Below, piece by piece: positions 1 through 64,000 of a stretch of 64,000 nucleotides of DNA. The DNA comes from Bdellovibrio sp. ZAP7. GTDB taxonomy: Bacteria > Bdellovibrionota > Bdellovibrionia > Bdellovibrionales > Bdellovibrionaceae. Below the pieces are notes generated by a model that saw only the letters and a program-made list of their open reading frames with translations, was not told where the DNA came from and did not search any database. The DNA is taken from the NCBI RefSeq assembly GCF_006874645.1, contig NZ_CP030082.1, positions 1,116,001 through 1,180,000 on the forward strand, in the 5' to 3' direction. How positions within the stretch are numbered: position 1 is the first letter of the stretch; each line of letters starts with the position of its first letter. The position numbers and the translations under genes were made by a program.

Positions 1-597
1 CACCAACCCCATGACAATTGTGATGGAGAAGTGCTTGGTGTTTTCGGAGTAGGTGATAAGGTTCGAGAAAATGCCAAGGCAGCCATTCAGAAGATACATC
101 AGGCTGGATGTAGAACTATTGTCATGCTGAGCGGAGACAACAACCGAACTGTCGAAACAATATCAAAACAAGTGGGAATTGATCAGGTATTTGGTGAGTT
201 ACTTCCTGAAGGCAAAGTTGAAAAGGTGAAGGAGCTTGTTAGCAAGTACCAATATGTAGGGATGGTAGGGGATGGTATCAATGATGCTCCAGCGTTGGCT
301 CAGGCCTCCATTGGAATTGCAATGGGCGCCATCGGTACAGATGCAGCAATTGAGACGGCTGATGTGGCATTAATGAAAGATGACCTTGAACAGCTCTCAA
401 TCGCCATTTCTCAGGGGAAAAGAACCCTGGGCATCATACGATTTAATATTGTGTTTGCGCTTGCATTGAAGGCGGTATTTCTGATCTTAGCCCTGCTTGG
501 GTATTCAAGTATGTGGATGGCGATTGCTGCTGATACCGGAGCAACTCTAGTAGTGATTTTGAATGCGCTAAGGCTTTTGAAAATTAGTTCACAATAG
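1..597 (+). CDS. Zn/Cd/Pb-type P1B-ATPase, C-terminal fragment (5' end outside window)
   Basis: The frame is open to the left edge, so this is the C-terminal third of a longer gene. It covers part of the ATP-binding and phosphorylation domains (SGDN, then the hinge motif [10 protein letters not shown]) and the last two membrane helices. The final helices have a lysine in NIVFALALK and an aspartate in ADTGATLVV. These match the conserved Lys and Asp of the ZntA/CadA (P1B-2) group that exports Zn2+, Cd2+ and Pb2+ from the cytoplasm. The copper-type YN and MxxSS motifs are absent. It is the first metal gene of a long resistance region. The stop is followed closely by the lipoprotein gene at 615, suggesting cotranscription. 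Confidence 0.9.
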   Translation, partial: HQPHDNCDGEVLGVFGVGDKVRENAKAAIQKIHQAGCRTIVMLSGDNNRTVETISKQVGIDQVFGELLPEGKVEKVKELVSKYQYVGMVGDGINDAPALAQASIGIAMGAIGTDAAIETADVALMKDDLEQLSIAISQGKRTLGIIRFNIVFALALKAVFLILALLGYSSMWMAIAADTGATLVVILNALRLLKISSQ

Positions 598-614
598 AAG
601 ATTGGAGAGAATTT

Positions 615-1004
615 ATGAAAAATAGAGTTGGATTTTTTTTAGTTATTTCGACATTTATGGTTGGTTGCGCTGGATCGGTTGTGAAGTATGATTCTGAGTC
701 TGCCAAAAGTGGATTTATTAAGGTAGCCTTGGGCTCGAAGGAGAACGTGCACGTGAGTGATAAGATTTTCCTGCTCGAGCGTAAATGCATTGAAACTCCT
801 AAAGTACCAATTTGTAAGTTTGATCCCATTGGAACACTCACGGTTAAAGAAGTTAAAGAAAGCTATTCTGTTGTAGAGCCGGATAAAGACATTATTTTCA
901 AGGAAGGTTATTACTTTAAGTTTGCAATGCATTGTGAAGATAATGCGGAAAAATGTAAGGCTGAAGGAGTAGAGGAATCTAAGTTTCAAAAGAGTGGGAG
1001 ATAA
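615..1004 (+). CDS. Small lipoprotein of unknown function
   Basis: The 129-residue product begins with a type II signal peptide and a lipobox ending in MVGC, so it should be anchored to a membrane by Cys18. The rest is a small soluble domain with several cysteines, including CIETPKVPIC and CEDNAEKC spacings that could form disulfides or bind metal. I do not recognise the family. A ribosome binding site (GGAGAG) precedes the ATG. It lies 17 bases after the P-ATPase stop, so a role linked to that metal exporter is plausible but is only inferred from position. Confidence 0.75.
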   Translation: MKNRVGFFLVISTFMVGCAGSVVKYDSESAKSGFIKVALGSKENVHVSDKIFLLERKCIETPKVPICKFDPIGTLTVKEVKESYSVVEPDKDIIFKEGYYFKFAMHCEDNAEKCKAEGVEESKFQKSGR

Positions 1005-1009
1005 AATTT

Positions 1010-1108
1010 ATGAAAGATCAGTCTTCTTACCTGAAGATTGATCTAGCAGTAGGCAACTTTCCAAAGGGCCGGATATTGATGAAGTTCGTCGAATCCTTGT
1101 TGGGGTAA
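1010..1108 (+). CDS. Possible 32-residue peptide or gene remnant
   Basis: A short ATG-initiated frame of 32 residues starts six bases after the lipoprotein stop. It has no signal peptide and no motif I recognise. It could be a remnant of a longer gene or chance. The only support is its position within the transcription unit and before the terminator-like hairpin at 1127. Confidence 0.2.
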   Translation: MKDQSSYLKIDLAVGNFPKGRILMKFVESLLG

Positions 1109-1126
1109 ATAGATTATAGGAAATTG

Positions 1127-1160
1127 TGCGAGTGAAGATCCATCTGATATTTCACTCGCA
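1127..1160. terminator. Hairpin between convergent genes
   Basis: A perfect 10-bp stem (TGCGAGTGAA with TTCACTCGCA) encloses a 14-base loop. It sits between the plus-strand lipoprotein unit and the end of the minus-strand cupredoxin gene. It is well placed to end transcription from both sides, although neither flank carries a strong T-run. Confidence 0.55.
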
Positions 1161-1166
1161 TAAGTC

Positions 1167-1511
1167 TTATTTTACTTGCAGCTTTCCATTTAGCATATTC
1201 ATTCCACATGAATATGCGAGATCACCTTTCTCAAGTTTCCCCAAATCAAAAGTCACAGTCTTATTTAGTGGAAGATCCTTCTTCGTTTTCTTTGATGGTA
1301 TCTGTAATTCAGTGGCGCAAGTCGCTTCGGTTTTTCTGGTTACTTTGAGGATCACCGGGGTTCCTGCTTTAACGTCAACTTGACTTGGCTCAAATCCATT
1401 TTCAGTGACTGAGATTTCGATGACTTGGGGAAGGGGGCTTTCATGTCCCGCTTTTGCAAAAAGACTTGGTGCCGACAAAATGACAGCTGTTAGAAGCAAT
1501 AGTTTCTTCAT
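1167..1511 (-). CDS. Periplasmic cupredoxin-like copper protein
   Basis: The product is 114 residues with a cleavable signal peptide ending near LFAKA. The mature domain has the cupredoxin fold pattern. A cysteine in ATCATELQIPS and the C-terminal SCGMNML segment correspond to the usual copper ligands of small cupredoxins that accompany copper efflux genes. It likely binds copper in the periplasm, either as a buffer or to pass it to the CusA pump. Its start overlaps the cusA stop by four bases, so it is the last gene of the minus-strand cus operon. The exact ligand set and metal preference are inferred, not seen. Confidence 0.8.
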   Translation of the reverse strand: MKKLLLLTAVILSAPSLFAKAGHESPLPQVIEISVTENGFEPSQVDVKAGTPVILKVTRKTEATCATELQIPSKKTKKDLPLNKTVTFDLGKLEKGDLAYSCGMNMLNGKLQVK

Positions 1512-4500
1512 ACTTTTTCTCCTATTAAATTAGATTTTAATTTAAAACGTTCGTTGTACTTCCACATATAATAAATGACAGGATAAATCAGAAGCTCCAA
1601 TACGAACGAAGTCAAGAGGCCTCCGATCATAGGTGCTGCGATCCGTTTCATTACGTCAGCTCCGGCTCCTACCGACCACATGATAGGGATAAGCCCCATG
1701 AAAAGAGCTGCTACAGTCATTAATTTGGGGCGCACCCTATGAACAGCACCTTCGATGATCGCATTTTTTAAATCCTCAGTGTTATTCATTTGTCCTTTAC
1801 GAATTCGATCTTCATAGGCAAGGTCCAAATACATCAGCATGAAGACGCCTGTTTCGGCATCAAGACCCATAAGGGCAATCATTCCGACCCAAGCTGCGAT
1901 AGACATATTGTATCCTAGTGCAATAAGAAGCCAGACAGCTCCGACAAGAGAAAATGGAATGGCCAGAAGGACAATGCCTGTTTTGGGCCACGACTTAGTG
2001 TTCAAATGAAGAAGAAAGATGATTAGAAGTAGAGTTAGAGGAATAACAACCTTAAGTCGTTCTTTCACCCTCTCCATATTTTCAAACTGTCCACTCCACG
2101 AGATCAAATAGCCTTCAGGAACATTGAGTTTTTGTGAAAGAACTTTTTTCGCACCTTCAACATAAGAACCGATATCGACTTTATTAGGATCAATATCGAT
2201 ATATACATAACCAACAAGTTGAGCGTTTTCATCTCGAATCATCGAGGCGCCTTCCTTATAGTGAACCTTCGCGATTTGAGAAAGAGGGATTTGTGCGCCC
2301 GTTGGTGATGATATCAAAACTCTTTTTATGGTTTCAAGATCTTGTCGGAAAGCGGGAGCAAAGCGAACTTGTATTGGATAACGTTCGCGGGATGAAAGCG
2401 TTTGCGAAACATTCTCGCCACCGATGGCTGCCATGGCCTGATCTTGGGCATCTTTTAGTGAAAGGCCGTACTGTTGAAGTGAATCTCGATTAAAATCAAT
2501 ATCGAGGAAATAGCCACTGGCGATTCTTTCTGCAACGACGGTGCGGGTGCCGTCAAGTGGCTTCAAAAGGCGCTCAACATCTTGACCTATTTTTTGAATT
2601 TCATTTAAATCTTTGCCAAAGATTTTTACGCCGATCGCACTACGAATACCTGTTGAAAGCATGTCGATTCTATTTTTAATAGGCATTGTCCAGATATTAG
2701 GCATTCCAATAAAAGCAAGCTTCTCATTCATTTCTTCGACAAGCTTTTCTTCACTGATAGTCTCAGGCCAAACTCTCTCAAAAGGAGATTTTAAGATGTT
2801 CGGCAAGAAAGAGTACCAGCGATCTATTTTTCTCCATTCTGATTTTGGCTTTAGAACAATAGTTGTCTCCACCATACTGATCGGTGCCGTATCTGTCGAG
2901 GTTTCTGCTCTTCCAGCTTTTCCAAAAACGGTATCTACTTCAGGAAAAGATTTTAAAATCTGATCCTGTACCGTTAGAACTTTTTGGGCTTCGCCGACAG
3001 AAAGGCCAGGTAAAGCCGTTGGCATATAAAGAAGGCTTCCCTCATGAAGGGTGGGCATGAACTCAGAGCCAAGCATTGCAAAACCCGGAATAATCGACAG
3101 GACTCCAACAAAGGCCAGCGTGAGCGTTGTTTTTTTATGCTCAAGGACCCAACGAATTGCGGGTTCATACCACGCAAAAAGTCGGCGAGTAATCGGGTGT
3201 TTGTGCTCTGAATAGTAAGTACCAACGAGCGTGGCATTGCCAAGTTTATTTAACCATGGATTTGGTCCATGAAATTTGTCGGCTCGAGCAAACATCATTC
3301 GCATGGCTGGATCAAGAGTGATTGCCAATAGAGCGGCAATGGCCATCGCGAAGTTTTTGGAAAGCGCCAAGGGTCGGAACAAGCGACCTTCCTGATCCAC
3401 GAGAGTAAAGATGGGTATAAATGCGACTGCGATCACCAAAAGAGAGAAAAAAACAGAAGGTCCCACTTCCTTTAAGGCTTCAAGACGCACACTAAAGAAG
3501 TCCTCTTTTCTTCCGTTCTCATCCCAATGTTGAATTTTGCGGTAAGCATTTTCAACTTCAACAATGGCACCGTCGACAAGAACGCCAATGGAAATTGCGA
3601 TCCCCGCCAAGGACATAATGTTCGAGCTTTGCCCAATAAGATAAAGGGGAATGAAAGCTAATAGGACGGAAACGGGAATAGTAATGATAGGGACGAGAGC
3701 AGAAGGAATGTGCCAAAGAAACAAAAGAATAATAATACTTACGATGACAAGCTCTTCGACCAGAGTAGAACGCAAGGTTTCCATCGCTCGTTCAATGAGA
3801 TCAGAGCGATCATAGGTTGAAATGATCTTTACACCTTCTGGTAGCGTTTTTTGGATCTCGGAAATTTTATTTTTAACTTTTTGAATAACAGCAGGAGCAT
3901 CTTCCCCCTGGCGCATGACGATGATGCCTCCTACAGCATCACCAAGGCCGTTATAGTCAGTGATTCCACGACGCATTTCAGGTCCTACAGAGACAGTCGC
4001 TACTTGTTTGACTAATACCGGAGCCCTGCTTTTGGAATTAAAAGAGACAACAGCTTTTTCAAGGTCCGTCGTTTTCTCAACAAGACCGCGACTTCGAATC
4101 ATTGCCTCTGTGCCGGAGTATTCTATGGTTCTTGCGCCACTTTCCTGATTGGCATTTTTTACGGCATCCATGACTTGAGAGAACGTCACTTGGTAAAGAT
4201 CAAGCTTTCTTGGATCAACTTTCACCTGGTATTGTTTCACAAATCCACCGACAGAAGCGACTTCGGCGACACCGGGAACAGATTGAAGCTGAAAGCGTAG
4301 GTTCCAGTCTTGAAGGCTGCGAAGCTCTGCTGAATTCATTTTTCCGGATTGATCTTGAAGGACATACTGATAGACCCAGCCTACGCTTGTAGCATCAGGT
4401 CCAAGCTCTGTTTTAACTCCGGCAGGAAGTTGTGAAGTGATGCGATTAAGACTTTCCAGGACGCGGCTGCGAGCCCAATACAGATCCGTTCCATCTTCAA

Positions 4501-4792
4501 AGATCACATAGACATAGGAATATCCATAGTCGGAAAAGCCACGAACGGATTTAATTTTAGGTGCCCCTAAAAGTGAAGAAACAATCGGGTAGGTTACTTG
4601 GTTTTCAACGACGTCGGGAGAGCGATCCCATTTGGAGTAGATGATTACTTGTGTATCTGAAAGATCGGGAATGGCGTCCAGAGGAATTCGTTTCAGAGAA
4701 TAAAAGCCAATTACCAATAAGACTGCTGTAACTGAAAGAACTAGGAAACGATTATGCGCCGAAAACGATATGATTCTTTTTATCATATTCAA
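1508..4792 (-). CDS. cusA: CusA-type Cu/Ag RND efflux pump
   Basis: This 1,094-residue protein is a full-length HME-RND inner-membrane pump that uses the proton gradient to expel metal through a tripartite complex. The three methionines that line the Cu/Ag pathway in E. coli CusA all have counterparts here, in LLYMPT, PISMVETT and NRIDMLSTG. The fourth membrane helix carries the acidic proton-relay pattern GVLVDGAIVEVEN. This supports monovalent copper or silver as substrate rather than zinc or cobalt. Its start overlaps the adaptor gene stop by four bases (ATGA-type), and it is followed by the cupredoxin, so the operon order is channel, adaptor, pump, cupredoxin. Confidence 0.95.
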   Translation of the reverse strand: MNMIKRIISFSAHNRFLVLSVTAVLLVIGFYSLKRIPLDAIPDLSDTQVIIYSKWDRSPDVVENQVTYPIVSSLLGAPKIKSVRGFSDYGYSYVYVIFEDGTDLYWARSRVLESLNRITSQLPAGVKTELGPDATSVGWVYQYVLQDQSGKMNSAELRSLQDWNLRFQLQSVPGVAEVASVGGFVKQYQVKVDPRKLDLYQVTFSQVMDAVKNANQESGARTIEYSGTEAMIRSRGLVEKTTDLEKAVVSFNSKSRAPVLVKQVATVSVGPEMRRGITDYNGLGDAVGGIIVMRQGEDAPAVIQKVKNKISEIQKTLPEGVKIISTYDRSDLIERAMETLRSTLVEELVIVSIIILLFLWHIPSALVPIITIPVSVLLAFIPLYLIGQSSNIMSLAGIAISIGVLVDGAIVEVENAYRKIQHWDENGRKEDFFSVRLEALKEVGPSVFFSLLVIAVAFIPIFTLVDQEGRLFRPLALSKNFAMAIAALLAITLDPAMRMMFARADKFHGPNPWLNKLGNATLVGTYYSEHKHPITRRLFAWYEPAIRWVLEHKKTTLTLAFVGVLSIIPGFAMLGSEFMPTLHEGSLLYMPTALPGLSVGEAQKVLTVQDQILKSFPEVDTVFGKAGRAETSTDTAPISMVETTIVLKPKSEWRKIDRWYSFLPNILKSPFERVWPETISEEKLVEEMNEKLAFIGMPNIWTMPIKNRIDMLSTGIRSAIGVKIFGKDLNEIQKIGQDVERLLKPLDGTRTVVAERIASGYFLDIDFNRDSLQQYGLSLKDAQDQAMAAIGGENVSQTLSSRERYPIQVRFAPAFRQDLETIKRVLISSPTGAQIPLSQIAKVHYKEGASMIRDENAQLVGYVYIDIDPNKVDIGSYVEGAKKVLSQKLNVPEGYLISWSGQFENMERVKERLKVVIPLTLLLIIFLLHLNTKSWPKTGIVLLAIPFSLVGAVWLLIALGYNMSIAAWVGMIALMGLDAETGVFMLMYLDLAYEDRIRKGQMNNTEDLKNAIIEGAVHRVRPKLMTVAALFMGLIPIMWSVGAGADVMKRIAAPMIGGLLTSFVLELLIYPVIYYMWKYNERFKLKSNLIGEKV

Positions 4793-5724
4793 CCCTCACC
4801 CGGCATACACATGGCCATCGGGACATCCCAGTGTTGTCCCTTTGGGCAAGCTGGCTTAGAGGGCGCGCTTTCGGGTCCCCCTTTAGGCATTGATACGCCT
4901 CTGATCTTGCTTTCAGAATCAATCAAGAAATTCGGTCCGCTGGAGATTAAATCTCCCTCTTGAAGGCCATCGACTATTTCGTAGTAATTTTGAGTGTGAA
5001 CTCCGAGTTTTACACTTTTGGCTGAAAGAACATTGTCTGATGAAAATAAGTAAATCAAATCCTCGGTTCCGGTATGGAGAACAGCATCCTCTGGAATCGC
5101 AATTTTGTTTTTTAAAGGTATATCAATAGAACCTTCAAATGTCATTTCACTGGGCATTGGTTTGGTATTCTTAAGCTGTCCCACAACCCGAACTGTTCTG
5201 CTTGTCGGGTCAACAATGTTATCGATACCTGTTATAATACCTTCGAAACTTTCATCAGGCAGAGCGGGGGACTTTCCCGTAAACTTGATCCCGGTTTTTA
5301 AAAGACTGAGATCCTGTTCATAAACCTGAAAAGAAATACTGTGAGATGAGTTGAAGCGTCCCGCCACTGGAATCTTAATTTCAAGATTCATTTTTTCAAC
5401 TTTGTGTTTTGATACGCCAACCAGAGACAACAGATTTGCAGGAGAAACAACGCTGCCACGGTTTTTTGTGGCATCAGATTGAGCTGTTTGAGTTTCGGCG
5501 GCTTGGGCTTCTACCTTGACCAAGTCCATATGGCAGATGGGGCATTTTCCCGGGGTGTCCATGTGAATAAATGGATGCATCGGACAAGTGTAGTAAGACG
5601 TCCCTTCCGCAAGAGTAATTTTTCCTTTTGAGTCTGTAGATTTAGAGGATAAATATTTTTTGCCCAGCCAAAGCCCGACCACTGCGAAGATTGTTATAAC
5701 TGTCAAAAGTTGTTTTTTACTCAT
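4789..5724 (-). CDS. CusB-like periplasmic adaptor, short form without hairpin domain
   Basis: The start chosen is the ATG at 5724, which has a GGAG site; the open frame extends upstream into the channel gene. The 311-residue product has an N-terminal membrane anchor, then a heavy-metal-binding domain with TCPMHP and CPICHMD. The beta-barrel and membrane-proximal regions follow (FQVYEQDLSLLKTG to VDPTSRTVRVVG). The lipoyl domain and alpha-helical hairpin that normally sit between these, about 100 residues, are missing. The C-terminus ends in a Cys- and Met-rich tail, CPKGQHWDVPMAMCMP. The role is adaptor between CusA and the outer-membrane channel, but how it would reach the channel without a hairpin is unclear. 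Confidence 0.85.
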   Translation of the reverse strand: MSKKQLLTVITIFAVVGLWLGKKYLSSKSTDSKGKITLAEGTSYYTCPMHPFIHMDTPGKCPICHMDLVKVEAQAAETQTAQSDATKNRGSVVSPANLLSLVGVSKHKVEKMNLEIKIPVAGRFNSSHSISFQVYEQDLSLLKTGIKFTGKSPALPDESFEGIITGIDNIVDPTSRTVRVVGQLKNTKPMPSEMTFEGSIDIPLKNKIAIPEDAVLHTGTEDLIYLFSSDNVLSAKSVKLGVHTQNYYEIVDGLQEGDLISSGPNFLIDSESKIRGVSMPKGGPESAPSKPACPKGQHWDVPMAMCMPGEG

Positions 5725-6928
5725 TTGAATCTCCAGTGGATTTCCATCTCTCAAGTTCGGAAATACTTTTTTCATAGGCAAGGCGAAGATCCAGAGCTTT
5801 TAGTTCTAAGTCGCTCAGAGCTTCCATCGTTTCTCGATGGTCCTGAAGGGATTCCATATCTCTAGGAACAATGTTCTGCACGATCTGCATTCTTCGATGC
5901 GCTTTTGGAATAAGTTTTTCTTCGATTGTTGTAAGTTGGTTTTTAAGGGATCGCGCGCGAGTCCAACTTGTGGTCTTCGACAAATTAATTTCCAGCTGTG
6001 CTTTTTTGAGTCTTAATTCAGATTCTAGTCTTTCAGAGGAACTCTTTTTCTCTTCAGATGATGAATCCCATGGGAATAAAAAAGGAAGAGTCATGCCAAC
6101 CATAATTTCAGAGTATTGGGGCATCATTTGAGTTGCGCCCATTTCTTTGTAGGTAAAGGTAAAATCGGGGAACCAAGATTGCTTTGCTGCTGATTCGCGA
6201 GCTATAAAGCTTTGGAGTTCAAGCTGACTGGCTTGGAGTTGCGGAGGATCGCTTTTAAAGTCTGTATCTGTAGGAAGGGGAGAAAGAGTGGGCTCTTCTG
6301 GATCAGGGATCTTTGTCGCCGAGGGAAGATTCATCAATAAGGAAATCTTAAGTCGGCCTTCTTCGAGGACTTGGTTGGCAACTTCCAAATCATTGTCCAA
6401 GAGATCTAGGTCAGACTCTGTTTTTATATAGTGAAGCTTCATTGTGCTATCCGAACGAATTCCTGCCCGTGCTAGCTGCAAGTGCTTAGACAAAATATCT
6501 TTTTTTTGGCGGAGGATTCGGATTTTTTCGAACGCCGCCCAGTACTCATAGAAGGCCTGTTTGGCTTCGCTGAGTATGTCATTTTGTCTCGCAGAAACAT
6601 TAGCCTTTTGTGCTTGTGCTTCTAGATTTCTTGAAGATTTATTTTTTACAATTTTTCCCGGGAAGGGAACAGTTTGGGAAATTTCAAATCCTTGAGCCGC
6701 GCTGCCTTCTTTTTCTGTCAATTTAGAAAAACTCACCATGGGAGGAGGAATATTGACAGCAGAGCTACCAGCTTCAGCAGCGTTCAACTTAGCCTGTTCC
6801 ATTTTGAGATCGAGATTTTGGGCCTGGACGCTTTTGAGAAATTCTTGCAGGCGTAGACCATCGGCAGCAAAAGATGCATGGCCGAAAAGGACTAAGATTA
6901 TGCTAATAATGCCTGTTAGTAGTCTCAT
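5717..6928 (-). CDS. TolC-family outer-membrane channel of the cus operon
   Basis: This is an outer-membrane efflux protein of about 400 residues, with a signal peptide ending in GHASFA and two long helical repeats typical of the OEP/TolC family. I place the start at the ATG at 6928, which gives a compact signal peptide. The frame also opens with a TTG at 6964, and neither has a convincing ribosome binding site. It overlaps the adaptor start by eight bases, so translation is coupled. Together with the adaptor and CusA it should form the copper or silver export complex across both membranes. Confidence 0.85.
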   Translation of the reverse strand: MRLLTGIISIILVLFGHASFAADGLRLQEFLKSVQAQNLDLKMEQAKLNAAEAGSSAVNIPPPMVSFSKLTEKEGSAAQGFEISQTVPFPGKIVKNKSSRNLEAQAQKANVSARQNDILSEAKQAFYEYWAAFEKIRILRQKKDILSKHLQLARAGIRSDSTMKLHYIKTESDLDLLDNDLEVANQVLEEGRLKISLLMNLPSATKIPDPEEPTLSPLPTDTDFKSDPPQLQASQLELQSFIARESAAKQSWFPDFTFTYKEMGATQMMPQYSEIMVGMTLPFLFPWDSSSEEKKSSSERLESELRLKKAQLEINLSKTTSWTRARSLKNQLTTIEEKLIPKAHRRMQIVQNIVPRDMESLQDHRETMEALSDLELKALDLRLAYEKSISELERWKSTGDSNE

Positions 6929-7401
6929 ACTTAGTAATAGAAACCGGAAGCCACATTGTGACAAGGTTTTTAATAAATATTATTTTGTTAAAGCGGCCAC
7001 TGATGCGGGGATGTGATGGGAATGTTCATGGTCATATGCTTCCTCCGTTTCAGCTTGAAATGAAAAATTACAGTTACAAAATGTATGCTGAAATGATGGC
7101 TGGACGTTAGGATCTTTGAACAAAAAGGATCCGCTCAATCTCAGATTTACTAGAGATTCTAGTTGTCGAAGCTTAAAGTTTAAGGAAAAAAATGGATATC
7201 CAAGACGACTAATAAGCAATAATTGTCCGCCCCTTGATCAAAGCATTCCCATCCATACGCGGAGGAACGGTCAGGAAAGGAACTGACTTCAAAAGGACCG
7301 TCCTTCGTTCGCGTTTTGATGTCTCCCTGAATTACTCGCTTCGTATTTATGATGTTGGTAAACAGCAGGCGCTACGAACAAACTTTCTCACCAAAGAGCA
7401 T
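6929..7401. other. Intergenic region upstream of the cus operon
   Basis: This stretch separates the cus operon from the end of the second RND cluster. It must hold the cus promoter, but I see no CsoR- or CueR-type operator in it. A 79-codon minus-strand frame (6980-7219, TTG start) encodes a histidine-rich end, AYDHEHSHH. It has no signal peptide and a poor start, so I do not call it a gene. There is an imperfect inverted repeat, AGGAACGGTC with GACCGTCCT, near 7262-7304. Confidence 0.4.
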
Positions 7402-8625
7402 TTAATTGAGATTATCAATTTTCACTCTCGTTATCTCCAGGTCTTTCAAAAGGTCGTATTTTCTTTTTTGTGAAGAGAACCAGCGGTCTGTTGCTCCTAC
7501 CAGATCCGGTGAATTCTTAATTCCGCGTTTGTACTCGCCAACAGTCATCTCAAAGTACTTTCTAGAGGATTCTAGCTTTCGTTCATTTATATCGTAAAGA
7601 TCTCTTAACTCCTTCATCTTCTCTGAAAGAGAATTAAATAGACTTTGAGAGTCCAGATGAGTCTGGTTTGAACGTGCTTTTGATGAGGATATGCCTGAGT
7701 TCGCAGACCGAGATCTGTAGACGGTATCAAATCCAGAAAATAGAGGTATTATAACCTGCAGGGCGTATTTTGTCTCATTGAAGTCCATAGGAGTATTCTC
7801 TGAAGGTGTGATCCTGCCAAAGCTATAGACAAAGTCTACGGATGGCAAAAAATCTGCCTTGATGCTTTTCTTGTCAAGTTCAGCCAGCCTTGCTTGCATA
7901 GTCGCTTTTTGGTTTGCTAGGTTTTGTTCAGGGGTGAAAGGATTCAGTTCGGTCAGTTTGCGAATATCAGTGAATGCTAGTTTGCTAAGGTCACTGTCAG
8001 AGACATCAGCTCCAAACAATTGAACAAGCTTAAGATGAGACTCTTTATGAAGTTGATCAATCTGTCTTTGCTGAATACGAATTTCATCCTCTCTTAAATC
8101 GAACTCAAGATTATCGACAGCACTTGTTAGGCCAGCAGTCACTTTTTTTCCAGCCCATGACTTTTGAGACTTAGTTACCTTTTCTTCTTCAACAAGAATT
8201 TCTTGTAATTTGTGGAGATAAATCATTTCACTGGTAACTTCGATAAGCTGTTGTCTCAATTCACGCCTGGTCGTTTCATATTCAATGCCCGAAAGCTGAA
8301 CTTCGATTTTTCTTTGCTCCGAGATTGAGACATTTTTAAAGCCATTGAATAGATTTAGGCGGCCATCAAGATATCCAAAATAGCCTTTGTCTCTCTCTCC
8401 CGGATCCTCAACACGATTTTCGCCCCAGCCACCTACGGCATTAAGAGTAGGGTAGTAATTGGAGTATGAAGATTTCAAAATATTTTCTTTTGCCTGGAGA
8501 TCATTTTTTAAAGCTTCAAGAGTTTTATTTTTTTCACTCAACTGTTGCTCAAGATTCGTAATGCCATCCATGGCGGAGGCATTTAAACCTAAAAATAAAC
8601 CGATCAAAAGAAATCCTTTTTTCAT
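7402..8625 (-). CDS. TolC-family channel of the second RND cluster
   Basis: The 407-residue product starts at the ATG at 8625 (GGAG seven bases upstream) and has a signal peptide MKKGFLLIGLFLGLNASA. The rest is the two-repeat, largely helical and coiled-coil pattern of TolC-type channels. It is the last gene of the minus-strand cluster that begins at 13449. It presumably provides the outer-membrane exit for the pump encoded at 9051-12182. It is only distantly similar to the cus channel by eye, so it is not a recent duplicate. Confidence 0.85.
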   Translation of the reverse strand: MKKGFLLIGLFLGLNASAMDGITNLEQQLSEKNKTLEALKNDLQAKENILKSSYSNYYPTLNAVGGWGENRVEDPGERDKGYFGYLDGRLNLFNGFKNVSISEQRKIEVQLSGIEYETTRRELRQQLIEVTSEMIYLHKLQEILVEEEKVTKSQKSWAGKKVTAGLTSAVDNLEFDLREDEIRIQQRQIDQLHKESHLKLVQLFGADVSDSDLSKLAFTDIRKLTELNPFTPEQNLANQKATMQARLAELDKKSIKADFLPSVDFVYSFGRITPSENTPMDFNETKYALQVIIPLFSGFDTVYRSRSANSGISSSKARSNQTHLDSQSLFNSLSEKMKELRDLYDINERKLESSRKYFEMTVGEYKRGIKNSPDLVGATDRWFSSQKRKYDLLKDLEITRVKIDNLN

Positions 8626-8648
8626 AAAATTACTCCGGAATGCCAAGA

Positions 8649-9041
8649 CTATTTTTCTACCTGAAATTTAAAAGAATCCTTTTTCCCATTAGTTTCGGTG
8701 GTGACATTAACCTCGACTCTATAAGCGTTCTTGAAATCAACTTGGGATGTAAAAGCTCCGTCTTTTTGAATAACTTTTAAAGCCTCTGCTTTACCTTTAG
8801 GAGCCTTAGCCGTAGCATTTACCTTTACTTTATCAGAAGGAACGTCTTTTCCTTCATGGGTAATTGGATAAATTTTCACTTCCCCTGCTGAAACCATATA
8901 CTCAAGATTGATTTCTTTTCCAGCAAGTACGGTTCCGCCGTGAGATGCCTTTAGCATTCCAGGAGCTTGATCGTGGCCTTCGTGAGCGAATGCAGGTTGG
9001 ATAAGAAAAACAGCGCTAATTGATAACAATAATTTTCTCAT
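8649..9041 (-). CDS. Small periplasmic metal-binding protein with HEGHD start
   Basis: The 130-residue secreted protein has a signal peptide (ending PAFA) and a mature N-terminus HEGHD, followed by SHGGTVL. The remainder is a beta-rich domain like the N-terminal domain found fused to some CzcB-type adaptors. It lies between the pump gene and the channel gene, where an adaptor would normally be. A role in binding or delivering metal to the pump is inferred. A good ribosome binding site (AGGAG) supports the start. Confidence 0.7.
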   Translation of the reverse strand: MRKLLLSISAVFLIQPAFAHEGHDQAPGMLKASHGGTVLAGKEINLEYMVSAGEVKIYPITHEGKDVPSDKVKVNATAKAPKGKAEALKVIQKDGAFTSQVDFKNAYRVEVNVTTETNGKKDSFKFQVEK

Positions 9042-9050
9042 TTGATTCTC

Positions 9051-12000
9051 CTAATGATGAGTTGGTGTAAGTTCAACTTCTTTTGATTTTAGATTCTTTT
9101 CAGCCGATTTTCTTCCAAAGTGAAAGAAGACTGTAGGTGTAACAAACATATCGAGCAAGGTTGAGCTTAACAAACCTCCTACGATAACGACAGCAACAGG
9201 GTGAAGAATTTCTTTACCTGGAGCACCTTTAGCAAGGACGAGGGGCAAAAGACCCAAGATAGCTGTTAAAGCAGTCATTAAGACGGGCACTAGGCGTTCC
9301 AATGAACCTCTAATTACCATCTCCTTCGTAAACTCTTCGCCTTCATATTTCATAAGGTGCAAATAGTGCGAGATCATCATAATTCCATTGCGACTTGCTA
9401 TTCCGCAAAGCGTGATGAATGCCACCATTGTCGCAATTGAAAATGTTCTATCTGAAAGGTAAATGGCAATGAGACTGCCGATTAAGGCCATCGGAATATT
9501 CAGCATAATTTGAATAGCGATGAAAGATGATTTGAAGTGCGCATAAAGAACAACAAATACACCAATCAATGACAGAGTGCCCAGAAGCAGAATCAACTTG
9601 CTGGCAGAGCGCTGACTTTCAAATTGACCGCCATATTGGATAAAGTATCCTTCTGGAAGCTGAACTTTAGACGTTATATTTTTTTGAATTTCGGAAACGA
9701 GGCTATCCAAATCGCGACCAGATGAGTTTGCCGATATAACAATTCTACGTTGAGCATTTTCTCTGCTGACTTGGTTTGGACCCTGAGATTCATAGACATC
9801 GGCTACTTTTTCAAGAGTGATTTTCGTTCCATCCGGCATGATTTTTAGAGCCGTCTTCTTCATGACGTCTAAGTTGGCTCTAGATTGGTCATCAAACCTC
9901 ATATAGACGTTGAAAGTTCTTTGTTGGTCGAGCACTTGGCTAATGACTTCTCCGTTAAGGGCCTTCTCAAGAGTTTCGGAAAGTTCACCAAGGACGATGC
10001 CGTATTTAGCTGCCTCTTCTCTTAGAAGTTGGATTTTTACTTGAGGGATCAATACTTGTTGTTCGACTTGAAGATCTACCAGACCTTTTGTGCCTTCCAA
10101 GGCTTTATATATTTCTGAAGCTTTAGTTCTCAGAATACCTAAATCGGTTCCAAAAACTTTAATAGCAATTTGCGCACGAACTCCGGAAAGAAGATGGTCC
10201 AAGCGGTGCGAAATAGGCTGGCCTATATTCACAAAGACGCCTTCAACTTGCTTCATTTTTGTTCGCATCTCATCAAGGACTAACTCGCGAGGTCGCCCTC
10301 CGGCTTTAAAATCTACGTCGATTTCAGATGAGTGGACGCCTTCTGCGTGCTCATCTAACTCAGCTCGACCTGTTCTTCTTGCTACTGATTTTATTTCTGG
10401 AATCGAAAGGAAGATCTCTTCCACTTGCGTCCCAATTTTATTTGATTCATCAAGAGAAATTCCTGGCTGAGCTAATACTGTGATCGTAGCGGTACCTTCG
10501 TTAAACTTAGGCAGAAAATCTCTTCCCATGAATGGAATCAAAAGAAGGGATGCTGCAAAAAGAGCCAAAGTACCCGCAATAATAGGTTTATGATGATCGA
10601 GTGCTTTTTCAAGAAGCTTACGATCCAAGTCCTTCAGCTTCTTAACTAGCTTGCTGTCCTCATGCTCAATGAGTTTATCCTTAGAGAGTAGGAATGAACA
10701 AAGAACAGGGGTAATAGTAAGAGAAACAAATAGAGAAGCAATTAATGAAACTATATAGGCAACTCCGAGTGGAATAAAAAGGCGACCTTCGATACCGCTC
10801 ATGTAAAAGAGCGGCAGGAACACGAGAACCACGATGATTGTAGCAAAGACGATTGAATTTCTAACTTCCGATGAAGCATTGTAAACTACTTGCAAAGTAG
10901 GCAGCGGATTGGACAGACTTTTATTTTCCTTAAGTCGACGGAATACATTTTCTACGTCAACTATAGCGTCGTCAACAAGCTCTCCAATTGCAACTGCAAG
11001 CCCCCCTAAAGTCATCGTATTTACAGATAGACCTAAATAGTGGAACACAATTGCTGTGACTAAAAATGAAAGAGGGATTGCTGTTAAAGTAATCGCCGTT
11101 GTTCGGAAATTCATGAGAAATATGAAAAGAACTGCAAATACGAGAATTGTACCATCTCGTAAAGCTTCTTTAACGTTATCGACTGCTGCCTCAATGAAGT
11201 GCGCTTGCTTGAAAAGATCCTTTGTGAGCACAGCACCTGGAGGAAGGGATTTTTCGAGTTCTTTTAAAGCAGAATCGACAGTTTCAGTCAGCTCAACGGT
11301 ATTTGCGCCCGGTTGTTTTTGGACACTTAGAATGACGGCAGGCTTGCCGTTGACACTTCCATCTCCTCGTTTTATTTGAGCGCCAATTTTCACCTCAGCA
11401 ATATCCTTTACGAAGACAGGCTTTCCCAAATGAAGCCCGACTACAGTATTTTTAATGTCTTCCTCTGAGCGAATTGTACCGATGTTGCGGATCAAAAATT
11501 CCTTTTTCTCTAAATCAATGTAGCCACCAGTTGTGTTAAGGCTAATTTTTGATAGAGATTTTTCGATTTCTTCGAGTGGAATTTGAACCTTTTGAATTTT
11601 CTCAGCAGAAAGTAAAATTTGATATTGTTTTACACCACCACCAATGCCAATGACTTGTGCTACACCCGGAATTGCTAGCAGGCGAGGGCGAATTGTCCAG
11701 TCCGCATAAGTTCTCAAGTCCAATGGACTTACTTTTCCATCGGGTGCAGAGAGACCAATGAGTTGAATTTCCCCCATGATAGATGCGATAGGACCCATTA
11801 CGGGTGTGACTCCCTGCGGGAGTTTCTCTTTTGCTAATTGAAGCTTTTCAGAAACCAGCTGTCGATTTCTGTAAATGTCGGTGTCCCAAGCGAACTCTAC
11901 ATAAATAACGGACAAGCCAATACCAGTGGTAGAACGAACACGCTCTACGCCAGGTAAGCCATTAAGTACGGTTTCTAATGGAAGCGTGACAAGTGTTTCG

Positions 12001-12182
12001 ACTTCCTCAGGGGCCATGCCAGGGGCTTCTGTCATGATATTTACTGTCGGCCTATTCAAATCTGGGAATACGTCCACTGGCATTCGGCTCACTGTAAAGA
12101 GCCCGTATGCTGTAATTAGAATGCCTAATGCAATCACAAATAATCTGTGAGTCAGTGAAAAACGTATGATTCGATCTAACAT
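9051..12182 (-). CDS. CzcA-like heavy-metal RND efflux pump
   Basis: This 1,043-residue inner-membrane pump has all twelve expected membrane helices and the large periplasmic loops of the HME-RND family. The proton-relay helix reads GELVDDAIVDVEN, unlike the CusA pattern, and the CusA methionine triplet is not evident. A divalent metal or a different substrate is therefore more likely than monovalent copper. The genes around it are small periplasmic metal proteins and a TolC channel, but no membrane fusion protein is encoded in the cluster. Control by the CsoR operator at 13487 would make the cluster copper-responsive; the substrate is uncertain. Confidence 0.9.
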   Translation of the reverse strand: MLDRIIRFSLTHRLFVIALGILITAYGLFTVSRMPVDVFPDLNRPTVNIMTEAPGMAPEEVETLVTLPLETVLNGLPGVERVRSTTGIGLSVIYVEFAWDTDIYRNRQLVSEKLQLAKEKLPQGVTPVMGPIASIMGEIQLIGLSAPDGKVSPLDLRTYADWTIRPRLLAIPGVAQVIGIGGGVKQYQILLSAEKIQKVQIPLEEIEKSLSKISLNTTGGYIDLEKKEFLIRNIGTIRSEEDIKNTVVGLHLGKPVFVKDIAEVKIGAQIKRGDGSVNGKPAVILSVQKQPGANTVELTETVDSALKELEKSLPPGAVLTKDLFKQAHFIEAAVDNVKEALRDGTILVFAVLFIFLMNFRTTAITLTAIPLSFLVTAIVFHYLGLSVNTMTLGGLAVAIGELVDDAIVDVENVFRRLKENKSLSNPLPTLQVVYNASSEVRNSIVFATIIVVLVFLPLFYMSGIEGRLFIPLGVAYIVSLIASLFVSLTITPVLCSFLLSKDKLIEHEDSKLVKKLKDLDRKLLEKALDHHKPIIAGTLALFAASLLLIPFMGRDFLPKFNEGTATITVLAQPGISLDESNKIGTQVEEIFLSIPEIKSVARRTGRAELDEHAEGVHSSEIDVDFKAGGRPRELVLDEMRTKMKQVEGVFVNIGQPISHRLDHLLSGVRAQIAIKVFGTDLGILRTKASEIYKALEGTKGLVDLQVEQQVLIPQVKIQLLREEAAKYGIVLGELSETLEKALNGEVISQVLDQQRTFNVYMRFDDQSRANLDVMKKTALKIMPDGTKITLEKVADVYESQGPNQVSRENAQRRIVISANSSGRDLDSLVSEIQKNITSKVQLPEGYFIQYGGQFESQRSASKLILLLGTLSLIGVFVVLYAHFKSSFIAIQIMLNIPMALIGSLIAIYLSDRTFSIATMVAFITLCGIASRNGIMMISHYLHLMKYEGEEFTKEMVIRGSLERLVPVLMTALTAILGLLPLVLAKGAPGKEILHPVAVVIVGGLLSSTLLDMFVTPTVFFHFGRKSAEKNLKSKEVELTPTHH

Positions 12183-12203
12183 GGCAAGCCCCTTGTGTCA
12201 GAT

Positions 12204-12617
12204 TTAGTGATGGCCGCCGTGTCCGTCATCAATTTTTTCAAGTTTTAGAGGAAGCTCGTAAGAAGCTTGATTTCCTTTTTGCCCTTCGCGCTGGCTATTA
12301 ACAAGAAGTTGTCCTTTTTTCTTAAGGTCAATGTTCGTTGGAAGCGAGCAGCTAAAGTAAGTTACTTGTGATTGACACTTAAGTGGCGATTTGGATACGG
12401 CAGGCAAAACGATTTCAACTGATGAGTTTTTTGTGGAAGGATTTTTCCAATTGATATCTAAAAGATAAACTTTGAGTTGGTTTCCATCAGCCACAACTTC
12501 TGTGTGATATGCCCCAGGCATTCTAATAAAACCACCGTTTGGTCCAGGTTTATCTTCGCCGTGAGAGAATGCTTTAGACGCAATGAGAATCGAAATAGTC
12601 AGAATAATTTTTTTCAC
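12204..12617 (-). CDS. Small periplasmic protein, adaptor N-domain-like
   Basis: This 137-residue secreted protein starts at a GTG and has a signal peptide ending KAFS. The mature part begins HGEDKPGPNGGFIRM and ends in a histidine-rich tail, DDGHGGHH. The GPNGG segment followed by a beta-sandwich is typical of domains that precede the lipoyl domain in some CzcB proteins. Here it stands alone. It contains two cysteines that may form a disulfide. It lies directly upstream of the RND pump in the same transcription unit, and a metal-binding role is inferred. Confidence 0.7.
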   Translation of the reverse strand: MKKIILTISILIASKAFSHGEDKPGPNGGFIRMPGAYHTEVVADGNQLKVYLLDINWKNPSTKNSSVEIVLPAVSKSPLKCQSQVTYFSCSLPTNIDLKKKGQLLVNSQREGQKGNQASYELPLKLEKIDDGHGGHH

Positions 12618-12638
12618 CGAGAGCCTTTCTTAATAGAG

Positions 12639-12666
12639 AATAAGAGGTAGTTTCCTACCCCTTATT
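12639..12666 (-). other. Hairpin in the leader between two operon genes
   Basis: An inverted repeat pairs AATAAG-a-GGTAG with CTACC-c-CTTATT around a TTTC loop, with one mismatch. It lies in the 79-base gap between two minus-strand genes. No T-run follows, so it is more likely an RNA-stability or partial-termination element than a strong terminator. Confidence 0.35.
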
Positions 12667-12696
12667 AGGTGAACGATCGCCGTTATGTGACAGAAA

Positions 12697-13449
12697 TTAA
12701 AAAACTTTGATTGAAAGTGGTATCGTATTGAGAATTCCACCATCTATATATTGTATCCAAAGACGGTAGCTTCCGGCTTGAGGGAATGTGGCATGAATCA
12801 TTCCTTCATTCGGCTTTGATCCATTCATTGGATGAACATGTAAAAGACTGTCCCCATCCTCTGGTACGGCGACAACGTGAGCAAAAGCACCTAAGTAAGG
12901 TTCAATTTGTGGCTGCGAGCCATCGGTGCGAGATAGCTTTACGGAAAGCATAATCATTTTTCCGGCAGAGATCTTATTTGTACCTAGGTCGACTTTATAG
13001 ATTCCGGAAGTTCCTGAACGAACGTCTTCAAGAATGGGTGGCGCAGGCCAAGCTGCTGCGCCTCCTGTTATTTCGATTCTATTGAAAGAAGAAAATTCTT
13101 CTCCGTCAGCTGCAAGTTGTCCTTGCGCCCAAACCCAATAATTCCCATTTACGGAGAAATTTAACTCAACACTCCAAGCGTCATCCTTAAATTCAGGGTG
13201 AACGTGTTGGAATTCTCTTAGAGAGGGATCATATACTAAAAGATGAATTTTCTTTTCATGAGATAGCTGCAGATCAGTATCTGCAATGAGTTTGTTGCTT
13301 GCTGTGTCTACTAATTGAAACTGATAGATCACTTTACCAGCTTGTGATTTGACCAGATCACTTTCTAACGCAACTCGCGATTCTTCACCGTGAGCATGTG
13401 CAAGTTGAGCTCCTAGTGCTAGGCAAAGAAGCAATAATAATTTTTTCAT
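12697..13449 (-). CDS. Secreted protein with HVHP motifs, possible metal binder
   Basis: The 250-residue product has a signal peptide (ending AHAHGEES) and two beta-rich halves. Each half contains a histidine cluster: FQHVHPEF in the first and LLHVHPMNG in the second, with LGAFAHVVAVPEDGD just before the latter. These signatures occur in secreted proteins encoded beside copper and mercury resistance genes. I know no assigned activity for them. It is the first gene of the minus-strand cluster and lies directly behind the CsoR-type operator. A GGAGG site precedes the ATG. Confidence 0.75.
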   Translation of the reverse strand: MKKLLLLLCLALGAQLAHAHGEESRVALESDLVKSQAGKVIYQFQLVDTASNKLIADTDLQLSHEKKIHLLVYDPSLREFQHVHPEFKDDAWSVELNFSVNGNYWVWAQGQLAADGEEFSSFNRIEITGGAAAWPAPPILEDVRSGTSGIYKVDLGTNKISAGKMIMLSVKLSRTDGSQPQIEPYLGAFAHVVAVPEDGDSLLHVHPMNGSKPNEGMIHATFPQAGSYRLWIQYIDGGILNTIPLSIKVF

Positions 13450-13478
13450 GATTCCTCCGAGGAATTTTATAATTTTGC

Positions 13479-13512
13479 TTGAACCTATACCCCCCGTAGG
13501 GTATCAGTCAAT
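13479..13512. promoter_or_regulatory. Divergent promoter with CsoR-type operator
   Basis: The sequence ATACCCCCCGTAGGGTAT (13487-13504) is a perfect 6-bp inverted repeat around a GC-rich centre, the form of known CsoR operators. On the minus strand it lies in the 16-base spacer between TTGACT and TATAGG. On the plus strand TTGAAC and TATCAG are 17 bases apart and also span it. The neighbouring csoR gene makes this the likely target. Binding would repress the RND cluster and csoR operon together until copper is present. Confidence 0.8.
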
Positions 13513-13534
13513 CCTGAATCGAAAGGAATTTGAC

Positions 13535-13870
13535 GTGTCGGAAAAAACAAAAACTCATGGAAAGAAGAGTGCTGTAAAGCAGATGCATCACCATCACGGT
13601 GAGCATCACGACCATCCTGATCACTCAATACATCTTAAGCGCCTTCATAAGGTAAAAGGACAAATTGAGGGCATAGAGAAAATGATTTTGGACCAAAGAT
13701 ATTGTCCAGACATTATAAATCAGGTGAAGGCGGCTTCTGCTGCCTTGAGGGCTGTAGAAGCGGAAATTTTTAAATCGCATCTTCGTGGATGTGTCAAAGA
13801 TGCTTTTAGTTCGAAAGACCCCTTCGCAGCGGAAGAGAAAATTCAAGAAGTAATGAAAATGGTTTTTTAA
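13535..13870 (+). CDS. csoR: CsoR-family copper-sensing repressor with His-rich N-terminus
   Basis: I start the gene at the GTG at 13535, which has AAAGGA seven bases upstream; the frame is open further upstream. The 111-residue product is an all-helical DUF156 repressor. The copper ligands of CsoR are conserved as Cys57 (RYCPDI), His82 and Cys86 (SHLRGC). In the apo form these proteins bind DNA, and copper(I) releases them. Unusually, residues 18-30 form a histidine-rich extension (HHHHGEHHDHPDH). It is the first gene of a plus-strand operon of eight genes and lies next to its probable operator. Confidence 0.9.
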   Translation: MSEKTKTHGKKSAVKQMHHHHGEHHDHPDHSIHLKRLHKVKGQIEGIEKMILDQRYCPDIINQVKAASAALRAVEAEIFKSHLRGCVKDAFSSKDPFAAEEKIQEVMKMVF

Positions 13871-13883
13871 AATAGGGGAACTA

Positions 13884-14468
13884 ATGAAAAGACTGGTTGT
13901 TTCAGTTTTACTAATGGCTATAAGTTTATCTGCTGATGCTAAAGTCACAGTCAAGGACGTCAAATATTACCGTGATCTGACAAATAGTCTTCGAAGTGAG
14001 GCGACCTTCAAAGTGCCAATGATTGGCATGGAGCAGATCTTTACCTATCAGCTTAAATTGGCAGCGCCTATATACCCTAAACCGATTGTTTCTGATTCAA
14101 GTTTAGGTCTTGATTCAAAAAAAAGTTATCGTACTTTTTTTGATCGCATATTTTTGGATGATAATTCACATGTGGTGATTAATGGCGAAGATATTCCTCT
14201 TACTTGTGTCTTTATTGATGGGCAAGATAATCGCTACTCTGGAGTTACCGATCCTAGATTCCCACAATTCATTATGAGGGTCTACCTAGTGGCCAACGAC
14301 TATACCTGCACAGGTCCGTTGAATCCTGGCTTTCCTAAAAATGGTGGTAAAGCTGAAATGTGGGATACATATATCTACTTTGAGATCAAAGATCCTACAA
14401 TCATGTTGCCTGTTGAAGCGAAAATTCGTTATCGCTGGAACGAGTTCCACGCAGTCTTGGTGAGGTAG
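13884..14468 (+). CDS. Secreted protein of unknown function (csoR operon, gene 2)
   Basis: The 194-residue product has a signal peptide ending SADA and a beta-rich mature domain. There are two cysteines (PLTCVF and YTCTGP) that could form a disulfide. I see no metal-binding motif and do not recognise the family. It starts 13 bases after csoR and ends two bases before the next gene, so it is part of the csoR-led operon. A role in periplasmic copper handling is suggested only by this position. Confidence 0.7.
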   Translation: MKRLVVSVLLMAISLSADAKVTVKDVKYYRDLTNSLRSEATFKVPMIGMEQIFTYQLKLAAPIYPKPIVSDSSLGLDSKKSYRTFFDRIFLDDNSHVVINGEDIPLTCVFIDGQDNRYSGVTDPRFPQFIMRVYLVANDYTCTGPLNPGFPKNGGKAEMWDTYIYFEIKDPTIMLPVEAKIRYRWNEFHAVLVR

Positions 14469-14470
14469 GT

Positions 14471-15373
14471 ATGAGACTTTTCTTAAGTACGTTATTTTTC
14501 CTCATGGCTCAAAATTCAAAAGCGGAAGTTGTTTGGTATCCAAGTCCACCGGAAGCTTATAAATTTGGGGATGTATATCCGGAGGCCCAACAGTTGCTTT
14601 TCGCCTTTGATTATGGACATGCGCTAGTATATGAAATGCTTTTGCAGGATAGAGGAAACATTGAAGATCCTGAAAAGTTTGAAAAAGATCTTCTAGCTAA
14701 AATTTTACCGATTCTTCGTAATCCACCCAAGGTTAAAGTGGATGAAACTGATATTGCGCCAAAGTACACATATACTTTTCCGCTAATTATCAATCTTTTT
14801 GATTGGTCGCACATGCTTCATCAGTATGTTTTAGACGTACTTGCGACATCTAAAGACCGTGGCCCAGTTATGATAGGACGCGTGAACCAACTTTATGCTA
14901 AATATAACTCTAACAGTGCTGTGGTTATCACGGACCAGTGTAAGACGATGCTCTTCATGGATGGGCATTATTTCTCCAAGGCCTTCCGGCGAAATTTTCC
15001 GAGCTTCAATCTTTTGATTTGGAGTTATCACTGGTTCCAAATTCGACTGTATGAAGCTTTACTAAAACCAACAATGTTGGAAAGAGACGCTGCCGTTAAG
15101 GAAACTGTAGCTCAGTTTTGGAGTCTGTTGTCAGACCTTCCGGATTCAGCCGATTTTGACATGATGCCTGAGACAGCCAAGGAAGCTCCAACGTTTGCGC
15201 GTCTTTTTCCACGCATCCCTTCGGCATTTGATAACAATCATATGCTTCATGATATTGTTTCTGATCTATTAGTTTCTGAAAAGGTAAGTACGAATAAACT
15301 ACGTTCAGAAGGCATTCGCCTTGGAAGAATGTCTCAAGATCCCAACGCGTTTAAATCAGAATTTTGCAAATAA
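14471..15373 (+). CDS. Secreted protein with repeated HMLH motif, unknown function
   Basis: The 300-residue product has a signal peptide ending SKAE. The mature part is helical and contains two related segments, FDWSHMLHQYVLDVL and FDNNHMLHDIVSDLL, about 130 residues apart. Related aromatic and histidine-containing segments (YGHALVYEMLL and YHWFQIRLYEALL) lie between or before them, so the protein may be an internal duplication with paired histidines. This would fit a metal or heme site, but no known family is recognised. It is the third gene of the csoR-led operon. Confidence 0.7.
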   Translation: MRLFLSTLFFLMAQNSKAEVVWYPSPPEAYKFGDVYPEAQQLLFAFDYGHALVYEMLLQDRGNIEDPEKFEKDLLAKILPILRNPPKVKVDETDIAPKYTYTFPLIINLFDWSHMLHQYVLDVLATSKDRGPVMIGRVNQLYAKYNSNSAVVITDQCKTMLFMDGHYFSKAFRRNFPSFNLLIWSYHWFQIRLYEALLKPTMLERDAAVKETVAQFWSLLSDLPDSADFDMMPETAKEAPTFARLFPRIPSAFDNNHMLHDIVSDLLVSEKVSTNKLRSEGIRLGRMSQDPNAFKSEFCK

Positions 15374-15386
15374 ATAGGAGAATAAA

Positions 15387-15977
15387 ATGAAATTAAAAAC
15401 ATTAGCTATGGCTGTGATTCTAATGATCGGGCTTGGTGCCTTCGCACATGACGAAGTTGCAAATACTATTACTATTTCAAAAGCGACCGAATTAGGTGTG
15501 CATAGAATTGAACGCCTCGTTACTTTAAAAAAAATTGATGCTTTTTTTCTATCGGGTCTTGCATCTCTTAGAGCTGAGTCCAGCAGTGAGAGTGGCGCTA
15601 CATATAAAGTTTACGGATACACAGAAGCCGGAAGCGACGGGACTTACCTAACCATTACGCTATTGATGGATGCACAGGGCAAAACACTTTCTCATCAGAT
15701 TACTGAGGGATTAAAACCTGCCAGTCCAATTAATTGGCCAATTAAAGATGCATCGAGCCTGATGGAAGAGGGGCTTCACTTTGTCCTTGAGGGCTGGGCG
15801 CAAAATTCAGATGTCAAACCATTCTATACAGGTTTACAGTCTATCGTCTTAACGCCAGAATATGATGCTTCGGGCAATCTATTAGCTCGGTTCACTGTTA
15901 AATCAGATGATGTTGCACAGACCCTGACAATCATATTGAAACCTGACGGCACATTTGTATCACACGAAGTGAAGTAA
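15387..15977 (+). CDS. Secreted protein of unknown function (csoR operon, gene 4)
   Basis: The 196-residue product has a clear signal peptide, and its mature N-terminus starts near HDEVANTI. The domain alternates beta strands and short helices, with no cysteine pair or obvious metal-binding cluster other than the histidine and acidic start. I do not recognise the family. It sits 13 bases after the previous gene and five bases before the di-heme lipoprotein, so all are probably cotranscribed. Confidence 0.7.
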   Translation: MKLKTLAMAVILMIGLGAFAHDEVANTITISKATELGVHRIERLVTLKKIDAFFLSGLASLRAESSSESGATYKVYGYTEAGSDGTYLTITLLMDAQGKTLSHQITEGLKPASPINWPIKDASSLMEEGLHFVLEGWAQNSDVKPFYTGLQSIVLTPEYDASGNLLARFTVKSDDVAQTLTIILKPDGTFVSHEVK

Positions 15978-15982
15978 GATAA

Positions 15983-16678
15983 ATGTTCAGGGGATTCATA
16001 CTTCTTTTTATAACGGTTTGTTTTTTGAGTGCTTGCAATTACAGCATTCAAAAAACACCTTTTTCTTTGGTCCCATCCAATTCAAACTACAGCCAAAGTG
16101 AATTAAGTTTTGCAGCTGTATATAATAAGGTTCTCAGACCAAATTGTATCGGTTGCCACGGAAATAGTGGCGGTATTAACTTAGAATCCTATACCGCTGT
16201 TAAGACCCGTATTGATAAAGTTCGAGAATCGGTAATTGCAAAAAGAAGTATGCCGAAGTCTCCGACACCAGCACTGGATCAAGATCAGCTCGGCCTCTTA
16301 AATGCATGGATAGAGCGTGGAGCACCAGAATTTGGTACAGGTCCGTCAGAGCCCCCGTTACCATCTTTAGAGCCTACATTTGAATCCATTAAGACTCATA
16401 TTTTAGAAGCAAAGTGTATCGCGTGTCATGCTCCAGGGAAACCCGTAGCGCGCATTCCGTTAGTTTCCAAACAGGATCTTTTGAATTCGCCTCTCGATAT
16501 CGTGATTCCTGGGAATGCGGACGAGAGCGGACTTATTTTGGTGGTCACAGGAGCAATTGAAGACAAGTTGATGCCTCCACTAAAAGATCAACAGGGAAAT
16601 CCCACTGGTTTTTCTCTTTTATCAGAAACGGAAATACAAGTTCTTCGTGACTGGATCAATGCTGGAGCAAGTAATTAA
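15983..16678 (+). CDS. Di-heme cytochrome c-type lipoprotein
   Basis: The 231-residue product has a lipoprotein signal with lipobox LSAC and two CxxCH heme-binding motifs, NCIGCHGNSGG and KCIACHAPGKP. Each is followed about 30-70 residues later by a methionine in a MPKSPTP or LMPPLKD segment that could serve as the distal heme ligand. It should be an electron-transfer protein anchored in the periplasm. Its place between secreted proteins and a YceI protein in a copper operon suggests a redox step in copper handling, for example keeping copper oxidised. The partner is unknown. Confidence 0.85.
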   Translation: MFRGFILLFITVCFLSACNYSIQKTPFSLVPSNSNYSQSELSFAAVYNKVLRPNCIGCHGNSGGINLESYTAVKTRIDKVRESVIAKRSMPKSPTPALDQDQLGLLNAWIERGAPEFGTGPSEPPLPSLEPTFESIKTHILEAKCIACHAPGKPVARIPLVSKQDLLNSPLDIVIPGNADESGLILVVTGAIEDKLMPPLKDQQGNPTGFSLLSETEIQVLRDWINAGASN

Positions 16679-16704
16679 GTGGAAATTTCAAAGGGAGCAA
16701 GAAG

Positions 16705-17286
16705 ATGAAAATTAGAACTGTTCTATTGAGCTTAATGTTATTCGCGAATTCTTCGTGGGCGATTACCGAGTTTAAGATCGATAAAGACTCTAGCATGGTT
16801 GAGTTTCTGGCTATCGGGAAGCCTAGTGCCTTGAAAATTAGAGGGACTAATGGGAAACCCGAAGGAAAATTAATTGTAAACGGATCTCAATTCGACGGCG
16901 AGATTACTCTGGATCTTTCACAGCTTGAAACCGGCATGGGTCTTCGCGATAAGCATATGAAAGATAAGTACTTAGAAATTGAGAAGCCTGAGTTCAAAGT
17001 TTCTAAATTAAAGATCGAAAGTCTCCAGGTAGATCAGAAGTTCTGGCAGAATCCTACTAAACAGAAGACAAATTTTAAAGGTCGCATGAAACTTCATGGT
17101 GTTGAAAAAGTAGTGGCGGGTGACGTTGAGTTTACTGAAGCTTCGAAAGAAAGTCTTGCGGGACTTGCTCGATTTACTCTTCAATTGCCAGAGTATGGAA
17201 TCGCTATTCCGTCATTTTCTGGAATTACTGTCGCTGAGAAAGTGGATGTAGAGGTCAACTTCAAAGGCAAATTGGTGAGTCAATAG
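16705..17286 (+). CDS. YceI-family periplasmic protein
   Basis: The 193-residue secreted protein has the lipocalin-like beta-barrel pattern of the YceI family, with a core that includes LETGMGLRDKHMKDKYLE and a final ISGITVAEKV. YceI proteins bind isoprenoid-type lipids in a hydrophobic cavity, and they often sit next to cytochromes. The gene lies between the di-heme lipoprotein and the CxxCH outer-membrane protein, so a quinone-related electron-transfer role is possible. GGGAGC before the ATG supports the start. Confidence 0.9.
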   Translation: MKIRTVLLSLMLFANSSWAITEFKIDKDSSMVEFLAIGKPSALKIRGTNGKPEGKLIVNGSQFDGEITLDLSQLETGMGLRDKHMKDKYLEIEKPEFKVSKLKIESLQVDQKFWQNPTKQKTNFKGRMKLHGVEKVVAGDVEFTEASKESLAGLARFTLQLPEYGIAIPSFSGITVAEKVDVEVNFKGKLVSQ

Positions 17287-17289
17287 AAG

Positions 17290-18399
17290 ATGAATATTGT
17301 AGCTTGGGGCGTTGTTTTAGGTGCCATTTTATTCTCACAAAGTAGTTTTTCGTACCCTGACTTATCCAGGCATGGTTATACGAATTGCACGGCTTGCCAC
17401 TTGAGTCCATCGGGTGGAGGACTCCTAACTTCCTATGGGCGTGAACTCTCTAAAGAGGTTCTTAGTACCTGGGGAAAAGACGGCGAGCAGTACTTTGCAT
17501 ATGGAAAAATAAGCCACGATGAGAATGTTCTTTTAGGAGCTTATATTCGAGGATTACAGGCCTATCGCGAAGATGAAAATAAGAAGGATGCGCGTTTCAT
17601 TCTCATGCAGGCCGATATTGAGGCTGGGTACAATTCCTTGAAATGGGCAGTGGCAGCTTCGTTAGGGCGTCAAGAGATTCGCTCTGGACAAAGTTCAGAG
17701 GGGCGGTTGGTGAGTCGTCGCTTTTATTTGTTTTATAGGCCCGATGAGAAATGGAATCTAAGAGTAGGGAAGTTTTTGCATTTCTACGGACTCAACGATC
17801 CGAATCACTACATGTATGTCAGAAAAGATCTTAACTTTGGTTTTGATACTGAAACCTACAATGTCGAAGCGTCATTTCTTGGAGATCGCTGGAATTTTTA
17901 CTTCACTTATTCAGATGGAAATCTTACTCGCGACAAATACGCTATGCTGAAAGAGCAAGGCGGGACTGCATCGCTGAGTTATTTCTTCTTAGATAAGGAA
18001 AAAGTTGGTCTCAGTTTATACCATGGTGAGGACGAGACGAATCGTAGATGGGTTTTTGGTCCGTCGGCAATTTTATCTTTTTCTTCAAAATGGTTTTTGC
18101 TTGCTGAATTCGACTGGCAGTCAAAAGATTTAAAATCTACTCAAAGTAATCAACAAGGTTATGTCACCAGCAGTAGACTGAATTACGAATGGATTCAGGG
18201 GCTAATAGGATTTATTTCTTACGACAAAAAGTTTTTGAACCAAGTTGATGCTAATACCGAGCAACAATCTTATGGATTAGGAATGCAGTTTTTTCCACGA
18301 CCGCATCTTGAAGCCATTGCGACTTGGCAAAAAGAAGAGGTCATCGCTACAAGAGCGAAGTCCGATCTTGTATGGTTACTGTTGCACTTCTATTTATGA
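17290..18399 (+). CDS. Barrel-like outer-membrane protein with N-terminal CxxCH
   Basis: The 369-residue product has a signal peptide and an N-terminal segment with NCTACHLSPSGGG, a single c-type heme motif just after the signal cleavage site. The rest is rich in alternating strands with aromatic residues and ends in LLHFYL, consistent with an outer-membrane beta-barrel. Heme attachment to a barrel N-terminus would allow electron transfer at the outer membrane; this is inference. It follows yceI with three bases between them and precedes the copper ATPase gene by nine bases. Confidence 0.75.
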   Translation: MNIVAWGVVLGAILFSQSSFSYPDLSRHGYTNCTACHLSPSGGGLLTSYGRELSKEVLSTWGKDGEQYFAYGKISHDENVLLGAYIRGLQAYREDENKKDARFILMQADIEAGYNSLKWAVAASLGRQEIRSGQSSEGRLVSRRFYLFYRPDEKWNLRVGKFLHFYGLNDPNHYMYVRKDLNFGFDTETYNVEASFLGDRWNFYFTYSDGNLTRDKYAMLKEQGGTASLSYFFLDKEKVGLSLYHGEDETNRRWVFGPSAILSFSSKWFLLAEFDWQSKDLKSTQSNQQGYVTSSRLNYEWIQGLIGFISYDKKFLNQVDANTEQQSYGLGMQFFPRPHLEAIATWQKEEVIATRAKSDLVWLLLHFYL

Positions 18400-18408
18400 G
18401 GGATTTTT

Positions 18409-20619
18409 ATGAAAAATGATCGAGCTCACGAAAATCACGGTTTAAATGAACATTCTCATCAAGAGCATCATATATCAAAAAATACAATTTCTGAAATTAG
18501 TTCTAAAGACATTGTCTACACTTGTCCGATGCATCCGCAAGTAAGGCAAAAAGGCCCAGGCAATTGTCCAATTTGCGGGATGACATTAGAGCCACTGGAA
18601 ATATCTCTTCATGAGTTGGATGGAGATAGTGAGCTAAAGCAAATGACTCAAAGATTTTTTGCAAGCGCAGTTCTGGTTTTGCCACTTTTATTTATCACGA
18701 TGGGTGGACGCCATTTAATCGAGAGTGCCCGATCTTTGCGAGCCTTGGATTGGATTGAACTTGCGATTGCGACTCCAATAGTTTTGTGGGGAGGGTGGCC
18801 GTTTTTTAAAAAATTCTGGCAATCACTTCGCAACAGAAGTCCCAATATGTTCACACTGATCGGCTTGGGAGTGGGGGTTGCATATATTTACAGTTTGGTA
18901 GCTGTCTTCTTTCCGCATATTTTTCCTGAGAGTTTTAGAGGGCATTCGGGAAGTGTAGCCCTTTACTTCGAACCCGCTGCCGTCATTGTAGTCTTGGTGC
19001 TGCTAGGCCAAGTTCTTGAGTTGAGAGCTCGGTCGCAAACGGGGGCCGCAATCAAGTCTCTTCTTAGTCTAGCGCCTAAGACTGCGCGAAAAATATTTTC
19101 GGATAGTTCCGAAAGGGATGTTCAGATTGAAGAAATTCAAGTCGGAGATTCTCTTCGAGTCCGGCCGGGAGAAAAGGTTCCAATTGATGGCGTAGTAATC
19201 GAGGGAACTTCCTCTATTGATGAAGCAATGGTCACAGGCGAGCCAGTCCCCGTCGAAAAGAGCATCGGCCAAAAAGTAATCGGTGCAACGATTAATGGAA
19301 CTGGAAGCTTAATCATCAAAGCGGAAAAAGTTGGAAAAGATACCTTGCTTTCGCAGATCGTAAGAATGGTGTCTGAAGCACAGAGAAGCCGAGCGCCAAT
19401 ACAAAAGCTAGCTGATCAAGTATCAGGATATTTCGTACCTGCAGTTGTCGGCATAGCGGTATTAGCTTCTATTATTTGGGGTGTATGGGGGCCAGAACCG
19501 CGTATGGCTTATGCTATCATTAATGCGGTGGCTGTTTTGATTATCGCTTGCCCTTGTGCCTTGGGGCTTGCAACCCCCATGTCCATAATGGTGGCGACGG
19601 GCAAGTCAGCAACTTTAGGCGTGTTGTTTAAGGATGCGGAAGCCATCGAACAATTGCGTAAAGTGAACACCTTAGTTGTCGATAAGACAGGAACATTGAC
19701 GCTTGGAAAGCCTAAACTAACTTCGGTAAGAACCGTTTCTGAAATAAGCGAAAATGAAATTATTCAAATCGCAGCGTCTTTAGAAAAAGGCAGTGAGCAT
19801 CCATTGGCCTCAGCGATCGTACAAGGAGCAGTCGATAGGAAAGCATCTTTAATTTCCACAGAAAGCTTTGAGTCAATTACGGGTCAAGGTGTTTCGGGTC
19901 GGCTGAGCGGCAAAAAATACTATCTTGGAAATTTGAAACTGGTGTCGAAGATAAATCAGAATTTGCAGAGAGCTAGAGAGGTGGCCGATGAGTTGCGCCT
20001 TGATGGTCAGACTGCGATGTTTTTGGCGGACGAAACTAGGCTCTTGGGATTAATTGGAGTCTCTGATCCCATTAAAGAATCAACTCCAGAAGCACTTAAG
20101 GCGCTAAATGAAAGTGGAATTGAAGTTATAATGGTGACTGGAGATGCACTGAAGACTGCCGAAGTGGTTGGCCATAAGCTGGGAATCAGTAATATTAAGG
20201 CAGAGGTATTACCAGATCAGAAATCTCAAATTATTAAGCAACTTCAGGATGAAGGAAAGACAGTGGCGATGGCAGGCGACGGTGTTAACGATGCACCGGC
20301 TCTGGCACTTGCTCATGTGGGTATAGCAATGGGTACAGGAACTGATGTAGCTATGCATAGTTCCTCTGTCACATTGGTGAAGGGGGATTTACGGGGAATT
20401 CTCAAGGCTCGCAAGGTCAGCGAAATTACGATGAGAAACATTAAGCAAAATCTTTTCTTCGCATTTATCTATAATGCGTTAGGTATCCCGGTAGCTGCTG
20501 GTATTTTGTATCCGTCTTTTGGAATTTTATTAAGTCCTTTGTTTGCGGCAGCAGCAATGAGTCTAAGTTCCGTGTCTGTTATTGGAAATTCGTTAAGACT
20601 AAAGAGCTCAACAATTTAA
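18409..20619 (+). CDS. copA: Copper-exporting P1B-1 ATPase with HMBD N-terminus
   Basis: The 736-residue pump begins with a histidine-rich stretch and a heavy-metal-binding domain (YTCPMHP and CPICGMT, residues about 37-60). It then has the CPC motif in helix 6 (near residue 380), the phosphorylated aspartate in DKTGTLT (near 425), and the hinge [10 protein letters not shown]. The last helices carry YN in FAFIYNALG and MSLSS, the pattern of copper(I) exporters. It moves Cu+ from the cytoplasm to the periplasm. It is the last gene of the tightly spaced csoR operon. The second copA at 22483 uses an HMA domain instead. Confidence 0.93.
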
Positions 20620-20732
20620 GCATGAGTATCAGCATTGGGTGTTTGTTATCACTTGGCACTTTTAAATATTTACAGGTTATGTCGCTGAATTTAAATATAT
20701 TGCTAAATTAGTAGCTCGAATTGGGGAAACGT

Positions 20733-22034
20733 GTGCTTGAATACAAATCGTTTTTCTTTTTGTTAGCAGTTCAATTAATTTCTATCTCAGCATCTTCTCA
20801 AGAGACCTACAAGGGTCCTAGTCAATGTGGCGATATGGAAGTGTGGGATTATAGTACGGGGATGTGCTCACCTAGAGCCATGTCTGAAATGCCTATGAGC
20901 ATGGTCATGCTTCATGGGAACGCTTTTTTTGTGCAAACTTATGAAGAACGTCCTCGTGGGCGTGATGCGTTTTCGATTCCCAATATGCTTATGTTTGATG
21001 TCGGCAAGTCCGTGAAAAATCATTATTTCAATGTAGATGTCATGGCCACTGTAGAAAAATGGACGTACCCCAAAGACGGGTATCCTGAACTTTTGCAGAT
21101 TGGCGAAAAGAATGAGGATGACGAGCCCTACATAGATGCTCAGCATCCGCACAGTTCTCCAATAATGGGTTTAACATTGAGTGATACTATTTCACTCGGT
21201 GACGACAGAGATTATTTAAAAATATTTTTTGCACCGAGAGGACAATCAACGGATGGCCCCGTGGCTTTTATGCATCGGGTGACAGGTATGGTAAACCCAG
21301 ATGCCCCTTTAGGGCATCATATTGGTCAGGATGTTGGGCATATTACTAGTACGGTATTAGGAGTATCGTGGGCCGTGGGCAGGGCAACAATTGAGGCTTC
21401 AGCATTTAATGGTACAGAACCGCACCCTACGGCTGTTGATCTGCCTTTGGGGCCCTTAAATTCTTATGCGGGCCGCTTCATATACCGAACTAGCGATAGA
21501 AGTTATCTTATGGGTTCCGCTGCTTACGTTAAAGAACCTGAGCCAGATGAGCCAACGCTCGATCATATATGGAGATACTCCGCGTCCTTTTATAATGAAC
21601 ATGTTATTAATGAGGGCTGGCGCTTCTATAATACCTTTATCTACGGACTCGTGAATTTCTATGACAATACTGGGGCTTTAAATTCTTTCTCAGAAGAATT
21701 TTTGTTCACGAGCAATTGGCACAACATTTGGGGGCGAATTGAATATCTTCAGCGCACTTCAAGTGAATTGGATATATTAAGCGCAACTCCATTTGAGCCT
21801 CACTGGGTAACGGCTTTAACGGTGGGTTACACTTATAACTTACTAAAATGGAAAGACGGGAAATTCGGCCTGGGAGCATCTCTTACAAAAGATTTTTTAC
21901 CAACAGATTTTAGGGATTCCTATGGTGGCGATCCTTTAAGTGGCAAAATATTTTTACAACTCGAGGGAATGAAAATGTGGAATTTTTCTTCTGCTCGTTC
22001 AGAAATGCCTAAAATGAATGAACACTCTCATTAG
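20733..22034 (+). CDS. Outer-membrane protein of copper region with Cys-WD-MC motif
   Basis: I place the start at the GTG at 20733; a TTG at 20721 is also in frame. The 433-residue product has a signal peptide, then a short segment CGDMEVWDYSTGMCSP and a methionine-rich patch (MSEMPMSMVM). The rest looks like an outer-membrane barrel with many aromatic residues and a C-terminal tail containing histidines (MNEHSH). It sits downstream of the copper ATPase and may help copper leave or be bound at the outer membrane. The same Cys-x5-WD-x4-MC-x-P spacing occurs at the C-terminus of the CusB-like adaptor. Confidence 0.75.
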   Translation: MLEYKSFFFLLAVQLISISASSQETYKGPSQCGDMEVWDYSTGMCSPRAMSEMPMSMVMLHGNAFFVQTYEERPRGRDAFSIPNMLMFDVGKSVKNHYFNVDVMATVEKWTYPKDGYPELLQIGEKNEDDEPYIDAQHPHSSPIMGLTLSDTISLGDDRDYLKIFFAPRGQSTDGPVAFMHRVTGMVNPDAPLGHHIGQDVGHITSTVLGVSWAVGRATIEASAFNGTEPHPTAVDLPLGPLNSYAGRFIYRTSDRSYLMGSAAYVKEPEPDEPTLDHIWRYSASFYNEHVINEGWRFYNTFIYGLVNFYDNTGALNSFSEEFLFTSNWHNIWGRIEYLQRTSSELDILSATPFEPHWVTALTVGYTYNLLKWKDGKFGLGASLTKDFLPTDFRDSYGGDPLSGKIFLQLEGMKMWNFSSARSEMPKMNEHSH

Positions 22035-22123
22035 GCATCGCTAAGGATCACCTTTTTTGATGGCAGTGTAAGAGCTGAGAGCGATTCATGACAGAATGGC
22101 TCCCAGCGAATAATTTAGGCGAT

Positions 22124-22324
22124 CTAGAGTTTTTCAATGATGGGGTATCCGGCCTCTTCAAGAGCACTTTCGAGGCTAATAAAGTCTATAACCGATTGAA
22201 GCTTGATCGTCTGAGCTGGAAGGTTAATTTCTGGATCTGCCTTTGGGTCAACAGACTGAATGGCCTTTCTTACGCTATTTACGCAATTTTTACATGTCAT
22301 GCCTTGGACTTTAAATTCATACAC
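22124..22324 (-). CDS. CopZ-like copper chaperone (HMA domain)
   Basis: The 66-residue protein is a single heavy-metal-associated domain with the copper-binding motif GMTCKNC near the N-terminus. Such chaperones carry copper(I) in the cytoplasm and hand it to CopA. The gene starts at a GTG with AAGGAGG upstream. It is divergent from copA and its promoter carries a CueR-type operator (22366-22386), so copper should induce it together with copA. Confidence 0.9.
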   Translation of the reverse strand: MYEFKVQGMTCKNCVNSVRKAIQSVDPKADPEINLPAQTIKLQSVIDFISLESALEEAGYPIIEKL

Positions 22325-22365
22325 GCGAGCCTCCTTTTAATTGAGCTTCAGTGGCTGTAGGATCA

Positions 22366-22386
22366 ACCCTCCCAACGTTGGAAGGT
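22366..22386 (-). promoter_or_regulatory. CueR-type operator of the copZ-like gene
   Basis: On the minus strand this is ACCTTCC, seven bases, then GGAGGGT, a near match to the CueR inverted repeat. TTGACC overlaps its start as a -35 element. The weak -10 lies about 19 bases further on, the lengthened spacing that MerR-family activators need. Confidence 0.7.
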
Positions 22387-22426
22387 CAACGCTTTCTTAT
22401 TGTCTTAGATTGAGAATTGCATCTTG

Positions 22427-22447
22427 ACCTTCCAATGGTTGGAAGGA
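22427..22447 (+). promoter_or_regulatory. CueR-type operator of copA
   Basis: ACCTTCC, seven bases, GGAAGGA forms the inverted repeat. TTGACC (22424-22429) is the -35 and TAGTCT (22449-22454) a weak -10, with a 19-base spacer, as in promoters that MerR-type regulators activate by DNA distortion. Confidence 0.8.
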
Positions 22448-22482
22448 CTAGTCTATTTTAGAATCAAACTAGGAGCAAAAAC

Positions 22483-24801
22483 ATGGATTCGACAAGTCTA
22501 ACCCAAATTATTTCAAATCCTCAATTGCGAGAAGAAGAGTTCGATATCGACGGGATGACATGTGCTTCTTGTGTAAGGCATGTTGAGAAAGCTTTAGGTA
22601 ACGTTACTGGAGTAAATAAGGCGGAAGTGAATTTGGCCACAGAAAGAGCTCGTGTCACTTTTGCTGAAAGTGTTTCTGTTGAAGCTATGATTGAGGCGAT
22701 AAATAACGCCGGCTATAAAGCTACTCGACGTTTAGAGGAGAACAGCCATTCTCAAGAAAATGAAGAAAAAGAAAAAAATATTAAGAGAGATTTCAATAAA
22801 GTATTTATCGCAGCGTTGCTTTCAGCACCTTTAGTCGCTCCTATGCTTTTGGAGACTTTTGGAATTCAATACATGCTGCCAAGTTGGGCGCAGTTGTTGT
22901 TGTCGCTACCTGTTCAATTCTGGTTAGGTGCTCGTTTCTATAAAGCTGCTTGGAATGCACTAAAAGCGAAAACTGGAAATATGGATTTGCTAGTCGCACT
23001 TGGAACCTCCGCGGCCTTTGGGTTGAGTCTTTATAATATGTATGTATATGGGAATCATGCTGGACATGCGGGAGTTGGGCATCTCTATTTTGAGGGAGCT
23101 TCAATTATAATTACTCTTGTGCTTCTGGGGAAATATCTTGAAGCGCGAGCTAAACAACAAACTTCCTTAGCAATAAAAGCATTGCAAGCCTTAAAGCCTG
23201 AGGTTGCTAGAGTTCGAAGACACGGTCAAGAAATGGAAATTTCGATGGCGCACGTTCAGCTAGGAGATGAGGTTATCGTCAGACCTGGAGAGAAAATTCC
23301 GGTTGATGGCGTTGTGATTGAAGGATCAAGTCAGGTAGATGAGAGCTTGATTACCGGAGAAAGTCTTCCAGTGATAAAAACGGTGAATAATAAAGTAACT
23401 GGTGGCGCCATTAACGCTGAAGGCCTACTTATTGTTCGCACGACAGTTCTTGGAGCTGAGACAACTTTAGCAAGAATCATTCGGTTAGTGGAAAGTGCAC
23501 AAGCGGGAAAGGCACCGATTCAGCGTCTTGTCGATAAAGTGAGTGCGGTATTTGTTCATGTGGTTATTGTTATTGCCCTCTTAGCTATTTTTCTATGGGG
23601 AATTTTCACGGGTAGTTGGGAACAGGCCATTGTTAACGGCGTTTCAGTCCTCGTTATTGCATGTCCATGTGCTTTAGGTTTGGCTACTCCTACATCCATA
23701 ATGGTAGGGACAGGATTGGCAGCGAAGTTTGGTATTTTAATTAAGGATGCAGAGGCGCTGGAAATTGCACACTCAATCACAACAATCGCTTTTGATAAGA
23801 CTGGAACACTTACGGAGGGTCGACCTCGTATATCGGCACTGTATTCTTTAGAGCATTCTGAGAGTGATTTTTTAAAACTCGTTGCAAGTATTCAAAATGG
23901 AAGTGAGCATCCTTTAGCAAAGGCCATTGTTATTGAAGCCTCTGAAAGAGGCTTAGAATTGGGGAATGCTAAAGATGTTAAATCCCTTCCTGGTCGAGGT
24001 GTTGAAGGGACAATTCAGGGTGAGAAGTTTTATATAGGAACTGAAAAACTCATGCAGGAAAATGGGTTTGATATTTCCGATGTGGAAAACAAAGTTCATC
24101 TTTTAAAAGCCAATGGTGCGACCGTTTCTTTTGTTGCAAAGGAGTTTTTGCCTAAAGTGATTGGATATATCGCGTTCGAAGACAAGGTAAAGGCCTCATC
24201 GAAAGAGGCGATCCAAAAGATTCACGATCTTGGAATTCGGACGGTCATGTTGACTGGTGATAATTGGGGGGCTGCTCAAAAGATTGCGAGGTATTTGAAT
24301 ATCGATGAGGTCAAGGCTGAAGTTCTTCCGAGCGACAAGTCACATATTATCGAAGAATTAAAATCTAATGGTGGTTTTGTTGCAATGGTAGGGGATGGCA
24401 TCAACGATGCTCCAGCATTGGCTGCTGCTCATGTAGGCATGGCTATGTCCACGGGAACAGATGTAGCAATGCATTCAGCTGGAATCACGCTGATGCGGGG
24501 AAATCCTCTATTAATTCCTGATGCAATTAGCATATCTAGAAGAACTTATAGAAAAATTAAGCAAAATCTCTTTTGGGCCTTTATTTATAACTTGGTAGGA
24601 ATACCCCTTGCTGCATTGGGACTTTTGAATCCAGTTATTGCTGGGGCTGCAATGGCATTCAGTAGTGTCAGTGTTATTGCCAATGCTCTTCTGTTAAAGA
24701 CTTGGCAGCCTGAAAGTGCAAAAAATTTAACTGTATCTATGAGCAACAATCAGAACGAGTATCCCTTTGAGAATTTAGGGCCAGAGAAAAGCTACGAGTA
24801 G
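22483..24801 (+). CDS. copA: Copper-exporting P1B-1 ATPase with HMA domain
   Basis: The 772-residue pump has one N-terminal HMA domain with GMTCASC (residues about 25-31). It then has the CPC motif (near 391), DKTGTLT (near 437), a SEHPL nucleotide-binding motif and [10 protein letters not shown]. The last helices contain FIYN and MAFSS, the Cu+ pattern. Copper(I) is exported from the cytoplasm to the periplasm, probably after delivery by the neighbouring CopZ-like chaperone. AGGAG precedes the ATG, and the CueR-type operator lies in its promoter. It differs from the 18409 ATPase in its metal-binding domain, so the two are separate copper modules. Confidence 0.95.
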
Positions 24802-24831
24802 CTACTCTAAGTTTTTAAGGATAGTTTTCTT

Positions 24832-24852
24832 TCCTTCCATTCATTGGAAGGT
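24832..24852 (+). promoter_or_regulatory. CueR-type operator of cueR
   Basis: TCCTTCC, seven bases, GGAAGGT forms the same inverted repeat as at copA and copZ. TATAGT (24854-24859) is a likely -10; the -35 is weak. This suggests that cueR controls its own promoter. Confidence 0.7.
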
Positions 24853-24878
24853 TTATAGTAAGATTGAAAAGAGGCTTT

Positions 24879-25265
24879 ATGAATATCGGTGAACTTTCTA
24901 AATCATCTGGAGTAAATGCCAAACTGATTCGGCACTATGAGTCTATAGGACTAATTCCAAAAGCAGCAAGATCCGAGTCTGGGTATAGAAAATATGGCGA
25001 GACAGATGTACATATTTTGAAGTTTATTAAAAGAGGTCGTAGTTTGGGGTTCTCCATGAAGGAAATCAAAAAACTGATCAGCCTATGGCGGAATCGATCG
25101 CGCGCGAGTTCCGAAGTTAAGGCCCTGGCTGTTGCTCATGTAAAAGAGTTAGAAGAGAAAATTAGCGAACTTCAGGGAATGGTTGATACCTTGAAGCATC
25201 TTGCTAGAACTTGCCACGGGGATCATCGTCCAGACTGCCCCATCATTGAGGATCTTGAGAAGTAG
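24879..25265 (+). CDS. cueR: CueR-type MerR regulator of copper export
   Basis: I start at the ATG at 24879 (AGAGG upstream); a TTG at 24864 is in frame. The 128-residue product has the MerR winged helix-turn-helix (NIGELSKSSGVNAKLIRHYE), a dimerisation helix and a C-terminal loop TCHGDHRPDCP. Cys112 and Cys120 match the copper(I) ligands of E. coli CueR in both position and spacing. It should activate copA and the copZ-like gene when copper(I) rises. The three operator-like repeats nearby support this. Confidence 0.93.
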   Translation: MNIGELSKSSGVNAKLIRHYESIGLIPKAARSESGYRKYGETDVHILKFIKRGRSLGFSMKEIKKLISLWRNRSRASSEVKALAVAHVKELEEKISELQGMVDTLKHLARTCHGDHRPDCPIIEDLEK

Positions 25266-25372
25266 GTTGGTTGGGACTGAATATGACTACCTGAAGTATT
25301 CGTATTCGGGGATGAGCTGCAGAAACTCTAAAGATATTTGCCTATCCCGTACGTTAATTAATCTATACAAAT

Positions 25373-25654
25373 TTATTTTTTGGTAACGCTTACCCAAGAT
25401 TTAGATTTTCGGGAACTCGTAAGAGCATTTAAGTATTCTGGTTCTACTTCAGATATTGGAATTGTTTGAGACATTGTTGAATTTTCATCGTATGCCTTGT
25501 AGAGAAACGTAACGGACTCATCGTTCATTGCAAGAGTTTTCACGATATCTATCGCCATCATATTTGTCGGACGAGGTCCAACACCACCGCCACCAACGCC
25601 AGCAATTGTACTAATAGGAAGCAAAAGTAATGCAAAAATCATTAGTTTATTCAT
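25373..25654 (-). CDS. Small secreted protein of unknown function
   Basis: The 93-residue product has a good signal peptide followed by a glycine-rich segment (GVGGGGVGPRP) and a short polar domain with no cysteines. Its start overlaps the stop of the upstream regulator gene by one base, so both are made from one transcript. The family is not recognised. Confidence 0.6.
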   Translation of the reverse strand: MNKLMIFALLLLPISTIAGVGGGGVGPRPTNMMAIDIVKTLAMNDESVTFLYKAYDENSTMSQTIPISEVEPEYLNALTSSRKSKSWVSVTKK

Positions 25655-26472
25655 TAGTTCTGCTCCTTTCTGAAGTATGGCTCAATTGTTAAAGTGTCCA
25701 TGAAACCGCTTACGATCAATGGAACTTCACCTGGATTATTTTGGATGACCTCCCCCATGTCTGCAAGGAATTTCTCGTAGACATCCATAGCTAGGCCATA
25801 TCCTTTTTTACTTACAGATTCTGACATTAGGGCGAAGCCATTGAAATCGTGATCAAGTTTGAAAAACATCTTCGTTAGATCTGGAAGATGCTTTCTGATG
25901 AGCTCTTTGGATGGACGAACATCTGTTACTAGAGCCGTAATGATACCATCGGCTTCAATTTTCAGGAAGCCGTCTGACACGAGTGAATCAAGTGCCATTT
26001 CTCCCATCAATCCAAGCAAGCGAGTGATTTCATTTTTGTGAATTCTAGTACGATTCGCAGACATCAAGTAAACAACAAAAGGCAGATACTCATCAATGCT
26101 CTTTTCTTTTTCGAGCAAAGGAGTGCAGCTATCAATGTACGTTGCTTTTTCAAGGAACGAATAGTTGTGAAGTAGAAATCTTTGAATGCCATTTGAAGAT
26201 TCAAAATGTGTCTTCAAATCTTCAATAGAAGACTTTTGTGAAACAGCCATCAGAATCTTAAGCATATTATCTGGAAGTGGCGAACGGTCGTCGTTGCACA
26301 GTCTGCGCACGCACGACTCACTAACTCCAGCGGCACGCGCTAAAGCAGTAACACTACGACTCTCTTTTGCTGATAGCCAAGTGTCGATCTGACCCTTAAC
26401 TTCAGTTACCAAGTTCGTACGATCCAAATAACCCCCAGGAATAGTGTCGAAATAGCCCTTCCGATGACACAT
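25654..26472 (-). CDS. HTH regulator, resembling Bdellovibrio DUF4423-type proteins
   Basis: The 272-residue product has an N-terminal helix-turn-helix (SVTALARAAGVSESCVRRLCND, residues about 40-60). A helical second part follows, with length and layout like the TIGR02147/DUF4423 family of regulators that is common in Bdellovibrio and Fibrobacter. The assignment is tentative. It lies at the border between the metal cargo and the transfer genes, divergent from the secretion operon, with palindromes in between. It may therefore control transfer genes, itself and the secreted protein at 25373. Confidence 0.6.
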   Translation of the reverse strand: MCHRKGYFDTIPGGYLDRTNLVTEVKGQIDTWLSAKESRSVTALARAAGVSESCVRRLCNDDRSPLPDNMLKILMAVSQKSSIEDLKTHFESSNGIQRFLLHNYSFLEKATYIDSCTPLLEKEKSIDEYLPFVVYLMSANRTRIHKNEITRLLGLMGEMALDSLVSDGFLKIEADGIITALVTDVRPSKELIRKHLPDLTKMFFKLDHDFNGFALMSESVSKKGYGLAMDVYEKFLADMGEVIQNNPGEVPLIVSGFMDTLTIEPYFRKEQN

Positions 26473-26814
26473 ATCAATAGAATTCGTCGTCGTGACGACG
26501 GATTTCCATCAAAAATCTGTTTATTTGCTTATGGCGGAATCTTTACGCTCCGCTTAATCGTCGCGGCGACGTATCTTTAATCTCCCGAAGTTCTTGGTTT
26601 ATTTAAGGCTGAAATGTCCATACCACTAGGCTCACAAGGCAGGCGCATTCCGCGCCAGTTCCAAAAACTGAACTGATCGAATGGATGTTGAAAATGAGAT
26701 TTTTCAGCAACGGCACTGTATTGCCTGAGATCCGCAAACACTAAGGAGGTTAAGAAAAATAAAAAATCAAATACTGATCATCAATCGAGTCGCGTGATTG
26801 AGAAGAGATCGTTC
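26473..26814. promoter_or_regulatory. Divergent control region of the transfer operon
   Basis: This gap lies between the minus-strand regulator and the plus-strand transfer genes. It contains CGTCGT-cgtg-ACGACG (26485-26500) and CGTCGC-g-GCGACG (26559-26571), two related GC-rich palindromes that are good operator candidates. It also holds GCGGA with TCCGC flanking 12 bases near 26534. Their target protein is not known; the HTH regulator next door is the obvious candidate. A strong ribosome binding site, AAGGAGGT, lies at 26743. Confidence 0.5.
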
Positions 26815-26970
26815 ATGCGGTTGCTGGAGAGTTTTAAAAAATCGGGGAATTTCGTCACAGGTCTTTTTGCAATCCAAAAAGATATGACGAGAGAGGAGTG
26901 GGAGAAAATGGAGAGCAAAAAAGTAATTAATAAACACAAAGATCAAATCTACTGGGATGGGAAATATTAA
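26815..26970 (+). CDS. Small basic protein, start of transfer operon
   Basis: A 51-codon frame starting at the ATG at 26815 encodes a small charged protein rich in lysine, including FKKSGNF and EEWEKMESKK. Its stop overlaps the next start (TAATG). The frame stays open upstream to 26698 and has no canonical start next to the strong AAGGAGGT at 26743, although a GTG lies at 26794. The true start is thus uncertain. No family is recognised. Confidence 0.45.
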   Translation: MRLLESFKKSGNFVTGLFAIQKDMTREEWEKMESKKVINKHKDQIYWDGKY

Positions 26971-27236
26971 TGTCGCGGACTTTCAAGGACAAACGAGAAG
27001 TCAAAGTGAAGAGGAAGAAGTTCAAGCAAATGCTTTGGACGAAGAAGTTCGAGATCAACAAACTCGAGGGCGATGATGAAGAAAATGAAGAGTTGGATTT
27101 TTGTCCTGAGTGCAACTTCCCAACAGATTTTGAAGCAGGACTTCTTACTTGTTCCAAGTGCGGCTGGGGGAATTTTTATCCTGCCAACGGATTGGAAGAA
27201 GATTTTGAACCATTAGAATATCCAATGGCGGCATAA
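26970..27236 (+). CDS. Small zinc-ribbon protein
   Basis: The 88-residue product has a basic N-terminus (KDKREVKVKRKKFK) and a zinc-ribbon signature, CPEC and CSKC separated by 15 residues. Its C-terminus is acidic. Such small ribbons bind zinc and often bind nucleic acid or protein partners. It is overlapped by the preceding small gene and sits at the head of the transfer operon. No specific role is known. Confidence 0.65.
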   Translation: MSRTFKDKREVKVKRKKFKQMLWTKKFEINKLEGDDEENEELDFCPECNFPTDFEAGLLTCSKCGWGNFYPANGLEEDFEPLEYPMAA

Positions 27237-27249
27237 AGAGGAGGTATCA

Positions 27250-27648
27250 GTGACTTTTAATCAGAACGTTATTCCTTTAAAGAAGCTCGATAAATTTGCC
27301 CTCTGTCGGGGAACTATGGGGCCAGATGATGAACTCATCGAGTACGAGCAAGTAGGCGTTGCTTATCTAAAGCCGGGCTCCAAAACATTCCGAATTAAGC
27401 TTTGGATGTTCCCGAATGAACAATATTTCCTTTCTCCTTCTAACGATAAATCCACGGCTTACAAAATCTTGTCTTTGGAAGAATTTGAATCGCAATTGAA
27501 AGAGAAGAAGGCTTCTTGGCAATGCATTGGGAAAGGGGATTTCGTCGGATTGCATATCAGGATGAAGTTCAATCTTTTGTCTGAAGAGGTTTTTCTGTGT
27601 CTTTTCCCTGATGAGAAGCAAGCAGAGGAGTTTTATGCTGCAAGCTAG
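27250..27648 (+). CDS. Uncharacterised protein in transfer operon
   Basis: The 132-residue product starts at a GTG behind a strong GAGGAGG site. It has no signal peptide or membrane segment and looks like a soluble mixed alpha/beta protein. I see no motif with a known function. Its end overlaps the pilin gene start, so it is part of the transfer operon. Confidence 0.65.
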   Translation: MTFNQNVIPLKKLDKFALCRGTMGPDDELIEYEQVGVAYLKPGSKTFRIKLWMFPNEQYFLSPSNDKSTAYKILSLEEFESQLKEKKASWQCIGKGDFVGLHIRMKFNLLSEEVFLCLFPDEKQAEEFYAAS

Positions 27649-27949
27649 GAGCTTCAAGAAAATCGACTTGGCGAAAGTAGCTTTAGTTATCTTACTTCTC
27701 ATGTTGAGCATCTTGATGATTCCTATTGTTGCGCAAGCAAGTGTTGAATCCTCGCTCATGGGAGTTCAGACAAAACTTACGAGGGTAATCCTGCCTGTTC
27801 TTTCCGTAATTGGAATTGCTCTTGCCGGCCTTTCCTTTATTACCGGCCACGAGAACGCTAAGAAGCATATTATCTATGCGATCATAGGAACTGCCATTGG
27901 ATTTGGGGCCCAGTCTATTGCAGACATGATTTCCCAAACGGTCAGGTAG
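27635..27949 (+). CDS. VirB2/TrbC-like conjugative pilin
   Basis: I start at the ATG at 27635 (GAGGAG four bases upstream); the frame opens earlier at 27611. The 104-residue product has an N-terminal hydrophobic leader ending near AQASVES and two more membrane helices. This is the pattern of VirB2/TrbC major pilins. After processing it should be the pilus subunit. It is followed by a VirB3-like and a VirB4-like gene, the standard order. Confidence 0.8.
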   Translation: MLQARSFKKIDLAKVALVILLLMLSILMIPIVAQASVESSLMGVQTKLTRVILPVLSVIGIALAGLSFITGHENAKKHIIYAIIGTAIGFGAQSIADMISQTVR

Positions 27950-27951
27950 CT

Positions 27952-28278
27952 ATGAGTAATAACGATGAATTACTTACTTCAAATGTGCCGCGAACCCTCG
28001 AAACAAAAAGCAAAATTATGGGATTTGAATTGTCTGATGTGCTGATTCTGCTTCTGAATCTTTCGATTCAAAATCTGATTTTCGGGAGCACTCCGGTCAA
28101 GATTCCAATGGTCTTTGGAACGAGTGCTGTTATTGGGCTTATGCTTTTCTTTTTTAAGAAAGGAAAGCCTGAAAACCATATTCAACACTATTTTGAGCAT
28201 TTGCTTGCTCCAACTGTACGCTCGGCGAATGCGACCGATGAAACCTATCGTATCAAGAAGGGGGAATTCAATGAGTAG
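27952..28278 (+). CDS. VirB3/TraL-like membrane protein
   Basis: The 108-residue product has two closely spaced membrane helices in its middle and a conserved-looking C-terminal cytoplasmic part. Its size and position between pilin and VirB4 genes fit VirB3, which anchors VirB4 at the inner membrane. The sequence identity to known VirB3 is not obvious by eye, so the call leans on position. Confidence 0.65.
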   Translation: MSNNDELLTSNVPRTLETKSKIMGFELSDVLILLLNLSIQNLIFGSTPVKIPMVFGTSAVIGLMLFFFKKGKPENHIQHYFEHLLAPTVRSANATDETYRIKKGEFNE

Positions 28279-30736
28279 CAGCGCTTTATGTGAGTCGCTT
28301 CCATATTGGGAGTTTGAATCTGGTTCAAACCCTCATCTTTTACTTTGGGATGGATCGCTATCAAGTGGAATCGAAATCGTTCCAAAAGATATTGGCTGTC
28401 TTGATGCTCCTGCCATTAATCAAATCACTTTGAATCTAAGGACGTTGGTTAATTCTTTGCCGGAGAAGATGACGGCCCAAGTTTGTGTAAAGGTAGAGAC
28501 TGAATTCGGTGATGTTCTGGAGAGACACTCGAATCTAAGAATTACGGATAATGAGTTCTTAAAGGCTTTGGATGATGATCGCATTAGTGAGTTAAGTGGC
28601 CAAGTTCAGCGAGAGGAAGTTTATCGCCCGAGGGTGTATTTTTTCCTGAAAACCGAGTCGCCGGAAAAGCCATCTACACTCTCACTGAAGAAAACAAAGA
28701 AGTTTGCTGTGACGTACGGAAATGACATTTCGTCAGCGATTCAAAGCTTAATGCAGGCTTTGCAGAATGCTCAATCAATTTTGGGTTCAGCGGGCTTCCA
28801 GAGCAAAGTTCTATTTCGTGAACAAATGATTTCACTTGCATACAAACACTTAAATCCAAAAAGGGCGCAAGAAATTGATGCTCCGACAATTGCGGCAAGA
28901 CCCGAGTCGCTGGAGAACGAGTCCCCGAGAAATCAATTGGTCTTCGGCGATTTGATACTTAATCAAGAGGACTTTGTTTTAGATCGAACTGTTACAAGAG
29001 TTTTGTCGCTCAAAACTCTCCCGGAATCAACATTTGCGGGGATGATGAGCCTCTTTGCAAATGTAGCATTCAAATATGAAATGATCTTTTCTTTCTATAT
29101 TCCAGATCAGGCATCTGAGATGAAAGGCTTGGAGCAGAAGCGGCGTATGGCTCACTCGCTTACTACGAATAACCATGGTCGCGTGAGTGATTTGGAAGGG
29201 GAGTCGCGTCTTGCGCAGACTACTGATTTGATTAGGGAGATTATTGATACTGGTCAAAGAGTGTTTGTCGGTGAACTGCTATTAATACTTCGTGAGGAAA
29301 ACACCGCCCAGGGGAACAAAAGAATTAATCTTCGCAGCAAAGAAATCCTGTCTTGCTTCAGGAAGCTCAGTGGAGCAGAGGGAATTCAAGAAACTGTTGG
29401 AGCCTGGAAGATATTCTCGAGTGAGCTTATGGGAAGCCCAATGGAGCTTGTTCGTGGCAAAAAGATGAAGTCAAACAACTTGGCTGACTTTCTTCCCCTG
29501 TATGGCAGTGATGTTGGGGATGACCGACCATTGGTGCTGACTCATACGCGGTCGGGTTCTCTTTATGCGCTAGATTCGTATGATTCTAAACTAAATAACT
29601 ACAACTCGTTAGTGACCGGTTCTAGCGGCGCGGGAAAGAGTTTTACCAACAATTTTTTCATGCTTCAGCAAATAGCTCGAGGAGTAAAGCTTTTCGTTAT
29701 TGACGTTGGTGGAAGTTATAAAAAGCTAACGAATATTATGAAGGGTCAATACTTTGAAATCAATTTGACTGCTGAGTACGCTCTTAATCCCTTTCAGCTT
29801 CAGAACCCTGGAGACAAAGTTTCTTCGGAACGTATTAAGGCTCTAGTTAATATCATAGAGCAAATGATCGTAGATGAAGGGGAGAAGCTTCTGCGTTTTG
29901 ATCGGGTCTTGATTGAGGAGGCATTGGCGGCTGTATTCGAGGATATTCGTACTAAGACTCCTCAGAGATCGCCACAGATTTCTGACTTCGCCAGACACTG
30001 TGAGAAGTCCAAGGAAGAGACTCTTAAGCGTGTTGGAAAGCTCTTGTATCCTTGGATTGGAAACAGTGCCTACGGCAAGCTCATTGATTGTCAGGGGCAG
30101 ATCAATGCTGATAGTCCTGTCGTTGCATTCGATTTGAAGGGGCTTGCGCAGTATCCTGATCTTCAGTCGGTCGTAACTTTGATTCTCACTGGATTCATTT
30201 TGGATCAGGTGGAATTGAATAAGGACGTACCGAAGCGGGTTCTGCTTGATGAGGCTTGGTCATTCCTTCAGAGCAAAGCTGCGAGTACGTTCATGGAGTA
30301 TGCAGCGAGAGCTCTCAGGAAGACTGGCTCAGGAATCACGTTTATTACTCAGGGAGTTGAAGAAATCGTAGAAAGTGCGATTGGTTCGGCGATCTTGAAT
30401 AACACGGCGACGAAGATGATTCTTCAGCAACAAGGTGACACAAAGATATTGAAAGAAGCCCTGCGCTTAAACTCTCAAGAGGTTCGATTAATTGAAAGTT
30501 TAGATCGTAGGAAAGGCGCCTTTAGCGATGTTTTTGTGATGAATGGAGACTCAAGGCAAGTGCTGCGAATCCAACCATCACCAGTGGAATACTGGATTTC
30601 AACGAGTGATGCTTCTGACAACTGCTACCTGCAAGGAATTATAGATAGTGGCGTGTCGCTTGAAGAAGCAATTCTGAAAGCTGCGAAAGATGCACCTTTC
30701 GGAGTTGATTCACCGGCGACGAAGGTGGCTGCGTGA
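28271..30736 (+). CDS. virB4: VirB4/TraC-like secretion ATPase
   Basis: The start is the ATG at 28271 behind a GGGGGA site; the longer open frame begins inside the virB3-like gene. The 821-residue product has Walker A GSSGAGKS (near 450) and Walker B RVLLDEAW (near 657), with the typical C-terminal FITQGVEEI motif. It powers pilus assembly and substrate transfer at the inner membrane. Walker motifs are intact, so it should be active. It overlaps the preceding gene by eight bases and the next by four. Confidence 0.93.
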   Translation: MSSSALCESLPYWEFESGSNPHLLLWDGSLSSGIEIVPKDIGCLDAPAINQITLNLRTLVNSLPEKMTAQVCVKVETEFGDVLERHSNLRITDNEFLKALDDDRISELSGQVQREEVYRPRVYFFLKTESPEKPSTLSLKKTKKFAVTYGNDISSAIQSLMQALQNAQSILGSAGFQSKVLFREQMISLAYKHLNPKRAQEIDAPTIAARPESLENESPRNQLVFGDLILNQEDFVLDRTVTRVLSLKTLPESTFAGMMSLFANVAFKYEMIFSFYIPDQASEMKGLEQKRRMAHSLTTNNHGRVSDLEGESRLAQTTDLIREIIDTGQRVFVGELLLILREENTAQGNKRINLRSKEILSCFRKLSGAEGIQETVGAWKIFSSELMGSPMELVRGKKMKSNNLADFLPLYGSDVGDDRPLVLTHTRSGSLYALDSYDSKLNNYNSLVTGSSGAGKSFTNNFFMLQQIARGVKLFVIDVGGSYKKLTNIMKGQYFEINLTAEYALNPFQLQNPGDKVSSERIKALVNIIEQMIVDEGEKLLRFDRVLIEEALAAVFEDIRTKTPQRSPQISDFARHCEKSKEETLKRVGKLLYPWIGNSAYGKLIDCQGQINADSPVVAFDLKGLAQYPDLQSVVTLILTGFILDQVELNKDVPKRVLLDEAWSFLQSKAASTFMEYAARALRKTGSGITFITQGVEEIVESAIGSAILNNTATKMILQQQGDTKILKEALRLNSQEVRLIESLDRRKGAFSDVFVMNGDSRQVLRIQPSPVEYWISTSDASDNCYLQGIIDSGVSLEEAILKAAKDAPFGVDSPATKVAA

Positions 30737-31437
30737 GGAAGAGGGTTTTTGCGTTGCTAGTGTCGTCTATGATGCTGCTGGCACCAATGTCTGCGCGGGC
30801 CGATCTTTTTGGTGGGGATGTTGTCGTCCTAACACAAATCTTGGTTCAAACCATTCAAACGGTTATTCAGTTGAAGTCCATCCTTTCAAATGGGCAGGAT
30901 ACTTTGAATTTAATGAGGGATTTGAACTCTGGAGTACGATCCGGCCTTGATGTCATTCGAATTATCAATCCGAAATTCAATCCTGGAGTCTATGGTGACT
31001 TGAACAACTCAGATTCGGTGTTGCGTGCGATACAAGAGGTCTATGGGGAAGTCCCTCGCGGAATGGACCAGGATCTCATGACTTCGCAGGATCAGAGTGT
31101 TGCCGAGACTATCTCCATGAATAGAAGGCTTTATGACTATGCCGATGAAGTTGATCGAGAGCGTGATCGGATACTATATCATTCACAAGTTGTTAGCCCT
31201 CAAGGCGCAGGAAAACTTCAGAATCAGGCTCTGGGAGTGTTGATTGGCGTGACGACGCAACTCCTGCGCACTCAAAGCCAGATGTTAAAGCTTCTTGCTC
31301 AAAACATGGCTATGGAAAATCGCAGAGAGAAGATTCAGACGAAAGGGTTTCAAGAAAACTATCGAGACCTGTCTGATGGCCTCAAGAAACTTCCGATGGA
31401 AACTACTCTGCCACGTCTTCAAGGTGGTGGTCAGTGA
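30733..31437 (+). CDS. VirB5/TrbJ-like secreted protein
   Basis: The 234-residue product starts at a GTG that overlaps the virB4 stop. It has a signal peptide ending SARA, then a mostly helical mature part with coiled-coil character. VirB5/TrbJ proteins are minor pilus components involved in adhesion. The call rests on the signal peptide, the helical pattern and the place between virB4 and virB6. Confidence 0.7.
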   Translation: MRKRVFALLVSSMMLLAPMSARADLFGGDVVVLTQILVQTIQTVIQLKSILSNGQDTLNLMRDLNSGVRSGLDVIRIINPKFNPGVYGDLNNSDSVLRAIQEVYGEVPRGMDQDLMTSQDQSVAETISMNRRLYDYADEVDRERDRILYHSQVVSPQGAGKLQNQALGVLIGVTTQLLRTQSQMLKLLAQNMAMENRREKIQTKGFQENYRDLSDGLKKLPMETTLPRLQGGGQ

Positions 31438-32273
31438 TGCCCAATATGGATGTACTTGGTTCTTTGATTCGGGATTTGCATCACATGCTTGCGAATCTCT
31501 TCTATATAGCACTGCCAGTTGCGATATTGCTGTCTGTTTGCATCAGCTTCGTAAAAGGTGGAAGCCCTGATTATATGGATATAGTTCGAAGAGCATTGAT
31601 AGCGACACTTCTACTTGTTTCATTTCCAGAGGTTTCAGGCTGGATTCTGGATATTTGTGATGGGCTGGCGGGAAAGATTGATTCAATGGCTGGATTAGAT
31701 GCTTTCATGAAGATGGCGGAGGAGAAATCGAGAAGCTATGCGGGTGCACAGAGTGTACTCCTACTGAAGTTTAACGATCTGTTTATCGCGGTTTTGAGTT
31801 TTGCTAGTTACGTGATCCTTTACGTCGCCAGATATTTGACGATTGCTCTGTATTACTTTTTTTGGGTGATGCTTTCGGTTCTCTCACCGATTCTGATCCT
31901 TTGTTACTTATTCCCTGCAACTGCGGGAATCACGAAGGGACTGTATCGTGGATTAATCGAAGTCGCCTCTTGGAAAATTATATGGGCCGTGCAGTCGGCT
32001 ATGCTTGCGGCCTTGTCGGTCGGAAATATCTATAAGACTGAAGGATCGTATATCACTCTGACGGTTCTTAATTTTGTCATTGCAATTGGTCTGCTCTGTA
32101 CGCCGATGCTCGTAAAATCAATTGTTGGTGAGGGCTTGCAAAGTGCAGCTTCGACAATGGGCACTGCTGCTGCGGCCGCCATGATCGCAATTCCAACTCG
32201 GGCTATCAAGGTTTCGACTACATCGAGGGAGGTTCTCTCAAACAGCTTTAAATACTTTTCATCTAAGAAATAA
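31434..32273 (+). CDS. VirB6/TrbL-like polytopic membrane protein
   Basis: The 279-residue product has about six membrane helices separated by short loops, the pattern of VirB6/TrbL, which forms part of the inner-membrane channel. A GTG and an ATG are adjacent at the start (31434 and 31437). It follows the VirB5-like gene with a four-base overlap. There is no extended C-terminal domain like that found in large VirB6 proteins. Confidence 0.75.
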   Translation: MMPNMDVLGSLIRDLHHMLANLFYIALPVAILLSVCISFVKGGSPDYMDIVRRALIATLLLVSFPEVSGWILDICDGLAGKIDSMAGLDAFMKMAEEKSRSYAGAQSVLLLKFNDLFIAVLSFASYVILYVARYLTIALYYFFWVMLSVLSPILILCYLFPATAGITKGLYRGLIEVASWKIIWAVQSAMLAALSVGNIYKTEGSYITLTVLNFVIAIGLLCTPMLVKSIVGEGLQSAASTMGTAAAAAMIAIPTRAIKVSTTSREVLSNSFKYFSSKK

Positions 32274-32290
32274 AAAAGGAGGTAGAAATT

Positions 32291-32878
32291 ATGGAAACTA
32301 AATCACTGATTATTAAAAACTATCCGAAGATTGTGCAAGAGTTTGCACGGGAGAACTTCGATCTTAAAGTTCTCTCGGCGGCGCTGTTGGCAATTCTCTT
32401 CGTCATGTCAGGACTGATTGTATATTTCGTCAAGAGAGGCCCCGAGGTAATTGCACTTGATGCGACTGGGGCTATTGCTAAGCTCGAGTTGAAGATTACA
32501 GATGCGCAGATTGCTTCCGCAATTGAAGAGTATCTTTCATATCGCTACAAATGGACTCCAGACACTGTTGCTTTTCAGATGAAGAAAGCAGAGGTCTTTA
32601 TTGATCCGAGCCTAATTCCTTCATTTCAAAAGGCAATGGTGGATGTTCAAAAGTTTGTTAAAGAGAAGAAGGTGAATCAACGAGTCTATCCGAGCGATGT
32701 CAAAGTCGACTTGAAGCTGATGAAAGTCACCGTATTGGCCGACCGAATTACCGAATTTGACAGTTTGAGTGCGGCAACAAAACTGAAGGTAGTTTTTGAT
32801 TTTTCGTCGGGAGAACGAACAAGTCTGAATCCTTGGGGGATTTATATTCGTAAGGAAACTGAAGGAGAAATCCGTTGA
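32291..32878 (+). CDS. TraE/VirB8-like membrane protein
   Basis: The 195-residue product has one N-terminal membrane helix (residues about 30-48) and a periplasmic domain, the layout of TraE and VirB8. It has AGGAGG upstream. The protein would link inner- and outer-membrane parts of the secretion channel. The next two genes resemble TraK and VirB10 and follow in the same order as F-type traE-traK-traB. Confidence 0.75.
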   Translation: METKSLIIKNYPKIVQEFARENFDLKVLSAALLAILFVMSGLIVYFVKRGPEVIALDATGAIAKLELKITDAQIASAIEEYLSYRYKWTPDTVAFQMKKAEVFIDPSLIPSFQKAMVDVQKFVKEKKVNQRVYPSDVKVDLKLMKVTVLADRITEFDSLSAATKLKVVFDFSSGERTSLNPWGIYIRKETEGEIR

Positions 32879-33576
32879 GGGTTGCTATCCTAATTCATGT
32901 GGCGGCTATTTTCCTGACGTGTCATTCGTTCGCAAACATCAAAACTTTGACACCAAAGACTGATGAAATTGTTGATATCAAAACTGCTCTTGGCATCGCA
33001 ACTATCGTGCAAATGCCTGAAACTGTTCAGTCTGCTATTTCGGGAGACCTATCGGCGTATCGCATCGAATATTTAGATCAAGCTGTAACGATTAAGCCGT
33101 TGCGTGGAAGCGCAAAGACGAATTTGTACCTATTTACGAAATCTCGTAGGTACATACTTCGTCTTGCCGTGGTTCCTCAAAACTTGGCTAACTACGTTGT
33201 ATATATCAAGAACAGAGACTCTGGGATGATCCTACGTTGGATAAGCAATGGGAAGACTGCCTCAACTCCTGACCTGTCATTGAAGCTTTTGAGGACCTCC
33301 ACTACATCAGACGGCTTCGTGCTTTTGGATGCTGAGGTAACCGCGAAGACTTCACAAACTCTAATGCCGGGAAACTTTTGGATTTGGCAAGGAAAGGACT
33401 CGAAGCCAATGCAAAGTCTTTTTCTTTCGCGCAAGGAGTTGCGAAAAGACCAACGAGCTATGATTGGCATTTCAATTAGAAAGGCCGATCTCAAGAATCA
33501 ACCTGTCATATTGGAACTTCAAAGTCCTTCTAAGAGCCTCAAAATTGAGATTCCAAAAGAGGCCCTATGGAATTAA
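32875..33576 (+). CDS. TraK/VirB9-like periplasmic protein
   Basis: The 233-residue product starts at a TTG overlapping the previous stop (GAAGGAG site). It has a signal peptide ending SFA and a beta-rich mature domain. Its position between the VirB8-like and VirB10-like genes supports TraK/VirB9, which forms the outer-membrane core complex with VirB10 and a small lipoprotein. Sequence motifs alone would not be decisive. Confidence 0.65.
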   Translation: MRVAILIHVAAIFLTCHSFANIKTLTPKTDEIVDIKTALGIATIVQMPETVQSAISGDLSAYRIEYLDQAVTIKPLRGSAKTNLYLFTKSRRYILRLAVVPQNLANYVVYIKNRDSGMILRWISNGKTASTPDLSLKLLRTSTTSDGFVLLDAEVTAKTSQTLMPGNFWIWQGKDSKPMQSLFLSRKELRKDQRAMIGISIRKADLKNQPVILELQSPSKSLKIEIPKEALWN

Positions 33577-34472
33577 TGGCTAAGCTAAAGGGGATATTCG
33601 TCCGGAAGGGTAGCTTTAGTTCAAAGATTGAATTGAAACTGTCTTCATTCAAGTGGTTGGGGATTGTGGGTTTGGCGGTATTTGTAGTAGTCGTTTTGTT
33701 AATGCCTAACGAGCTCCCGGTAGAGTTCTCTGAGAAGATCGAGCCATCAATCGAACCGGGAATTGAAAGCTCCCGAAATACCCAGGCCAAATTTGATTCG
33801 AAACAACTCTGGTCAGCCCCAAAGAGAGAAAGCTTTGGAGCAGGAGGCGACAGCAGACAAATTGACTATAATACGGCAATGATCATTGGATCGGGAGGAA
33901 ATGCGAAATCGAGACTTCATCCTGGAGTGAGATTGCCTCTGCGGATTTTAGATAAGGTCGTCGTGTCGCAAGAATCAGTTCCAGTTCTTGCAGAGCTTCT
34001 TATGGATAGTGAGACGGAATCTGGCTTAAAGCTTCAAGCAGGGACGAAGTTCTATGGAGAGGCCACTTTTATGAAGGGAAGTGATCGGGCCTTAATCCAA
34101 TTTAAACAAATCGCTCTCTTAAATGGACAGTTGAAGCCCATCAATGCCAGAGCACTCGGAAAAGATGGCCAGGCCGGACTACAAGGGAGAGTCTATTCTG
34201 ATGGAGCTAAAAATACAGCGGGGCAAGTAATTACATCTTTCGTGGGAGGGCTTGCGGCTGGGAGTGTACAGACAGATATTTTTGGTAGATCTCAGGGCGG
34301 CATCGGAAATGGGGTTCTGACTGCTGTAGCTGAAACTGCCAGAGGTAAGGCTCAATCTTATGGAGAGAACCTAAAAGCAGAGCGTGAGTGGATTGAGCTT
34401 CAGCCGAACTCTGAATGTGATGCTCAATTGTCCGAGGCAATGGATCTACAGTCAGGATCGTCAATTGAATAA
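33567..34472 (+). CDS. VirB10/TraB-like channel protein
   Basis: The 301-residue product has one membrane helix near the N-terminus (residues about 29-47) and a conserved C-terminal beta-barrel region with motifs such as GTKFYGEATF and VGGLAAGSV. VirB10 spans the periplasm and reaches the outer membrane. It overlaps the previous gene by ten bases and the coupling protein by eight. It is short for a VirB10, with only a brief linker after the helix. Confidence 0.85.
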   Translation: MELMAKLKGIFVRKGSFSSKIELKLSSFKWLGIVGLAVFVVVVLLMPNELPVEFSEKIEPSIEPGIESSRNTQAKFDSKQLWSAPKRESFGAGGDSRQIDYNTAMIIGSGGNAKSRLHPGVRLPLRILDKVVVSQESVPVLAELLMDSETESGLKLQAGTKFYGEATFMKGSDRALIQFKQIALLNGQLKPINARALGKDGQAGLQGRVYSDGAKNTAGQVITSFVGGLAAGSVQTDIFGRSQGGIGNGVLTAVAETARGKAQSYGENLKAEREWIELQPNSECDAQLSEAMDLQSGSSIE

Positions 34473-36051
34473 TAACGATAGCAAAGAGCTATTCGGGATC
34501 GTTATGTTGATTGTTCTGTTTGTTGTACTGGCGTTTCATAATTTGGCGCCACAAATACTGAGTGCCATTGTTAGACACCGATATATGACTGCCTCAGTCA
34601 TATCGTTTGTGGTCATGTTATTTTTCGCAAAGTTTAGAACTGAGTTTGCAGAAAGGTCGAAGGCGAAGGAAATCAAAACTCGCCTTAATCGAGTAACTGC
34701 AAAGGATAGTATTTTCCTTGGGACATCGGTAGATCAGAATCCAGTCTACATTCCACTGACGGCAAGACGAATGCACACGCAGATTGTCGGAACGACAAAT
34801 GCGGGAAAAACAGAGTCGGTGATTTTGCCCTGGGCAATTGATGACATTAAGAATGGCCGAGGACTTATTTTGATTGATGGGAAATCTGATAAGGGCTTGT
34901 TGGACAAATTATATGCCTATGCTGTGAAGTACAAGCGATCCAAAGACTTCAGGATGTTATCGCTAGTAAACCCGGAAACAAGCTCGAGTATTAATCCGCT
35001 GAAAGGTGGATCGGCTGATGAAGTGACTGAGCGGATCTTTGCTGCCTTCTCCTTTGAAGATGAATATTACAAAAATCTTCAGTACGAGGTCTTGAAGCAA
35101 ACTCTATACTTGTTTGAGCGGGCTGGTGTCATTCCGACTTTCAATAAATTGATTCAGGCAATTACGAATCCATCAGTTCTTATGTCTTTGGCGAATTCGA
35201 CGGACGACCCAGGTTTAACGGCCTGGGCGGATCGCTTTGTTGCTCTATCAAAAGAAGATCGGGAAAAAAGAACAAGTGGCCTAGTTAATCAGTTGGGGCA
35301 TTTCACTTCGGGAGATACGGCGATTCTCTTTAACTCTGACATGCCACAGATCGACATAGAGCATGTAATGCGTGAAGGGCTTATCGTCTATTTCCAATTG
35401 CCCGTTTTGAAGACTCCGACGCTTGGAAAGGCAACAGCCAAGTTAATACTTCAATGTATCCAAAGTTCGGTATCAAGTCGGCATTTGGATGAAGATAAGA
35501 GCTTTCCATTTTTCGGAGTCTATCTGGATGACTTCACCGAGTACCTGATTCCGAGTTTTGTCAGTCTTCTGAACAAATCTAGAAGTGCCAATGTCGGAAT
35601 CACTTTTGCGCATCAGGCTCAGGGGGACCTCGGCGCACTTGGTGAGGAGGTGAAGAACACGATCCAGACGAATTCAAACCTGAAAGTATTCATGCGAACC
35701 AATGAGCCCGAAACTGCGGAATATTTCTCAAGACTCATCGGGACCAAAGAGGGAACGAAGATGACTGAGAGAGCTAAGAAAGGATTGTTTGGAAATGAGA
35801 GGACTGGGGATGGGTCAGTACGTGATGTCGAAGAGTTCATTTATCACCCGAACACGTTCAAAAAAGAACTTGGAACGGGGGACGGAGTTATTGTCGTTCC
35901 ATTTAATGATGGAGCATTTACAGAACGTCTGAAGTTTCAAATGCAACCCGATTTAAAAGCACAAAAGCTTCCTCGGATTGCGAAGGCGAAAGTGGAGTTC
36001 ATTGAACTTAAAGGTTCCCAAAATAGATCTTCAATATTGGAGGCAAGCTGA
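34465..36051 (+). CDS. TraD/VirD4-type coupling protein
   Basis: The start is a TTG at 34465 with AGGA upstream, overlapping the VirB10 end; an ATG at 34504 is also possible. Two membrane helices precede a large ATPase domain with Walker A GTTNAGKT (near residue 110) and Walker B GVYLDDFTEY (near 352). Coupling proteins bring DNA-protein substrates to the secretion channel. The C-terminus is short and lacks a long relaxosome-binding tail. It is the strongest evidence for DNA transfer in this element, because no relaxase was found. Confidence 0.88.
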   Translation: MNNNDSKELFGIVMLIVLFVVLAFHNLAPQILSAIVRHRYMTASVISFVVMLFFAKFRTEFAERSKAKEIKTRLNRVTAKDSIFLGTSVDQNPVYIPLTARRMHTQIVGTTNAGKTESVILPWAIDDIKNGRGLILIDGKSDKGLLDKLYAYAVKYKRSKDFRMLSLVNPETSSSINPLKGGSADEVTERIFAAFSFEDEYYKNLQYEVLKQTLYLFERAGVIPTFNKLIQAITNPSVLMSLANSTDDPGLTAWADRFVALSKEDREKRTSGLVNQLGHFTSGDTAILFNSDMPQIDIEHVMREGLIVYFQLPVLKTPTLGKATAKLILQCIQSSVSSRHLDEDKSFPFFGVYLDDFTEYLIPSFVSLLNKSRSANVGITFAHQAQGDLGALGEEVKNTIQTNSNLKVFMRTNEPETAEYFSRLIGTKEGTKMTERAKKGLFGNERTGDGSVRDVEEFIYHPNTFKKELGTGDGVIVVPFNDGAFTERLKFQMQPDLKAQKLPRIAKAKVEFIELKGSQNRSSILEAS

Positions 36052-36062
36052 AAGGAGGCCAA

Positions 36063-36362
36063 TTGAGATTACTAATTTTGTTTTTTGTATTAGCAACGAT
36101 GGGCTGCGTGAGTAAACCGACCTGTGCCAATAGCAAGGACGGATTTGGTGCGGTCTATGACTCAGCCAGAGGTTGTTCGATTCGAGTTAGGCAGGTGGTA
36201 ATAGGTTCAGAGTTGGAGTTGCCAAAGTCTTTAGATTTTAAATCTTCTGACATGAAGTGGAGCTATCAGTGGGTGGAGACTAATTTTCACAATGGTGTTT
36301 TGGAGCTGGGACATTTTGCTTTGGTCCCGATTGGTTCTGGAGTTTTGAATAGTGAGAAGTAG
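36063..36362 (+). CDS. Small lipoprotein, possible VirB7 counterpart
   Basis: The 99-residue product starts at a TTG and has a lipobox ending in TMGC. The mature part carries two further cysteines. VirB7-type lipoproteins stabilise VirB9 at the outer membrane, and this gene sits between the coupling protein gene and the next transfer gene, overlapping the latter. The match to VirB7 is by type and position only. Confidence 0.55.
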   Translation: MRLLILFFVLATMGCVSKPTCANSKDGFGAVYDSARGCSIRVRQVVIGSELELPKSLDFKSSDMKWSYQWVETNFHNGVLELGHFALVPIGSGVLNSEK

Positions 36363-37122
36363 TTCGATTGAAGAAGCTTTACTTCTTTCGAAGAAGTTTG
36401 GCTTCATTTCAAAAGGAGTCTTCTGGGATTTCTGCTGCTCAGAAGGAAAGTCGGTCCGCTATCAGAATTGGAGTGAGCTTAAGAACTCACCTTTATTTAC
36501 AGCTTATTCGAACGGATCGGGAGTTCCTGATTTCCTTTCATTGAGTTCAAAGGGGAAGCAAAGAATGGGGCAGGATTCTATCGGTCAGATTGTTCCAACC
36601 TATTTGCTACATGATGAGATTGTTATGCGGTTTTATCTTCACCTCAAGAATGAACAGATGTTGAGGCAAAGCTGGTCTGAGGCTGAACTAAAATCAGATC
36701 GAGTTATTGCTGTTAAAGGATTGGGTGATGGAATTATCTCCAAACTGCCAGACTTACTTTTTGATGTAACGGGGGGTAGCAACTTCATTCGTTGCGCTCT
36801 CGAGATCGAGCGGACAAGAAAATCGCAAGCACGGTATAAAACCATGAGGCGAGCCTATCAAAGAGCACGAAGCGTAGACTTGGTTCTTTTCGGAGTGGCA
36901 GACGAGAAAATCGAAACAGTGATTTCGGAAGAATTTAAAACCGGTGGATTGAACTTGGCGAACCAAGAGATCGGATTTTTTGATTTGGATAATTTCTCTC
37001 AGCGGCAATTGGATTGTGAACTTCGGATTGCAGGGAGGAAAACCACTCTGAAGAAGTTCTTCAATTCTCTGGCAGCATCAGTGAAGAGAACGCCGGAAAA
37101 TCACCGGAATGTTTCCGGTTGA
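36352..37122 (+). CDS. PD-(D/E)XK/Replic_Relax-like protein
   Basis: The 256-residue product (GTG start) has a winged-helix-like N-terminal half and a C-terminal half with a nuclease-type core. That core has Pro133-Asp134 (KLPDLL), then Glu151-Ile-Glu153 (ALEIERTRKS) with Lys157 and a helix with RYKTMRRAYQRA. The spacing resembles the PD-(D/E)XK fold of replication-relaxation (Replic_Relax) proteins, which are encoded by conjugative elements beside a coupling protein. No catalytic tyrosine or HUH motif is seen. A role in DNA processing at the transfer origin is inferred. Confidence 0.6.
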   Translation: MRSSSIEEALLLSKKFGFISKGVFWDFCCSEGKSVRYQNWSELKNSPLFTAYSNGSGVPDFLSLSSKGKQRMGQDSIGQIVPTYLLHDEIVMRFYLHLKNEQMLRQSWSEAELKSDRVIAVKGLGDGIISKLPDLLFDVTGGSNFIRCALEIERTRKSQARYKTMRRAYQRARSVDLVLFGVADEKIETVISEEFKTGGLNLANQEIGFFDLDNFSQRQLDCELRIAGRKTTLKKFFNSLAASVKRTPENHRNVSG

Positions 37123-37187
37123 TTTTCAAGAAAACTCGGGCTGCTGAAATGCGGGTAAGTATTCGGAGTTTGAAGAGAAACAGGGGA

Positions 37188-37282
37188 CTTCCTCCCACCT
37201 CCATCCCCCTCCTGCGGTTCGTGACCCCTCCCTCCCTACGAGAGAAAGGGGTCACGAAACGGGGGATGGAGGTGGGAGGAAG
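37188..37282. repeat. 95-bp nested inverted repeat
   Basis: The outer arms (37188-37209 and 37261-37282) are perfect 22-bp complements. Inside them, 12-bp arms TTCGTGACCCCT and AGGGGTCACGAA (37218-37229, 37247-37258) are also perfect. The folded form would be a long, strongly GC-rich cruciform or RNA hairpin. It lies just after the transfer operon and before the small DNA-binding genes, where an origin of transfer or a strong terminator would be expected. Confidence 0.8.
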
Positions 37283-37346
37283 AAGATATGAAAGATAGAT
37301 AGAAAATATTTAGATAGATACAAAACACAAACACTTGAAATTATAA

Positions 37347-37442
37347 GAGGCAGGTAGCTGAAGTGCAGTTGAGATTAAAAAATGCAGTTTTAGATTTGGT
37401 CATTGATGGGCTTCGACTTTAGACAGTTAGGCTACCTACCTC
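37347..37442. repeat. Spaced inverted repeat upstream of DNA-binding genes
   Basis: GAGGCAGGTAGC (37347-37358) pairs with GCTACCTACCTC (37431-37442) with one mismatch and 72 bases between. The middle holds a direct repeat TGCAGTT and an AT-rich stretch. Together with the hairpin at 37188 this fills the 395-base gene-free gap between 37122 and 37518, and may bind the protein encoded at 37518 or the recombinase. Confidence 0.5.
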
Positions 37443-37517
37443 ATATAATTTCAGATTCTGCGAATGATGGATGCTACAGGCGGCGCATCCCGATTTTGAA
37501 TACAGGGAGGAAAATAA

Positions 37518-37904
37518 ATGGAAGAGAAAGAAGAATTAGTTACGAAGATCACTATTACCAAGCAAGCCGAAGAGGCAGTCAGTCAAATTGTGGCCCGTGT
37601 TAATGAGGGGTTTGATGCGGGAAGAGTAACAAGACAAGATGTGGCAAGTTGGGTTTTGACACGATTCAATGAGACATGTGTTGAAGGTGATGTGCAGCAG
37701 ATCAGGTCTGAGTTTTTCAATGAAATTGCGTTGTTGGAGAATATTCTGAAGAAAGCAAAGCAAAGTGGTTCAGTCCCAGAAGAATTGAAGTTGGCATTAA
37801 TGGGGCAGGCCAATATAAGTCTTGGTGGTGCAAAGAAGACAAAGAGAGGCTTGACTAGTAAGTTGACCAATGGTCAACATGAAGAAAGCGGAGATGCAAC
37901 TTGA
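37518..37904 (+). CDS. Possible relaxosome or DNA-binding accessory protein
   Basis: The 128-residue product begins with a strand-like segment KITITKQAEEAV followed by helices, a pattern seen in ribbon-helix-helix proteins. The C-terminus is basic (KKTKRGLTSKL). Proteins of this type bind near transfer origins in conjugative elements (MobC or TraM functions), but no family is certain. GGAGG precedes the ATG. The stop overlaps the next gene. Confidence 0.5.
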   Translation: MEEKEELVTKITITKQAEEAVSQIVARVNEGFDAGRVTRQDVASWVLTRFNETCVEGDVQQIRSEFFNEIALLENILKKAKQSGSVPEELKLALMGQANISLGGAKKTKRGLTSKLTNGQHEESGDAT

Positions 37905-38140
37905 GTCCAGACAGATTTCGAGAAATTCGTTTAGGGTTGAACCTAACACAGGCTGATACAGCCCTCATTCTTGGAGTGGCCGACAAAACAGTTATTAGTA
38001 GGTACGAGGCCGGTGGTCGCCGTCCAAATAATTTGATGTCGGCTGTGATGGAAGTTTTGGCGAGTTTACCAAGAAAAGAATCTGAGCGACTCGTTGAGCT
38101 TTTGAAGAAGCACGTCGCCCTGCAAAGAAGCGATAATTGA
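37901..38140 (+). CDS. XRE-family HTH regulator
   Basis: The 79-residue product starts at a TTG overlapping the upstream stop. It has a clear XRE helix-turn-helix (LNLTQADTALILGVADKTVI, then RYEAGGRRP) and a helical C-terminus. Such small regulators usually control integration or transfer in mobile elements. It lies between the DNA-binding protein and the integrase-proximal gene, all translationally linked. Confidence 0.8.
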   Translation: MSPDRFREIRLGLNLTQADTALILGVADKTVISRYEAGGRRPNNLMSAVMEVLASLPRKESERLVELLKKHVALQRSDN

Positions 38141-38337
38141 AGAGAGGTCGCAAAGAAATCCCCAGTTACAAATTACCTGTGCCATTGAGGATCATTTTGA
38201 AACCCCAGCCAGAGCCTTCGATTGAATTTGAGAAGCGGGCTAAGGAAGTCAAAGACATGATTGCTAAAGTAATTTTAATTGCAAATAAAAGGGGACGACC
38301 TTCGCAAAAGGATGATGAATATGAAGAAGCAGCTTAA
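38137..38337 (+). CDS. Small AT-hook-like protein next to integrase
   Basis: The 66-residue product starts at a TTG overlapping the previous stop and overlaps the integrase start. It contains two short basic motifs, KRGRKEIP and NKRGRPSQ, of the AT-hook type that binds the minor groove. Its place directly before a serine recombinase makes it a candidate recombination directionality factor. That function is inferred only from position and basic character. Confidence 0.55.
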   Translation: MKRGRKEIPSYKLPVPLRIILKPQPEPSIEFEKRAKEVKDMIAKVILIANKRGRPSQKDDEYEEAA

Positions 38338-40084
38338 CATTGGTGCCTACATTCGAGTTTCAACGGATCGTCAGGTGCAGGTATTTGAAGGATCATTGGA
38401 TACTCAGAAGTACAGAATGCTTGAGTTTGTAAATGCTCGAAATAGAGATCAAAAGTCCTGGGGAGAAATCGTCGAGTTCTATGTCGATGAAGGTCTTTCT
38501 GCCGGAACAGACCGTCGTCCACAATATCAAAAAATGATGGCGGATGTTCGTTCAGGTAAAATCAATTTGATTCTCGTGGCCGATATCTCTCGCTTATCAA
38601 GAAGTGTCCATGACTTTAGCGTGCTGTTGAGAGAGCTAGAAAACCACAATGCGAGTTACCTTTCAATGAAGGAACAATTTGATACGACGACTCCAGCAGG
38701 ACGATTGATGATCAATATGGTTGTCAATATGGCTCAGTTTGAGCGAGAGCAAACGTCCGAGAGAGTTGCGATTAATTGTAACTCGCGTGCCATGAGAGGG
38801 TTCGTCAATGGAGCAAGACCAGTTCTTGGCTTTTCACGTCATCCAGATAAGTCAGGTGTACTTGTTATCAATGACATGGACGCAAAAAAGATCAGAAAGA
38901 TTTTCGAGATCTTCCTCGAAGAAGGTACCATTGGTAAAACGCTTCCAATAATTGAATCATTAAAAATTCTGCCTCGTTCATCTAAGAATGTTGAGCGTGT
39001 TTCGATTTCTCCACGTTGGAACTACTCAGCGGTTCGCGATATTCTCACTAATCCTGCTTATGTGGGACTGAAAGAAGTAAATAAGAAGAATAAAGGAGCG
39101 GACCCCGAGACACTAAAGCCGTGGCAGCACTACCAAGTCGTTAAAGCTTCATGGGATGGGATCATCGAGAAGGCAGTATTTGATCAAGTTCAAGAGGTTC
39201 TGCAGCAAAACGCTCTTTTGGAGCGCCGAAAAATGGAAGAGGCTGAAAGACGTGTATTCCTGCTGTCAGGAATTCTTCGCTGCGGAGAGTGTGGTAGGAC
39301 TTTAAGTGGACAATCTGCGCATGGTGAAAAGGCTGTACACCGATATTACTCCCATTCTTACAAGCGCGGATCTGAATCAAGTTGTAGCCTAAAGAGAATT
39401 CGCGCTGATGAGATCGAAGATGTGGTCATATCTTATTTAACGAATGTAGTCTCTCGCGCGGGCTATATGAGTGGGATCGAAGAGAATTTGAAATCGGCAG
39501 TTAATATGACTCCGGCAAGCTATTCCGAACAAATTGGAAATGTTAAAAATGCGCTTTCTGAAGTCGAAATAGAAATTAAGGCGACATTCAAATTGCAAAT
39601 GAAGACGTCTCTGGGGGATGAGGCAGCTTCGTTGGCAGTTCAACATCTTGAAGAGCTGGGGCAGAAAAAGAAACAGCTTGGGACTTTGTTGGCTAAACTT
39701 AAAGATCAAGAAGGTACGGTCGTTGACACTGACAGTGTTATGAATGCCATTAAGAATAGAGTTGCAGACTTTAAGAAGGGATTTCCCAAAGCAAATGCAT
39801 TCTTGAAAAGACGTCTATTGAGGAAGGTTTTGAAGGAATTAATTCTAACTGATCGCGGACTTGAAACATCATTCAACGTCGATATTGGAAATCCAAATCA
39901 GACGGAAGATGACTCTTTGTCTTATGAATATGGCAAGTTGTTGAGCTTTAAGCGCAAAGTTATGAATAACGACAGTTCGCCATCAGTGCCTCTTAGGGCC
40001 ACCGGGCCTGATTTTACTCCGTCGTTTGAATTATTGCTTAATGATGGAAATGGATGGGGTAGCAGGACTCGAACCTGCGAATGA
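38321..40084 (+). CDS. Large serine recombinase (integrase)
   Basis: I use the ATG at 38321; ATGs at 38312 and 38315 are in frame. The 587-residue product has the resolvase catalytic domain with the nucleophile Ser14 in YIRVSTDRQ. A recombinase domain follows, then a zinc ribbon (CGECGRTL near residue 320, with a later cysteine) and a long coiled coil. This is the full length of large serine integrases, which join attP and attB without host factors. The last 10-12 codons (GWGSRTRTCE) are the complement of the tRNA-Gln 3' end, so the stop codon lies within the attachment site. Confidence 0.92.
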   Translation: MKKQLNIGAYIRVSTDRQVQVFEGSLDTQKYRMLEFVNARNRDQKSWGEIVEFYVDEGLSAGTDRRPQYQKMMADVRSGKINLILVADISRLSRSVHDFSVLLRELENHNASYLSMKEQFDTTTPAGRLMINMVVNMAQFEREQTSERVAINCNSRAMRGFVNGARPVLGFSRHPDKSGVLVINDMDAKKIRKIFEIFLEEGTIGKTLPIIESLKILPRSSKNVERVSISPRWNYSAVRDILTNPAYVGLKEVNKKNKGADPETLKPWQHYQVVKASWDGIIEKAVFDQVQEVLQQNALLERRKMEEAERRVFLLSGILRCGECGRTLSGQSAHGEKAVHRYYSHSYKRGSESSCSLKRIRADEIEDVVISYLTNVVSRAGYMSGIEENLKSAVNMTPASYSEQIGNVKNALSEVEIEIKATFKLQMKTSLGDEAASLAVQHLEELGQKKKQLGTLLAKLKDQEGTVVDTDSVMNAIKNRVADFKKGFPKANAFLKRRLLRKVLKELILTDRGLETSFNVDIGNPNQTEDDSLSYEYGKLLSFKRKVMNNDSSPSVPLRATGPDFTPSFELLLNDGNGWGSRTRTCE

Positions 40085-40126
40085 CAGAATCAAAATCTGT
40101 TGTCTTACCAACTTGACGATACCCCA
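40051..40126 (-). tRNA. tRNA-Gln (anticodon UUG)
   Basis: The minus strand folds into a cloverleaf. It has a 7-bp acceptor stem TGGGGTA/TACCCCA, an anticodon stem ACAGA/TCTGT with loop TTTTGAT and anticodon TTG, and a T-arm with GGTTCGAGTCC. A CCA end is encoded (40053-40051), with T at the discriminator position. The gene overlaps the end of the recombinase gene, and its 3' part is the likely attachment core. Confidence 0.93.
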
Positions 40127-40149
40127 ACAAGCTGAACGGCTGAACCGCT

Positions 40150-40178
40150 AAACTACGGATATTGCGTGAAGATTGCAA
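40150..40178 (-). promoter_or_regulatory. Promoter of tRNA-Gln
   Basis: On the minus strand TTGCAA and TAGTTT are separated by 17 bases and end about 24 bases before the tRNA 5' end. The spacing fits a constitutive sigma-70-type promoter. Confidence 0.5.
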
Positions 40179-40245
40179 TCAGTGACGCGCTGCGAATTAA
40201 GCGATAGCTTAAGAATTCCATCGCGGATTAAGCATTTACCCATAT

Positions 40246-40285
40246 AAAAAGCCCGCTACTACAGGTATTTGCTGTAAGAGCGGGC
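40246..40285 (-). terminator. Rho-independent terminator of spoVG
   Basis: On the minus strand a GC-rich stem (GCCCGCT with AGCGGGC, with inner ACAG/CTGT pairing) is followed by TTTTT. It lies about 90 bases after the spoVG stop. Confidence 0.8.
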
Positions 40286-40373
40286 AAAACTGTCCTTGGG
40301 TTTCAAAGCCGCCTCAGGTATCAAGCCTCCACAAATGACCTGATACTTGGCGTGAGCAGGATACTTTGAACCT

Positions 40374-40700
40374 CTAGTAGTCGTCGCTACCGTAGTCGCT
40401 GCCTGGCGCCTTCTGGCGTTTCAGGTTAACCAAGGTTTCTCCCATGGACTTTAATTCGTTTTCGTAAGCTTCAAAAACCATGTCCTCGATCATCGCACGC
40501 GTTTCCTGATTCAAAGGATGGGCGATATCGCGGAATTGGCCGTCTTTTCTTTTTTTAGAGGGCATCGCGACGAAGAGGCCGCTGGTGCCTTGAATGACTT
40601 TCAGATCGCGGACTACGAAACATCCATCAAGGGTGATGGAGACGTAGGCCTTGAGGCGATCCTCATTGACCGGGAATACTTTCACTTCGGTGACTTTCAT
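40374..40700 (-). CDS. spoVG: SpoVG-family RNA/DNA-binding protein
   Basis: The 108-residue product starts MKVTEVKVFPVNED and contains the conserved FVAMPSKKRKDGQFRDIAHP segment, the clear signature of SpoVG. SpoVG proteins bind nucleic acids and regulate division, virulence or metabolism in various bacteria. The C-terminus is longer and acidic (GSDYGSDDY). AAAGGGA precedes the ATG. It is the first chromosomal protein gene beyond the tRNA. Confidence 0.95.
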   Translation of the reverse strand: MKVTEVKVFPVNEDRLKAYVSITLDGCFVVRDLKVIQGTSGLFVAMPSKKRKDGQFRDIAHPLNQETRAMIEDMVFEAYENELKSMGETLVNLKRQKAPGSDYGSDDY

Positions 40701-40786
40701 AGAGTCCCTTTCTAGGTGCCTATCGTGTTGCTACCAATGGAGCCATACTATGGTCCGATCTCTATTTCGGACGTCGCTGAGAAAAT

Positions 40787-40993
40787 CTAAAGACCTAGGT
40801 CGAGGAAAGTTCTAAATTCTGATCTCTTAATAAATTCTGTCCCAATCTGAAACGCTTCACCACTTACAAGATTTTGAACCAAGGGCATCTTCGTCGGGAT
40901 GCAGGGCGCTGGGGTGAGGTGTTGTTGAGGCCAAATCCGCGTGCAGTTCGGGCAACTGGCAAGAACTTCATATGACTTGCGGTAACGTGACAC
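40787..40993 (-). CDS. Possible small zinc-binding protein
   Basis: A 68-codon minus-strand frame with a GTG start encodes CPNCTRIW and a later cysteine (PAPCIP), possibly a degenerate zinc ribbon, followed by an alpha-helical part. It lies upstream of spoVG in the same direction. No family is recognised and the start lacks a strong ribosome binding site. Confidence 0.4.
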   Translation of the reverse strand: MSRYRKSYEVLASCPNCTRIWPQQHLTPAPCIPTKMPLVQNLVSGEAFQIGTEFIKRSEFRTFLDLGL

Positions 40994-41057
40994 GGGTTGG
41001 GGGGCATGGGAAACAATCGGTCCTTATTTAATTAAATATTTGTTTGAAGAGGACTCT

Positions 41058-41471
41058 ATGAAAACACTTTTGGGTTTTATGTTCGTTTTGGTTTCCGCCC
41101 TGACTTCAGTGTCACATGCCGCTGGATCTGAGGAGTGGACTTTCGCCGCAAGCTGCATGCAAACGACGACAAACGACGGCTCTTTGCCAAACATCGTTTC
41201 TATCTACACAAACTCCCAAGGCATCAGCCAATTGCTTCTTAAGTTCTATATCGAAAACGACCCGCGCGAAGTGATCGCAACACAAACGGGTCGCGAGCCA
41301 GCGAACACGGTTCAGTTCGACGATGTTCGCCTGTTTGAAGATGGCGCCGTTAAGGGCGGTCGAATGGGGATCAAATTTAACATGGATCTGGGAGTCTTCC
41401 AAAATGGTGGCAACATGACTTGGAAATACTTTGATGGGTCTGCAGCTTCTTACGTCTGCGCACCTTTTTAG
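41058..41471 (+). CDS. Small secreted protein of unknown function
   Basis: The start is the ATG at 41058 (GAGGAC upstream); the frame opens at 41040. The 137-residue product has a signal peptide ending SHAA and a compact domain with two cysteines, CMQTT near the start and YVCAPF at the end, likely bridged. No known domain is seen. A terminator follows. Confidence 0.7.
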   Translation: MKTLLGFMFVLVSALTSVSHAAGSEEWTFAASCMQTTTNDGSLPNIVSIYTNSQGISQLLLKFYIENDPREVIATQTGREPANTVQFDDVRLFEDGAVKGGRMGIKFNMDLGVFQNGGNMTWKYFDGSAASYVCAPF

Positions 41472-41497
41472 TTTTCCGATCCAAGCAATTTTAAATG

Positions 41498-41532
41498 AAA
41501 AAATCCCCTGTGAAGAGCAGGGGATTTTTTTT
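41498..41532. terminator. Bidirectional terminator
   Basis: An AATCCCCTG/CAGGGGATT-type stem flanked by A-run and T-run sits between convergent genes at 41471 and 41558, so it can end both transcripts. Confidence 0.9.
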
Positions 41533-41557
41533 ACCTAACTCTGTTAACCCTATTTCT

Positions 41558-43054
41558 TTAAGCAGCTTCGCGCAGTTGCTGGGCGGCGTGGTGCTCTTTT
41601 TTAGTCGCGACCTTATTTGCGCCGTGGACCAATAATCTGAGTTCTCCAACCAGTGAACTTAAAGTGTTCGCTTGCGCTGACATTTCCTCGGACGAAGCGG
41701 CCACTTCTTCTGATGAAGCCGCATTTCCTTGAGTCGCTTGGTCCAACTGATTCATCGCCTTGGTTATTTGCTCTAATCCTGTGGATTGCTCGTGGCTGCC
41801 GGCAGAGATCTCGCCGTTTAAGTCGGCAACTTTTTTAACGGAGGTCAGAATTTGCTTCAGGACGGCGCCACTGTTGCCAGCAATAACTGCACCTCTTTCG
41901 CTTTTTTCCACGTTGTCTTTAATAAGAGAGTTGATGCCTTTCGCAGACTCGGCACTTTTTTGTGCTAATGCGCGAACTGCTTCGGCCACGACGGCAAAGC
42001 CTTTACCTTGTTCTCCGGCACGGGCCGCCTCGACCGCAGCATTCAATGCCAGCAGGTTTGTTTGAAAAGCGATATCATCGATCACATGAATGATTTCTTC
42101 GATCTTTTTTGAACCTTCGGCAATCGCATTCATCGCGGTGATCAGCTGCTCAATTTCATTGGCACCTTTTTCGGCCGAGTCTCGGGATGACTGCGATAAT
42201 TGATTGGCTTCCTGGGCATGGGACGTGTTGAGTTTCACCATACTGGAAAGCTCTTCGATGGACGCGACTGTTTCTTCCAGTGAAGCTGCAGCTTCCGTTG
42301 CACCCGTTGATAACTGCACGCTGGCAGAAGCAAGTTGAGTGCCCCCCGAAGCTGTTTGTGCTGCAGCCCCATAGATATCGTCGCTGATGCGATTCAAAGT
42401 TGTGGCCAGTGCACTCGAGAAAAGAAAACCAAAAATCGAACCAAATAAGGTCCCGCCAATAACGATCACCATAATCAGAGTATTGGAAGAATCACGAATC
42501 GAAATCGCTGATTGGACCTTTTTGTCTGAGGCCAATCTGTGGAAATCGGCAAGGGTGTTCACAGCGATGGTATAGACCTCGGCTTTTTTGGGAGCTTCCT
42601 CAAAGAGCATCGTCATCATTTTAGCATGATCTGCGGGAGTTCCCGATTTGTAGAGCTTTAAGAGCTCTTCGCTTAGATCTTTGAATTCGATCCATGAGGA
42701 CTGCAGCTTTTCGTAGCGATCTTTTTGTCCCTCAATAAATCCCAAGTCGGTGTAGGCCGTATTCGATTTTTCATAATCCTGAATACCAGAGAGGACTGCA
42801 TTTACACTTTGCTCTGCTTGGTCCTTTGGCAAACCATCAAGCCCCAAAACAGTGAGGTTGATTCTAATTTTACGATAGTTCAGAAACATCTGATCCAATT
42901 GTTCCATTTTAGGCATGGTACGTGTGGCGATCCAGTTGTACTCAGTACTCACCCGAGTGAGAGAGATATAACTGGTCACTCCCACTGCGATACTGACCCC
43001 AATCAAAGCGGTCGTTAGCAATAATAATTTAGTCTTCAGGCTCAACTGTTGCAT
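41558..43054 (-). CDS. Methyl-accepting chemotaxis protein
   Basis: The 498-residue receptor has two membrane helices (residues about 9-29 and 191-215) around a periplasmic four-helix-type sensor domain. It ends in a cytoplasmic signalling domain whose hairpin tip (ALNAAVEAARAGEQGKGF and the following FAVVAEAVRAL) binds CheA and CheW. The region between the second helix and the signalling helices is short, so a full HAMP domain is not apparent. It should sense a ligand and direct motility; the ligand is unknown. Confidence 0.93.
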   Translation of the reverse strand: MQQLSLKTKLLLLTTALIGVSIAVGVTSYISLTRVSTEYNWIATRTMPKMEQLDQMFLNYRKIRINLTVLGLDGLPKDQAEQSVNAVLSGIQDYEKSNTAYTDLGFIEGQKDRYEKLQSSWIEFKDLSEELLKLYKSGTPADHAKMMTMLFEEAPKKAEVYTIAVNTLADFHRLASDKKVQSAISIRDSSNTLIMVIVIGGTLFGSIFGFLFSSALATTLNRISDDIYGAAAQTASGGTQLASASVQLSTGATEAAASLEETVASIEELSSMVKLNTSHAQEANQLSQSSRDSAEKGANEIEQLITAMNAIAEGSKKIEEIIHVIDDIAFQTNLLALNAAVEAARAGEQGKGFAVVAEAVRALAQKSAESAKGINSLIKDNVEKSERGAVIAGNSGAVLKQILTSVKKVADLNGEISAGSHEQSTGLEQITKAMNQLDQATQGNAASSEEVAASSEEMSAQANTLSSLVGELRLLVHGANKVATKKEHHAAQQLREAA

Positions 43055-43168
43055 TTGTTTTCTCCGGTGTTTTGAAATCCAAGTCAGAGGAGTATCGGTC
43101 GATTATTATATTTCGTTAAGGATATATCCGTACTGATTTAAACTTATGGATCAGGCTGGATAAAAGTA

Positions 43169-43183
43169 TATAACCAATATACA
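43169..43183 (+). promoter_or_regulatory. Promoter, possibly giving a leaderless transcript
   Basis: TATAAC (43169-43174) ends nine bases before the ATG at 43183 and no ribosome binding site lies between them. Transcription would start at or next to the start codon. The -35 is poor. Confidence 0.4.
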
Positions 43184-43428
43184 TGGGACGTGTTGTTAAA
43201 GGGATTAAAGACAAAGAGTTGGGCAAGCTGGTGAAGAATTTGTCAAAAAATCTGCACAGGGAACGGACTAGGCTAGGGTTTACTATGCAAAGTCTAGCTT
43301 CGATGGCACAGATGGCAACCTCCACCGTATTTGAAATTGAAAATGGAAAAGTCGAAGATGTGCGTATGAGTACTATCACGGCACTTGCACGTCAGTTGGA
43401 CATGGACCCGTTGGATTTATTAAAATAG
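43183..43428 (+). CDS. XRE-family HTH regulator
   Basis: The 81-residue product is a single XRE DNA-binding domain (GFTMQSLASMAQMATSTVFEIENGK) with a short helical tail. It lies between a divergent chemotaxis receptor and a membrane protein gene 28 bases downstream. Its target is unknown. The start may be leaderless, since a -10 sits just before it and no ribosome binding site is seen. Confidence 0.85.
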   Translation: MGRVVKGIKDKELGKLVKNLSKNLHRERTRLGFTMQSLASMAQMATSTVFEIENGKVEDVRMSTITALARQLDMDPLDLLK

Positions 43429-43456
43429 AAATAGTACGAAGTTGAGTTCAGGCTAA

Positions 43457-44305
43457 ATGAAAAAGTGGTTGCCCTATTTGATAGTGATCGCGGTGCTCTT
43501 AGCAGCATCTTTTGTGGTTCCTCACCGCACGGTGGATCCCTGGGGTCTATTTAATCCCTATAGTCTTATCAGAATTTTATTAGCACTGACGGCGCTTCAA
43601 GTTTTTAGTTCCTTACTGATGAGTTTTTTGCGCGGGCACCATGCCGGCCTGTTGTTGGGTTTTTTGGGTGGATTAATTTCCAGCACCGCCTTGGCGGTTT
43701 CCCTTTCTAATCAAAGCCAGGACTGTTCCGAAGATGAAGCGCGGCTGCTGAGTCTGACTTACTTAAGTGCTCTTTTGGGAACGGTTGCTTTAGCCGCTGT
43801 TCTATCTATGATTGGCTCTGATCAGCTCAATTGGAGATTGCAAGGGGTCTTTCTTGGGCCGATTGTGGTGAGCCTGTGGCTGGTCGTGTGGCGAGCGCGT
43901 TCTATTCAAAAGATTCAGTTTAAACCTGATTCCATTCCGACTTTAAGTGTGAAATCTGTACTTTCTCTGGGCCTTATTATCATGTTGTTTCTTGTTTTTT
44001 CAAAAGTGCTGCAGACTTATCTGGGAGAAGTGGGGCAGTACTATTTAACATTTTTGACCTGTTTGTTTGAGCTTCACGGTTCCATCATTGGTAATACGCA
44101 GCTTTTACAAAATGGCACTGTTACGGCCGCGACAACGGGGAATTTATTTGCCTTGGGAATTTTAGCTTCTTATATCGCAAAAATGACGATCGTGATTGTG
44201 ATGGGAAGTCGGTCCTTTAAGAAACGAATTATCAAATACACGGGCTGGCTGTGTTTATCTTTAATCGTCGCCTGGTTGTTTGCTTCAGCGGCGCTTGCAT
44301 TTTGA
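43457..44305 (+). CDS. DUF4010 membrane protein without MgtC domain
   Basis: The 282-residue product has about eight membrane helices. It contains the DUF4010 pattern GLLLGFLGGLISSTALAVSLS and a second half with LGEVGQYYLTFLTCLFELHG. DUF4010 usually follows an MgtC/SapB domain in proteins of more than 400 residues. Here the MgtC part is absent and the protein starts near a single N-terminal helix. Function is unknown; a transport role is likely. It may be cotranscribed with the XRE regulator. Confidence 0.75.
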   Translation: MKKWLPYLIVIAVLLAASFVVPHRTVDPWGLFNPYSLIRILLALTALQVFSSLLMSFLRGHHAGLLLGFLGGLISSTALAVSLSNQSQDCSEDEARLLSLTYLSALLGTVALAAVLSMIGSDQLNWRLQGVFLGPIVVSLWLVVWRARSIQKIQFKPDSIPTLSVKSVLSLGLIIMLFLVFSKVLQTYLGEVGQYYLTFLTCLFELHGSIIGNTQLLQNGTVTAATTGNLFALGILASYIAKMTIVIVMGSRSFKKRIIKYTGWLCLSLIVAWLFASAALAF

Positions 44306-44311
44306 GAAGTA

Positions 44312-44343
44312 TAAAAAAAATCCCCGGTTTAGGAGCCGGGGAT
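44312..44343 (-). terminator. Terminator of the htrA gene
   Basis: On the minus strand ATCCCCGG pairs with CCGGGGAT and is followed by eight T residues, 29 bases after the htrA stop. It also lies just after the DUF4010 stop, so it may act on both. Confidence 0.85.
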
Positions 44344-44371
44344 CTGTCAGGATACTACGAAGGATTCTGGA

Positions 44372-45811
44372 TTAGGGAGTATCCATGTTGATGATTTGAA
44401 TTCTGGAATTGCGAGCAATACGTAAAGTGTTGCTGCCTTTTTTCAAATTTTTCAAAACATCTTTTGAATTTGAGACGGATTGCTTGTTCACATCCAAGAT
44501 TACGTCTCCTACCGCCAGGCCGGCTTTGCTTGCTGCCGAGTTGCGAGTGGTCTCAATGACGATTGGTTGCTTCATATCGTCTGGTAGACCCCATTCTGTG
44601 CGGATCGCAGGGGTAGGGTCGATGATCGTAAAGCCCACGTTAAAGGGTGCTTTCTGGCCATCGTATTTCTTTACATCGGTTTTCTTAAATTTCGCCTTGT
44701 CGTCAGGGCGCTCGCCCACTACAACGGAAACTGTCATGGGTTTTCTGTCGCGAATAATTTTCGCCTGAGTCGGTTTGCCAATCGAAGAGTCGCTGACAGC
44801 ATCCACCAAGCTTAATGAACTATCGATCGTGCGACCATTAAACTCTGTCACGATATCGTAAATTCTAAGACCTGCACGAGTCGCTGGACCGCGTGGATCA
44901 AGCTGCGTGATCACCGCACCACTTTGCTCGCCCATGCCCAGGTACTCGGCTGCTTCTGGATCCAGATCACCCAAGGCGGCGCCAATCCAACCGCGAGCGA
45001 TGCGACCTTTGGATTCAAGTTGCGGGATCAAAGCTTTCACTTCGTCGATGGGAATCGCAAAACCGATACCTTGTGCGCGGGCATCGATCGCCGAGTTCAC
45101 ACCAACCACCATGCCTTTGGTATTCACCAGGGGACCACCAGAGTTACCAGGGTTGATTGAAGCATCTGTTTGAATCAGAGGGATCTTATTGATCTCGGCA
45201 ATGCCGCGACCTTTTGAGGAAACAATCCCTTTAGACATCGAGTGACCGTGACCAAATGGATTACCGAAAGCGGCAACCCATTCACCAACTTCTAGATCTT
45301 TAGATGATCCCAGAACTGCCACAGCTAGTTTTGTTTTTGGTTTGATTTTGATCAAAGCGATATCCGTGCGCTCGTCACTACCGATCAAAGTTGCTTCGTA
45401 AAGGTCTTTGGAATCTTCGCTCAGTTGAACTTTGATTTGGTCAGCACCTGCGATCACGTGATTGTTCGTTACGATCAAACCGTCTTCACGAATAATGAAC
45501 CCAGTTCCCAGGCCCATCATTTGTGGTTTTTGTTGTTGCTGGGGTTGTTGCATGCGCAGGCCATACAGTTGCTCTAACATATCCAACATTGGATCACGTC
45601 CGCCGCGGGGCATGTTCTTAGGAATCGCGGTCGTTGAAATATTCACGACTGCAGGATTGATCGCTTTCGCCAATTCCACAAAAAGATTTGCAGGAAGTGG
45701 GGCGGTCAGATTCATTTTCGGGGGATCTTTGGGAAGGCTTGTGGATTGAGCCTGAGATTGGGGACCTGCCACCAGGGAGGTCGCGACTAGAAGGAATAAA
45801 AACTTCTTCAT
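44372..45811 (-). CDS. HtrA/DegP-family serine protease
   Basis: The 479-residue product has a signal peptide and a trypsin-like domain with His118 (NNHVIAG), Asp150 (RTDIALI) and Ser224 (GNSGGPL). Two PDZ domains follow. It should degrade or refold damaged proteins in the periplasm. Glutamine-rich sequence (MQQPQQQQKP) precedes the protease core. AGGAG precedes the ATG. The triad is intact. Confidence 0.95.
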   Translation of the reverse strand: MKKFLFLLVATSLVAGPQSQAQSTSLPKDPPKMNLTAPLPANLFVELAKAINPAVVNISTTAIPKNMPRGGRDPMLDMLEQLYGLRMQQPQQQQKPQMMGLGTGFIIREDGLIVTNNHVIAGADQIKVQLSEDSKDLYEATLIGSDERTDIALIKIKPKTKLAVAVLGSSKDLEVGEWVAAFGNPFGHGHSMSKGIVSSKGRGIAEINKIPLIQTDASINPGNSGGPLVNTKGMVVGVNSAIDARAQGIGFAIPIDEVKALIPQLESKGRIARGWIGAALGDLDPEAAEYLGMGEQSGAVITQLDPRGPATRAGLRIYDIVTEFNGRTIDSSLSLVDAVSDSSIGKPTQAKIIRDRKPMTVSVVVGERPDDKAKFKKTDVKKYDGQKAPFNVGFTIIDPTPAIRTEWGLPDDMKQPIVIETTRNSAASKAGLAVGDVILDVNKQSVSNSKDVLKNLKKGSNTLRIARNSRIQIINMDTP

Positions 45812-45918
45812 AACACTTTTCTCCTAACAGTTTCGGAACAACTATCACTCTAACTGAAATGCCCAACCTCAGCCAGTCTAAGTCGCTGGTCAATTCTGAG
45901 CGTTAGGCATTTATTTTT

Positions 45919-46167
45919 TTAAATTGAAACAAACTTCATTTGTAGATCGTTAATTAGGTTATCTAAAAATTGCGCCTCGTCAGAACTTAGGTTCCCTTTG
46001 GTTTTTTGCTGCAGCACCACCAAAAGATCGATGTTAAATCGAGCCATATTTTTATCTTTAGAAGTCTGGCCCGTTTGTGGATCCGGGGCCAAACCCATAG
46101 CCATGACGGCAGAAGAGGCCAGGGACATAATAAGAACTGATAATGAAGCTTCCATTTTTTCTTGCAT
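45919..46167 (-). CDS. DUF1844 protein
   Basis: The 82-residue product matches DUF1844: SVLIMSLASSAVMAMGLAPDPQTGQ, then ARFNIDLLVVLQQKTKGNLSSDEAQFL. Its function is not known in any organism that I can name. AAGGGTG precedes the ATG. It lies in the same direction as the M48-like gene to its right (46214-47026), which would be upstream of it in the minus direction. Confidence 0.9.
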   Translation of the reverse strand: MQEKMEASLSVLIMSLASSAVMAMGLAPDPQTGQTSKDKNMARFNIDLLVVLQQKTKGNLSSDEAQFLDNLINDLQMKFVSI

Positions 46168-46213
46168 AAAACACCCTTAAGTGAACATGAGTTCACAAAA
46201 TTTAATGTCAAGG

Positions 46214-47026
46214 TTAGATCGGATAGTAACCCATGAGCTTTTGCAGGCGGGTTTCAATCGACGGATGGGATTTTAAAAACAAATTCTTTTGCTTAAAACC
46301 CTCGGGATTCACAATAAACAAATGGCTGGTGCAAGCTGGGATCTCTAAAGGTTGAGTTTGTGCAAGACCCTCAAGTCTCCACAAAACTTCTCCCAAAGGA
46401 TGGCGATTATTTAATAATTCAGACGCCATGAGGTCATTTTCAAAAAAGGACTTTTCACCCACGACCGCTTTGATAATCAACCAACCAATCGGCGACAACA
46501 GCGGCATGAAGAATTGCAAACGGTAGGGGAGGAATGAATCTAAGAATTGTCCCAAGCCCACAACGGAGTTTGCAAGTGTCGAGCTGACGCTGAAGGCAAA
46601 AGTATCCAAGCGACGAATGTGACAAAGTTGATGGGCTACAACTGCTTCAAGCTCCTTGGCACTTAACTTTTGCAAAAGACCCAGTGTGAAACCCAAAGAA
46701 CCATTTTTCCAGGAATGACCCACACAAAATGCATTCACGGAAGAGTGCGGAGTCATAAATACTGCCGGTGCCGGCATGCCCAGTTGGTGAGACATGCGCT
46801 CCACCATATCCAGAACGCCCCAGGCATCCTGGCCTTTTACACGTTGAGCGCGAAGTTTGAAAAGAACACGGTTTTCACCATAAAAGAACACGATGAAATT
46901 TAAAAGCAGGGCTAATAAAAAACCGATGATCAATCCCAAACGTTCGCCGAATTGGTAGCCCAAAATCAGGAGCGCTAAGGATGTGGATAGAATGAAAACC
47001 CAAACTTTCGTGTTCGTATTCGTCAT
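46214..47026 (-). CDS. M48/HtpX-like membrane protein with altered active site
   Basis: I start at the ATG at 47026; the frame also opens at 47095 with a TTG. The 270-residue product has two N-terminal membrane helices and the overall layout of HtpX peptidases. The zinc motif HEXXH is replaced by His132-Gln-Leu-Cys-His136, so the catalytic glutamate is lost by a single-base change. The later third-ligand region (FFEND) is kept. It is therefore probably a non-catalytic relative, though zinc binding is still possible. Confidence 0.85.
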   Translation of the reverse strand: MTNTNTKVWVFILSTSLALLILGYQFGERLGLIIGFLLALLLNFIVFFYGENRVLFKLRAQRVKGQDAWGVLDMVERMSHQLGMPAPAVFMTPHSSVNAFCVGHSWKNGSLGFTLGLLQKLSAKELEAVVAHQLCHIRRLDTFAFSVSSTLANSVVGLGQFLDSFLPYRLQFFMPLLSPIGWLIIKAVVGEKSFFENDLMASELLNNRHPLGEVLWRLEGLAQTQPLEIPACTSHLFIVNPEGFKQKNLFLKSHPSIETRLQKLMGYYPI

Positions 47027-47242
47027 ACTGATTTTGTCCCATTGAACCGGGTTTTTTTCAACGCGTACAATTGGTGTAACGCCATGCCCGTCCAAACTAA
47101 AGGCTAGGACTGTGACATAACAATTGCAAGTTTTCCTAGGCCCGACGCCCCGAGAAATTTAGGTCTGGAGCGCCTCGGTTAAGGCTTGCCGGAGGAAAGC
47201 TAACAGAGTGAAATAGTAAGGATATTTCCCGAGGAGGAATGG

Positions 47243-48235
47243 GTGAGCGAAGTTGATATCATGGCGTTAAACGCCGCGATCAAACAAGAAAGTCAATTCA
47301 TCGATAAGATGATGACAGAGATCAACAAAGTTGTAGTCGGTCAAAAGGAAATGGTCGAAGGGATCATGATGGGTCTTTTGACGGGCGGTCACATCTTGCT
47401 TGAAGGTGTTCCCGGTCTGGCAAAGACACTGACGATTTCCACAGTTTGTAAATCCATTTCATTGGATTTCCAACGCATACAATTCACTCCCGATCTTTTG
47501 CCAACGGATTTGATCGGTACCATGATCTTTAATCCCAAATCAGGCGAGTTTGCTCCACGTAAAGGCCCAATCTTTACGAATATCGTTTTGGCCGATGAAA
47601 TCAATCGTGCTCCGGCAAAAGTGCAATCAGCGTTGCTTGAGGCGATGGCAGAAAAACAAGTCACGATCGGTGACGAATCGTACAAACTTGCAAATCCATT
47701 CTTGGTTCTGGCGACCCAAAATCCATTGGAGCAGGAAGGTACTTATCCACTTCCAGAAGCCCAAATGGACCGTTTCATGTTTAAGATCAACGTGGTTTAC
47801 CCACACAAAGGCGAAGAGCTTGAGATCCTAAACCGCATGGGTACGAATGAAAAACCGGTCGTGAATCCGGTGATTTCTAAAGAAGACCTGTTGCGTGCTT
47901 CGGAACGTGCTGACCAAATTTACGTAGATAATAAAATCAAAAACTATATCGTCGAGATCGTGATGGCTTCCAGAAAGCCAGCGGAATATGGTCTAAGCCG
48001 TATCGCAAATCTTATCAACGTGGGTGGTTCACCGCGTGCGACGATCTGCTTGTTCCGTGCGGCGAAAGCTCATGCGTTCCTTCGTGGTCGCGGTTACGTA
48101 ACAGCGGAAGACGTAAAAGCGATTGCTTACCATGTGATGAGACATCGTTTGATTCTGACTTACGAAGCAGAGGCAGAAAACATCAAGTCTGATGACGTGA
48201 TCAAAGAAATCCTAAGCCAGGTTGAGGTTCCATAG
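47243..48235 (+). CDS. moxR: MoxR-family AAA+ ATPase
   Basis: The 330-residue product starts at a GTG behind GAGGAGG; an in-frame ATG lies at 47261. It has Walker A GVPGLAKT (residues 55-62) and Walker B VLADE (115-119), the usual MoxR pattern. MoxR ATPases act as chaperones for VWA-domain partners. It is the first gene of the seven-gene bat operon, so it likely serves the BatA and BatB proteins. Confidence 0.95.
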   Translation: MSEVDIMALNAAIKQESQFIDKMMTEINKVVVGQKEMVEGIMMGLLTGGHILLEGVPGLAKTLTISTVCKSISLDFQRIQFTPDLLPTDLIGTMIFNPKSGEFAPRKGPIFTNIVLADEINRAPAKVQSALLEAMAEKQVTIGDESYKLANPFLVLATQNPLEQEGTYPLPEAQMDRFMFKINVVYPHKGEELEILNRMGTNEKPVVNPVISKEDLLRASERADQIYVDNKIKNYIVEIVMASRKPAEYGLSRIANLINVGGSPRATICLFRAAKAHAFLRGRGYVTAEDVKAIAYHVMRHRLILTYEAEAENIKSDDVIKEILSQVEVP

Positions 48236-49104
48236 TGGGATTGCCTCCAGAGGTCTTAAAGAAAGTTAAACTGCTAGAGTTGAACACAAGAAAACTTGTG
48301 AACAACCTTTTTGCAGGCGAGTACCATACGGCCTTTAAAGGTCAGGGTATGACTTTCGCGGACTTCCGTGAGTATGTTCCTGGTGACGATGTTCGTTCGA
48401 TCTCCTGGCCGCTGACGGCACGCACAGGAAAAACTTTTATCAAAACTTTCGAAGAAGAACGTGAACTGACGTTGATCATCGCGGTCGATGTCAGCGGTTC
48501 CAGTGATTTCGGAACGGGTCCTTATTTCAAGGGCGAAGTGATGACTCACATGGCAGCCTTGCTTGCGTTTTCGGCAGTTAAGAATAACGACCAAATTGGT
48601 TTGTTGCTTTTCAGCGATCAGGTAGAACATTTCGTTCCGCCGAAAAAAGGCCGTGGCCACGTTCAACGTTTGCTGCGTGATCTTTATTACTACAAACCAA
48701 AAAGTCACAACACCAAACTTTCTAATGGCTTTAGCTTCCTTCAAGGGGCTTTGAAAAAGCGTGCGACTATTTTCGTATTCAGTGACTTCCAGGACGAGGG
48801 CTTTGATCAAAGCTTGCGCTTGCTGGGAAGAAAGCACGATGTGGTGGCGTGTGTTGTGAACGATGCTGCGGAATACTCTTTGCCAAGTATGGGCGTAATT
48901 GAAGTGCAGGATGCCGAAACGGGTGAAGTATTAACCGTCGATACATCGTCTGCAAGCTTTAGAAAAGAATACGAGCAAGCTGTTCAGGCCCGAAAAGAAA
49001 CTCGGGATAAGTTATTGCGTAAAGCCCAAGTGGATCGCGTGGATGTAAAATCCAGCGAAGATTTTGTGGATCCTTTGGTAGCGTTTTTTAAGAAGAGAAA
49101 ATAA
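48235..49104 (+). CDS. DUF58 protein of the bat operon
   Basis: The 289-residue product is the DUF58 protein that follows moxR in nearly all such operons. It has FADFREYVPGDDVRSISWPLTARTG and a VWA-like fold with the DVSGSSDFG segment. Its role is not established; it may be a MoxR-dependent partner. It starts at a GTG overlapping the moxR stop. Confidence 0.9.
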   Translation: MGLPPEVLKKVKLLELNTRKLVNNLFAGEYHTAFKGQGMTFADFREYVPGDDVRSISWPLTARTGKTFIKTFEEERELTLIIAVDVSGSSDFGTGPYFKGEVMTHMAALLAFSAVKNNDQIGLLLFSDQVEHFVPPKKGRGHVQRLLRDLYYYKPKSHNTKLSNGFSFLQGALKKRATIFVFSDFQDEGFDQSLRLLGRKHDVVACVVNDAAEYSLPSMGVIEVQDAETGEVLTVDTSSASFRKEYEQAVQARKETRDKLLRKAQVDRVDVKSSEDFVDPLVAFFKKRK

Positions 49105-50006
49105 TGGCTGCGATTCAGTGTAAAGTTGAAATTCCAAAAGTCGATGGACTCAAAGACGGGGAGCTGACGGTTGGCCGTGAGTTCTTGCTGGTCTGTGAGG
49201 GGGAATTTCCGAAAACTTTGCAGCAAGATAAGCTTCAGTTGGTTTTGCAGCCGGAACAAAAGTATACTATTGCTTTACGGGGTTTTGAATTCCGTACTCC
49301 CACCGAAGCTGATATTAAAATCACTTCTTATACTGCGGGTGGGGTAAAGTTTGATAATCTGCAAATCACAGATGGCACAACGACTTTAGATTTGGGACCC
49401 GTGCAATATCAGCTCGTCAGTGTGTTGCCGCCGCCAAAACCACCAAGTCAACCTGGCGAGCAAGCTCCGAAACAAGAACCCTTTGGTCCGATTGGTCCGA
49501 TGAGCATTCAAGTGCCAATGATGTATTGGGGAATTCTTGCCGCTTTTATCGGGATTATCGCTTTGTTCGTCGTGACAAAGATTTTCCGTTCTTTGCAGCG
49601 TCGCAAAATTATCGAGCGTTTAAAAGAACATGATTCAGCTCTTTCACCTTTGGCGGAATTTCATCAAAAATTCCGTCGCATGCAGCGTGAAAACACGGTC
49701 TTTTTTGGGGGCACTCCAAAATCCGAGGATATTCCGTTGGCGCTGGATGAAACACGCCACATGTTAAAGCTGTATATCACTCGTCGCTACAGAATCCCGG
49801 CGCTGGAGTGGGGCCCGCGTTTAATTTTGAAAGATCTTAAAAAGTATCATCCGAAAGTTTATCAAGAAACAGGCAGCGAGCTTGAAAAGCTGGTGAAAGA
49901 GTTTTTGCATGCGGTTGAAGATAAAAGCAAATTAAGTGGCTCGGATGTTTTAAATCTTTCTAAGCGTACGCGTTTGCTGGTTGAAGAAATGGAGAGATTG
50001 TCATGA
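49104..50006 (+). CDS. Bat-operon membrane protein with Ig-like and cytoplasmic domains
   Basis: The 300-residue product has no cleavable signal. It has an N-terminal beta-rich region, a proline-rich linker (PPPKPPSQPGEQAPK), one membrane helix (residues about 145-165) and a helical cytoplasmic part. Its N-terminus resembles part of BatD-type proteins, but the whole protein is not a known family to me. It sits between the DUF58 and BatA genes with one- and four-base overlaps, so it should function with them. Confidence 0.75.
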   Translation: MAAIQCKVEIPKVDGLKDGELTVGREFLLVCEGEFPKTLQQDKLQLVLQPEQKYTIALRGFEFRTPTEADIKITSYTAGGVKFDNLQITDGTTTLDLGPVQYQLVSVLPPPKPPSQPGEQAPKQEPFGPIGPMSIQVPMMYWGILAAFIGIIALFVVTKIFRSLQRRKIIERLKEHDSALSPLAEFHQKFRRMQRENTVFFGGTPKSEDIPLALDETRHMLKLYITRRYRIPALEWGPRLILKDLKKYHPKVYQETGSELEKLVKEFLHAVEDKSKLSGSDVLNLSKRTRLLVEEMERLS

Positions 50007-51013
50007 CAATACACTCTCCCGTAGCTTTCTGGCTTTTGCTACCCCTGATTGCGATCGTCGTTTGGGTTTTATTGAGAAAGAAAACTAAAACTCCCACTTT
50101 GCAGTTTGGTTCTGTGCAAGTTTTAAAATCCGTGACTCCAAGTATTCGTACGCGACTGTTAAATATTCCTTTGATTTTAAAAGCCCTGGGAATTGCCCTT
50201 GCGATCTTTGCTTTGGCAAGACCGCAGGAAATGAATACGAAAATCAAAAAGAACGTTGAAGGCATCGATATCGTGATTGCTCTGGATATCTCCGATTCCA
50301 TGTTGATCGAAGATATGAAGCCTTTGAATCGTTTGGAAGCCGCGAAAGAAACAATCAAACAATTTATCAATGGCCGTAGTTCTGACAGAATTGGTCTGGT
50401 GATCTTTGCAGGGGAATCATTCACGTTGGTGCCGCCAACTTTGGATTACCAATTGATTCTTTCCCGCGTCGATGAAATCACGACCGCGGCTAGTGCCCGT
50501 ATCAAAGACGGAACGGCGTTGGGTGTGGCATTGGCGAATGCCGCAGGCCGCTTGAAAGATTCCCAGGCAAAAAGCCGCGTCGTGATCTTTATGACCGACG
50601 GGGAGAATAACTCAGGCACAATCGATCCGGAAACGGGTCTTGAGATCGCGAAGGGTTATGGAATCAAGATTTACTCAATCGGTATCGGTAAAGATGGTCC
50701 GACACGTATTCCAATTTATACCCGGGATATCTTTGGTCAAAAAATTAAAACCTATCAGCCCTTTGATTCCACGGTGAACGAAGATCTGTTGGGTCGGATG
50801 GCAAGTCAAACCGGTGGTAAGTACTACCGTGCTTCCAAGGAAGACTCTTTGAAAGGTGTTTTTAAAGACATCGACTCGTTGGAAAAAACGAAAATCGATG
50901 TGAATAAGTTTACGAACTACACTGAGAAATACCCGCCATATCTTTTGGCCGGTATCATTCTTTATTTGGTGGGCTTGCTCTTGGGTCGTACATGGTTAAG
51001 GAGGGTGCCGTAA
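50003..51013 (+). CDS. batA: BatA-type VWA membrane protein
   Basis: The 336-residue product has an N-terminal membrane segment, a short second helix, a VWA domain with a metal-ion site (Asp95, Ser97, Ser99 in LDISDSM) and a C-terminal membrane helix. Bat proteins were named for Bacteroides aerotolerance and are implicated in stress tolerance or periplasmic protein assembly; the role in this organism is not known. Its stop overlaps the batB start (TAATG). Confidence 0.9.
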   Translation: MTIHSPVAFWLLLPLIAIVVWVLLRKKTKTPTLQFGSVQVLKSVTPSIRTRLLNIPLILKALGIALAIFALARPQEMNTKIKKNVEGIDIVIALDISDSMLIEDMKPLNRLEAAKETIKQFINGRSSDRIGLVIFAGESFTLVPPTLDYQLILSRVDEITTAASARIKDGTALGVALANAAGRLKDSQAKSRVVIFMTDGENNSGTIDPETGLEIAKGYGIKIYSIGIGKDGPTRIPIYTRDIFGQKIKTYQPFDSTVNEDLLGRMASQTGGKYYRASKEDSLKGVFKDIDSLEKTKIDVNKFTNYTEKYPPYLLAGIILYLVGLLLGRTWLRRVP

Positions 51014-52077
51014 TGTTTAGATTTGAAAACATGGCAGCTTTTAACTATTTGTGGTTGATACCGGCGATCATCATCATTGGTTATTTCTTTGATCGCAGAG
51101 CCAAAAAAGCGATGGAAAAGGCTATTGGTTCCCGCCTGTACCCATTCCTTTCCAGTTCCGTGTCCCAAAAGAAACGCAGAATTAAAACTGTGTTTCAGGT
51201 GGTTGCGGTTTTCTTTTTTGTTCTGGCATTGGCTCGACCGCAATTTGGTCAAAGTAAACAGGAAGTGAAAAGCGAAGGTGTTGAGATCATCTTTGCCGTC
51301 GACGTCTCTGAAAGTATGATGTCTGAGGACGTCAAACCCAACCGTCTGACTCAGGCAAAAACGGAATTAAGCCGTTTGGTTGATCTGATGCCGGGAAATA
51401 AAATTGGTGTAATGGCCTTTGCCGGATCCGCGGCCTTGTTGTCACCTCTGACAAATGACCCAGGTGCCGTGAAAATGTACATCGATGCCTTGGATACGAA
51501 TTCAGTTTCAAGCCAAGGGACAAGTTTTCAGGAAGCTCTGTCTAACGCGAAAGATGCCTTCGAGCGTGGCGGTGTTTCAACGGATGATACCGTCAAAGTC
51601 ACACGCGTGATCATTATCGCCTCTGACGGTGAGGACCACGAACCGGGGGCTTTGGAAGCTGCAAAAAAATTAGCTGAAGATGGCACACGTATTTTCACAG
51701 TCGCTTATGGAACTGAAAAAGGTGGCGCGATCCCAGTGCGTGATGGCATGGGCTTTCTAAAAGGCTATAAAAAAGATCGTGGTGGGCAAACGGTGATCAC
51801 GACGGTTAAAGGTGATGCTTTACGTGCCTTGGCTGAAGCCGGTAAAGGCAGCTTCTATACAGCAACAGTTGGTGGTGATCAGGTTAAGCACCTGGTTGAA
51901 GACATCAACAATCTTGAGAAAACGCAATTCGATACGACGATGGCGACTCAGTACGAAGAGCGCTTTCAAATCCTGCTGTTAATTGGAATTTTGCTTGCGA
52001 TGTTTGAGCTCTATGTCGGCGAAAGACGTAAAGGCTTCCGGTTCTGGAAGGGTCGCTTTGAGGTGCCTGCCGAATGA
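51013..52077 (+). CDS. batB: BatB-type VWA membrane protein
   Basis: The start is the ATG at 51013 behind AAGGAGG, not the earlier in-frame ATG at 50992. The 354-residue product has an N-terminal helix and a VWA domain with the metal-ion motif DVSES (Asp97, Ser99, Ser101) and a C-terminal membrane helix. It is a paralogue of batA, which it follows directly, and its stop overlaps the batC start. Confidence 0.9.
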   Translation: MFRFENMAAFNYLWLIPAIIIIGYFFDRRAKKAMEKAIGSRLYPFLSSSVSQKKRRIKTVFQVVAVFFFVLALARPQFGQSKQEVKSEGVEIIFAVDVSESMMSEDVKPNRLTQAKTELSRLVDLMPGNKIGVMAFAGSAALLSPLTNDPGAVKMYIDALDTNSVSSQGTSFQEALSNAKDAFERGGVSTDDTVKVTRVIIIASDGEDHEPGALEAAKKLAEDGTRIFTVAYGTEKGGAIPVRDGMGFLKGYKKDRGGQTVITTVKGDALRALAEAGKGSFYTATVGGDQVKHLVEDINNLEKTQFDTTMATQYEERFQILLLIGILLAMFELYVGERRKGFRFWKGRFEVPAE

Positions 52078-52841
52078 GAAAGCTGATTCTTTGTTCTATT
52101 TTACTGATGCTGACGGGTTGTGGAGATCAACTGGATCTTAGAACTTTGAAGGTGAACCGCGAGGGGAATGCCCTTTTGGAAAAACAGAACTTTCAAGGTG
52201 CGAATGAAAAGTATATCGAGGCTTTAAGATTCAATCCTTATCTGTCTCGCGTGCATAGTAACTTGGGTCTTTCGTTTGAAGGTTTGCAGCAGGCCGAAAA
52301 AGCTCAGCAGTCTTATGCCGAAGCTGGCCGCTTGGCGGAAGCAACGAAAGATGCGGATATGCTTTTCGTTGCACGATTTAATGAGGCCCAACTTTTAGGA
52401 AAAGCTAAAAAAGTGGATGAAGCCTTAGAGCTTTATCAAAAAGCGCTGGAAATCGTCCCTTCCAGCAAAGAAGTGAAAACCAATATCGAGTTATTAATCC
52501 AGACGCAGCAAGGTGGCGGCGGTCAGGGCGATAATAAAGATAAAAAAGATCAGCAGCAGCAGGGTAAAGACCAACAACAGCAGCAGCAGCAGGATCAAAA
52601 GGGCGATAAAGATCAAAACAAAGACCAAAAAGACCAGGACGGAAAAGACGGCAAGGACCAAAAAGAAAAGCAGCAGTATCAAAACTCTGCCAAGTACAAG
52701 CCTCGTCCCTTTGCCGGAAAAGAACTTTCCGAAGGCGATGTAAAGAAAATCCTGGGAGAGATTAAGCAGCAGGAAGGAAAAATCCGTGCTGACTATAATC
52801 GTAAAGAAACGAAGGAGCAGCCTCGTGACAAAGATTGGTAG
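52074..52841 (+). CDS. batC: BatC-like TPR lipoprotein with Q/K/D-rich tail
   Basis: The 255-residue product has a lipobox ending in LTGC, then three to four TPR-type helix pairs (residues about 25-140). A long low-complexity stretch of glutamine, lysine and aspartate follows (residues about 145-205). TPR repeats bind protein partners, and the tail is disordered. It corresponds to BatC in the operon. Its end overlaps the batD open frame. Confidence 0.85.
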   Translation: MRKLILCSILLMLTGCGDQLDLRTLKVNREGNALLEKQNFQGANEKYIEALRFNPYLSRVHSNLGLSFEGLQQAEKAQQSYAEAGRLAEATKDADMLFVARFNEAQLLGKAKKVDEALELYQKALEIVPSSKEVKTNIELLIQTQQGGGGQGDNKDKKDQQQQGKDQQQQQQQDQKGDKDQNKDQKDQDGKDGKDQKEKQQYQNSAKYKPRPFAGKELSEGDVKKILGEIKQQEGKIRADYNRKETKEQPRDKDW

Positions 52842-54822
52842 ATTTCTAATCTTTCTGACTTTTATTTTAAATGCAGTCATGGCTATGGCTGCAGGGACGA
52901 CGGTTAATGCAACCGTTGACCGTAATGAAATGCGTTTGGGTGATACCTTTACAGTGACAGTTTCCGCAGTTTCCAGTGAAGACGTGGATATGCAGGAACC
53001 CCGCGTTCCAGAGCTTGATGGTTTTGAACTATTAAATACCTGGAGTTCAACAGCTGTTGCGCAAAAACTTGTTCCCGGTCCGGGCGGCATGCAGTTTGAA
53101 ACCCAGCGCCGCAAAGAATACAGCTATAGCCTGGCTCCAAAGCGTCAGGGGACTTTAAGTATTTCTTCATTTGAAGTTGTGGTGGGCGGGAAAGTTTTTA
53201 GAACTCAGCCGATCGTGATTAAAGTCGGCACAGGCGGTGGTGCTCCGAACCCACGTCAAATGCCTCAACGTCCTCAAGCCCCGCAATTCCCCGGCATGAA
53301 TGAAGATCCCTTTGAAGCGATGGACCGCGCCGAAGAAGAAATGTTTAATCAGCTTTTGCAACAGCGTCAGCGTCTGCAACAGCAGATCAGACAACAACAA
53401 GGTGCAGGAATGCCAGACGAACAGTTCGGCATGGGGGCCTCCAGCGCGATTGATAATCCGGCTTTTCGCAGTCTGCCGACAAATCCCAATGATGCTTTTT
53501 TTATTGGTGTCGAAGTAGATAAAACGGAAGTGTACGAGGGCGAACAAGTCACGGTGAACTGGTACATTTATACTCGTGGCCAGATGGAAACTTTGGACCG
53601 CTTGAAGTTCCCAGATCTTCGTGGCTTTTGGAAAGAGATCATCGAGGAAGTTCCGTCTATTCAGTTCTATGAACAAAATGTCGGCGGCATCCCTTGGAAA
53701 AAGGCTTTGCTTGCTTCCCATGCCCTTTTCCCGATCAAAGCGGGGACCGCCACTATTGATTCATATAAAATCAAATCCCGTGTTCGTACTTTGAGTCAAT
53801 TGGGGATGATGAGTAAACCCTATGAATACACAAAAAGCTCAGCCAGCATTCCTATCAAAGTAAAACCACTGCCAGTGGATGGACGTCCTTCTGATTTCTC
53901 GGGTGCTGTTGGTCAGTTCGACGTGCATGCGACGATTGAAGGTCAAAGTTTCCCGGTGAATCAACCCTTAAGCCTTAAAGTCCGTTTTGAAGGCGCAGGG
54001 AATGCGAAGCTGATCGATTTGCCAGCCATGACTTTGCCGACGGGACTTGAGCAGTACGACACAAAATCAGATTCCAAGTTCTTTAAAAACGGTCGCAGCT
54101 ACAAAGAATTTGAGATGCTTTTAATCCCGCGCCAAGAAGGCGACATGGTTTTTCCGGGATTAAGTGTCAGCATGTTTGATCCTAAATCAGGCAAGTACTA
54201 CACGAAGAAAACTGAACCGATCACTTTGAAAATCGTAAATAACCCAAATGCTCCGGTGGGCTCTTCACAAAGAATTTCCGGCGCTCAACAACCGGCAGCT
54301 GCGAAGGTTGTGGAAAATAAACTGCCTGACGTGATCATGGCGTGGCAACCATCAGCGCAAGCAGCAGTGATGGCTCGTCCCTGGTTATGGATTGTGATTT
54401 ACGCGGGGATCATCACGGCTTTATTGGTTAAGAGCCAACGTGAATTCGGCTGGGGCCGCAGACGTAGAACTTTGAAAGAACAGGTGGCCAAACGTTATAA
54501 AGTTGTCGATCAAGCGGTAGGCAAAGATGACTACCGCACGGTCGGTGCTGAAATGACGAACATCTTTTATATGGTGATGGGACAAGTGGCAGGGGAGTCC
54601 GGAGCTTCGCAAAAAATCGAAGACCTGATGACCCAAATCCCCCCAAGCTTACGACGTGATCATGGGGATGAGATCACGAAGACTTTTGAAGTTTTCCAAA
54701 CTCTGTCCTTCGCTCCGGATGAGATGCTCGGAAGCCTAAAAGAAAAAGCCACGGTGAAACAAAACATCGAGCGGGCTAAGAAGGTCATCAGCGAATTGAT
54801 TTCCTCGAAAGAAGAGAAATAG
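52825..54822 (+). CDS. batD: BatD-type large membrane protein
   Basis: The start is the GTG at 52825 behind GGAG; the longer frame overlaps batC. The 665-residue product has a signal peptide, BatD beta-rich repeats (VNATVDRNEMRLGDTFTVTVS at the start and later VRFEGAGNAKLIDLP), a glutamine-rich linker (QQQIRQQQ) and a C-terminal membrane helix. It ends with a cytoplasmic helical part. It completes the bat operon and is followed by a terminator. Confidence 0.88.
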   Translation: MTKIGRFLIFLTFILNAVMAMAAGTTVNATVDRNEMRLGDTFTVTVSAVSSEDVDMQEPRVPELDGFELLNTWSSTAVAQKLVPGPGGMQFETQRRKEYSYSLAPKRQGTLSISSFEVVVGGKVFRTQPIVIKVGTGGGAPNPRQMPQRPQAPQFPGMNEDPFEAMDRAEEEMFNQLLQQRQRLQQQIRQQQGAGMPDEQFGMGASSAIDNPAFRSLPTNPNDAFFIGVEVDKTEVYEGEQVTVNWYIYTRGQMETLDRLKFPDLRGFWKEIIEEVPSIQFYEQNVGGIPWKKALLASHALFPIKAGTATIDSYKIKSRVRTLSQLGMMSKPYEYTKSSASIPIKVKPLPVDGRPSDFSGAVGQFDVHATIEGQSFPVNQPLSLKVRFEGAGNAKLIDLPAMTLPTGLEQYDTKSDSKFFKNGRSYKEFEMLLIPRQEGDMVFPGLSVSMFDPKSGKYYTKKTEPITLKIVNNPNAPVGSSQRISGAQQPAAAKVVENKLPDVIMAWQPSAQAAVMARPWLWIVIYAGIITALLVKSQREFGWGRRRRTLKEQVAKRYKVVDQAVGKDDYRTVGAEMTNIFYMVMGQVAGESGASQKIEDLMTQIPPSLRRDHGDEITKTFEVFQTLSFAPDEMLGSLKEKATVKQNIERAKKVISELISSKEEK

Positions 54823-54828
54823 CTGAAT

Positions 54829-54863
54829 AAAAAAAAGGGACCATCACTGGTCCCTTTTTTATT
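54829..54863. terminator. Bidirectional terminator after the bat operon
   Basis: GGGACCA-tcac-TGGTCCC (54837-54854) is flanked by A-run and T-run. It ends the bat operon and the opposite-strand lipoprotein gene, whose stop lies at 54865. Confidence 0.93.
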
Positions 54864-54864
54864 T

Positions 54865-57800
54865 TTAGAAGTTTAAAGCTCTGTTAATGAATGACGGCAA
54901 GAAGTACTGCACATTGTTAGTCGTGATGACCGTGTCTAACCCAGCATCGGTGTAACCCCACTCTCCACCCACACTTGCACCACTACACATCATCGTTCCG
55001 CCGGTCGTCGTTGCGCAGATACTTGAATAGTTAACTTGGACTTTAGAGAATGTAGCTCCACCTGCAACTTGGATTGGTACATTGAATACTCCGTGAGAGT
55101 TTGCTTCACCTACGCCCGTCAAATTTGAAACATCAGAATATCCCCAGCATTTCATCGTGCCATCTGTCTTGATACCGCAGGCATTGGAATAACCCATAGA
55201 TACCGCAGTATAGGTCGCGCCACCGTCAATCACGGTTGGGGAGTAGGCATAGCTAGCTCCAGTACCACTCATTGAGTCACCCCAACACTTCACTGTGTCT
55301 GTAGCTGTGATCCCGCAACTGGCGTATGCCCCCACAATAAGTTTTTTATAGATTGCACCCGAGTCAATAGTGAATGGAGTTAACTCGGATGTTGTGCCGC
55401 CGTTACCGACAGAACCAAACCCGTTGGCACCCCAACACTTGATTGTGCCTGCCATCGTGCGACCACAAGTATGGAAATAACCGCGGGCAATTTCCGCATA
55501 AGTTACGCCAGAGTCAATAGTGGTAAATGCAGTTATAGGGTTCGATGTTCCGTCACCAGCTTGTCCACCTTGATTTCTGCCAGCGCAACGTAATTCGTTG
55601 GCAGTGGTAATAGCACAGATTGTTGCATAGTTCACGGACACGGCTTTGTACGTCGTGCCTGGATCAACGTTCGTTGGAACATAGGCCGTACTTCCCACCG
55701 CCACGGCAGCACCCAGCTCACCGTAGTCATTTTTACCCCAGCAAAGCAGATTGCCAGCGTTATCAATCGCACAGTTGTCGGCATCATGATGAGAAGCAAT
55801 AGCAGTATAGGTCGTGGACGGGTCGATAGCGACTGGGGCATAACGACGGACCGCTGTTCTTGATCCATCCCCAAAGACTGCGGCCGCACCCCAACAGAAT
55901 AATTTTCCTGATTTCAAGCCGCACGCTTGGGAGGCGTTATCAAAAACGGAATTGTTCGCTGGAGTATAGATATCCCACTGAGGAAGTTCTAGATTGGTAT
56001 ACCATTTATTCCAGCTACCCATGTGAGGAGCATAACCAGCTCCCCACAGGTTCAAAGATTTCGTTGAGTCATAAGTAAAGTTACCCCAACATTTTAATGC
56101 TCCACCAGCCGAGCCCGAAGTGATGCCGCACGCCCGTGAACCCGTCACCGCGATGCTAGAATAAGTTGTACCTGCATCCACATTTACCGGGCTTGTACTT
56201 TGTGTAAGCGTACCATTCGCAAGGAGGGCATTGGCGTTACTGCCCCAACACTGAGCTGCTCCTGAAGAAAGGAGAGCACATGTTGTTGTTCTGCCGCCGG
56301 CAACGTTAAGATCGTCATTTACAGACACAGCAGTGTAGGTCGCAGACGCATTCACAGACACTGGTGTCGTGCGTGCGGTTGTCGTGCCATCGCCGATAGC
56401 GCCTGTACCGTTATAACCCCAACATCTCATTAAACCCGTTGTTGTGACTCCGCAGGCATGACCAGAGCCAATAGCAACTGTTGCGAAGTCATAGGTTGCG
56501 TCGACGTCAATTGGAGATGTCGCATTTGTCGTCGTACCGTCACCAAGCTGATTAACAGCATTGTGACCCCAACAACGAAGCTTATTGGCGGAAGTGATTG
56601 CGCAAGATGATTTTGCTCCCACTGACACGAATTTATAATCAACTGCTGCGTCGATCTCAGTCGGAACATTTAAATTACCGGTACCACCCTGACCAAGAGC
56701 TCCGTACATACCTTGTCCCCAGCAGCGGATTTTATTGGCAGTCGTAATACCGCAGCTGTGATTTTCACCAGAGCTAATTGCTTTATAAGCGACACCTGAA
56801 TCAATCAGCTGAGGAGAGTTCTTATCAACACCAGCACCATTGTTACCAACTTGTCCGTTGGCATTGCGACCCCAGCAATAAAGGTCTCCATTAGAAGCAA
56901 TCGCACAAGTATGTTCATTTCCTACGGCGACATCTTTAAATGATGTGCCGGAGCTGATGATAACAGCTTCAGAGCGGAACGTGGTCGATGCATCACCAAT
57001 TTGCCCATAGGTATTGTGACCCCAGCAACGTAGTGAGTTGTCGCTCATGATCGCACAATTGTGTTTTCTGCCGATGGAAGCTTTCGTCACCGTCAGGTTT
57101 TTTTCATCATCGGCAATGTAAAACTGCGCGGTATTAATCGACGTCATATATGCCATCGATGGGTTGTCTGTGTGCGAAAGACCAAAATTAAGAACCTTTT
57201 CACCCGTTGTTGTCGCATTGTCTGGGAAATTGATTGTGACATTTGCACTTGTTGAGCCAGCTGGAATCGTCACAGAACCATTTACTAGATCATGCTGCGA
57301 AGGATAGCTTGCGTCGCCATAAGCACGGTAATTAACAACGACGTCGTAAGTTTTTGTAGCGTTCATGGTGATGGTAACGGTCTGAGCGCCTGAGCCTTCC
57401 ATTACTCTGTTCATGCGTGGAGATGTGATTGATATGGAGTTAATCGCGTCTTTGATCCAAGTGACACTTGTAGCAGAGGTGACTGGTTGCCAAGTTCCCG
57501 ATGCATCAGAACCTATCACGCATAAAGTGACCGGGCCATTCGGATGTAAGAAGACTGTAGTGGAAATTGCAGTCGCGATGCTAATTGCCGAAGTATAGCT
57601 GGTCGTAGCGCAAGTGCCCGATGAGATAACATTATATTTGTACTGTACGAGTCCTGTTCCGCTGACGGTCACGTTAATGCTACTGCCTGTATAAGTTCCC
57701 GTAGGATATCCACTTAGAACCGCGACCGGGTAGGGTGCATTCACGACGATGCTTTTTTGACCAGCAAGGGAGTTCGCTGAACCCGCTGCAGGTAACGTCA

Positions 57801-60800
57801 GGGTGGCGTTATTCCCCAGGGTGTCTTTCATAGTTCCGCCATTGAGGGAAATGACCGCGGCAGAAGCATAGTCCAAATCAGCAGAAGAATCTCCGGTCGC
57901 AACAGTATATCTGAAAGTCAGAGTACTCGTTCCATTTCCGGACCACAATGTTGCGTAACGAGTAGTTCCGCCCGTCTCCATTAAAATACGAGGCGTACCT
58001 GTGACACTGACTGGTTCATTAAATGTTACCTCGATACTTATGATCGAATTTAAACCGTAGGTGCCATCCGCTGTCGAGGATGTAATAGATTGTGGGATCG
58101 GGCCTGTTGTATCACGAGTCCAGCTTGCGGAAGTTGATGACGTTGAATCATTCCCTGAAGCTTCGCTACCCAGTACGCAAACCTTGTATGCGCCATTTTC
58201 AGTTAGTGTATCTGTGATTTTAGTCGCCAAAGCAATTGCAGAACCTGTGTAAGCAGCCATGTTCGTACAAACTTCAGAGCTGCTTGGAGGTACGATAAAG
58301 TATTTGTATTGAGTCAATCCTGTTCCAGAGACGGTGATATTCAAAGTTGACGTCGTATTTGTACCAGTCGGAGAACCCGTCAGTGTTGCGGCCCCTGGCG
58401 CCACAGTGTCTTTAACGAAAGAACGATTTTGCGTGACCGTACTACCGCCTAAAGAGGTATGTGTCGCTCGCAGTGTGTATGTTGCGTCGGATTTGGCAGA
58501 GAGGTCAAACGTCGTGCTCCATGCGCCTGAAGTACAAGTTGGTGTGTTGGTAATGTTTTGGTAAGTCGCACCATTATATACTGCTACAGAGACAGGTCGG
58601 CCATCGATAGAACAAGTCCCCGAAACATCAAATGCGGATTTATTGGCGATATTAATATATGCCATCGATGCCGGAGAAACCCAGGCAACATTGGCAACGG
58701 AACCATCATGAGTGATAGAGTCTGACACACAGCTTGATTCATTTCCCGCGATGTCACGAGTTTTAAAATAAACCGTGTTGTAGGCATCTGCAGTTGCTAG
58801 CCACCAAGCTTGTGACGTTGCATAGGTTTCCCAAGTACCACCCGTCAAGCAAAGTGCATTGTTAGTGATGTACATCTCGGTAGAAGTGGCTGCTGCTATC
58901 GTAAGGACGTTGCCCAGTTGATTCGTATACGCATCATCATTTTTAATGATGAAAGTTGTAACGATTGGAGCCACGGTGTCTTTGGTATAGCTTTGTGACG
59001 CCGCCGGCGCAGCGGTACCGCCAGAACTGCTGTGATTTACTGTAAATGAAATCGAAGCATCTGCCAAAGATGAGACGTCAATCGTTTTCGTCCAGGCACC
59101 GGCAGTACAAGTTGGCGCAGTCACGGTGAGTCCTGTAACAGTGATATTCACAGCTTGACCGTTTTCAGAACATGCACCAGAGATGGTGAATGCTGTCGAA
59201 TTTGCGATATTAATATAGGAACCTGAGGCCGGGGAGGCTATCGTCACGGTAGGGGTTGTTGAAGTGTGAACGATGGTATCTGAATAACAACTAGATTCGT
59301 TGCCCGCAGCATCTTTAAATTTAGAATAAACGGTATTCGTCGCATCTGCTGTCGCTAAACTCCAAGACTTTGAAGCTGCGAAAGTTTCCCAGGAACCGCC
59401 ACTCGCACAACCAGAAGTGTTTGTGACATACATCTGACCGCCAGTGTCTGATGAAGATAAAGTCAGAGTAGCAGTGAGACTTGTTGTACTTGCTGCTCCA
59501 CCATCGATTGATACGGAACCTGTTGGAACAACAGTGTCTTTGGTATAAGAAGGCGAAGTCGCAGATCCTGTATTTCCTGCAGCATCATTAATAGAAGCAC
59601 CCAGCTGGAAGCTGCCTTGAGCCAATGATGTTAAATCAAGAATCGCACTGAAAGTAGTACCCGAGCAAGTTGTGGTCGACGTAAAGCTGCTTGGGCCGGT
59701 AATTGTGATAGAGCGGCCATTTTCAGAACAGGAACCACTGATCGTAAATGCGGTAACGTTCGCACCGTTCACGTAAGAACTTGCAACTGGAGAAGTAATT
59801 GAAATCGTCGGATTTGAGTTGTCATGAATGATGTCATCACTCACACAGGCTGTTTCGTTGTCATGGCTTTCTTTAAATTTAACGTAAACGGTGTTTGTTG
59901 AATTCGCGGAAGGTAACGTCCAAGATTTTGAAGAAGCGTAAGTTTCCCAAGCTCCACCAGACGCACAGCCTGGAGTATTTGTGATGTACATCTGAGTCGC
60001 GCCCGTGACGTTCATATTCAAAGTCGCAGACAGGGAATTCGTGATCGCCGCACCCGCATTCAGCGCGACAGAAGTGATCGTAGGAACGGAAACATAACGA
60101 GATGTGATCACGAATTTAGAGCGAGTATTGTCGTAAGTGTCTTTATGAGTTGCTGAAACCGAAATCGTATTTCCGGTAAGGCTGGTCACGTCCAAAGTTT
60201 TTGAAAAAGTACCAGTCGAACAAGTCGCAGTCGTATTAATAGTCCCAATTGCGATATTCACAGTTTCGCCGTTTTCAGAACACGTACCAGAAACCGTATA
60301 GGCCGCTTGGTTAGCCGCATTGATCGCAGTAATCGAAGGGATATCAATAGTCGGAGGTACAGAGTCTTTATCAACCGTGACCGTATATGATTTAGGAGTG
60401 CCGCCACCTTGTGGAGTTACGGTGAAAGTAATGTCTCCGGCATAAACTCCCGCCATCGCACTTAAATCGATGGCGCGGGACCAGTTACCAGAAGAAGAAC
60501 AAGTGAATGTTGTGATGTTCGCAACGGAAGGAGCGGAAACCTGAATGGTCGCACCTTGCCCACAACGACCATAAAAAGGAGCCGTGGCGACATTGGCTTC
60601 ATTGATTTTTCCACCAACTGCAGAAGTCGCAACCGCAAACGAATCTTGATAAGTCACCGGAACAGAGCAGTCAGATTCTTTCACTTTGCCAGTGACGTCC
60701 ATTGAGAAAACGCGAAATGTATACTGCTCACCTTCATCTTTAGTGAACGAAGCCGTGTTATTAGCCGCATCTGCACCTAATTGAATAGTGGGCAAGATAG

Positions 60801-61077
60801 GGTCTTCGCAGTTCGCACCTTTATAATAGAGAAGTTCTTGCTGAACGATTTTTTCGTTTTTAGGCGCTTCCCATTTAGCCTGAAGGTCCCCAGACTTTTG
60901 TAGGGCGTTTTGATCCCACACCAATGAGGTTCCAACGCTACTGGAAAGTTCTTCCAAAGACATTTCGATAGAGCATCCCACCAGCAGAAGCGGCAGGATG
61001 CTGTATCTTATAGCCAGAAACAGTGACTTCAAAGACGTCCAAGAGTGTTCCATGAAGTACTTATCGGAGTTTCCCAA
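54865..61077 (-). CDS. Giant lipoprotein with Ig-like, Calx-beta and 14 RCC1-like repeats
   Basis: The 2,070-residue protein has a lipobox ending in LLVGC; the start may be the TTG at 61077 or the ATG at 61053. After a short domain come at least four Ig-like repeats (SGTCSENG-type), alternating with three copies of a segment with MYITN and SGGAWETY. Calx-beta-type and related beta domains follow (near residue 1230). The C-terminal 740 residues hold fourteen RCC1-like repeats, each with the pattern CAI...CWG. Fourteen repeats would make two seven-bladed propellers. It is likely a surface or periplasmic binding protein. The binding partner is unknown. Confidence 0.85.
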   Translation of the reverse strand: MGNSDKYFMEHSWTSLKSLFLAIRYSILPLLLVGCSIEMSLEELSSSVGTSLVWDQNALQKSGDLQAKWEAPKNEKIVQQELLYYKGANCEDPILPTIQLGADAANNTASFTKDEGEQYTFRVFSMDVTGKVKESDCSVPVTYQDSFAVATSAVGGKINEANVATAPFYGRCGQGATIQVSAPSVANITTFTCSSSGNWSRAIDLSAMAGVYAGDITFTVTPQGGGTPKSYTVTVDKDSVPPTIDIPSITAINAANQAAYTVSGTCSENGETVNIAIGTINTTATCSTGTFSKTLDVTSLTGNTISVSATHKDTYDNTRSKFVITSRYVSVPTITSVALNAGAAITNSLSATLNMNVTGATQMYITNTPGCASGGAWETYASSKSWTLPSANSTNTVYVKFKESHDNETACVSDDIIHDNSNPTISITSPVASSYVNGANVTAFTISGSCSENGRSITITGPSSFTSTTTCSGTTFSAILDLTSLAQGSFQLGASINDAAGNTGSATSPSYTKDTVVPTGSVSIDGGAASTTSLTATLTLSSSDTGGQMYVTNTSGCASGGSWETFAASKSWSLATADATNTVYSKFKDAAGNESSCYSDTIVHTSTTPTVTIASPASGSYINIANSTAFTISGACSENGQAVNITVTGLTVTAPTCTAGAWTKTIDVSSLADASISFTVNHSSSGGTAAPAASQSYTKDTVAPIVTTFIIKNDDAYTNQLGNVLTIAAATSTEMYITNNALCLTGGTWETYATSQAWWLATADAYNTVYFKTRDIAGNESSCVSDSITHDGSVANVAWVSPASMAYINIANKSAFDVSGTCSIDGRPVSVAVYNGATYQNITNTPTCTSGAWSTTFDLSAKSDATYTLRATHTSLGGSTVTQNRSFVKDTVAPGAATLTGSPTGTNTTSTLNITVSGTGLTQYKYFIVPPSSSEVCTNMAAYTGSAIALATKITDTLTENGAYKVCVLGSEASGNDSTSSTSASWTRDTTGPIPQSITSSTADGTYGLNSIISIEVTFNEPVSVTGTPRILMETGGTTRYATLWSGNGTSTLTFRYTVATGDSSADLDYASAAVISLNGGTMKDTLGNNATLTLPAAGSANSLAGQKSIVVNAPYPVAVLSGYPTGTYTGSSINVTVSGTGLVQYKYNVISSGTCATTSYTSAISIATAISTTVFLHPNGPVTLCVIGSDASGTWQPVTSATSVTWIKDAINSISITSPRMNRVMEGSGAQTVTITMNATKTYDVVVNYRAYGDASYPSQHDLVNGSVTIPAGSTSANVTINFPDNATTTGEKVLNFGLSHTDNPSMAYMTSINTAQFYIADDEKNLTVTKASIGRKHNCAIMSDNSLRCWGHNTYGQIGDASTTFRSEAVIISSGTSFKDVAVGNEHTCAIASNGDLYCWGRNANGQVGNNGAGVDKNSPQLIDSGVAYKAISSGENHSCGITTANKIRCWGQGMYGALGQGGTGNLNVPTEIDAAVDYKFVSVGAKSSCAITSANKLRCWGHNAVNQLGDGTTTNATSPIDVDATYDFATVAIGSGHACGVTTTGLMRCWGYNGTGAIGDGTTTARTTPVSVNASATYTAVSVNDDLNVAGGRTTTCALLSSGAAQCWGSNANALLANGTLTQSTSPVNVDAGTTYSSIAVTGSRACGITSGSAGGALKCWGNFTYDSTKSLNLWGAGYAPHMGSWNKWYTNLELPQWDIYTPANNSVFDNASQACGLKSGKLFCWGAAAVFGDGSRTAVRRYAPVAIDPSTTYTAIASHHDADNCAIDNAGNLLCWGKNDYGELGAAVAVGSTAYVPTNVDPGTTYKAVSVNYATICAITTANELRCAGRNQGGQAGDGTSNPITAFTTIDSGVTYAEIARGYFHTCGRTMAGTIKCWGANGFGSVGNGGTTSELTPFTIDSGAIYKKLIVGAYASCGITATDTVKCWGDSMSGTGASYAYSPTVIDGGATYTAVSMGYSNACGIKTDGTMKCWGYSDVSNLTGVGEANSHGVFNVPIQVAGGATFSKVQVNYSSICATTTGGTMMCSGASVGGEWGYTDAGLDTVITTNNVQYFLPSFINRALNF

Positions 61078-61182
61078 AATCCTTTAATGAATTCATGAGG
61101 TAAGTTATTGAAACCACGATCGTGTTTCACGAAAGTAATTTATGAGGTCGATGGGACTGCTTCAAATTGAGACGTTGTAAAA

Positions 61183-61725
61183 CTATCTTGTTTGAACAAA
61201 CGGAAAGCGTTCAGTCAGTTGATAACGCGTCTGGGGAGTCTTACCATCCAATTCACTGCTGGCGGTCCCCATAAAGATTTGCAGCGGAGTCTGGACTTTC
61301 ACCTGATAAGTCGTATACAGAATATCGCCCTCGCCAGGCACCTTGTATTCATCACAAACTTTGCCAGTCACAACTCGCTCTTGATTTGTTTTCCAATCAG
61401 AAAAACCACACCAGTTGATCATGTTTAAAGCTTCCGTGACTTTATCAGTTAGGCTTTTGTAAGTCGCCTCCACAGTCGTCATGTCAATTTCACGGTCCAC
61501 GGACTTCACTTTGTAAATCTCTGCGTAGACCAAGTAAGCCTTGGTGCATTTATCATCCTCATAAGCTACGTGAGAAAAATTCCATCGCGGACCTTGAATC
61601 GAAAGGTGAGTGATCAAGGAATCATCGTCCATTAAATGACAAGCCTTAACATAATTGCCATCAATCTTTTGAACCGAAGGCGCCGCAAATACCAGTTGTG
61701 AAAATAGCAAAATCATTTTGATCAT
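61183..61725 (-). CDS. Small secreted protein of unknown function
   Basis: The 180-residue product has a short signal peptide (ending VFAAP) and a domain with four cysteines spread across it, likely in disulfides. No family is recognised. It lies upstream of the giant lipoprotein gene in the same direction, with about 105 bases between them that hold a palindrome CACGATCGTG near 61116. That may be the lipoprotein gene's operator. Confidence 0.65.
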   Translation of the reverse strand: MIKMILLFSQLVFAAPSVQKIDGNYVKACHLMDDDSLITHLSIQGPRWNFSHVAYEDDKCTKAYLVYAEIYKVKSVDREIDMTTVEATYKSLTDKVTEALNMINWCGFSDWKTNQERVVTGKVCDEYKVPGEGDILYTTYQVKVQTPLQIFMGTASSELDGKTPQTRYQLTERFPFVQTR

Positions 61726-61773
61726 CCATAAATCGTAATTCCCACCCCCACCAATTCAAGCTGCGCCGCTTCC

Positions 61774-61821
61774 CCAAAAACCGGCAGGCGCCTTTTCGAA
61801 AAGGCGCCTGCCGGTTTTTGG
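61774..61821. repeat. 48-bp perfect palindrome
   Basis: The palindrome has no loop: its two 24-bp halves are exact complements around TTCGAA, with CCCAAAAACCGG at one end and its complement at the other. It lies between divergent genes starting at 61725 and 61957. It may be a bidirectional terminator from an insertion, an operator, or a hairpin. It is the longest perfect palindrome I noticed here. Confidence 0.85.
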
Positions 61822-61956
61822 TAGCTGGGTGCGGCGTTGGTGGCTAGCTGTGGGTAAGTTCTCAGTGAGCTTTCGTTTCCGGCGAATTTCGGAGATGTCG
61901 TTGTTTCCGTGAAAGCGGCCTTGTAGGTTCCGCCGCATATCAAAAAGGAGTTCCTC

Positions 61957-62280
61957 ATGCGTATTTTGGCAATGGCTTTAACTATGGTTCTTTCTTCGGC
62001 GGCGTTCGCTGGCACAAACATGTGCGCAACATTCAAATCAGATCGCATGTTGAAGGCTCTTCACACAGTGGCTGCTCGTGAAAAAGTGACATTCGAAGAA
62101 ATGTGCAACTTGCCTAAAGTTTTGGGTGTAGAAGCCATGCCCTCGCAAATCGTGAACATCAATGGTGACGTGATTCCATACACGCGCGTGCAATTGCATA
62201 TGTCTGAAACCAGCTGCCTCTACATGGTTCGTGACGCTGACCAAGCGATCACGGAAGCTCGTTGCTATTCAGCTTGGTAA
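61957..62280 (+). CDS. Small secreted protein of unknown function
   Basis: The 107-residue product has a signal peptide ending AFA and a mature domain with four cysteines (NMCATF, EMCNLP, SCLYM and RCYSAW). A disulfide-stabilised periplasmic or secreted role is likely. AAGGAG precedes the ATG and a terminator follows. The family is not recognised. Confidence 0.75.
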   Translation: MRILAMALTMVLSSAAFAGTNMCATFKSDRMLKALHTVAAREKVTFEEMCNLPKVLGVEAMPSQIVNINGDVIPYTRVQLHMSETSCLYMVRDADQAITEARCYSAW

Positions 62281-62300
62281 TAAATAAGTAAGTAAGTACG

Positions 62301-62337
62301 CCGGGCTAAAATCCGGCTTTTGATTTCTTTTTTTCGT
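62301..62337 (+). terminator. Rho-independent terminator
   Basis: GCCGGG and TCCGGC pair around TAAA and are followed by TTTTGATTTCTTTTTTT, 20 bases after the stop of the preceding gene. Confidence 0.85.
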
Positions 62338-62427
62338 ATTCTTCCATATTTCTTCAATGCTGTTTTCATATTCTCATCTTAAGAGATCACAACTGATTGT
62401 GAGCTTAAGCCCATGAGGAACAGAACT

Positions 62428-62985
62428 ATGGAAAGAATATTGAATGCCGTATTGTTTTCGCTTGTCTCAATGGCCACGGCCGCTGCGATTGGCGCCCAGG
62501 AGCAACCGCCCCAAAGAGGTCCCGCCGGTGCCGGCGGGGAGGGGAATGAAGTTCTGCGCTGTATTTATACTCCCGCAGCTGATTCCCAAAGTTCCTCACT
62601 GCCAACATCCAAAATCGGCGTTAAGTTTTTGCTGCAAAGAAATAACAGCAATCACATTGCTGCTGACACTTACACTTTGAATGATTCCAATCAACCGATC
62701 AAACAAGTTGGTCATGCGGAACTTGCGGGCTCTGTCTCAGAAGTCTCAGCCACAACGAAGGCCGCTGATATAATTTCGGGGTTAGCGTTGGCAGAGGATT
62801 CGCCGTTTGATTTCCAAATCACTTTAGATTCAACCGCTGCCGACAGCAATGGTCGTTTAAGCGCCGTTGTGGAATCCATGACAACTTTTACGGGACAAAC
62901 TTACACGCAAGTTCCTGTAAGTTGCAAAATCCCACCAGCTCCGCAGCAAAAACCACCGCAATCACAAAACGCACGTTTAAATTAA
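62428..62985 (+). CDS. Secreted protein of unknown function
   Basis: The start is the ATG at 62428 (GAGGA upstream); an ATG at 62413 is in frame. The 185-residue product has a signal peptide ending AAAIGA, a glycine/proline-rich linker and a beta-rich domain with two cysteines. A proline- and glutamine-rich tail (PPAPQQKPPQSQ) follows. No family is recognised. It ends four bases into the sirtuin gene on the opposite strand. Confidence 0.7.
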   Translation: MERILNAVLFSLVSMATAAAIGAQEQPPQRGPAGAGGEGNEVLRCIYTPAADSQSSSLPTSKIGVKFLLQRNNSNHIAADTYTLNDSNQPIKQVGHAELAGSVSEVSATTKAADIISGLALAEDSPFDFQITLDSTAADSNGRLSAVVESMTTFTGQTYTQVPVSCKIPPAPQQKPPQSQNARLN

Positions 62986-63692
62986 TCGCCCAGGATCTGC
63001 TTCACAAGTTTCGGAACTTCCTCTGAAGCAGGTCCCACCAGATGTTCCTCAAAGGCGCGGGAAATTTCCGTGTCTTTCACATTGATTTCAATCTTGCGCG
63101 CTTTCCACGCAAGTTGTACGAAGCCGGCGGCAGGGTAGACATTGCCGCTGGTGCCGATGGAAATAAAAATGTCGGCGTTTTCCAAGGCGTAGTAAATCTC
63201 GTCCATGTGGTGGGGCATTTCCCCAAACCACACGATGTCGGGGCGAAGGGCGCCCTTGATGCCGCATTGAGGGCAACTCTCATTTACTTCTAAGTCTTCT
63301 TCCCACAGCATCACTTCTTCGCAAGACAGGCAGCGGATTTGATCCAAGCGACCATGCATGTGCAGAAGGTTTTGGGAGCCCGCTTTTCGATGCAGATTGT
63401 CGACATTCTGGGTGACCAGCAGGAATTCGCCCTCCCAGGCCTTTTCCAACTCTGCCAGAGCGAAATGAGCGGCATTGGGCACCACTTTTGGGTCTTTCAG
63501 TTGAGATCGTCTCGCATTGTAAAAGCGTTGAACCAAAGCCGGGTCCCGATGAAAAGCCTCGGGAGTGGCAACGTCCTCGATACGATGTTCTTCCCAAAGG
63601 CCGTCTTGATCGCGAAACGTGCGAATGCCTGACTCGGCGGAAATGCCGGCCCCAGTAAGAATCACGATGTTTTTGAAGAGATGTGAGTTCAA
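62982..63692 (-). CDS. cobB: NAD-dependent sirtuin deacylase
   Basis: I start at the TTG at 63692 behind GAGG, giving MNSHLFKNIVILTGAG; the frame also opens at a TTG at 63719. The 236-residue product has GAGISAESGIRTFRD for NAD binding, TQNVDNLH, the catalytic histidine in HMHG, and a zinc site with CLSC and CPQC. The YNARR segment matches the Tyr and Arg of CobB that favour succinyl-lysine removal. It removes acyl groups from lysine using NAD+. Confidence 0.93.
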   Translation of the reverse strand: MNSHLFKNIVILTGAGISAESGIRTFRDQDGLWEEHRIEDVATPEAFHRDPALVQRFYNARRSQLKDPKVVPNAAHFALAELEKAWEGEFLLVTQNVDNLHRKAGSQNLLHMHGRLDQIRCLSCEEVMLWEEDLEVNESCPQCGIKGALRPDIVWFGEMPHHMDEIYYALENADIFISIGTSGNVYPAAGFVQLAWKARKIEINVKDTEISRAFEEHLVGPASEEVPKLVKQILGD

Positions 63693-63781
63693 AATTATGC
63701 CTCGTGACAAGATGCCCAACTCGTTGAGCTTTCAACTGATTTTCATTAGGATGTGGCGTTCTTTACAGAAAGGCAATTACA

Positions 63782-64000
63782 ATGGCTTCTAAAATCGAAA
63801 CTACACCGGAAATGGTGCAGAACGTTTACAAGAAGACAGCTGAACGTATCGCAGTTGTTGGTAAGCGTTTGAACCGTCCTTTGACTCTTGGAGAAAAAAT
63901 CCTTTTCGGTCACTTGGACGACCCACAAAATCAAGAATTAGTTCGTGGCGAAAGCTTCCTACTTTTGAGACCAGACCGTGTAGCAATGCAAGATGCGACA
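63782..64000 (+). CDS. Aconitate hydratase, N-terminal fragment (3' end outside window)
   Basis: The frame runs from the ATG at 63782 to the window end, giving 73 residues. [15 protein letters not shown] and [12 protein letters not shown] match mitochondrial-type aconitases, which interconvert citrate and isocitrate in the TCA cycle with a 4Fe-4S cluster. The cluster cysteines lie outside the window. AAAGG lies eight bases upstream. Confidence 0.85.

Follow-up and report, generated by a model that had tools for sequence, protein, structure and literature searches.

A probable divergent MOBC-type relaxase gene and a candidate hairpin oriT in the transfer module of a Bdellovibrio ICE

How can a conjugation operon transfer DNA if it encodes no recognizable relaxase? 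This question is raised by one operon (26970-37122) in the window, meaning here the whole 64,000-nucleotide stretch of Bdellovibrio sp. ZAP7 DNA that was analyzed, in a genome consisting of one 4.12-Mb contig. A sequence-only reading had described a VirB2-3-4-5-6-8-9-10 set with a coupling protein, a small lipoprotein and a PD-(D/E)XK-like protein, and had seen neither relaxase nor VirB11. Gene content, MOBC homology, the predicted fold of the last protein, an att repeat, the conservation of a hairpin and the linkage of that hairpin to mobC were computed here. All open reading frames of the operon were found in place and tightly packed, and the inventory is supported by profile matches and gene order:

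26970-27236, + strand: operon-leading gene, Cys-rich and zinc-ribbon-like (weak Zn-ribbon match only; order conserved in relatives)
27250-27648, + strand: second operon-leading gene, small (order conserved in relatives)
27611-27949, + strand: VirB2 pilin (PF04956, 9e-11)
27952-28278, + strand: VirB3/TraL-like protein (weak TraL match, TIGR02762, 1e-4)
28271..30736, + strand: VirB4/TraC-type ATPase (TIGR02746, TraC-F-type, 5e-89; TraG P-loop PF19044, 6e-45)
30733-31437, + strand: VirB5 (gene order only; no Pfam or NCBIfam match)
31434-32273, + strand: VirB6 (weak TrbL match, 1e-3; synteny)
32291-32878, + strand: VirB8 (weak TraE match, 5e-5; synteny)
32875-33576, + strand: VirB9 (CagX; TIGR02781; synteny)
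33567-34472, + strand: VirB10 (TrbI; synteny)
34420..36051, + strand: VirD4/TraD-like coupling protein, T4CP, start codon uncertain (TraG-D_C PF12696, 2e-12; SXT_TraD TIGR03743, 3e-33)
36063..36362, + strand: small lipoprotein, lipobox LATMGC (from sequence; kept in most, not all, elements)
36352..37122, + strand: predicted divergent MOBC-type relaxase with winged helix and PD-(D/E)XK nuclease domain (hhalign, invariant residues, NF041423, AF2 and fold matches)

The T4SS is VirB-like and of mixed type. VirB4 scores best with an F-type TraC model and VirB9 with P-type VirB9; PF03135 (VirB4 family) has zero matches in the genome, though TraC models do match. VirB11 is absent from the element, all six of the genome's T2SSE ATPases being encoded outside it, and the full VirB set including the VirB11 ATPase that marks MPF_T was therefore not found. 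This absence, which upholds one half of the sequence-only claim, is not anomalous in itself because the F-plasmid T4SS likewise has no VirB11 (PMC12857230). For the lipoprotein, a VirB7-like role would be a guess.

The other half of the claim, that no relaxase is present, did not hold, since the gene at 36352 probably encodes a divergent relaxase of the MOBC type. This assignment is based on a profile-profile match, shared invariant residues, the T4CP-MobC gene order and the predicted fold. Profiles were needed because tblastn of the protein against plasmids recovered no MobC. Searches of the operon proteins matched T4SS and T4CP families; Pfam gave no match for the 36352 protein or its family, PF13814 (Replic_Relax) matching neither it nor 11 relatives. 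The sole meaningful single-sequence match was to NF041423 (MobC_subf), where 13.2 bits against a curated cut-off of 200 bits places the protein outside that subfamily; 10 of 12 family members matched the same model (best 8e-7). Comparison by hhalign with a profile of seven plasmid MobC proteins gave a probability of 96.7 and an E value of 4e-10 over 157 columns. One of the seven comes from a Citrobacter plasmid that is 96.5% DNA-identical to CloDF13 over the mob region. It stood in for CloDF13, whose record carries no annotated mobC and in which no intact mobC ORF was recognized.

Aligning the 12 family proteins revealed invariant H87-D88, P133-D134, E151-x-E153, K157 and R161-Y162, and seven of these residues (H87, D134, E151, E153, K157, R161 and Y162) are invariant in 19 proteins (the 12 plus the seven plasmid MobC proteins). 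D134, E151, E153 and K157 form an acidic/lysine motif of the PD-(D/E)XK type. In most of the MOBC plasmids that were read, MobC is encoded immediately after the T4CP, an order also seen here except for the intervening lipoprotein gene. The AF2 model (pLDDT 77, pTM 0.80; a three-sequence alignment, with one of five models confident) combines a winged helix at the N terminus with a C-terminal fold that matches many restriction endonucleases and Holliday-junction resolvases with middling Z values. The predicted restriction-endonuclease-like fold is supportive, these Z values not being decisive alone.

The earlier suggestion that the PD...ExE...K protein processes DNA is thus well supported by predicted fold and by homology to MobC, and its nuclease character survived the structural check. 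What fell away is the idea that it replaces a relaxase by an undescribed strategy, since it appears to belong to a known, little-studied, PD-(D/E)XK-like class; MOBC relaxases are PD-(D/E)XK enzymes that occur on plasmids and ICEs (PMC12857230; PMC5714925). The search for a standard relaxase to the left of the window found none. Relaxase families in Pfam matched none of the larger transfer-end proteins or the 20 left-part proteins, no HUH relaxase was found on the element, and a whole-genome profile search with PF03432 returned nothing. A few element ORFs were assigned by eye, among them some P-type ATPases. Of 60 related genomes, 18 encode relatives of the 36352 protein, and viral contigs held none.

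Directly 3' of mobC lies a candidate for the DNA on which such a relaxase might act, followed by the genes of a recombination module:

37188..37282, + strand: candidate oriT, a nested DNA hairpin of ~95 nt with an outer stem of ~22 bp, an inner stem of 12 bp and loop CCCTCCCTACGAGAGAA (fold z, covariation, MobC linkage)
37330..37455, + strand: a further inverted repeat, imperfect (GAGGCAGGTAG / CTACCTACCTC), upstream of 37518 and present in only some of the elements
37518..37904, + strand: small protein encoded immediately 3' of the hairpin and conserved in 13 elements among those read
37901-38140, + strand: HTH_3 regulator of the recombination module (PF01381, 2e-5; synteny)
38137-38337, + strand: small protein of the recombination module (synteny)
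38279..40084, + strand: large serine recombinase (integrase), the 3' end overlapping tRNA-Gln (PF00239, PF07508, PF13408)
40031..40056, no strand assigned: right att copy TTATTGCTTAATGATGGAAATGGATG (26-bp repeat match)
L001:5770-5795, left of the window: left att copy, a 26-bp copy of window 40031-40056

The element extends for ~54 kb, from the left att copy outside the window to the serine recombinase overlapping tRNA-Gln, and is in tandem with a remnant. Both its extent and the tandem arrangement follow from the left 26-bp copy, the truncated second recombinase at the left junction of the element and the right-end recombinase at tRNA-Gln. Metal-resistance cargo (arsenic, copper and RND-type genes) lies left of the window. 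Integrase, att repeats, T4SS, T4CP and putative relaxase are all on one element, and the locus is best described as the transfer module of an ICE that is predicted to excise and transfer itself and whose family is widespread in the Bdellovibrio order. The full module comprises the VirB set, T4CP, MobC, usually the lipoprotein, 37518, the HTH gene and a recombinase, and is syntenic in 18 further loci from several families of the order (some partial at contig ends). In the nearest relative (G021), the VirB, T4CP and MobC proteins are 90-99% identical and the recombinase, close to tRNA-Pro, only 43% identical; the integration module has therefore been exchanged.

The gap holding the hairpin folds as DNA with a z of -8.6, and ten other elements have a corresponding hairpin between mobC and the 37518 homologue. 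When eight sequences are aligned, 98% of 248 cells pair and 14 pairs are changed on both sides. Such changes occupy 31 cells, compared with 8.0 in shuffles (0 of 500 shuffles reach 31), and no one-side changes occur. When hairpins from 39 loci were aligned by fitting them to the model, 1119 of 1163 cells were Watson-Crick and 4 were G.T. The inner stem and loop are conserved, approximately as TGACCnCyCCCnCyCwACGA, and the outer arms are not. Known oriTs gave no sequence match, and plasmid MOBC regions gave only a weak structural match, the sequences being unrelated. A search for an Rfam identity matched only eukaryotic miRNA models, all below gathering scores, as any long near-perfect hairpin might, and these matches were rejected. 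The 37518 protein could be a relaxosome helper, which is a guess. Its AF2 model, computed alone, is of low confidence, and its profile matched no PDB entry convincingly.

Linkage to mobC was assessed in two ways. A protein-anchored scan of ~1.5 kb around the gene located the strongest hairpin at 68-164 bp beyond the stop codon of mobC for 17 of the 20 loci. A covariance model of the hairpin had matches in 65 of 141 genomes of the order; among the 97 hairpins with E <= ~3e-5, 57 are within 1 kb of a listed MobC, compared with ~0.1% expected. The other 40 lack a listed MobC at this distance, and some of these adjoin a MobC too divergent for the list. The hairpin is thus conserved, structured, intergenic DNA linked to a putative relaxase gene, and we infer from structure, conservation and linkage that 37188-37282 is the oriT.

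The hairpin also occurs beside serine recombinases, two of them overlapping tRNA-Leu, at five loci (L075, L076, L077, L085 and L087) where the stretch read contains nothing that matches a T4SS or MobC. The inner stem-loop of the hairpin in one genome (G019:C7, locus L059) is identical to that of a same-genus ICE (L004). No exact att repeats of the relaxase-free islands were found in the 20 kb read. The tandem element on the left (L001, L002) lacks the hairpin. Integrative mobilizable elements with an oriT and no relaxase are known as iOriT hitchhikers (PMC11389934), and the relaxase-free copies are read, by analogy, as putative oriT-only islands having the look expected of them.

Taken as a whole, the reading that this is an ICE transfer module, with 36352 as its divergent MOBC-type relaxase and the hairpin as its oriT, is given a probability of roughly 0.7. 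That a MOBC relaxase recognizes a large hairpin of a previously undescribed oriT class, and that relaxase-free islands across the order hitchhike by means of copies of it, is a further proposal towards which the evidence leans slightly. In the mechanism envisaged, the recombinase would excise the element as a circle; the relaxase, possibly helped by 37518, would recognize the hairpin by its conserved inner stem and loop and nick one strand; the adjacent T4CP would hand this strand to the VirB channel; and small islands carrying the hairpin and their own recombinase, and no relaxase, might be mobilized in trans.

Other readings of the two central features were weighed. An assignment of 36352 as a regulator or restriction-like nuclease with another role, the relaxase being encoded elsewhere, would fit the weak single-sequence scores and draws on the fact that the genome-wide relaxase search covered PF03432. 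We consider it very unlikely: the catalytic residues are common to MobC, the profile match has an E value of 4e-10, the place after the T4CP gene is kept in 18 further loci, PF03432 is unmatched in the genome and the element proteins scanned include no relaxase match. Decay of the element into a non-transferable relic, which the truncated recombinase at the left junction might suggest, is harder still to credit given module ORFs that are all intact and match relatives over their full length, the retained catalytic residues of 36352 and the presence of att copies.

If 36352 is instead accepted as the relaxase, the hairpin might be an RNA or regulatory element (a terminator, an attenuator or an SGI1-like small RNA). 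Its position between the transfer operon and the recombination module and its great stability as RNA would suit such a role, and there is a precedent in that a small RNA is required for SGI1 mobilization (PMC9299015). The hairpin, however, is not followed by a T-run. Unlike a drifting RNA helix, it shows almost no G.T and no one-side changes; this strict arm symmetry points to a function as DNA. In some loci, moreover, it lies upstream of MobC, and it also occurs beside tyrosine integrases, so that an RNA or regulatory role appears unlikely. The hairpin might also belong to the serine recombinase, as an accessory recombination or regulatory site, considering that the relaxase-free copies adjoin serine recombinases and that in the ICEs a recombinase is also downstream. 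Against this, one locus (L088) has the hairpin flanked by a MobC-like gene and a tyrosine integrase, and five others (L091-L095) have MobC and the hairpin with no serine recombinase recognized within 4.5 kb (by motif patterns only), which makes ownership by the recombinase distinctly improbable. The oriT assignment is therefore preferred for the hairpin.

With this assignment, an apparently relaxase-less conjugation operon of a predatory bacterium resolves into a probable divergent MOBC system. How enzymes of this class recognize DNA and transfer a strand is poorly understood (no covalent intermediate was seen with TraX; PMC12857230), and the hairpin now offers a concrete candidate for an oriT of the class. 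The MOBC class itself is rare but known, and what is new here is the ~95-nt hairpin directly 3' of mobC. A literature search found no paper combining Bdellovibrio, conjugative and MOBC. Because the hairpin model locates both helper elements and putative oriT-only hitchhikers across the whole order, the question of who moves whom in predatory bacteria becomes directly testable.

Several known systems resemble parts of this one. The iOriT integrative mobilizable elements share an oriT-like signal without a relaxase with the five hairpin-bearing islands; they differ in that none was found described in this order and in that the oriT here is a predicted one. F-type T4SSs also have a VirB4 nearest the TraC-F models, no VirB11, and TraL/TraE-like VirB3 and VirB8, whereas VirB9 and VirB10 are P-type here and none of the extra F genes were recognized. 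MOBC conjugative plasmids with MPF_T (for example, Citrobacter pS39-3) likewise combine T4SS, T4CP and MobC on one element and have a large nested inverted repeat near T4CP-MobC, not similar in sequence to the hairpin here; these are plasmids, with VirB11, topoisomerase and other genes. The studied members of the MOBC relaxases are MobC of CloDF13 and TraX of pAD1. CloDF13 MobC and its relatives share with the 36352 protein the winged helix, the PD-(D/E)XK-like domain, the H/D/E/E/K/RY residues and a gene that follows that of the T4CP. The window protein is only ~15% identical to this group and is outside the NF041423 cut-off, and its gene belongs to an ICE from predatory bacteria, is separated from the T4CP gene by a lipoprotein gene and has the hairpin on its 3' side.

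The left junction of the element, in the flanking stretch L001, carries a further recombinase gene:

Second recombinase, truncated (73% identity), at L001:4621-6360 (genome 1100621-1102360)

This ORF runs through the att copy into the neighbouring element, and the C-terminal part of the read-through protein is longer and includes a helix-turn-helix. In the integrated state, the C-terminal end of the window's recombinase consists of tRNA-derived codons instead. The recombinase C-terminus may be switched upon integration. Consecutive genes left of the element (L002:399-10955), identified by eye, encode a helicase, an adenine-methyltransferase-like protein and a large ATPase, an arrangement like that of a DNA-methylation defence cluster.

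Relative to the window's element, the integration module is exchanged in the related genome G021: its transfer module (L034:4276-17389) is nearly identical, whereas its recombinase differs (43% identity) and has a tRNA-Pro close by. Additional DNA of ∼2.3-2.5 kb occupies the virB8-virB9 gap at two related loci (L040:5746-8210 and L042:8845-11142), the latter insertion having a recombinase-like match at its start.

Between the candidate oriT hairpin and the small conserved gene at 37518 lies a second repeat, conserved in a subset of elements:

Imperfect inverted repeat at 37330-37455, GAGGCAGGTAG...CTACCTACCTC

Adjoining a relaxase-free hairpin island, L075:1000-4992 encodes a restriction-endonuclease-like protein along with an ATPase in which two AAA-type domains seem to be present; these genes may be cargo with a defence function, carried by an adjacent tandem island.

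In the MOBC conjugative plasmid pS39-3 of Citrobacter, a large nested inverted repeat (L029:12690-12800) lies upstream of the coupling protein and MobC genes; its layout is similar to that of the window hairpin, but its sequence is not.

Follow-up and report, generated by a model that had tools for sequence, protein, structure and literature searches.

A nested inverted repeat next to a MOBC-type relaxase gene is very probably the origin of transfer of an integrative conjugative element in Bdellovibrio

Results and discussion

In the genome of Bdellovibrio sp. ZAP7, a 95-bp nested inverted repeat very probably serves an integrative conjugative element (ICE) as its origin of transfer (oriT). 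The MOBC-type relaxase encoded upstream would recognize this repeat and nick it in the inner stem. The repeat lies in a stretch of 64,000 nucleotides, the whole of which is referred to here as the window. It shows two traits expected of a MOBC-type oriT: it adjoins the relaxase and coupling-protein genes of a conjugative element and is an inverted repeat conserved together with the relaxase family. The original prediction had named three candidate functions, namely an origin of transfer, a site recognized by a PD-(D/E)XK-like protein and an unusually strong terminator. Our sequence comparisons support the first two: this hairpin design accompanies the MOBC gene family in Bdellovibrionota, in Enterococcus and in CloDF13-type plasmids. 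Because the PD-(D/E)XK-like protein is the predicted MOBC-family relaxase, the two readings become one. The terminator is disfavored. The features of the region are collected in Table 1.

Table 1. Features of the hairpin region and of the surrounding element (window coordinates)
Feature	Position	Strand	Remarks
Nested inverted repeat, proposed oriT core	37188-37282	.	Arm search, folding, conservation in related elements
Outer left arm, 22 bp, partner 37261-37282	37188-37209	.	Sequence varies among elements, self-complementarity kept
Unpaired 5' side of the asymmetric internal loop, 8 nt (3' side 2 nt)	37210-37217	.	
Inner left arm TTCGTGACCCCT	37218-37229	.	Contains the conserved GACC core
Apical loop CCCTCCC-TACGAG-AGAA, 17 nt	37230-37246	.	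C-rich half and ACGA conserved
Inner right arm AGGGGTCACGAA	37247-37258	.	Nick perhaps at G-G of GGGGTC (analogy: presumed CloDF13 nick)
Outer right arm	37261-37282	.	
Smaller inverted repeat, 3' end of the relaxase gene	37092-37126	.	Terminator-like part 37103-37119, or second oriT motif
Second inverted repeat, 30-nt arms 37336-37365/37424-37453, 83%	37336-37453	.	
Conjugative type IV secretion genes (TraC/VirB4, VirB6-, VirB8/TraE-, VirB9-, VirB10-like)	26970-34472	+	Profile matches
VirD4/TraD-like coupling protein	34384-36051	+	
Small conserved protein encoded between the coupling-protein and relaxase genes	36063-36362	+	
Predicted MOBC-family relaxase, 256 aa	36352-37122	+	N-terminal helical domain and PD-(D/E)XK-like domain
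128-aa protein 3' of the hairpin, possible relaxosome accessory	37518-37904	+	Function suggested by position
HTH regulator	37901-38140	+	
Large serine recombinase of the element	38279-40084	+	
Right end of inserted DNA in tRNA-Gln (tRNA 40051-40126, minus strand)	40048-40126	.	Three relatives without the insertion

Structure and location of the hairpin

The inverted-repeat search returned outer arms that are 100% complementary and separated by 51 nt, and they enclose perfect 12-bp inner arms around the apical loop. The nested perfect arms of the original prediction are thereby confirmed, far beyond chance in both shuffled and simulated sequence. The hairpin folds at -79.7 kcal/mol compared with a shuffled mean of -50.8 (z -6.8), and none of 200 shuffles equaled it. 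Only two perfect inverted repeats with arms longer than 13 nt and a span of at most 150 nt occur in the window, and the longest arm across 20 first-order simulated windows is 13 nt. The other one, at 61774-61821, has 24-nt arms and lies outside the element. The hairpin is present as a single copy in its own genome. Its internal loop is asymmetric, and the 5' side is the longer one in most relatives as well.

As predicted, the hairpin occupies a gene-free gap beside the transfer operon. This gap of 395 bp (37123-37517) is flanked by the 256-aa and 128-aa open reading frames, and the only listed frame across the hairpin is a mechanical 64-aa one on the minus strand. Homologues of the 128-aa protein follow the hairpin in 12 other loci. 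Two further inverted repeats lie close by. The smaller one at the end of the relaxase gene is highly variable between groups, and two loci that have no relaxase gene nearby (L074 and L075) also carry a similar repeat. The second, between the hairpin and the 128-aa gene, carries GAGGCAGGT in its arms; it is kept in the four closest elements and is not apparent in more distant ones.

Identification of the relaxase

The protein encoded immediately upstream of the hairpin is predicted to be a MOBC-family relaxase. This assignment comes from its relatives, since its own match to the NCBI MobC model NF041423 is weak (E 0.041, with a bit score far under the cut-off) and it has no meaningful Pfam hit. 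NF041423 is matched by 21 of 23 relatives (best E 9.5e-14), and PF13814 (Replic_Relax) by five of the 23 (best E 6.5e-12). Residues P133, D134, E151 and E153, which form a PD...ExE pattern and agree with catalytic residues of the PD-(D/E)XK type, are invariant in the family, as are R161 and Y162, and K157 is near-invariant (at least 90%). A review relates MOBC relaxases to PD-(D/E)XK restriction endonucleases (PMC12857230). In a shallow AlphaFold model of the protein (pLDDT 76.9), the N-terminus is helical and the core is of alpha-beta type. The structural matches of this model include restriction and nicking endonucleases with middling scores; the best is VIA (Z 8.3), and restriction-type nucleases stand at Z 6-7 among unrelated folds. 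A Foldseek search with the model gave no match at E 0.001 or better.

A direct similarity search of the plasmid collection with the gap and the relaxase returned nothing, and the link to plasmids was obtained only via the relaxase family profile. Built from the relatives described above, this profile recovers the relaxase of pAM373 with 43 bits and all 12 further plasmid MOBC relaxases tested with 28.9-52 bits. CloDF13 MobC is matched in two fragments with weak scores, and the gene looks broken in the record used. CloDF13 itself (L157, NC_002119) is typed as non-mobilizable by MOB-suite in that collection, probably because the mob genes are fragmented in the record. Within Bdellovibrionota, 202 of 368 genomes contain profile matches at E 1e-8, which suggests that putative conjugative elements form an extensive family in this phylum of predatory bacteria and their relatives.

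Association of the hairpin with the relaxase in Bdellovibrionota

Three close relatives of the element, with relaxases 92, 55 and 52% identical to that of the window, have the same hairpin. Of all the DNA in the gap, the hairpin is the most strongly conserved in these relatives, and its changes are paired. We searched 368 Bdellovibrionota genomes with a pattern for the hairpin head, which had been widened after a stricter version missed the window hairpin. The pattern occurs at 30 places in 26 genomes, and the reversed control pattern at none. At each of the 30 places the pattern marks the head of a long repeat that is self-complementary, and the arms differ from place to place. A relaxase gene lies beside the hairpin at 25 of them within the sequence covered. 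The usual order at these loci is coupling protein, small protein, relaxase and hairpin. In viral contigs, 16 matches to the first, loose pattern were chance occurrences without a hairpin, and the full hairpin pattern gave none.

Since those loci had been picked by the hairpin, the association was also examined in reverse, at loci picked by the relaxase alone. The high-ranking set comprised 40 loci lacking the strict head pattern (L117-L156). Four of these (L143, L148, L154 and L155) were left out because their contigs end too soon, and the high-ranking G163:C118 also stands outside the set. The hairpin is present in 35 of the 36 assessable loci, at most about 220 bp from the relaxase stop codon, and L151 is the miss. 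Among 20 lower-ranked loci, a selection from the list of relaxase-profile matches, 17 have the hairpin, five of them with an altered core, and L201, L215 and L216 are the misses. In total, the hairpin lies at most a few hundred bp downstream of the relaxase stop codon in 52 of 56 assessable loci and was not found in the stretch examined at the other four. It is thus conserved in related elements, although the arm sequences differ, contrary to the lack of conservation that the original prediction had listed as part of its refutation.

Conservation of the hairpin as DNA

Identical copies were counted once, which left 59 distinct hairpins of 65 in one comparison and 53 in the covariation set. Watson-Crick pairing is kept in 98.7% of the 689 cells of these 53 inner stems, with 148 double changes and a single one-sided change, and ten of the 13 positions change on both sides. 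Covariation reaches 0.564 compared with 0.141 after shuffling, and pairing falls to 47-48% when the partner is shifted by one column. The apical half reads CCC-N-CC-(C/T)-N-ACGA in most hairpins. The sequence-specific part of the site would be the GACC/GGTC core of the inner stem together with the ACGA loop, as judged from this pattern of conservation. The outer arms, by contrast, drift freely while their pairing is kept, which suggests that the folded shape is recognized.

Comparison with plasmid origins of transfer

We compared the hairpin with the corresponding regions of pAM373, of CloDF13 and of 12 further plasmids, the latter picked from 80 listed rows to span identities. A nested repeat whose inner stem contains GACCA/TGGTC is present in all eight Enterococcus MOBC plasmids examined. 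The inner repeat of pAM373, which is perfect over 25 bp and contains CCTGACCA, has CAACGT at the loop and is surrounded by 18-bp outer arms, and the whole sits between the coupling-protein and relaxase genes. The seven further Enterococcus plasmids, whose relaxases are 42-74% identical to that of pAM373, all keep the nested repeat. An annotated small open reading frame that overlaps the repeat in pAM373 (L158, 14283-14522) may be spurious. Inverted repeats are described in the oriTs of pAD1 and pAM373 (PMC5587640; PMC6414798).

The Enterococcus sites (pAM373, and pAD1 according to the literature) resemble those of Bdellovibrio in several respects. The MOBC relaxase gene is close, the nested repeat has outer arms of 17-22 bp, the inner stem contains TGACCA/TGGTCA, and CAACGT lies at or next to the apical loop. 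They differ in that the site is upstream of the relaxase gene, the inner stem is longer and AT-rich, and the arms are unrelated in sequence. The oriT of an Enterococcus MOBC plasmid was reportedly first mapped by Francia and Clewell in 2002.

A nested repeat with a GACCA/TGGTC inner core is also found in all four assessable CloDF13-type plasmids, with a MOBC relaxase and an oriT-mobB-mobC arrangement. In CloDF13, the inner repeat GACCACCC/GGGTGGTC lies within 14-bp outer arms, and at its inner right arm stands GGGTGGTCGGG, which we take to be the mapped nick region. All three assessable relatives (L166-L168) keep this arrangement; L169 and L170 are outside the counts, as they were not assessable owing to where their records start relative to the expected site. 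Unlike in Bdellovibrio, the inner arms are at least 58 nt apart, no ACGA loop was seen in these plasmids, and the site precedes the mob genes, at a distance of 2.3 kb from mobC. The hairpin thus stays associated with the relaxase gene although its position relative to that gene varies among groups, an argument against a function that depends on a single transcript.

Proposed function of the hairpin

In the proposed mechanism, the hairpin would be extruded in supercoiled DNA or would form in the displaced strand, and the MOBC-type relaxase would recognize its folded shape. The relaxase would then nick one strand within the inner stem, either at G(N)G-GTC or at its counterpart on the other strand, and the coupling protein and the type IV secretion system would pass the nicked strand to the recipient. 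Nicking, its strand, the exact nick and the recognition of shape are what we infer from the comparisons above. To our knowledge, no covalent intermediate has been seen for MOBC relaxases.

A wider generalization, which we put forward tentatively and consider slightly less probable than its opposite, is that MOBC relaxases are structure-reading nickases in at least three bacterial groups. They would read a GACC(A/C)/(T/G)GGTC inner stem by its sequence, together with a CAACG-type loop in two of the groups, and the outer arms by their shape, so that these arms could evolve freely as palindromes. If this is true, the whole MOBC relaxase family would share one searchable oriT signature, and it would explain how islands that lack a relaxase hitch rides in predatory bacteria. 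The signature would pinpoint the oriT beside more than 50 MOBC genes in one phylum, and it recurs in Enterococcus and CloDF13-type plasmids. It would allow oriTs to be found computationally, and it makes the nick, the strand and the recognition of shape directly testable. The literature that we searched, outside whose scope key older papers fell, held no description of a MOBC core shared by the three groups.

Alternative explanations

The main alternative is that the hairpin is a binding site for the relaxase or an accessory protein within the oriT and that the nick lies elsewhere, for example in the asymmetric bulge or in the smaller repeat at 37092-37126. A review describes a MOBC system in which TraX binds at a distance of 70-120 bp from the nick (PMC12857230), and L074 and L075 retain the small upstream repeat. 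However, that repeat varies widely among groups, and the most conserved DNA of the gap is the inner stem. In the oriT-mobB-mobC regions of related enterobacterial elements, moreover, two nic sites are described within an inverted repeat (PMC2262945). We regard a binding site with the nick elsewhere as unlikely.

The second alternative is a function in RNA or in the leading region, as a regulatory small RNA, as the 5' leader of the operon that follows, or as a promoter or priming site on single-stranded DNA. The strong fold and the covariation would suit such a role, and SGI1 reportedly depends on a self-encoded small RNA for its mobilization (PMC9299015). The manner of change in the inner stem does not fit, with G-T pairs in only three of the 689 cells beside the one-sided change mentioned above. 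Because G-U intermediates are generally frequent in RNA helices, the pattern is more simply read as that of a DNA palindrome. In addition, an Rfam scan gave no match except the tRNA, the hairpin of L014 lies within the relaxase reading frame, and the position relative to the genes shifts between groups. A structured RNA or leading-region site is accordingly quite improbable.

It is very improbable that the hairpin terminates or attenuates transcription where the transfer operon ends. Such a role would agree with a GC-rich stem after the last gene of the operon and with minus-strand tails that are T-rich in several relatives, where the hairpin may act as a terminator on that strand. As the original prediction had pointed out, no T-run follows the window hairpin on either strand (plus tail AAGATATGAA, minus tail TCCCCTGTTT), and the hairpin is absent from the 28 terminator-like hits of the terminator scan of the window. 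On the plus strand, none of 28 distinct hairpins has five or more T within 8 nt after the stem, in a survey whose stem count includes spurious outermost pairs. A separate terminator-like repeat is available at 37103-37119, the core and loop are conserved in sequence with hardly any G-T pairs, and both plasmid groups place the site ahead of the relaxase or mob genes. Finally, a recombination (att) site of the element can be practically dismissed: a recombinase gene is nearby, but the same hairpin accompanies serine as well as tyrosine recombinases, hairpins of this design are found on plasmids, and the insertion ends at 40048 in tRNA-Gln, as given by the empty-site comparison.

Loci without a nearby relaxase gene

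The hairpin read here as an oriT is also present at three loci where no relaxase gene was found in about 6 kb on each side, namely L070, which has a tyrosine integrase, and L074 and L075, which have a serine recombinase of the ICE family. L074 and L075 are like the group of the window itself in the inner stem, the loop and the small upstream repeat, and the genome that contains L074 (G020) has no relaxase-profile match anywhere at E 1e-8. L064 and L071 also have the hairpin without a relaxase in the sequence covered, and both are near contig ends. A Pfam scan of the proteins of L070, L071, L074, L075, L083 and L086 detected no relaxase, and many of these proteins are without a match.

L070, L074 and L075 look like candidate mobilizable islands that would mimic the oriT of a helper. 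Integrative mobilizable elements are described as sharing oriTs with their helpers (PMC6414798). The oriT mimicry of the SXT/R391 family offers an analogy, with a recombinase and an oriT-like site and no nearby relaxase gene; the SXT helper relaxase, however, is of the MOBH class according to a review (PMC12857230), unlike the MOBC type here. Regarding cargo, eight of ten proteins tested with PADLOC have no defence match, and an AAA protein of L074 (427-2595) matches the IetA models, which suggests defence cargo.

Borders and cargo of the element

The borders of the element were derived from empty sites and not from direct repeats, since a search for direct repeats as att sites found none. In three relatives (G015, G020 and G010), tRNA-Gln is uninterrupted at the site of the element, and homology to the empty sites restarts at 40048 of the window (40051 for G010). 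On the left, the flank of the empty site corresponds to G000:C1:1057519, which puts the inserted interval at about 98.5 kb (G000:C1:1057519-1156048; L199 and L200). This insert may be composite, and an apparent further recombinase gene was seen by eye just inside its left junction. The element probably carries metal resistance, since metal-efflux-like genes (RND pumps and P-type ATPases, recognized by eye from the translations) lie within the inserted interval at 1-25000 of the window. In G011 (L197), a related recombinase and short metal-gene matches are found at the same tRNA-Gln, and this genome has its own hairpin-bearing element elsewhere.
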